A DNA stretch of 22,872 nucleotides from IMG/VR virus record IMGVR_UViG_3300020184_000036, positions 1-22,872 of that record. One strand, 5' to 3'. Of this stretch, positions 1 through 22,872 are shown one piece after another (position 1 is the stretch's first letter; each line of letters opens with the position of its first letter). Made by a program: the position numbers and the translations under genes. The stretch is from a virus. Below the pieces are notes generated by a model. That model was not told the DNA's origin and made no database searches. It saw only the letters and a list, made by a program, of their open reading frames with translations.

Positions 1-39
1 GAATAAATCTTCTCGAAGTGTATCAATATCTATTTTCAT
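1..39 (-). CDS. partial leftward CDS, N-terminal 13 residues only
   Basis: The reverse strand starts ATG at 39 and reads MKIDIDTLREDLF, open to the window edge. The start lies one base beyond the stop codon of the upstream leftward gene (stop ends at 41), the tight packing seen in the rest of this phage, so it is probably the next gene of a small leftward operon. Too little is present to name a function. Confidence 0.5.
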   Translation of the reverse strand, partial: MKIDIDTLREDLF

Positions 40-40
40 T

Positions 41-184
41 TTATTGTATTTTAGAGTTAGTGTCAAGGATTGAATCAATTTCTTTTTGACTAAGGTTTAA
101 AAACTTTTCATTTTCAAGGTAGAAGAAGAAAGCTTTGGTTATATTAGTATAGTCAGATTGAGTTAAGGTAATTGTTTTAGACAT
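41..184 (-). CDS. small hypothetical protein (47 aa), leftward
   Basis: Reading leftward from ATG at 184 gives a 47-residue protein beginning MSKTITLTQSDYTN and ending DTNSKIQ, with TAA at 43-41. It is mostly polar, with an aromatic patch (AFFFYLENE, about residues 18-26), and looks like a small soluble helical protein. There is no recognisable domain. The start is supported by a promoter-like repeat whose TATAATTG box lies 18 bases upstream, exactly the spacing of the second repeat copy before the gene at 441-572. The next leftward gene begins one base past its stop. It is probably an early or regulatory small phage gene, by position on the strand opposite the structural genes. Function unknown. 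Confidence 0.6.
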   Translation of the reverse strand: MSKTITLTQSDYTNITKAFFFYLENEKFLNLSQKEIDSILDTNSKIQ

Positions 185-197
185 AATATATATTTTT

Positions 198-260
198 ATA
201 TTCAATTATATTATCGAGGTAAGGTCGTGTTTAGACTGTGAAGGGTGATATGCTATACAC
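198..260 (-). promoter_or_regulatory. repeated promoter-like cassette, copy A (leftward)
   Basis: On the reverse strand this region carries, in order, GTGTATAGCA (260-251), a CTAAACACGA block (232-223) and CGATAATATAATTGAATAT (216-198). The same three blocks occur at 586-656. The 19-base core matches copy B at 18 of 19 positions. The TATAATTG box (210-203) lies 18 bases before the ATG at 184, the same distance as in copy B. TATAATTG is one mismatch from the Bacteroidota -7 consensus TAnnTTTG. No clear -33 TTG is seen; the conserved CTAAnCACGA block lies 12 to 14 bases upstream and may replace it. A short GC hairpin (264-276, GGGCC-CCT-GGCCC on the reverse strand) precedes the cassette. Confidence 0.6.
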
Positions 261-275
261 TGGGGGCCAGGGGCC

Positions 276-428
276 CTAGTCCAGGACCTCAACCCCGATG
301 ATCTTCGAGTAGATCTCATGGTGTCCCATGAACCGGATGTAGTTACGGAGATGGGATTCCCCGTTGAACGTCTGGACCCGGCTGTTATAGTTGCCCATCC
401 AGTTCTTTGTATCAATTCTTACTTTCAT
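276..428 (-). CDS. small hypothetical protein (50 aa), leftward
   Basis: ATG at 428 reads leftward for 50 residues, beginning MKVRIDTKNWMGNYN and ending GVEVLD, stop TAG at 278-276. The composition is that of a real protein: basic N-terminus, then alternating aromatic and charged residues (LRNYIRFMGHHEIYSK, about residues 27-42). It is visibly more GC-rich than its neighbours, with codons such as CTC, ATC and GTC, unlike the AT-rich usage elsewhere in the phage, which could mean recent transfer. It lies 12 bases after the stop of the membrane protein gene at 441-572, so the two probably share a transcript. The stop codon overlaps the GC hairpin of promoter copy A. A 69-residue reading in another frame of this stretch is a shadow. 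No family recognised. Confidence 0.6.
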   Translation of the reverse strand: MKVRIDTKNWMGNYNSRVQTFNGESHLRNYIRFMGHHEIYSKIIGVEVLD

Positions 429-440
429 AGTTGTTAGGTT

Positions 441-572
441 TTACATGAAGATCCCGTACGATACAGAATCAAGGTTAGACAATACGGTTATGATACCGCC
501 GATTAACATAGTCAGGTAAGCCGTTACGATTACTCCGATGATTATTTGTTTGTGTGTGAATTTACGTTTCAT
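441..572 (-). CDS. small single-pass membrane protein (43 aa), leftward
   Basis: From ATG at 572 the frame encodes MKRKFTHKQIIIGVIVTAYL followed by a further hydrophobic stretch and a short polar tail ending GIFM, stop at 443-441. A basic N-terminus (KRK) followed by one hydrophobic helix (about residues 10-30) predicts one membrane span with the N-terminus inside. A longer in-frame start at 656 exists, but its added 28 residues would run across the promoter-like repeat at 586-656, so the 572 start is preferred. The TATATTTG box lies 18 bases upstream. It is the first gene of the leftward unit. Possible roles for such phage proteins include superinfection exclusion or interference with host membrane functions, but nothing here identifies one. 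Confidence 0.6.
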   Translation of the reverse strand: MKRKFTHKQIIIGVIVTAYLTMLIGGIITVLSNLDSVSYGIFM

Positions 573-585
573 AACTGGTAATTTA

Positions 586-656
586 ATATTCAAATATATT
601 ATCGGAACAGGATCGTGGTTAGTCTGCAAAACGGCGGGCGGCTCTTTGCTATACAC
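586..656 (-). promoter_or_regulatory. repeated promoter-like cassette, copy B (leftward)
   Basis: This is the second copy of the element at 198-260. On the reverse strand it reads GTGTATAGCA (656-647), CTAACCACGA (624-615) and CGATAATATATTTGAATAT (604-586). The box TATATTTG (598-591) is a perfect match to the Bacteroidota -7 motif TAnnTTTG and ends 18 bases before the ATG at 572. The 14 bases between CACGA and the box are conserved in number in both copies. Immediately upstream is a perfect 5-bp GC hairpin, GCTGC-GCTA-GCAGC, at 657-670; copy A also has a GC hairpin at the corresponding place. The combined conservation of sequence and spacing in front of two different genes supports a promoter. 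Confidence 0.65.
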
Positions 657-672
657 GCTGCGCTAGCAGCTA

Positions 673-740
673 TCCTGGAAAGTTCCAGAAATCTGTAGGA
701 AAACCCTGGGAAAAGCCAAAAGATCCTAGAATATCCAGAA
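673..740. promoter_or_regulatory. pair of operator-like inverted repeats
   Basis: TCCTGGAAAGTTCCAGAA at 673-690 contains a perfect inverted repeat, CTGGAA-AG-TTCCAG (675-688). A degenerate second copy, TCCTAGAATATCCAGAA, lies at 724-740, with starts 51 bases apart (close to five helical turns). Two related dyads on one DNA face in a divergent region resemble binding sites for a dimeric repressor or activator. The binding protein is unknown; no obvious repressor gene is in the window. Confidence 0.4.
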
Positions 741-937
741 AAAAGCGGGGGACCTGGTAAAAATAAAATGGTTTCGATATTGTTGTATGTAGTTAAAAAT
801 TAGTATATAACCCCAAAACCCTAAATATCTGATACTTTTTTTACAAAAGCACCCCCTAAATTATTTGGGTACCTAAAATATGCGACGGTAGCCAGTTAAG
901 GTATATATAATAGTAGGCAAATGTCACCTCTGTACCT

Positions 938-983
938 GTAAAAACGGTAAAAAGCGTGTAAATTAGTATTATATACGTAAAAA
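938..983 (+). promoter_or_regulatory. iterated GTAAAAA elements before the rightward tail module
   Basis: GTAAAAA occurs at 938-944, 947-953 and 977-983, with GTAAAT at 958-963, in the last 55 bases before the ATG at 991. A very similar array (GTAAAAA at 7953-7959 and 7963-7969, then GTAAT) lies upstream of the gene at 8037, also followed by an AT-rich TATATAC-type stretch. Occurrence at the head of two transcription-unit candidates suggests a phage promoter or activator site. AT-richness makes chance resemblance possible. Confidence 0.35.
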
Positions 984-990
984 GAATTAA

Positions 991-1233
991 ATGGGTAAGC
1001 AAAAGTTATCTCCAGCGGCCGCAAAACGCAAGAAAGAGCGTGATTTGAGGTATGCTAACAGTGATGACCGCAAGAAGAAGCGAGCAGATAGCCAAAAAAA
1101 GCGCCGTGCAGCTAAAAAAGCTGGTAAAAACATAAACGGTAAGGACTATGATCACTATACTGGGACTTTTGTAACAGCTCATAGAAACAGAGGGGGTATG
1201 AATCCTCGCAAAAACGGAACAAAAAACGAATAA
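991..1233 (+). CDS. small, highly basic protein (80 aa)
   Basis: The first gene of the rightward structural region encodes 80 residues, extremely rich in Lys and Arg in its first half (for example KRKKERDLRY and KKKRADSQKKRRAAKK, about residues 12-43). The C-terminal half is more conserved-looking: a GKDYDHYTGTFV block (about 50-61), then NRGG and a terminal NGTKNE. Small basic proteins of this kind with a (D/G)K-D-Y/W-D-H motif recur beside structural genes in tailed phages. Their function is not established; binding nucleic acid or a capsid or tail surface is possible from charge alone. The stop codon abuts the ATG of the next gene (TAAATG), with no Shine-Dalgarno sequence, so translation is probably coupled. 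Confidence 0.75.
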   Translation: MGKQKLSPAAAKRKKERDLRYANSDDRKKKRADSQKKRRAAKKAGKNINGKDYDHYTGTFVTAHRNRGGMNPRKNGTKNE

Positions 1234-2097
1234 ATGGCCAAACTAAGTAGTTTTCCATCCGGGCCCGTAGAGTCTGGGGATTATTTTATTGGATCTACCC
1301 AAAAGGGTAAGACTAAAAAGATAACAATGGCCAGTGTGATTGCCTCAACAAAAGATGCAATTAATACTTTGGACAATTTTGGTGTTTCTAACACAGATAA
1401 TGGCTATGCACTAAGATTTATTAACAATACGCTGTCTATTGACGGACCAAGTATTGAAGATGCAGTGCTTAGCGTAACAGGTTCGGGGCCTATAACAGGT
1501 GCTACTACTGATAGAAATACTGTTCTAAGCTTAAAATACGAAGGCGCAGGCAATATTGTAGATTATGTAAAGAAGTACAAGTCGAGCATTGACAATGTAG
1601 AGTTTTTAGTACAAGATAAGAACAAAGCTGCCGTAAAAAAGCTAGATATTGCTAAGTTACCATATACAAATAACGAAGGTACAGTAACAAGCGTAAGTAT
1701 TGCGGACGATTTAGGAGCAGCCTCTACTATTACCTCAGAGGGTACAATAAATATTAAAGGTGGTAATGGTATTACAACCAGAATGGTTGGATCCGACTTA
1801 ACAGTTGAGTATCTCGGAAAAGTCGGTGGGACTGTTAACAAGGTAACATCGCTTGATGAAACAGCAATACTTACTAGTATATCACAAGATGGTAGCGAAG
1901 TATCTATTCGCCCTGCAAAAATACCGTTTTTAAAAGCCGGTACATATGAGTTTGCAAGTGTAACTGTTGACCAATTAGGTAGAGTTACAAAAATTGAAGA
2001 CCAAAAAAATAAAATTGACGCGCTTACAGCGCGTATAGAACAATTAGAATCACAAATACAATCACAAGATGAGTCAAGCACTGATACAAGCAATTGA
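1234..2097 (+). CDS. tail fibre-like structural protein (287 aa)
   Basis: The protein is Gly, Thr and Ser rich with many short beta-type segments (for example GTVTSVSIADDLG and GGNGITTRMVG), the texture of trimeric phage fibres. The N-terminus (FPSGPVESGDYFIGSTQKG, about residues 7-25) resembles the short beta element that starts many fibre proteins, also hinted at in the giant fibre at 2537 (SGMYLVGYDGNQN). The C-terminus (about 262-287) is a predicted coiled coil with LTARIEQLESQIQS heptads and an acidic Ser/Thr tail, likely a trimerisation element. It heads the tail-fibre module and overlaps the next gene by 29 bases. A tail fibre or fibre-connector is likely; head decoration is the alternative. 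Confidence 0.65.
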   Translation: MAKLSSFPSGPVESGDYFIGSTQKGKTKKITMASVIASTKDAINTLDNFGVSNTDNGYALRFINNTLSIDGPSIEDAVLSVTGSGPITGATTDRNTVLSLKYEGAGNIVDYVKKYKSSIDNVEFLVQDKNKAAVKKLDIAKLPYTNNEGTVTSVSIADDLGAASTITSEGTINIKGGNGITTRMVGSDLTVEYLGKVGGTVNKVTSLDETAILTSISQDGSEVSIRPAKIPFLKAGTYEFASVTVDQLGRVTKIEDQKNKIDALTARIEQLESQIQSQDESSTDTSN

Positions 2098-2323
2098 TGC
2101 TTTTGAAGTAACGCCAAGCGATACAGAAAGATTGGGTATAACAAGTGTGTTATACGTAGGAGTTGGAGGACACGTAAAAGTACAAACGCGTCAAGGTAGT
2201 GATATTACCTTTTATAACATGAACAATGGGCAATTCGTACCAGTTCAGGTTAATAAGGTATATGCTACAGGAACAACGGCTACAAATTTAGTATCAATGC
2301 CAATAAACTCTTATTCAAGATAA
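2069..2323 (+). CDS. small virion-associated protein (84 aa)
   Basis: The 84-residue product has a compact beta-rich pattern: GITSVLYVGVGGHVKVQTRQ (about 23-42), then DITFYNMNNGQFVPVQVNKV (about 44-63), then YATGTTATNLVSM. The combination of a Gly-rich strand, F-(V/L)-PVQV and ATGTTATN is a pattern familiar from small uncharacterised structural-module proteins of many tailed phages. This is family-level recognition from memory, not a search. It resembles small spike, decoration or tail-completion proteins, but the exact role is unknown. Its start lies inside the 3' end of the upstream gene (29-base overlap). The next in-frame Met is at residue 51, in the middle of the conserved part, so the early start is kept. 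Confidence 0.7.
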   Translation: MSQALIQAIDAFEVTPSDTERLGITSVLYVGVGGHVKVQTRQGSDITFYNMNNGQFVPVQVNKVYATGTTATNLVSMPINSYSR

Positions 2324-2324
2324 C

Positions 2325-2537
2325 ATGGCTATAACTAATCGTCTAGGCATTATTATTGATCAAGACCTATATGATCATGGTAATGAAAATTCGTTGGAGA
2401 TGATAACCGAATTAGGCACCGCATCTCCTCCAGTTGAAATTTGGGCTGAAACAGGTTCGTGGCCTCCAGGCGATCACTATCCTACAATGATAACAGAAGG
2501 CTACAATGATGCCTTGCATTACACAAATAGACAATAA
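2325..2537 (+). CDS. small hypothetical protein in tail module (70 aa)
   Basis: Starting one base after the previous stop, this 70-residue acidic protein has an N-terminal hydrophobic strand (RLGIIIDQDLYDHG) and a middle rich in Trp, Pro and Gly (EIWAETGSWPPGDHYPTM, about 38-55). No signal or membrane segment is seen. Its last base is shared with the A of the ATG of the giant fibre (TAATG), so it is translationally coupled to it. Position between a small virion protein and the fibre suggests a tail-associated part or fibre connector. Its function cannot be read from the sequence. Confidence 0.6.
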   Translation: MAITNRLGIIIDQDLYDHGNENSLEMITELGTASPPVEIWAETGSWPPGDHYPTMITEGYNDALHYTNRQ

Positions 2538-5500
2538 TGGCAATAAAGTTTTCACAGTTTAATTTAAGAACGGATCATACTTCAGGTATGTATCTAGTTG
2601 GGTACGATGGCAACCAAAACATACATATTACAGTTGATAACCTATTTAATGACTTTATTAACGGTACTGAAAACACTATTGCAATGTTTGGTACAGGTGG
2701 CACTACACTTGCTGATTCTATATTATCACAAGATGCTGGAGCTACGTTATTAACAGTAGCGGGGCGATTAAATGTAGATCTAGCCGCGACTTTTGATACA
2801 AGTATTGTAGTCACTGGTAGTAGCACATTGAATGGAAATGTTATATTAGGAGACGCTAGTACCGACTTAATAACGCAAACAGGTACATTGTATTTAAACG
2901 GCCCTGTAAAAGATACAACTGATACATTGGGTGCGGTCGATCAGGTATTGCTGTCAGATGCAACTGGGGAGCTTACATTTACGGATTTAGCTGATTTGCA
3001 TGTTGGAGGCTCTGAAGTTGTAGAGGTGCCTGTTAAAAACGCACAAGGTTCAGCACTTGTAAAAGGCGACCCTGTATATATATCAGGTTCAGTTGGAGCG
3101 TCTGGCATATTAGAAGTACAATTAGCTGATGCATCTAACACGCTTAAAATGCCAGCAGTTGGGCTATTAAAACAAGATTTAGCTGATCAAGCGGAAGGTT
3201 TTGCTGTAGTTACAGGTAAACTTAGAAACCTGATTACCGACCCGATTGATGGCCTAAACCCTACGGAAAACGACGTTATATATATAAAACCAAGCGGAAC
3301 TTCTGGAGCGGCACTCACAACAACAAAGCCTGTATACGGAAACTTTATACAAAATATAGGAAAGGTTGGTAGAGTTAGTACATCTAGCGATGGCAACTTA
3401 GTTGTATCGTCTATACTTAGAACAAACGATATACCCAACTTAACACCTGGAAGATTATGGGTTGGGTCCACGGGTAATACAATTGAATCTCAAACATTAT
3501 TTGTAGACGAAGCAAACGCTAGATTAGATGTTAATGGAAAAATTGTCGGTACAGGTGGTGATTTTTATATAGAAAGTCAAACAGATGATATAATTATAAG
3601 AACAACCGCCGATGATAAAGATATATTTATTCAAAGTGATAATGGGTCAGGCGCAATTGCTACTTATTTTCAAGCAGATGGTTCTACAGGTGCAGTAAGA
3701 TTATTTCATTATGGTGTAAATAAATTAGAAACAACCTCTAATGGTGTAGATATAAATGGCACGCTTGAATCGACAGGATGGGCATACTTTGCGACAACCG
3801 GACCAACTAGCGTAGCTCAGCTTGGGGGAGGCTCTACAACAACATCTCAATTTAATATTATAAGTACAGCTACAGGCGGTAGCTTCATAAGTGCTACAAA
3901 TACGCTTACTCTTAAAGCAAATAATCTAAATGCAATAAAAATTGATAATACCGGTGAATTACAATTTAATCAATACGGCACTGGTTCATTTACAGGTACC
4001 GCAACTAAAAACTTATCAGTAGACGGTTTTGGAAATGTAATTGAAACAAACCCAGCTGTTGATGGCTCTGGAACATACGAATATGTGACAAAGTGGGCTG
4101 CAGGAGGCACTTCATTAATGGATTCAAATATATTTATTAGTGAGGCTCCGGACTCTACGCATGACTTTGTAGGTATAAATACCAATGATGCATCAACAAC
4201 TTTTGGTACCTCTCCAGAGGTAAGAATTGCATCAAGAAGTGCAAACACACCTGCTGTTCTTGACTTATTAAGAAAAGACGGCGCAACCGCCGCAGGAGAT
4301 CTAAGTGGTATTTTACAGTTTACTATTGATGATGACAATAACTATACAATTGCTCAAATATATACTGAAACGCTTGGGGCAGCAGCATCAGGCAATTCCG
4401 GGGGAGGACGATTAGTATTTAAAACAAATGATGGCGGTTCAGGGGCTTCTCCATCTGAAAAAATGCATATCGATAGTAGCGGGATAAATTTTGCTGACTA
4501 TGGATCGGGTACCGTAACCGGCTCACCTGCATACAACTTATCAATAACATCCGCGGGTGATATTATTGAAACAGATGCAGTACCATCAAATGTCGTAGAG
4601 ACTATTACAACCACAGACGGCACTTATATAAATCTTACACCAAACAGCGCTACGGACGGAGCGGTAACAGTAACTGCGGATCTTAGTGCGATAGACGGTA
4701 CAGCTGGAGCTAATGAAAGATATTTAACTAAAAACAATACTTGGGCTGAAATTTCAACGATACCAGGAACTTATACATTTAGCGTGGAAGGCGACACTGG
4801 TGGTGTTCATGCTGTTGCCTCGGGATCAACATTGGAACTTTTTGGTGGAACTTACATATCAAGTAATTCGTATAATAACGTTGGGGTAACATTTAACCAC
4901 GACAATACGACTAGAACAGATACAACATCTAGCGCATCGCCTGGATATGGAGGTACATTTACTGTTGTTGATTCTGTTTCGACTAATGCGACCGGCCACT
5001 TAGAAGCCATAAACGTTAAAACTGTTACAATGCCATCCGCTGATGACACTAATACTACTTATGATTTAAGCGGGTATGGAACATCTAACGGCACGGCTGG
5101 GGTTCAATTAGTTGGGAGCGATAGCACTACCGATCAAGTTGCCGTAACTGGTGCGGGCATTACAACCGTAACACATTCTGGTAATACGCTCACTATAACT
5201 TCAACCGAAACAGATACCTTAGCAACTGTAGTTGCAAGAGGTGGCTCTACTAATAATAGCATATACGCCGCTTCATTTATTGATTATAACAATAATGGTT
5301 ATTATGTAGATCCAGCTGGGGATTCTCAGCTAAATACTATAGATATTGATGATTACGTAAGGCATAGAGGTGACGTTAATACATATATTGGTTTTCCAGC
5401 TAATGACACTTTTACTGTAACAACAGCTAACTCTGAACGTTTGCGTGTAGGATCTGCCGGCCAAATAGGTATCGGTGGTGCTAACTATGGAACTTCAGGA

Positions 5501-7642
5501 CAAGTGCTTACATCTAATGGATCTGGATCCGCACCATCTTGGCAAACGCCTACCGTCGGTGATATAACTGCAGTTAATGCCGGGACTAATCTAACTGGCG
5601 GGGGTACAAGCGGTAGTGTTACTTTAAATATGGCTACTGGTGGTGTTGGTGCTGGTACGTATGGCTCAACAGCAAACGGTACTAAAATTGACGAAATAAC
5701 AGTCGATGCTTACGGGCGAGTTACTGCTGTAACTACTGGTTCAACTGGTACTGGCTCAATGAGTAGCTGGATAATTAAAGAGGGTAACGGAACTGAAACA
5801 GCAACGGTAACGGATGGAGAAACAGTTACTATTGAAGACGGAACTGGTATTGAGTCAGAGCTTACATCAACGTCAAGCGGTGGTACAATTACAATTACAA
5901 ACACAGATAGAGGTTCAAGTCAAAATATATTTAAAAACTTTGCGGTATCGGGACAATCAACAGTAGTTGCAGACAGTAATAACGACACGCTGACACTGGT
6001 AGCAGGTAGCAATGTTTCTATTACAACCAACGCTACTAATGATTCTATTACGATAAATGCAACTGACACCAACACGAATAATTACGTTAGTTCTACTAGT
6101 TTTAATACCACAAACGGAGTATTAACCTTAAATAGAAGTGGCCTTAGCTCGCTTACAGTAGACTTAGACGGAAGATATCTAACCGGAAACCAAACTATAA
6201 CGCTTACGGGTGACGTTACAGGTAGCGGAACAACAAGTATATCAACTAATGTTTCGGCAGATGTTATAGGCGCTAGTGAATTAAAGGTAACTGGAAATGG
6301 TACAACATCTCAATTCTTAAGATCAGACGGAGATGGAACGTTTAGCTGGGCAACTCCAACCGACACCAACACGAATAACTATGTTACGTCTGCCTCTTTC
6401 AATACAGGCGATGGAGTTCTGACACTAAACAGAAGCGGCCTTGGCGCTGTAACTGTGGATCTCGACGGTAGATATTTAACTAGCTACACTGAAACAGACA
6501 CATTGTCAAGTGTAGTTGCAAGAGGTAGCTCTACAACTAGTAGAATAACCACAGGTGGTTTAACCGCAACTTCAGACATAAGGGGTAATGGACAACAGCT
6601 GGTATTAAATGCCGGCGAAAGTGCTGCTTATGCTACTGGGCAAACCGCTGAGCATGTATATCTTAACGCAGAAGGTGGGGTTCAAATTGTTTCTTCGCCT
6701 GATAACTGGTCAAGCGGATGGGCAGGTAGAAAAACAGCAGTAATAAATGACACAAATGGTAATTCTCTCCTTCCTGGAAGTCTTACCACGACTGGTGACA
6801 TTGAAGTAGATGGTGGCGATATATATATAAACGACACCAACACAAGAATAACAGAGGGGGGTAGCAATTCTATTAGATTACAAACAGATAGTGGGTATGT
6901 TGATGTAGGACCACAAAATACATCATATACTCACTTCCAGACAGATAGAGCTTCATTTTATTTTAATAAAGAAGTACAAGTTGACACAGGTGTTATAAGA
7001 TCTCATAATGAAGATTTAAATCTTAACAGAGCAGGGTCATCAACAGCTAGGCTTAGAATAACATCGGGAGCAACCTTTTCTGACCAGCTGACAACCTTTA
7101 ATGCCCCAATAAGAATAGGTGCAGACTCTAGCTCAAATGAATTAGATGACTACGAAGAAGGTACTTATAATATATCTTGGTATCACGGCACTACTAGCTA
7201 TGCCGCTAACACAACAAATTTTGGAAGCCAAGTTTTAAATGAATGTAAATACGTTAAAATAGGTAGAGTTGTACATATATTTATAAGGTTTAAGTTTAAT
7301 GCGCACCCGTCAGCTTGGTCTACCTCGTCTACAGGTGTTTGGCTTAATAACTTGCCGTTTACACCAATTCAGGGCACAGTAGGTGGTAACTTTAGTTTTA
7401 AATGGAACGCCGAGTTGAGTAGTACAGAACAAGTGCTTTGGTATGGAGGCGGTGGGCATTTTGGACAATCTTATAGCCTATCCTCAGATTTAATACAATT
7501 GTCTCCACAGGGAAGATATATTAGTGGTTACTACAGCTATTGGGGCAACATCCAGTCCTTATTGGCAAATGACTTCCCGGGCAATGATCCTAGTGGTAAT
7601 AATAATATGATTGGTCAAATAACATATTACACAAACAGTTAA
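2537..7642 (+). CDS. giant tail fibre / receptor-binding protein (1701 aa)
   Basis: At 1701 residues this is by far the largest gene here. It is almost entirely Gly, Thr, Ser, Asn and Asp-rich short beta repeats, typical of trimeric phage fibres. Internal duplications include two 40-residue copies starting DTNTNNYV and ending DGRYLT (residues 1177-1216 and 1276-1315), two TDTL..VVARG blocks, and two QYGTG/DYGSG...IIET-type blocks (about 478-499 and 653-673). A GQVLTSNGSG segment at 988 is of the kind seen in many fibre shafts. The C-terminal region (about 1530-1701) opens with LDDYEEGTY (Y1539-EEGT) and continues with YVKIGRVVHIF, a motif common in distal domains of phage tail proteins. It is then Trp, Tyr and Gly rich, fitting a receptor-binding tip. 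It probably binds a surface glycan or protein of the host. The start is fixed by TAATG coupling to the upstream gene. Confidence 0.85.
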   Translation: MAIKFSQFNLRTDHTSGMYLVGYDGNQNIHITVDNLFNDFINGTENTIAMFGTGGTTLADSILSQDAGATLLTVAGRLNVDLAATFDTSIVVTGSSTLNGNVILGDASTDLITQTGTLYLNGPVKDTTDTLGAVDQVLLSDATGELTFTDLADLHVGGSEVVEVPVKNAQGSALVKGDPVYISGSVGASGILEVQLADASNTLKMPAVGLLKQDLADQAEGFAVVTGKLRNLITDPIDGLNPTENDVIYIKPSGTSGAALTTTKPVYGNFIQNIGKVGRVSTSSDGNLVVSSILRTNDIPNLTPGRLWVGSTGNTIESQTLFVDEANARLDVNGKIVGTGGDFYIESQTDDIIIRTTADDKDIFIQSDNGSGAIATYFQADGSTGAVRLFHYGVNKLETTSNGVDINGTLESTGWAYFATTGPTSVAQLGGGSTTTSQFNIISTATGGSFISATNTLTLKANNLNAIKIDNTGELQFNQYGTGSFTGTATKNLSVDGFGNVIETNPAVDGSGTYEYVTKWAAGGTSLMDSNIFISEAPDSTHDFVGINTNDASTTFGTSPEVRIASRSANTPAVLDLLRKDGATAAGDLSGILQFTIDDDNNYTIAQIYTETLGAAASGNSGGGRLVFKTNDGGSGASPSEKMHIDSSGINFADYGSGTVTGSPAYNLSITSAGDIIETDAVPSNVVETITTTDGTYINLTPNSATDGAVTVTADLSAIDGTAGANERYLTKNNTWAEISTIPGTYTFSVEGDTGGVHAVASGSTLELFGGTYISSNSYNNVGVTFNHDNTTRTDTTSSASPGYGGTFTVVDSVSTNATGHLEAINVKTVTMPSADDTNTTYDLSGYGTSNGTAGVQLVGSDSTTDQVAVTGAGITTVTHSGNTLTITSTETDTLATVVARGGSTNNSIYAASFIDYNNNGYYVDPAGDSQLNTIDIDDYVRHRGDVNTYIGFPANDTFTVTTANSERLRVGSAGQIGIGGANYGTSGQVLTSNGSGSAPSWQTPTVGDITAVNAGTNLTGGGTSGSVTLNMATGGVGAGTYGSTANGTKIDEITVDAYGRVTAVTTGSTGTGSMSSWIIKEGNGTETATVTDGETVTIEDGTGIESELTSTSSGGTITITNTDRGSSQNIFKNFAVSGQSTVVADSNNDTLTLVAGSNVSITTNATNDSITINATDTNTNNYVSSTSFNTTNGVLTLNRSGLSSLTVDLDGRYLTGNQTITLTGDVTGSGTTSISTNVSADVIGASELKVTGNGTTSQFLRSDGDGTFSWATPTDTNTNNYVTSASFNTGDGVLTLNRSGLGAVTVDLDGRYLTSYTETDTLSSVVARGSSTTSRITTGGLTATSDIRGNGQQLVLNAGESAAYATGQTAEHVYLNAEGGVQIVSSPDNWSSGWAGRKTAVINDTNGNSLLPGSLTTTGDIEVDGGDIYINDTNTRITEGGSNSIRLQTDSGYVDVGPQNTSYTHFQTDRASFYFNKEVQVDTGVIRSHNEDLNLNRAGSSTARLRITSGATFSDQLTTFNAPIRIGADSSSNELDDYEEGTYNISWYHGTTSYAANTTNFGSQVLNECKYVKIGRVVHIFIRFKFNAHPSAWSTSSTGVWLNNLPFTPIQGTVGGNFSFKWNAELSSTEQVLWYGGGGHFGQSYSLSSDLIQLSPQGRYISGYYSYWGNIQSLLANDFPGNDPSGNNNMIGQITYYTNS
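6065..6184 (+). repeat. 120-bp intragenic repeat, copy 1, in the tail fibre gene
   Basis: Encodes fibre residues 1177-1216, starting DTNTNNYVSSTSFNT and ending VDLDGRYLT. Copy 2 at 6362-6481 has the same length and frame, and starts 297 bases (99 codons) downstream. The opening bases GACACCAACACGAATAA are identical in both copies; the rest has diverged mostly at synonymous or conservative positions, as expected for an old shaft-module duplication. Confidence 0.75.
6362..6481 (+). repeat. 120-bp intragenic repeat, copy 2, in the tail fibre gene
   Basis: Encodes residues 1276-1315 (DTNTNNYVTSASFNT to VDLDGRYLT), matching copy 1 at 6065-6184 in frame and length. A shorter third echo of the leading bases (GACACCAACACAAGAATAA) occurs near 6834. 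This supports growth of the fibre shaft by module duplication. Confidence 0.75.
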
Positions 7643-7653
7643 AATTTAAAACA

Positions 7654-7923
7654 ATGAGTTTAACAAAAGAATATTTAATAGATAAGGTAGAATTTGTTGG
7701 TGAATGGAAAGTTCTTCAAGTCAGAAACAAAACTGTAATTAAAGATAACGACGTCATTATTTCGGAAAGTTTTGATAGGAATAGCTACTATCCGGGAGAT
7801 GAGCTGCCAGAAGATTTACAACCCTATGCAGACGGTGTATGGACAGAAACTTTAATTTCTGATTACGCTACTCATTTGCAGGCTTTAGAAGAAAGCACGC
7901 AATACCCTGAGCCAGCACAGTAA
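7654..7923 (+). CDS. small hypothetical protein after the tail fibre (89 aa)
   Basis: The 89-residue acidic product starts 11 bases after the fibre stop, behind the A-rich leader AAATTTAAAACA. It shows a pattern of beta strands (KVEFVGEWKVLQVRNKTVIK, about 11-30, then DNDVIISESFDRN) followed by an acidic tail with many Pro and Glu residues, and no membrane segment or signal peptide. Small proteins encoded just downstream of long tail fibres are often fibre assembly chaperones or tip adhesins, which makes that a reasonable guess here, but no family-specific residues are recognised. It ends the fibre module; a 113-base gap with promoter-like repeats follows. Confidence 0.65.
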   Translation: MSLTKEYLIDKVEFVGEWKVLQVRNKTVIKDNDVIISESFDRNSYYPGDELPEDLQPYADGVWTETLISDYATHLQALEESTQYPEPAQ

Positions 7924-7952
7924 TTTTAGAAAACCAATAAAACAGTTGAAGA

Positions 7953-7977
7953 GTAAAAATCAGTAAAAACCAGTAAT
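7953..7977 (+). promoter_or_regulatory. iterated GTAAAAA elements, second copy
   Basis: GTAAAAA at 7953-7959 and 7963-7969, then GTAAT at 7973-7977, form a 10-base periodic array (units CAGTAAAAAC type) in the 113-base gap between 7923 and 8037. An AT-rich TATATAACATATAC stretch follows at once. The similarity to 938-983 suggests a shared promoter or activator site for the chaperonin transcription unit. No terminator hairpin is evident in the gap. Confidence 0.35.
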
Positions 7978-8036
7978 ATATAACATATACCCTACTCGGG
8001 ATAGAGTAAACCAATAATTAATTAAAACCAAAACCT

Positions 8037-8330
8037 ATGACACTATATTATAGAACCTATTCTTGGGGAACAACATCTCCAAAAATAACCGAAGAAGAAG
8101 TCCAGTTTTTAAATCATTTAGTTGATAAAAAAAATTGGCGAATTGTACAACTACCAAATGGATATTTTCAAACCGAATACCTTAATCCAAGTAAAGATAA
8201 CGATTGGGTCGACGTAACGCGAAGAGAGACTATCGAAGGTGCAGAAGCAGCGATTGATGCTTCAGTTGAGCACTACAGCAAAAAGCTCGAATTTGCGAAA
8301 GGACCTGTAGTTGTAAAAACTTTCGAGTAA
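8037..8330 (+). CDS. small hypothetical protein (97 aa)
   Basis: This 97-residue protein has an aromatic N-terminus (LYYRTYSWGTTSP, about 3-15), a helical segment (EEEVQFLNHLVDKKNWRIV, about 19-37), a strand pair (QLPNGYFQTEYL) and a C-terminal helix (EGAEAAIDASVEHYSKKLEFA, about 67-87, given here as the span) before VVVKTFE. It looks like a compact soluble alpha/beta protein. It is the first gene after the 113-base promoter-like gap and comes just before groEL, so it may be co-transcribed with the chaperonins. No known domain is recognised. The leader is AT/A-rich (AATTAAAACCAAAACCT) without a Shine-Dalgarno sequence, as elsewhere in this phage. Confidence 0.65.
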   Translation: MTLYYRTYSWGTTSPKITEEEVQFLNHLVDKKNWRIVQLPNGYFQTEYLNPSKDNDWVDVTRRETIEGAEAAIDASVEHYSKKLEFAKGPVVVKTFE

Positions 8331-8364
8331 GACATTTGTCTAATTTAATTTAATCTAATTTAAT

Positions 8365-9915
8365 ATGTCTGACGCAATAGTTAAGAACTTAAACTTTGGA
8401 AGCGATGCGCGCTCTAAGGTTTACGAAGGTATTGAAAAGCTAACAAAAGCCGTTAGCTCCACACTCGGGGCTAGCGGTCTTAGCGTAATACTTGAAAACG
8501 ATAAAGGTAAACCGGTAATTACAAAAGACGGTGTAACAGTAGCAAACAATATATTTTTGCGAGATCCTGTTGAAAATATGGGCGCAACGCTTTTAAAAGA
8601 TGCTGCACGAAAAACCGTACAAGAGGCCGGTGATGGAACAACAACCGCAACTGTACTTGCGCATTCAATCCTTAAAAATGCATACAAAGCATTAGAGCAG
8701 GATAGCTCAAGAACACTAAAAGAAGGAATTGCAAGTGGTGTTGAAAAAGTAATTGCATATTTAGAAAAGATTGCAATACCGGTTGACGGCGATATGATTG
8801 ACCAAGTAGCTACTATATCTGCAAATAATGATAAAGAACTTGGTAAGCTTATAAGCGATGCATTTAAGTCCGTAGGTAATACGGGTGTGGTTATTATGCA
8901 AACAACAGATGAGCCTGAAACAACAATAGAGGTTGTAGATGGTGTGCAATATGATCAGCCACTTAAATCTAATCACTTTATAACAAACGAAAATATAAAT
9001 GCTGCAGAGCTGGACAATCCGTATATATTGATATCAGAGTCACCTATACCAAATATACGTAGGATTCAATCCGTATTGGAACATGTTATAAAAAAGAACA
9101 AATCATTATTAGTCATTGCAGATGTTGAACCACAAGTGTTGAACACTCTTGCGATGAATAAAATGAAAGGCAACATAAAGGTTAATGTAATTGACTTACC
9201 AACTTACGGTATAACGCGTAAGGAAGTCATGCAGGATCTTTCTATGCTAACCGGGGCTAAGATTATTAACGAAGATCTCGGAGACGATATGGACCTCATA
9301 GATATTGAAATGCTTGGTACTTGTGTTAAAGCGGTAACTAATACAGAAGAAACTGTTTTGCAAGTTGAAGGTAAATCGGAAGAGGTTGAAGAAAAAATTA
9401 AAGCAATACAAGAAGAGCTTGAAAAGCCAATGTTACCCGGTCACAAGATTAGGTATGAAAAAAGGCTAGCAAGATTATCTGCAAAAGTTGCCGTTGTAAA
9501 AGTCGGTGCTAATTCAGAAGTTGAGTTAAAAGAAAAGCGTGATAGAGTTGAAGACGCTATATGTGCTACAAAAGCCGCGATTAAAGAAGGTATAGTACCA
9601 GGTGGTGGAATAGCCCTTTTAAATGCTGCTCAGAAAATAAAGTCTAGCGGCAAAGGCGAAGAACTACTTTATAAGTCAATTAAAGCGCCTTTCTATACGA
9701 TACTTAGCAATGCAGGTATTGAAGAATTTGAAGAGCCTACTATTAAAGGCAGAGGGTTAAATGTTGTTACAGGGGGTATGGTGAATATGATTAAATCTGG
9801 AATTATCGACCCACTACTTGTTACTAAAAGCGCTCTTCGGAACGCGGCTTCAGTAGCCACAACAATTATATCAACCGATTGTGTAATTAATAATGTTAGA
9901 ATAGAACAGTTATGA
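8365..9915 (+). CDS. groEL: phage-encoded chaperonin GroEL (Hsp60, 516 aa)
   Basis: A full-length group I chaperonin: an ATP-driven double-ring protein that folds enclosed substrates with a GroES lid. The ATP-site elements are present. TLGASG at 33-38 corresponds to E. coli TLGPKG, with Pro and Lys replaced by Ala and Ser. TKDG has Asp55 (E. coli D52), DGTTTATVLA has Asp90 (D87), and RVEDA has Asp397 (D398, hydrolysis). The GGG turn is near 413-415. The apical NIRRIQSVLEHV segment aligns with the E. coli NIREMLPVLEAV region. It ends at VRIEQL and lacks the GGM-repeat tail, so it is shorter than the usual 545 or so residues. It overlaps groES by ATGA. The leader has two CTAATTTAAT copies (8340-8349, 8355-8364). 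It probably folds phage capsid or fibre proteins. Confidence 0.95.
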   Translation: MSDAIVKNLNFGSDARSKVYEGIEKLTKAVSSTLGASGLSVILENDKGKPVITKDGVTVANNIFLRDPVENMGATLLKDAARKTVQEAGDGTTTATVLAHSILKNAYKALEQDSSRTLKEGIASGVEKVIAYLEKIAIPVDGDMIDQVATISANNDKELGKLISDAFKSVGNTGVVIMQTTDEPETTIEVVDGVQYDQPLKSNHFITNENINAAELDNPYILISESPIPNIRRIQSVLEHVIKKNKSLLVIADVEPQVLNTLAMNKMKGNIKVNVIDLPTYGITRKEVMQDLSMLTGAKIINEDLGDDMDLIDIEMLGTCVKAVTNTEETVLQVEGKSEEVEEKIKAIQEELEKPMLPGHKIRYEKRLARLSAKVAVVKVGANSEVELKEKRDRVEDAICATKAAIKEGIVPGGGIALLNAAQKIKSSGKGEELLYKSIKAPFYTILSNAGIEEFEEPTIKGRGLNVVTGGMVNMIKSGIIDPLLVTKSALRNAASVATTIISTDCVINNVRIEQL

Positions 9916-10172
9916 AAGCAGTCGGATTATACTTAATAGTAGAAAAAGAAAAGCAGGGTGCACAAAAAACAGAAGGCGGTCTGCTAATTGCAGAAAATGC
10001 CCGTGAAGATATAAGATACGCAAAAGCAAGCGTAATATCAGCGGGCGCCGATATAGTGGGAATAAAGGCTGGCGATGCTATTTATTATGATAGACACGCC
10101 GGCCATTCCATTGAATTGGATAATAAAGTATATCACGTAATCAAAGCAGCAGATGTAGTCGTTATATTATGA
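9912..10172 (+). CDS. groES: phage-encoded co-chaperonin GroES (86 aa)
   Basis: The lid for the GroEL ring. At 86 residues it is slightly shorter than the usual 95 or so. The mobile loop lies at about residues 13-32, with the conserved Gly-Gly and a hydrophobic triplet LLI (24-26; E. coli IVL) that docks into GroEL apical domains. The second half follows the family pattern: ASVISAGAD, then IKAGDAIYYDRHAG and a closing VIKAADVVVIL, matching the GroES VKVGDIVIF...ESDILAIVE pattern. It follows groEL with a 4-base ATGA overlap, reversing the usual bacterial groES-groEL order. It overlaps the next gene by ATGA as well. The pair is probably made in fixed ratio by coupled translation. Confidence 0.93.
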   Translation: MKAVGLYLIVEKEKQGAQKTEGGLLIAENAREDIRYAKASVISAGADIVGIKAGDAIYYDRHAGHSIELDNKVYHVIKAADVVVIL

Positions 10173-10609
10173 AACGAATAAAGGCTTCGGATTTGCGTGA
10201 TTCAAAAGTATTAAAGCATTACCGTATTGTGCGCCGTTGGGCATGCAGAAATTACGGTATAAAAGATGCAGATCTGGAGCTTCTTTTATTTTTAGACTGT
10301 CAGGGCTTTTTTAGTAAAACAGATTTTAAACTTGACACATATGCATACAGCTGGGACAATAATAGGTTTTCACGACTTTTAAAAGAAGGCTGGATAGTAT
10401 TATGGCGAAGAGGCAATAAATCAGATAGTAAAGGCAGTCTATATAAAGTATCTTTAAAAACAACGCAGTTATTAACACGTGTTTATAGAATACTTACAGG
10501 CGAGGAAGATATTCCAAGTAGCGCAACACAAAATGTAATTAAAAGTAAAGCGTACACAGACAGAATGCTTCAGGTTGCAATCAAAAGAATAAATAACGAT
10601 AAAGAATAA
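10169..10609 (+). CDS. putative winged-helix DNA-binding protein (146 aa)
   Basis: The 146-residue basic protein has helices in the first half (RIVRRWACRNYGIKDADLELL, given as the span 19-39), an aromatic turn region, then FSRLLKEGWIVLWRRGN (about 69-85) and SLYKVSLKTTQLLTRVYRIL (about 91-110). A helix, a recognition-helix-like segment (NRFSRLLKEGWI) followed by a strand pair (IVLWRRG...LYKVS, the wing) and a C-terminal dimer-type helix follow the MarR-like winged-helix outline. This is inferred from pattern only. It is coupled to groES by ATGA. It could be a late regulator or a virion protein with that fold. No catalytic motif is visible. Confidence 0.55.
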   Translation: MKRIKASDLRDSKVLKHYRIVRRWACRNYGIKDADLELLLFLDCQGFFSKTDFKLDTYAYSWDNNRFSRLLKEGWIVLWRRGNKSDSKGSLYKVSLKTTQLLTRVYRILTGEEDIPSSATQNVIKSKAYTDRMLQVAIKRINNDKE

Positions 10610-10613
10610 TAAT

Positions 10614-11228
10614 ATGTCTTATAATGGTAAATCGCCAGCGCAAATTAATATAGCTGCTATGTTTGGAGGGGCCGCAAAAGGTAGTCTAAGCCAGGACCAA
10701 GTTGCTAAACTTGAAAGAGCTGCTAGTCGGCGTGGTTTTGGTAGTAGAATATCGCAACAATTCTTAGATAAATATCGAGCTAGCCAAGCATCTACAACAC
10801 CCGCGGCGGCTGCGCCTCAACCACCATCTGTTGTAGCCACAGCAGGGGCTAGCGGTATGTCCGGTAGAATTGAAGGTATTGAATCTAGGCTAGCAGCATT
10901 AGAAGGTGGAGGCACTACTGCGGGAGCTGTGCAACCAGCAGAGGTTGCGCCCTCTGAAACCCAGGCACAAGCGGCAGCGTCTCAAATGACGGATGCTAAC
11001 CAAGCTGCAACCGACGCTTCACTAATTGGTGGATTTGCAAAGCCAATTCCACCGGCAGCTGATCAGGCAACAGCAGCTTCTGAGCAACTTGGTAGTCTTA
11101 TGGCTTCACCGTTCACAATGCGCCAGCGTTCCAATATGGGGCCATTAACATTTAAAGACCAAACGGGCGATGGAAAAATAACACGAGCAGATGTAATTAA
11201 AGCTCGTATAGAAGGATATAAAAAATAA
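10614..11228 (+). CDS. Ala-rich protein with C-terminal EF-hand-like Ca2+ loop (204 aa)
   Basis: It begins with a short helical region (about 1-55: NIAAMFGGAAKG, LSQDQVAKLERAASRRG). A low-complexity Ala/Pro/Gln linker follows, with one predicted coiled-coil stretch RIEGIESRLAALEGG (about 84-98). Near the C-terminus, D182-Q-T-G-D-G-K-I-T-R-A-D193 has the spacing of an EF-hand or dockerin-type calcium loop (positions 1, 3, 5, 7, 9, 12), with Asp rather than Glu at position 12, as in dockerins and EF-hand-like phage proteins. The extended, assembly-like architecture suggests a structural or internal virion protein. It starts 4 bases after the previous stop. Function unknown. Confidence 0.7.
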   Translation: MSYNGKSPAQINIAAMFGGAAKGSLSQDQVAKLERAASRRGFGSRISQQFLDKYRASQASTTPAAAAPQPPSVVATAGASGMSGRIEGIESRLAALEGGGTTAGAVQPAEVAPSETQAQAAASQMTDANQAATDASLIGGFAKPIPPAADQATAASEQLGSLMASPFTMRQRSNMGPLTFKDQTGDGKITRADVIKARIEGYKK

Positions 11229-11234
11229 ATAATT

Positions 11235-11441
11235 ATGCACGAAAATAGCAAAAAAATAATCAAAGCACCTTCTTTGCAAGGGGCAGTAGGAGAATCAGCT
11301 GTGTGGGACGGCCCTTTAGATACTACAGGTTTTCCTATGGGAAAAGGCAGTAGCTCAGGCGCAAACGGTATGCAAATTAAAAAATACCCTTGTAAGTCTT
11401 ATGACTTAAATCCACCTATTACACAAAGAGCAAAAGGATAA
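11235..11441 (+). CDS. small hypothetical protein (68 aa)
   Basis: This 68-residue protein starts 6 bases after the previous stop. It is Gly, Ser and Pro-rich with basic ends (ENSKKIIKAPSLQGAVGE at the N-terminus; QIKKYPCKSYDLNPPITQ, about 47-64) and a flexible middle (GFPMGKGSSSGANGM). There is one Cys. It lacks a hydrophobic core and looks largely unstructured, like a small linker or DNA- or virion-associated peptide. It is followed after two bases by the next gene. No family recognised. Confidence 0.55.
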   Translation: MHENSKKIIKAPSLQGAVGESAVWDGPLDTTGFPMGKGSSSGANGMQIKKYPCKSYDLNPPITQRAKG

Positions 11442-11443
11442 TT

Positions 11444-11758
11444 ATGTATGTTCAGCATAACTCACCGTTTACTAAAAAAGGCGATGCTCCATCTAGGAAG
11501 AAATCAAAAGGGTATTACGCTAAAGTAAAAAAAGGTGGTGGTACTGGTAAAGATGCTGGTGGCGGTATGACTGAAAAAGGTGTTAAAAAATATCGTAGAG
11601 ATAACCCAGGCAGTAAGCTATCGACTGCTGTAACAACACCCCCATCAAAGCTTAAAAAAGGAAGTAAAGCGTGGAAACGCAGAAAATCATTTTGTGCAAG
11701 ATCTAAAGGCTGGAAGTCTGAAAGGGGTAGAGCTGCACGAAGAAAATGGAATTGCTAA
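11444..11758 (+). CDS. highly basic protein with RRKSFCAR motif (104 aa; DUF6321-like)
   Basis: The 104-residue protein is very rich in Lys, Arg and Gly. The middle reads GGGMTEKGVKKYRRDNPGSK (about 39-58) and the C-terminus (about 79-104) reads RRKSFCARSKGWKSERGRA, then RRKWNC, with Cys84 and Cys104. A Thr/Glu-Lys-Gly start, a [KR]-RR-K-SFCAR block and a terminal K-W-x-C recur in small basic proteins of tailed phages and match my recollection of DUF6321. Charge and paired cysteines suggest nucleic-acid or packaged-DNA association, but the function is not known. The following gene begins 2 bases after its stop if the shorter start is used. Confidence 0.65.
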   Translation: MYVQHNSPFTKKGDAPSRKKSKGYYAKVKKGGGTGKDAGGGMTEKGVKKYRRDNPGSKLSTAVTTPPSKLKKGSKAWKRRKSFCARSKGWKSERGRAARRKWNC

Positions 11759-11759
11759 T

Positions 11760-11924
11760 ATGAAAGATAGAGGGCTTGGTGATACTATAGCGCGTGCTAC
11801 TAAAGCTACAGGTATAGATAAGTTTGCAGAGCAAGTTGCTAATGGTTTAAATATACCAGGTGGTTGTGGCTGTAAAAAGCGTCAAGCGTATCTTAACAAG
11901 GTTGTACCATACGGTAAAAAATAA
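11760..11924 (+). CDS. small Cys-Gly-Cys protein (54 aa)
   Basis: The preferred start is ATG at 11760, giving 54 residues beginning MKDRGLGDTIARATKATGID, with GGCGCKKRQAYLN at about 34-46 and a basic end. The DxIxxxTKATGI ... CGC-KR pattern is one I recognise from small uncharacterised proteins in Bacteroidota phages. An upstream ATG at 11694 would add 22 residues translated from another frame of the previous gene and is less likely. Cys36 and Cys38 could bind a metal or form a redox pair, though two cysteines alone make a zinc site unlikely without a partner. Function unknown. Confidence 0.65.
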   Translation: MKDRGLGDTIARATKATGIDKFAEQVANGLNIPGGCGCKKRQAYLNKVVPYGKK

Positions 11925-11927
11925 ATT

Positions 11928-12239
11928 ATGGCTTTTAAAATGAAACCCGCTCCATTTAAAATGGATGAAACTCCAGTGTACTATGTGGACATGGAAGAAG
12001 GTGTTTTAGGTAAAGCTAATAATAACGGCTCAATAATAGTGGATGAAAATTTATCGCCGTTAGAAGCGAAAAATGTTGTTAAACATGAACGTGTGCATAT
12101 AGATCAAATGCGTAGAGGCGATCTTGATTACGACGACAAAAATGTATATTGGAAAGGTCGTATAATCCCTAGATCTAGTATTAAAGAAGGTGATAAGAAT
12201 TTACCTTGGGAAAAAGAAGCTTATAATAAAAGTAAATGA
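11928..12239 (+). CDS. putative zinc mini-metallopeptidase with HExxH (103 aa)
   Basis: The 103-residue protein contains H53-E54-R-V-H57, the HExxH zinc motif, inside a helix (LEAKNVVKHERVHIDQMRRG, residues 45-64). A downstream W94-E-K-E97-A-Y carries Glu residues that could supply the third zinc ligand, as in gluzincin-type peptidases. The preceding strand (YYVDMEEGVLGKA, about 18-30; SIIVDENLS) resembles the short edge strand of minimal metallopeptidase domains. It lacks a signal peptide. This looks like a stripped-down peptidase domain, as sometimes found in phage virion or lysis loci, with roles such as head maturation or peptidoglycan crossing in related systems. Activity is not shown. 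Its stop overlaps the next start (ATGA). Confidence 0.6.
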   Translation: MAFKMKPAPFKMDETPVYYVDMEEGVLGKANNNGSIIVDENLSPLEAKNVVKHERVHIDQMRRGDLDYDDKNVYWKGRIIPRSSIKEGDKNLPWEKEAYNKSK

Positions 12240-12448
12240 AAACTTCTAAAAAAGGATATTTAAAAAATAGCCCTGATGTTAATAAGCCTTATAATGTTAT
12301 AGAAGGCAATAAAATAACAATGAAAGGAGTTGAGTTTAAAGTGCTGGGTATTGATAATAATGGCTCAGCTAAAATAATGTACCCTGGTTATGATTATATA
12401 TTTCCAGGCGCTAAATATGTAACGGAATATCCGTTAAATAAAAAATAA
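12236..12448 (+). CDS. small hypothetical protein (70 aa)
   Basis: Coupled to the HExxH gene by an ATGA overlap, this 70-residue basic protein has an N-terminal Lys-rich stretch (MKTSKKGYLKNSPD) and a beta-rich remainder (NVIEGNKITMKGVEFKVLGI, residues 21-40, then SAKIMYPGYDYIFPGAKYV). It looks like a small SH3- or OB-like beta fold, but this is an impression only. Tight coupling to the metallopeptidase candidate suggests they act together, perhaps as enzyme and inhibitor or partner. No family recognised. Confidence 0.55.
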   Translation: MKTSKKGYLKNSPDVNKPYNVIEGNKITMKGVEFKVLGIDNNGSAKIMYPGYDYIFPGAKYVTEYPLNKK

Positions 12449-12495
12449 AAAAAATATGTAATAATATTAGTACAGTTTAATTTAAATATAATATT

Positions 12496-12873
12496 ATGAA
12501 AAACTTATTTTTAACACTATTATTTAATTTTATTTTAACGTTTTCTTTTGCTCAGAATAAAAATTTTCATGGGCTATGGGAAACGCCTACATCTAAATAT
12601 ATAACATCAATTTACGTAGGAGAAGATGGCGTAAGTAGTGTTGTTAATTATGATGTAATCAGCGGGAAAACAATTAATGAAGAAATTATAGAAATAAAAA
12701 CAAATTCTTTTACAACTTTTCTGTTTAACCCTGATAATAGCTATTCAGTAAAAATAAAATATATACTGAAAAACAAAGATAATTTAATTCTTAAATTTAG
12801 TGGTGATTTGAATAAAAAAATAAAATACACCAGATATAAACTTGATCTTAAAAACAATAAATTAAAAACTTAA
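12496..12873 (+). CDS. secreted small protein with signal peptide, lipocalin-like pattern (125 aa)
   Basis: The N-terminus MKNLFLTLLFNFILTFSFAQ is a signal peptide in the style of flavobacteria, with likely cleavage around Ala19/Gln20. The mature part starts NKNFHGLWETPTSKYITS and runs through alternating beta strands to KIKYTRYKL. A G-L-W opening and a closing strand with basic and aromatic residues recall lipocalin-like proteins, but this is weak. There is no lipobox Cys. It is more AT-rich than its neighbours and sits in a 47-base gap with its own AT leader, so it looks like a cargo (moron) gene exported by the host during infection. It could alter the cell envelope or exclude other phages. 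Confidence 0.65.
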   Translation: MKNLFLTLLFNFILTFSFAQNKNFHGLWETPTSKYITSIYVGEDGVSSVVNYDVISGKTINEEIIEIKTNSFTTFLFNPDNSYSVKIKYILKNKDNLILKFSGDLNKKIKYTRYKLDLKNNKLKT

Positions 12874-12877
12874 AACA

Positions 12878-13285
12878 ATGGCTTACAAACAATCGCCCGC
12901 AAATGTATTAAAGGGGCAAATGACAAATAAAGCGGTTGGACTTGCTCACGGCGATTCAATGGCTATGCAAACAGATCCTAAAGATGGAGTGACTGTTACT
13001 GCAAAAAAGAAAAGTCCCGATACTAAAGAGGACCTATTAAAATTAATTAAAGCTCAGGGGGAATACGATGTAAACCGCCGTACTCGAGTTGTTCCCGAAT
13101 TAGCAGAAATAGATTCACTTAAAATGGTAGCATCTGGAAATTACCGAGGCGCTAAAGAAATGTATGGCCCAAAATATGAAGCTAAAACAGGAAGACTTCC
13201 TAGCTCTGTTACTAGAGAAAAAAAGAAAGAGCTTTACGAGAAAGCCAGTAAAATTCAAGGGCCCAGACCAAGCTTAAATAATTAA
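12878..13285 (+). CDS. hypothetical basic protein (135 aa)
   Basis: The 135-residue product is Lys-rich and mostly helical or disordered. It has an N-terminal segment (QSPANVLKGQMTNKAVGLAH, residues 5-24), a VTVTAKKKSP linker, a helix (KEDLLKLIKAQGEYDVNRRT, about 51-70), a segment MVASGNYRGAKEMYGPKYEAK (given here as the span 83-103) and a basic tail. The last base of its stop is one base before the holin start. It has no membrane segment or catalytic motif. It could be an internal virion or lysis-associated protein. Family unknown. Confidence 0.55.
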   Translation: MAYKQSPANVLKGQMTNKAVGLAHGDSMAMQTDPKDGVTVTAKKKSPDTKEDLLKLIKAQGEYDVNRRTRVVPELAEIDSLKMVASGNYRGAKEMYGPKYEAKTGRLPSSVTREKKKELYEKASKIQGPRPSLNN

Positions 13286-13286
13286 G

Positions 13287-13685
13287 ATGAAAAAACTTTT
13301 AAGTCTTTTATCAGGTGGTTTAATTAAAGACGTAGGTAATGTAATTGATAAACTTACAACTACAGACGAAGAAAGATTAGCTGCTAAACAAAAGATTCAA
13401 GAGTTATTGGAAAAAGCAGATCAAGACGCACAGACACAGGTGACCGAAAGATGGAAAATGGATATGCAATCAGATTCATTTTTATCTAAAAACATTCGGC
13501 CACTTGTGCTGGTGTATCTTACATCTATATTTACTATTCTAGCATTTGCTGATGGGAATGTAGGTGGTTTTGAAGTTGCAGAAGAATATATCCCAATTTT
13601 TCAATCATTATTAATAACAGTATACGGTGCGTATTTTGTTGGGCGCACGTGGGAAAAATCAAAGAAATCCAACAATAACAATTAA
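13287..13685 (+). CDS. holin of the 3TM superfamily type (132 aa)
   Basis: A soluble helical N-terminal half (about 1-65, with charged ERLAAKQKIQELLEKA) is followed by SKNIRPLVLVYLTSIFTILA (67-86, membrane span) and a second hydrophobic span (YIPIFQSLLITVYGAYFVG, 101-119), then R-T-W-E-K and a Lys/Asn tail. The (K/R)NIRPLVLV start of the membrane part and the final Y-F-x-G-R-T-x-E-K signature are those of the phage holin family sometimes called 3TM holin or GTA holin (PF11351-type). Holins make pores in the host inner membrane and time lysis. No endolysin is recognised in the window, so it is probably encoded elsewhere. Confidence 0.8.
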   Translation: MKKLLSLLSGGLIKDVGNVIDKLTTTDEERLAAKQKIQELLEKADQDAQTQVTERWKMDMQSDSFLSKNIRPLVLVYLTSIFTILAFADGNVGGFEVAEEYIPIFQSLLITVYGAYFVGRTWEKSKKSNNNN

Positions 13686-13695
13686 ATTAAATAAA

Positions 13696-13944
13696 ATGTC
13701 AAAAATTACAGATGAGCAGTTAGAAAAGTTACATAAACAACAAACTGCATTAAATTCATTACTAAACAAGATTGGTATTACTGAGGCCAATAAGCATGCT
13801 CTTTTGCATGAGATGGCCGGTGTAAACAAAGAAATTGAAGAGTTCAAAGTTGAACTTGAAAAAGAATATGGTTCTGTTAATATTAATTTAGAAACAGGCG
13901 AATATTCTAAAATCGAAAAAGATGAAGCTGATAAGGAAGATTAG
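13696..13944 (+). CDS. small coiled-coil protein (82 aa)
   Basis: The preferred start at 13696 follows the AT leader AATTAAATTAAATAAA and gives 82 residues. The earlier in-frame ATG at 13627 lies in the holin gene in a different frame. The protein is acidic with a long helix (DEQLEKLHKQQTALNSLLNK, about 6-25; IEEFKVELEKEYG), followed by VNINLETGEYSKIE (about 61-74). The V-N-I-(N/D)-L-E-T-G-E-Y ending is familiar from short phage proteins of this module. It probably forms a helical dimer or trimer. It lies directly behind the holin, so a lysis accessory or an assembly role is possible. It overlaps the next gene by 23 bases. Confidence 0.65.
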   Translation: MSKITDEQLEKLHKQQTALNSLLNKIGITEANKHALLHEMAGVNKEIEEFKVELEKEYGSVNINLETGEYSKIEKDEADKED

Positions 13945-14146
13945 TATTGGGTCAGACTATAAAAATGACGCAATGCATTATTCCGTAGGTCAACAAGTAT
14001 ATGGTGGTCATGAAATATCTGCCATACTGTTTGAAGACGAGGATGCTTCGTACAATATCTATATTAAGAAAAACTCAGAGGTATTGCCATGGAAGAAATT
14101 TAACTCTAACATGGCAATTTCCGTTGAGTACGATCTTGAGTACTAA
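13922..14146 (+). CDS. small hypothetical protein (74 aa)
   Basis: This 74-residue protein starts inside the 3' end of the previous gene (23-base overlap). It is beta-rich: MHYSVGQQVYGGHEISAILF (18-37), DASYNIYIKKNSEVLPWKK (about 41-59). The internal Met at residue 18 is a less likely alternative start, since the upstream ATG allows translation coupling. Its stop and the next start share one base (TAATG). It has no known domain; a small beta-barrel or tail-connector type protein is possible. Confidence 0.6.
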   Translation: MKLIRKISIGSDYKNDAMHYSVGQQVYGGHEISAILFEDEDASYNIYIKKNSEVLPWKKFNSNMAISVEYDLEY

Positions 14147-14751
14147 TGAAATCATTATACCAATTTATAGTTAAACCAAACGGCGAACGCTACAATAATA
14201 CTAAAAAGATAGGTGACACTAGCCTGCTACTAAATACAAGTATAGAAAGCTTTCGTCACATAAACAAGGAAGCTATAGTAGTTTCAACTCCAGCTGCTTT
14301 TAATACAGGCATAAATGTTGGTGATACCATATTAATACATCACAATATTTTTAGAAGATATTATGATATTAAAGGTAAAGAAAAAAATGGTAGTACATAT
14401 TTTAAAGATGATATGTATTTTGTTAACCCAGACCAAGTATACGGTTATAAAAAAGATAACGATTGGGTAATGGTTAACAACAGATGCTTTGTAAAACCAA
14501 TTAAAGAAACAAGCTCATATTCAAACGAAAAAGAGCAAAAGCATATTGGTATATTAAAGTATGGAAATAATGTGCTAGAAGCGCTCCAGATTAACCCAGG
14601 AGACTTGGTTGGTTTTACGCCTAAAAGCGAATGGGAGTTTATTATAGACGACGAGCGTCTTTATTGTATGAAATCAAATGATATAGCTATTAAGTATGAA
14701 CGTAAAGGACACGAAGAGGAATATAATCCGAGCTGGGCAAAAAGCGGTTGA
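14146..14751 (+). CDS. putative tandem GroES-like (two-barrel) protein (201 aa)
   Basis: I read this 201-residue protein as two GroES-like barrels in one chain. Half 1 (about 5-101) has FIVKPNGE, a loop with the hydrophobic SLLLN (26-30, like the GroES mobile-loop IVL), AIVVSTP, INVGDTILIHHN (56-67) and YFVNPDQVYGYK. Half 2 (about 113-185) has RCFVKPI, GILKYGN, INPGDLVGF (149-157) and DDERLYCMKSNDIAIKYE (168-185). GroES families share the VxVGDxVxF ... EVLIMSESDILAIVE plan, and the window's own GroES has IKAGDAIYY...VIKAADVVVIL. The second half has no obvious hydrophobic tripeptide loop. This is pattern-based inference. It overlaps the next gene by 56 bases, next to the packaging genes. It could be an alternative lid or an assembly protein using the same fold. 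Confidence 0.6.
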   Translation: MKSLYQFIVKPNGERYNNTKKIGDTSLLLNTSIESFRHINKEAIVVSTPAAFNTGINVGDTILIHHNIFRRYYDIKGKEKNGSTYFKDDMYFVNPDQVYGYKKDNDWVMVNNRCFVKPIKETSSYSNEKEQKHIGILKYGNNVLEALQINPGDLVGFTPKSEWEFIIDDERLYCMKSNDIAIKYERKGHEEEYNPSWAKSG

Positions 14752-14971
14752 TGAGTTGATTCGCGTTGCTGAAGAAAAGATTATAACAAATACCGAAGAT
14801 GATGTTTCAGCGGATAGACTTAAAAACGCTGCTGCTACTAAAAAGTTAGCGATCTTTGATGCGTTTGAAATACTAACACGCATAGACGAAGAAAGATCAT
14901 TATTAGAAGGCGAGAATCAAGCAGCTAAAGCTAAATCATTTAAAGGCTTTGCAGAAGGTAGATCAAAATGA
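14696..14971 (+). CDS. putative terminase small subunit or partner (91 aa)
   Basis: The 91-residue helical protein comes immediately before the large terminase gene and overlaps it by ATGA (14968-14971). It contains NIIRAGQKAVDELIRVAEEK (9-28), a DDVSADRLKNAAATKKLAIF stretch (34-53) and FEILTRIDEERSLLEG (about 57-72). A small helical protein with this layout directly 5' of terL commonly acts as the DNA-recognition small terminase, but no helix-turn-helix signature is definite. Its start lies 56 bases inside the upstream gene; the next Met would be far inside, so the start is kept. Role by context: likely but unproved. Confidence 0.6.
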   Translation: MNVKDTKRNIIRAGQKAVDELIRVAEEKIITNTEDDVSADRLKNAAATKKLAIFDAFEILTRIDEERSLLEGENQAAKAKSFKGFAEGRSK

Positions 14972-17184
14972 ATTATACGCAGACATTATTTGAAGTTCTG
15001 CCTGATTATATAAGCAAGAAAGTTCTTAATAAAAAGAATAGGTATAAGCAATGGAAATATGGCTACGACAAAGAAAGTGATGTTGTAGTAATAAGTAAAA
15101 CCGGTGAGATTGGAGATGTGTATAGCATACAAAATCTTAAAATAGCTTTGCCAAAAATATCTGATCCGCATGAATTTAAAAAAGATACGTGGGATCGAAT
15201 AGATTATCCTAAAGAACTTGAAAAAATAAAAAGTGTATTTGAGTGGAATCAAATGCCTGAATACTTTAAAGAAAAATACTATGACTATATTGACGAAGAG
15301 TTTAAACGCCGCGATGAAGGCTTTTCGTTCGTTAACAAAGGTAATCCTACTTATATTACTGGCTCTCATTACATGTACCTGCAGTGGTCTAAAATTGACG
15401 TGGGCGCCGCAGATTTCAGGGAATCAAATAGACTTTTCTTTATATTCTGGGAAGCATGTAAAGCCGATCAACGATGTTATGGTATGTGCTACCTCAAAAA
15501 TAGACGGTCCGGTTTTTCATTCATGGCATCATCAGAACTTGTCAATCAAGCAACGATATCTTCCGACTCACGTTTTGGAATACTATCAAAGTCAGGGGCC
15601 GATGCTAAAAAAATGTTTACCGATAAAGTTGTACCCATATCAGTTAACTACCCATTCTTTTTCAAACCAATCCAAGATGGTATGGACAGACCAAAAACAG
15701 AATTGGCATACAGGGTACCAGCATCAAAGCTCACGCGGAGAAAGCTTGATCAGGGCCAAGGGCCGGAGGAGCTCGAAGGGCTCGATACAACAATCGACTG
15801 GAAGAACACGGGTGACAACTCATATGACGGTGAAAAGCTCAAGTTACTTGCCCACGATGAATCAGGTAAATGGGAGCGTCCGGATAACATTTTAAATAAC
15901 TGGCGAGTTACAAAAACAACGCTTAGATTAGGTTCTAGAATCGTAGGTAAGTGTATGATGGGCTCGACCTCAAACGCATTAGATAAAGGTGGAGCAAATT
16001 TCAAAAAACTATACGAGGATTCAGACGTTACTAAACGAAACCGCAACGGACAGACTAGCTCGGGATTATATTCTTTGTTTATACCTATGGAATGGAATTA
16101 CGAAGGATTCATTGATACTTATGGAAACCCTGTCTTTGATACACCACAGAAACCAGCTGAGGGCCCGTATGGAGAACTTATTGATCAAGGGGTAATAGAG
16201 CATTGGCAAAATGAAGTTGACGGTCTTAAAAACGATCAAGACGGTTTAAATGAATACTATCGGCAGTTTCCACGCACGGAACAACACGCTTTCAGAGATG
16301 AAGCAAAAGAATCTTTATTTAATCTCACTAAGATTTACGAACAGATAGATTATAACGAAGAAGTTCAAAACGGAATGCAAGTTACGCAAGGTAACTTTCA
16401 ATGGGAAAACGGCCAGCAAGATAGTAACGTTATATTTGCACCAAACAAAAACGGTAGGTTTAAGATATCTTGGGTGCCGCCTAAAAATCTACAAAACCGT
16501 GTAATAGTAAAGAATGGTGTTAAATACCCAGGTAATGAGCACGTTGGTGCATTTGGGTGTGACTCATATGATATATCAGGTACAGTTGATAAAAGAGGTT
16601 CTAAGGGATCTTTGCATGGCCTAACGAAGTTTAGCATGGAAGATGCGCCTCCAAATATGTTTTTTTTAGAATATATTGCCAGGCCTCAAACAGCTGAAAT
16701 ATTTTTTGAAGATGTACTTATGGCATTAGTATTTTACGGAATGCCGTTACTCGCAGAAAACAATAAACCTCGATTATTATATTATTTAAAACGAAGAGGT
16801 TATAGAGGTTTTTCAATGAACCGACCAGATAAGCTTTGGAATAAGCTTTCTGTTACAGAAAAAGATATAGGCGGTATACCAAACTCGTCTGAAGATATTA
16901 AGCAAGCACACGCTGCTGCAATTGAAAGTTATATAGAAAATTATGTAGGTCAAGTTACTGAAGGCGTATACGGAGATATATACTTTCAAAAAACATTAGA
17001 AGACTGGGCTGGATTTAATATAAACAACAGAACAAAGTTTGATGCAACAATTAGTTCTGGTTTAGCTATTATGGCTTGCAATAAAAACAGATATAGACCA
17101 TCTGCGGAAAGGGTTGTAAAATCTGTACCGCTAGGGTTTAAAAAATATAACAACAAAGGATATAGTTCAAAAATAATACAATAA
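14968..17184 (+). CDS. terL: terminase large subunit (738 aa)
   Basis: The DNA-packaging motor: an N-terminal ATPase and a C-terminal RNase H-like nuclease. A degenerate Walker A-like loop, LKNRRSGFSF (176-185), lacks the usual GKT. Walker B is LLAHDESGKW with Asp297-Glu298, followed by a coupling motif GSTSN at 332-336. The nuclease half shows GCDSYD with Asp532 and Asp535 (531-535), then Glu597 in PLLAENNKP and Asp692 in FDATISSG, the expected three acidic metal ligands. At 738 residues it is longer than many TerL proteins (450 to 600). The ATG overlaps the upstream small gene (ATGA), and its last base is adjacent to the portal start. A 220-residue reading in another frame at 15233-15895 is a shadow. 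Confidence 0.92.
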   Translation: MNYTQTLFEVLPDYISKKVLNKKNRYKQWKYGYDKESDVVVISKTGEIGDVYSIQNLKIALPKISDPHEFKKDTWDRIDYPKELEKIKSVFEWNQMPEYFKEKYYDYIDEEFKRRDEGFSFVNKGNPTYITGSHYMYLQWSKIDVGAADFRESNRLFFIFWEACKADQRCYGMCYLKNRRSGFSFMASSELVNQATISSDSRFGILSKSGADAKKMFTDKVVPISVNYPFFFKPIQDGMDRPKTELAYRVPASKLTRRKLDQGQGPEELEGLDTTIDWKNTGDNSYDGEKLKLLAHDESGKWERPDNILNNWRVTKTTLRLGSRIVGKCMMGSTSNALDKGGANFKKLYEDSDVTKRNRNGQTSSGLYSLFIPMEWNYEGFIDTYGNPVFDTPQKPAEGPYGELIDQGVIEHWQNEVDGLKNDQDGLNEYYRQFPRTEQHAFRDEAKESLFNLTKIYEQIDYNEEVQNGMQVTQGNFQWENGQQDSNVIFAPNKNGRFKISWVPPKNLQNRVIVKNGVKYPGNEHVGAFGCDSYDISGTVDKRGSKGSLHGLTKFSMEDAPPNMFFLEYIARPQTAEIFFEDVLMALVFYGMPLLAENNKPRLLYYLKRRGYRGFSMNRPDKLWNKLSVTEKDIGGIPNSSEDIKQAHAAAIESYIENYVGQVTEGVYGDIYFQKTLEDWAGFNINNRTKFDATISSGLAIMACNKNRYRPSAERVVKSVPLGFKKYNNKGYSSKIIQ

Positions 17185-19590
17185 ATGGTTAATACTAATT
17201 ACAAAAGCTCGTTTCCCGATCAGGTGGTACCTAATGAGGAAAAGCAATCATTAGAATATGGTTTGCAAGTAGCGAGAGCTATTGAAGGCGAGTGGTTTAG
17301 AAATAACCGTGGTGGTGATCGATTTACTGCTAATTTTCAAGAGTATCATAGACGTAGGCTATATGCTCGTGGTGAACAGTCGATACAAAAATATAAAGAT
17401 GAATTATCAATTAACGGTGATTTATCTTATCTTAATTTAGATTGGAAGCCTGTTCCTGTAATACCTAAGTTTGTAGACATTGTTGTGAATGGCATGTCGC
17501 AGCGTAATTATGAAATAAAAGCATACGCGCAAGACCCTATAGCAAAACAAAAGAAAACAAGATATGCTGAAACAGTTATGTCTGATATGTTTAATCGTCA
17601 GTCATTAACACAACTAACACAAGAAACAGGCATTAACTTTTTTTCAGTACCAGATCCAGAAAATTTACCTAAAGATCAAGATGAGTTTGAGGTGTATATG
17701 CAGCTTAACTATAAAGAAGCTGTTGAAATAGCGTTAGAAGAGCTTATCAATAACTCTTTAGATAAAAATAAATACGACGAAGTTAGAAAAAGATTTATTT
17801 ATGATTTAGTTGTATGCGGCATTGGTGCTGCTAAGACAGAATATAATAAATCAAATGGGTTACGTGTTAAATATGTAGATCCTGCTAACCTTGTATATTC
17901 ATATACAGAAGACCCTAACTTTGATGATTTATATTATATTGGCGAAGTAAAGCAGATTTCATTAAGTGAAATTGCAAAGTTGTTCCCGTATTTAACGCCT
18001 CAGGATTTAGCAGAAATACAAAAGTACCCAGGCAATAATGACTATATAAGAAATTATTATGGGCAAAATGATAATAACACAATTAGTGTTATGTTCTTTG
18101 AATACAAAACTTTTGAAAAGCAAGTATTTAAAATTAAAGAAACCGAGCAAGGGTTACAAAAAGCTTTAGAAAAACCTGATACTTTTAATCCACCAACAAA
18201 TGATAATTTTGAAAGAGTTGAAAGAGTAATTGAGGTATTATATACAGGGGCAAAAATATTGGGGCATGAAAAAATGCTTTCATGGAAGATGGCTGAAAAC
18301 ATGACTAGGCCATATGCTGATTCGCCTAAAGTTGAAATGAATTACACTTTAGTTGCGCCTAGAATGTATAAAGGAAGGGTTGAATCATTAGTAAGCCGCA
18401 TAACTGGGTTTGCAGATATGATTCAGCTTACACATTTAAAACTGCAGCAGGTAATGTCTCGTATGGTGCCAGATGGTGTTTATGTAGATGTTGACGGGTT
18501 AGCTGAGGTTGATTTAGGCAACGGAACTAATTATAATCCTGCTGAAGCATTAAACATGTACTTCCAAACTGGTAGCATAGTTGGTAGGTCATTCACACAA
18601 GATGGTGATATGAATCCTGGTAAAGTGCCTATTCAAGAACTACAAACTTCTTCCGGGCAAGGTAAAATTGCTTCGCTTATTAGCACGTATCAATATTATC
18701 TACAGATGATAAGGGACGTAACGGGATTAAATGAAGCAAGAGATGGTAGCACACCGGATAAAAACGCATTAGTTGGTTTACAAAAACTTGCAGCAGCAAA
18801 TAGCAACACAGCTACAAGACATATATTACAATCAGCTTCATATATTACGCTCAGGTTGTGTGAAAATATTGCATTAAAAGCAAAAGATATATTTGAGTTT
18901 GCATTAACAGAAGAAAGCTTAGAACAAAGCATAAACGATTTTAATGTAGAAACATTAAAAGAAATATCTAACTTGCATTTGCATGACTTTGGTATTTATT
19001 TGCAGCTCGAACCTGATGTAGAAGAAAAGCAAGCATTGGAAAGTAATATACAAGCAGCTTTGCAATCTGGTTCTATTTATTTAGATGATGCTATTGAAAT
19101 ACGAAATATAAACAATATTGATTTAGCAAATAAATATTTACGTATTAAAAGGCAAAAGAAACAAGAGGCTGACCAAGCGGCTCAACAACAAAATATACAG
19201 GCGCAGGGCCAAGCTAATGCACAAGCTTCTGAAGCGGCCGCTTTGGCAGAAGTGCAAAAACAACAAGCACTTACCGAAAGTAAATTACAATTAGAACAAG
19301 GTAAGTCACAGTTTGAAATACAAAAACTTGAGCGAGAGGCTGAAATTAAAATGCGCTTAATGGAACTTGAATTCCAATTTAATAAGCAATTAGCAGAAGC
19401 ACAAGCTGAGGCTTTAAAAAATAAAGACGCTTATAAAGAAGATAGAAAAGATGAGCGCACTAAAATACAAGCAACGCAACAATCAGAATTAATTGATCAG
19501 CGTAAAAACGATACACTACCAAAAAACTTTGAATCCGCTGGGTTTGACGTATTAGGTGGTTTTGACTTAGGTCAGTTCGACCCTAAGTAA
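17185..19590 (+). CDS. portal protein (801 aa)
   Basis: It starts directly after the TerL stop (TAA then ATG), without a Shine-Dalgarno sequence. It forms the dodecameric portal ring through which DNA enters the head. Seen: an N-terminal helical region, DLSYLNLDWKPVPVIPKFVD (75-94) and IVVNGMSQRNYEIKAY, a pattern I associate with portals of this phage type, and an aromatic charged core (YDEVRKRFIYDLVVCGIGAAKT, given as the span about 194-215). A long Gln/Glu/Ala-rich coiled coil occupies about residues 655-755 (EADQAAQQQ, LQLEQGKSQFEIQKLEREAE, MRLMELEFQFNKQLAEAQAE), ending in an acidic C-terminus. The coiled-coil tail likely forms a barrel extending into the head. The 801-residue length is large but typical of portals with such an extension. 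Confidence 0.88.
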   Translation: MVNTNYKSSFPDQVVPNEEKQSLEYGLQVARAIEGEWFRNNRGGDRFTANFQEYHRRRLYARGEQSIQKYKDELSINGDLSYLNLDWKPVPVIPKFVDIVVNGMSQRNYEIKAYAQDPIAKQKKTRYAETVMSDMFNRQSLTQLTQETGINFFSVPDPENLPKDQDEFEVYMQLNYKEAVEIALEELINNSLDKNKYDEVRKRFIYDLVVCGIGAAKTEYNKSNGLRVKYVDPANLVYSYTEDPNFDDLYYIGEVKQISLSEIAKLFPYLTPQDLAEIQKYPGNNDYIRNYYGQNDNNTISVMFFEYKTFEKQVFKIKETEQGLQKALEKPDTFNPPTNDNFERVERVIEVLYTGAKILGHEKMLSWKMAENMTRPYADSPKVEMNYTLVAPRMYKGRVESLVSRITGFADMIQLTHLKLQQVMSRMVPDGVYVDVDGLAEVDLGNGTNYNPAEALNMYFQTGSIVGRSFTQDGDMNPGKVPIQELQTSSGQGKIASLISTYQYYLQMIRDVTGLNEARDGSTPDKNALVGLQKLAAANSNTATRHILQSASYITLRLCENIALKAKDIFEFALTEESLEQSINDFNVETLKEISNLHLHDFGIYLQLEPDVEEKQALESNIQAALQSGSIYLDDAIEIRNINNIDLANKYLRIKRQKKQEADQAAQQQNIQAQGQANAQASEAAALAEVQKQQALTESKLQLEQGKSQFEIQKLEREAEIKMRLMELEFQFNKQLAEAQAEALKNKDAYKEDRKDERTKIQATQQSELIDQRKNDTLPKNFESAGFDVLGGFDLGQFDPK

Positions 19591-19617
19591 TTTTTATTAA
19601 TTTTATAATATTTTATC

Positions 19618-20826
19618 ATGGCAGAAACAGTCAAGCAAGAGGGTGAATTTAAAGTTAAAACCCGAAAAATGAAAAAGCTTTCTGAGACACCTAAAACTAT
19701 TAAAGTAGATTTGTCAAAAAAAGCGGAAGAAACGAAAGAAACAGGTGATACCATTAAGGTAGATCTTACCGAAAAAAAAGAACAAGAAGATGCCGTTCAA
19801 GTCAATACAACAGATGAGAGCAATGCTCCTGTCGAAGAATCCGGAGACTCGCAAAGTAGCGAAGAAGTGGTTGAAGAAGTACGGCAGCCCGAAGAAACGG
19901 TAGAAGATACACCTGTAATACAAGAAGTAACAGAAGAAGAGGTTCAAGAGCAAACTGAAACCTTGCAAGAGCAAGTTGAGGACGCCGTGCAGCAATCACA
20001 AGATACTGCAGAACCATTACCAGAAAACATTCAAAAAGTTGTAGACTTTATGAGTGAGACTGGTGGAACATTAGAAGATTATGTAAGATTAAACGCAGAT
20101 TATTCTAATGTAGATAACAATACACTTTTGCGGGAATATTACCGTCAAAGCAAACCTCATCTAGATTCTGAAGATGTAAGTATTCTTTTAGAAGATTTTA
20201 CATGGGATGAAGATGTAGATGATGAAAAAGATATACGTAAGAAAAAAATTGCGTATAAAGAAGAAGTTGCAAAAGCCAAAGGTTTTTTAGAGGGACTGAA
20301 AGATAAATATTACGACGAGATCAAGTTGAGACCCGGCGTAACTCAAGAACAACAGAAAGCAGTTGACTTTTTCAATCGATACAATGAAGAGCAGCAAACT
20401 ATAAAGCAGCGAACTGAAAGTTTTCAAAATCGTACAAAAACTTATTTCAACGACGATTTCAAAGGTTTTGATTTCAACCTCGGCGAAAAAAAGTTTAGAT
20501 ACGGGTTAAAAGATAACTCTTCAGTTGCAAATCAACAATCAGATATAAGTAACTTTATCAAGAAGTTCTTGAATGACAAAGGTGAAGTGTCAGATTTAAG
20601 CGGATATCATAAAGCTTTATATGTAGCTAACAATCCTGACAGAGTAATAAATCATTTTTATGAGCAGGGGCGTGCAGATGCAGTTCGTGAATTAACAGCT
20701 AAGTCTAAAAACATTAGCGACGAGCCGCGTCAAACACAAACAGGCGATGTATTTATTAATGGTTTAAAAGTCAAAGCTGTTACTGGTGCTGATTCTTCAA
20801 AACTTAGAATTAAAAATAAACGTTAA
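19618..20826 (+). CDS. scaffold-like head assembly protein (402 aa)
   Basis: Lying between portal and major capsid genes, this 402-residue protein has an acidic, Glu/Gln/Val-rich disordered N-terminal third (about 35-135, including VQVNTTDESNAPVEE and EEVVEEVRQPEETVE). A helical core follows (MSETGGTLEDYVRLNADYSN, 142-161; KKKIAYKEEVAKAKGFLEGL) and a basic C-terminus ending KLRIKNKR. That order (acidic disordered region, helices, basic tail) and the place before the MCP gene fit an internal scaffolding protein that binds the coat protein through its charged ends. A protease-cleaved prohead component is the alternative. There is no protease motif. It starts after the AT-rich leader TTTTATAATATTTTATC. 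Confidence 0.7.
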   Translation: MAETVKQEGEFKVKTRKMKKLSETPKTIKVDLSKKAEETKETGDTIKVDLTEKKEQEDAVQVNTTDESNAPVEESGDSQSSEEVVEEVRQPEETVEDTPVIQEVTEEEVQEQTETLQEQVEDAVQQSQDTAEPLPENIQKVVDFMSETGGTLEDYVRLNADYSNVDNNTLLREYYRQSKPHLDSEDVSILLEDFTWDEDVDDEKDIRKKKIAYKEEVAKAKGFLEGLKDKYYDEIKLRPGVTQEQQKAVDFFNRYNEEQQTIKQRTESFQNRTKTYFNDDFKGFDFNLGEKKFRYGLKDNSSVANQQSDISNFIKKFLNDKGEVSDLSGYHKALYVANNPDRVINHFYEQGRADAVRELTAKSKNISDEPRQTQTGDVFINGLKVKAVTGADSSKLRIKNKR

Positions 20827-20844
20827 ACTTTAAATTAAAAACAA

Positions 20845-22272
20845 ATGGCATTATCACCTTTGTTTGGGGATATTAACCCAACTGCACAAAAACAGCTAAG
20901 CACTGGTAGTTATATTGACTTTACTAGCGGCGCTGGCAATGACTTCTCTCAGCAGTATCTACCTGAGATTTATGAAGCTGAAGTAGAGCGATACGGAAAC
21001 CGTACGCTTTCTGGCTTCCTTCAAATGGTAGGCGCTGAGATGCCTATGACTTCTGACCAAGTTGTATGGAGTGAGCAAAACCGCTTGCATGTTTCTTATG
21101 ATGCGTGTACAATTGCGGCTAACAATGACGCTACTATTACTATTGAAGATTCCGATGGATCTATCGCTGGGGGTAAGGAGCACGCTATTCGAGTTAACTC
21201 TCTAATTGTAGTTCTTGATCCTGCTACTTCAACTGAGCAAAAAGCTATCGTTAAAGCGGTAACTGCATCTACTGTAGAAGCTTACCCTTTTGATTCAGCC
21301 ACTTGGGCTGCTGGACTAGTTTCTGGAACAGCACTTAAGGTATTTGTATATGGTTCTGAATTTGCAAAAGGAACTGCTGGAATGTCTGGTTCTGTTGAGC
21401 CTTCTTTTACTCAATTTTCTAACTCCCCTATTATCATTAAAGATAAATATGGAATTAATGGATCTGACACTGCTCAGATTGGTTGGGTAGAGGTTGCTAC
21501 AGAAGACGGAACTTCTGGTTACCTATGGTATTTGAAAGCTGAGTCTGAAACTCGCCTACGTTTTCAAGATTATCTTGAAATGACAATGGTTGAGTCTGAG
21601 CCGGCTAGCCAAGCTACTGGAGGTATCTCTGCCGCTTCGCAATCTGCTAAAGGTACTGACGGTCTTTTCTACGCTATTGAAACTCGTGGAAATGTGTTCA
21701 GCGCTTTTTCAGCTTCGTTGACTGACTTTGACAACATTCTTAAAAACCTAGACGGACAAGGTGCTATTGAAGAAAATATGCTTTTCTTGGATCGTGCTAC
21801 TAATCTAGCTTTTGATGATATGCTTGCAGGTCTTTCTGCTGGTGCGAATGGAGGTACAGCTTATGGACTATTTGAAAACTCTGAAGAAATGGCTTTGAAT
21901 CTTGGGTTCACTGGCTTCCGCAGAGGTTCTTATGACTTCTATAAGACTGACTGGAAATACTTAAACGATGCCTCAACTCGCGGTGCTGATTCAAACTTCA
22001 GCTCTGGAGAAGTAGATGCTATTGACGGAGTTCTTATTCCAGCTGGTACTTCAACTGTATACGACCAAATCCTTGGTACTAATATTCGTCGTCCATTCCT
22101 TCACGTACGTTATCGTGCTTCTGAAGCTGACGATCGAAGACTTAAAACTTGGATTACAGGTTCAGTAGGAGGAGCGTTTACAAGCGATGTTGACGAAATG
22201 AACATTCACTTCTTATCAGAAAGAGCGTTGTGTGTTCAAGGAGCTAACAACTTTGTATTGCTAAAAGCCTAA
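20845..22272 (+). CDS. major capsid protein (475 aa, HK97-like fold expected)
   Basis: The main capsid subunit by position (after portal and scaffold) and by features. It begins MALSPLFGDINPTAQKQLST, followed by FSQQYLPEIYEAEVERYGN (a long helix of the HK97 N-arm/spine type, about 35-53). Alternating Gly-rich beta segments follow, and the C-terminal part contains the LHVRYRASEADDRRLKTWIT stretch (about 418-437). Its codon use differs from neighbours: more CGT/CGC for Arg, CTT for Leu, GCT, ACT and TCT, the pattern of a very highly expressed gene in an AT-rich genome. A strong terminator follows immediately, as expected for an abundant transcript. The leader is TTTAAATTAAAAACAA. The fold is inferred, not shown. 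Confidence 0.85.
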   Translation: MALSPLFGDINPTAQKQLSTGSYIDFTSGAGNDFSQQYLPEIYEAEVERYGNRTLSGFLQMVGAEMPMTSDQVVWSEQNRLHVSYDACTIAANNDATITIEDSDGSIAGGKEHAIRVNSLIVVLDPATSTEQKAIVKAVTASTVEAYPFDSATWAAGLVSGTALKVFVYGSEFAKGTAGMSGSVEPSFTQFSNSPIIIKDKYGINGSDTAQIGWVEVATEDGTSGYLWYLKAESETRLRFQDYLEMTMVESEPASQATGGISAASQSAKGTDGLFYAIETRGNVFSAFSASLTDFDNILKNLDGQGAIEENMLFLDRATNLAFDDMLAGLSAGANGGTAYGLFENSEEMALNLGFTGFRRGSYDFYKTDWKYLNDASTRGADSNFSSGEVDAIDGVLIPAGTSTVYDQILGTNIRRPFLHVRYRASEADDRRLKTWITGSVGGAFTSDVDEMNIHFLSERALCVQGANNFVLLKA

Positions 22273-22283
22273 TATAGTTACTT

Positions 22284-22326
22284 AAATCTGGGGTTGTTAA
22301 TTCAGCCCCAGGTTTATATTTTTTTT
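22284..22326 (+). terminator. strong intrinsic terminator after the MCP gene
   Basis: An inverted repeat, left arm 22284-22296 (AAATCTGGGGTTG) and right arm 22303-22315 (CAGCCCCAGGTTT), pairs over 13 bases with two G-U wobbles and a 6-base loop. After ATA it is followed by eight T (22319-22326). The position 11 bases after the MCP stop fits termination or attenuation of the late transcript, which may set high MCP levels relative to the next gene. Confidence 0.9.
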
Positions 22327-22348
22327 AATTATTTAATTTTATCATATC

Positions 22349-22872
22349 ATGGGAAAAAATAAATCCTCAGAGGTCAGTAATTGGGAAATTAAAGACCGTC
22401 ATTATTATTTGGTTGGAAAACAACCATTAACCTACACAATACCATCTCGCCACAGTACTAAAAGACCGTTATTATGGTTTGATCCAGAGAAAAAAGAGCA
22501 GCGAGAAATTAGATATGCTACGAATATGAACAGTGTATTTGTAGATGAGCAAAAGGGTGAAGCAACGCTTGGGCATATTATGTTTAAAGATGGCCACTTG
22601 CATGTGCCTAAAGAATTTCAATCTTTACAAAAGCTTTTATCTATTTATCATCCTTTTCTTAATAAAAGATATAGGGAACATGATTCAATAGTTGAAGCAC
22701 AAGATGAACTTCAAACAATTGAGCTAGAACTTGAAGCGCTTAATATTGCAACCAGTATGGAGATTGACATGGCAGAAGCTATTGTTCGCGTTGAACTCGG
22801 TAGCAGCGTTTCAGGTATGAGTTCAAAAGAAATTAAAAGAGATTTACTTTTATTTGCTAAAAGAAATCCAGC
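22349..22872 (+). CDS. partial virion-type protein after the MCP (first about 174 aa)
   Basis: From ATG at 22349 the frame stays open to the window edge, reading MGNKSSEVSNWEIKDRHYYL, so the C-terminus is missing. Seen: DRHYYLVGKQPLTYTI (about 15-30), KRPLLWFDPEKKEQREIRYA (about 37-56), a strand-rich part (GHIMFKDGHLHVPKEF), then a helical, acidic part (YREHDSIVEAQDELQTIELE) and VRVELGSSVSG (about 147-157) before a basic helix. The N-terminal aromatic stretch resembles head-completion or structural proteins that follow the MCP. The AT-rich leader TTTAATTTTATCATATC resembles that of the scaffold gene. It lies after the terminator, so transcription there depends on read-through or another promoter. 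Confidence 0.7.
   Translation, partial: MGKNKSSEVSNWEIKDRHYYLVGKQPLTYTIPSRHSTKRPLLWFDPEKKEQREIRYATNMNSVFVDEQKGEATLGHIMFKDGHLHVPKEFQSLQKLLSIYHPFLNKRYREHDSIVEAQDELQTIELELEALNIATSMEIDMAEAIVRVELGSSVSGMSSKEIKRDLLLFAKRNP

Follow-up and report, generated by a model that had tools for sequence, protein, structure and literature searches.

The left end of the window, the 22,872-base IMG/VR fragment analysed here, carries two copies of a promoter-like cassette of fixed spacing before unrelated small genes, which raises the question of whether they belong to a wider promoter class and what reads it. The plus strand of the window bears a late cassette of podovirus type, in which TerL, the portal and the major virion protein have PHROG matches; the relatives of this TerL come from phages of Flavobacterium, Cellulophaga, Maribacter and Tenacibaculum. 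The window also encodes GroEL (8365–9915, +) and GroES (9912–10172, +), which are common to the whole phage group. Both copies point leftward, where the late genes and the small leftward genes diverge. Copy 1 (CTAAACACGA-N14-TATAATTG; 234–203, minus strand) lies 18 nt from the ATG at 184, and copy 2 (CTAACCACGA-N14-TATATTTG; 622–591, minus strand) 18 nt from the ATG at 572, while their common 19-base core, CGATAATATAwTTGAATAT, differs at one position. These positions, the strand, the 14-base gap, the distance to the ATG, the core and the GTGTATAGCA elements at 260 and 656 were all measured as given in the original prediction.

A motif scan of the window returned these two hits only, at the scores listed in Table 1 and with a matrix whose training set (about 166 sites) contained both copies, while the maximum in 100 shuffled windows was 7.9 bits. 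The GC hairpins, which had been singled out as preceding each copy, fold no better than shuffled sequences (z −0.3 and −0.5) and were rejected as part of the unit. GTATAGC is a real extra element, as it occurs 29 times against 1.95 expected within 80 nt upstream of 168 sites (about 15-fold enrichment), although it is loosely placed at variable distance and often fused as GTATAGCATTTACAAA.

Table 1. Features of the two promoter copies and of the small genes behind them (window positions)
Feature	Position	Strand	Basis
Promoter copy 1, 38-column motif CCTTCACAGTCTAAACACGACCTTACCTCGATAATATA	207..244	-	PWM 34.8 bits
Copy 1 upstream block (block 1)	225..241	-	motif columns 3-19
Copy 1 GATAATATA block (-10 type)	207..215	-	motif columns 29-37
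Predicted +1 of copy 1 (ATG at 184 after a 19-nt leader)	203	-	start-codon spike and purine at column 41, 1176 sites
47-aa ORF behind copy 1	41..184	-	small early ORFs at syntenic places in relatives
Promoter copy 2, 38-column motif GTTTTGCAGACTAACCACGATCCTGTTCCGATAATATA	595..632	-	PWM 36.4 bits
Copy 2 upstream block (block 1)	613..629	-	motif columns 3-19
Copy 2 GATAATATA block (-10 type)	595..603	-	motif columns 29-37
Predicted +1 of copy 2 (ATG at 572 after a 19-nt leader)	591	-	start-codon spike and purine at column 41
43-aa ORF behind copy 2, membrane-like	441..572	-	same ORF start after same promoter in L343 and L030
Second ORF behind copy 2, 50 aa	276..428	-	similar ORF after promoter at G020:35378
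GTGTATAGCA element of copy 1	251..260	-	sequence
GTGTATAGCA element of copy 2	647..656	-	sequence

The two copies are members of a large promoter set found among marine Bacteroidota viruses. When viral contigs were scanned for the originally predicted pattern, 53 stretches were obtained, among which those with the exact 14-base gap have many further bases in common outside the search pattern. An iterated weight matrix applied at a cut-off of 8 bits to 22 related phage contigs (1.05 Mb) identified 169 sites, nearly all above 20 bits, against 0.67 above 8 bits and none above 10 bits in Markov controls, and all the DNA fetched contained 620, later 1176, distinct sites. The suspected phage-specific promoter class is thus strongly supported, and the further copies that had been anticipated are present, eight of them in the closest long relative of the window (G020, 93 kb). 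The blocks first described are real, but the full motif is longer than had been noted, with the consensus TTACAAACTAAAYACGA-N9-GATAATATA followed by A-rich sequence, where the gap is rigid (9 in 733 of 736 block pairs). Each of the 22 contigs has 1–11 sites, all on one strand per contig (nearly all, beyond these contigs), which cluster in the early cassette on the strand opposite to the late genes. Neither the promoter class nor its sigma factor was found reported in the part of the literature that was searched.

Isolated sites were encountered in cellular assemblies as well. One 43.5-bit site (L533:10319 (+); G041:C2 near 984319) lies near parA/parB-like genes, without the sigma gene described below, in a 1.39-Mb contig of a Flavobacteriales metagenome-assembled genome (MAG), which is perhaps a mis-join, while one 38.7-bit site (L529:11135 (−), G044:C9) lies in a 64-kb contig of a Prochlorococcus single-cell genome, in which the sigma gene was not found. 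None of the motif-carrying MAG contigs was found to encode the sigma factor, two of the four stopping short of the place expected for it.

The first ATG that opens an ORF of at least 40 codons lies at column 41, 4 nt past GATAATATA, for 126 sites, whereas the neighbouring columns 40 and 42 have it only 2 and 5 times, respectively; 99% of the 1176 sites carry a purine at column 41. As the start-codon spike and the purine coincide, +1 is probably at column 41, a placement based on codon statistics, which would put GATAAT at −12 to −7 and make many of the messages leaderless.

To search for candidate readers, proteins from 16 motif-bearing contigs were clustered and compared with those of three motif-less relatives. 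Two families occur in every contig spanning the region and are missing from the three relatives, namely a sigma-70 factor (family 19) and f13. Family 19 is a protein of about 253 aa, encoded a few kb downstream of the array, which matches PHROG 351 (E 3.7e-22), TIGR02937 (50.3 bits, cut-off 42.9), Pfam sigma region 2 (26.1 bits, cut-off 24) and, below the cut-off of 24.1, Pfam region 4 (20.1 bits), while SigA in the PDB (3e-10) is aligned over both regions 2 and 4. Its model is only moderate (pLDDT 74, pTM 0.46), as the placement of the domains is uncertain, and Foldseek matches it to SigA/RpoD with a probability of 1.00 (E 1.1e-5) at low TM-scores (about 0.3). By homology over regions 2 and 4 and by predicted fold, family 19 is therefore identified as a sigma-70 factor.

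The sigma gene and the motif accompany each other closely. Seventy-five of 80 sigma loci carry the motif, 425 of the sites sharing the strand of the sigma gene and 5 lying opposite to it, and the remaining five loci each have less than 1.5 kb of upstream sequence. Among large contigs chosen by the motif, 19 of 20 carry both sigma and f13, while the sigma-less relatives, which comprise three complete genomes (MW202828, with 63% TerL identity, elemoA and Panino), contain neither sigma nor motif nor f13. In several genomes the sigma gene itself starts at or near column 41, immediately preceded by the motif. The phage sigma is most likely the reader of the promoter class, and the viruses thus seem to have moved away from the promoter code of their host. 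Among the points against this model, G005 and G002 contain T instead of G at −12, while sigma region 2.4 is unchanged, so that covariation of this base with region 2.4 was rejected; and, if the array needs the sigma factor, the model gives no account of the origin of the first sigma. The window itself encodes neither sigma nor f13, as the contig ends, but its own phage may well carry both genes, which in G020 are located at 42844–43605 (sigma) and 42243 (f13).

The second family, f13, is a 206-aa protein with a C-terminal helix-turn-helix (HTH), encoded beside sigma, which shares a weak match with HTH_11 (19.9 bits, below 25) and has no fold match in the PDB. It is present in 156 of 166 sigma-positive sequences. 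G033 contains sigma without f13 and has TTCGAA in place of TTACAA, and all nine f13-less sigma-positive sequences with more than 5 kb upstream (five distinct contigs) likewise possess CG (TTCGAA) rather than AC (TTACAA). With a matrix blind to the AC/CG part, CG was recovered in all eight f13-less sequences with at least three sites, several of which are loci that overlap on a shared contig (five contigs are represented), and in no f13-positive record. Records chosen by the motif divide likewise, as f13 is present in 19 of 19 of the AC type and in none of six of the CG type, while among 15 records chosen by the CG motif alone none has f13 and six have sigma. On the tree of sigma sequences, the records without f13 group as a single clade within the f13-positive ones, so that loss of f13 and the promoter change amount to about one event and are not proof. 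In lineages other than this clade, the upstream part has changed in all the sites of a lineage at once, with GATAATATA unchanged. Most simply, f13 would determine the upstream part and sigma would read the rest, although the two may divide the motif differently. Several expected correlates were sought and rejected. The recognition helix of f13 does not covary with the upstream variants, as L401 has a rare T to K change but the HTH of the AT and GC variants is without matching changes; no family both occurs in all five f13-less contigs and is absent elsewhere, as a replacement for f13 would be; and no column of sigma region 4.2 differs consistently with the switch, as would be expected if region 4 read the changed upstream part.

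The array is thus probably read by the phage sigma-70 factor with f13 as its partner, in a podovirus-like phage of marine Bacteroidota. The two copies of the window would be the first promoters of an array of presumably early genes. The phage sigma (about 253 aa) would bind the host core RNA polymerase and read the conserved YACGA and GATAATATA, f13 would help to read the upstream TTACAA part, and transcription would begin 4 nt past GATAATATA, so that the mRNAs of many small early genes would have a short leader or none. A stricter version, in which sigma takes the constant YACGA and GATAATATA of one rigid promoter, the HTH partner takes an upstream part rewritten in each lineage across all promoters, and no host promoters are used at all, so that the first sigma would have to enter with the virion, is rather doubtful.

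Phage-encoded sigma factors with cognate promoters, such as T4 gp55 and SPO1 gp28 and gp33/34, are a known kind of system, to which the present one probably belongs. It resembles them in having a phage protein of the sigma-70 family that would redirect the host RNA polymerase to phage promoters with an accessory partner, and differs in the placement of the array before small early genes of Bacteroidota phages, in the long upstream block and in the apparently leaderless mRNAs. The closest relative of this sigma in the phage collection shares at most about 32% identity.

A host polymerase with its own sigma and a phage activator, either f13 or another early protein, could instead read the array in the manner of T4 middle promoters, leaving the phage sigma to serve the late genes. 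In T4, MotA and AsiA appropriate the host sigma, and a phage box is placed 12 ± 1 bp from a host-type −10 (PMC2988021). The present promoters likewise have a phage element near −30 that replaces the −35 box, with a −10 downstream, a predicted DNA-binding phage protein (f13) whose presence tracks the upstream block, and an upstream block overlapping the position of the MotA box (PMC2988021). No relation of f13 to MotA was detected by the profile and PDB fold searches used for f13. The late genes of sigma-positive phages, moreover, are preceded by a separate AT-rich promoter-like motif, TATAATATTTTATC followed by ATG (19604–19617 (+) in the window, with the ATG at 19618), which occurs 2–4 times per genome, often after a terminator-like hairpin, and is replaced by TAnnTTTG boxes in the sigma-less relatives; the phage sigma might read this motif as well as, or instead of, the early array. 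Unlike T4 middle promoters, however, the gap is exactly 9, GATAATATA is not a host-type −10 and a phage sigma is present. The primary sigma of Bacteroidota (sigma-ABfr) reads promoters with TTTG and TAnnTTTG (PMC7366714, PMC6847099), which the present class resembles in the A-rich leaders without obvious Shine-Dalgarno sequence and in the TATATTTG within some copies, but not in its GATAATATA core, its conserved YACGA block, a +1 four nt after the core and the lack of TTTG at −33. The host −7 element ends 4–5 nt before +1 in F. johnsoniae, where most mRNAs have leaders (PMC6847099), and a host reading of TATAWTTG therefore does not fit, as the start-codon spike precedes any possible host +1. 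As the rest of the motif is also retained in phages without f13, and motif and sigma co-occur on the same strand and in the same place, reading by the host sigma with an activator is unlikely. The original proposal of a host sigma aided by a phage activator hence survives in part: the phage sigma is the likelier reader, while an activator-like HTH partner does seem to be involved upstream.

An ordinary host promoter with a weak −33 box, doubled by chance in the window, would agree with the earlier assignment of the box to the Bacteroidota −7 motif, as TATATTTG of copy 2 indeed fits TAnnTTTG, but the probable +1 does not fit the host geometry. As a general account it is refuted, since TTG occupies the host-box columns in only 84 of 1176 sites, a 35-bp motif is common to hundreds of sites, and TAnnTTTG boxes upstream of genes show no excess in sigma-positive phages (16 against 17.3 expected), in contrast to the sigma-less relatives (25 against 4.9); it can be given hardly any weight. 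No host-type promoters stand out in the sigma-positive phages, where a single one per genome would vanish in the noise. A motif this long, informative and rigidly spaced is of the kind that phage polymerases read, and the array might be recognised by a phage-encoded polymerase (compare T7, N4 and crAss-like phages) or by a modified one, which had indeed been suggested. Such a reader is nevertheless very improbable, given the two-block −35/−10 layout with an adjacent sigma gene. When conserved early proteins and giant late proteins were tested against PHROGs and Pfam, neither a phage nor a modified polymerase was found, nor a convincing DFDGD-type signature, though a divergent enzyme might escape such searches. 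Finally, a recombination, packaging or replication signal would agree with many copies on one strand, but the −10-like sequence and the fixed relation to start codons, which spike at one nucleotide (column 41), make a non-promoter repeat scarcely credible.

With the phage sigma and f13 as the probable readers, the array makes it possible to read the transcription code of marine phages that are common but uncultured (over a hundred contigs were found), and it predicts where transcription starts for more than a thousand small early genes, many of which would be leaderless. What distinguishes it among phage sigma systems is the host group, the rigid multi-part layout, the leaderless early genes and the f13-linked switch, in which the loss of f13 with the promoter change offers a natural experiment on how promoter recognition is split between a sigma factor and its partner and co-evolves with them. 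Family 18 early proteins of 83–123 aa (L192:13464-13784 (+) and homologues), which have no known relatives, are encoded close to the beginning of the array in nearly all genomes, sometimes twice. In G060 (L282; C1:65129-66500) stops break the reading frames of both sigma and f13, owing to either sequencing errors or decay. Two sigma/f13 sets are encoded in G059 (L273), a 129.5-kb contig, and in G052 (L247), a 66.4-kb contig with one set near each end.
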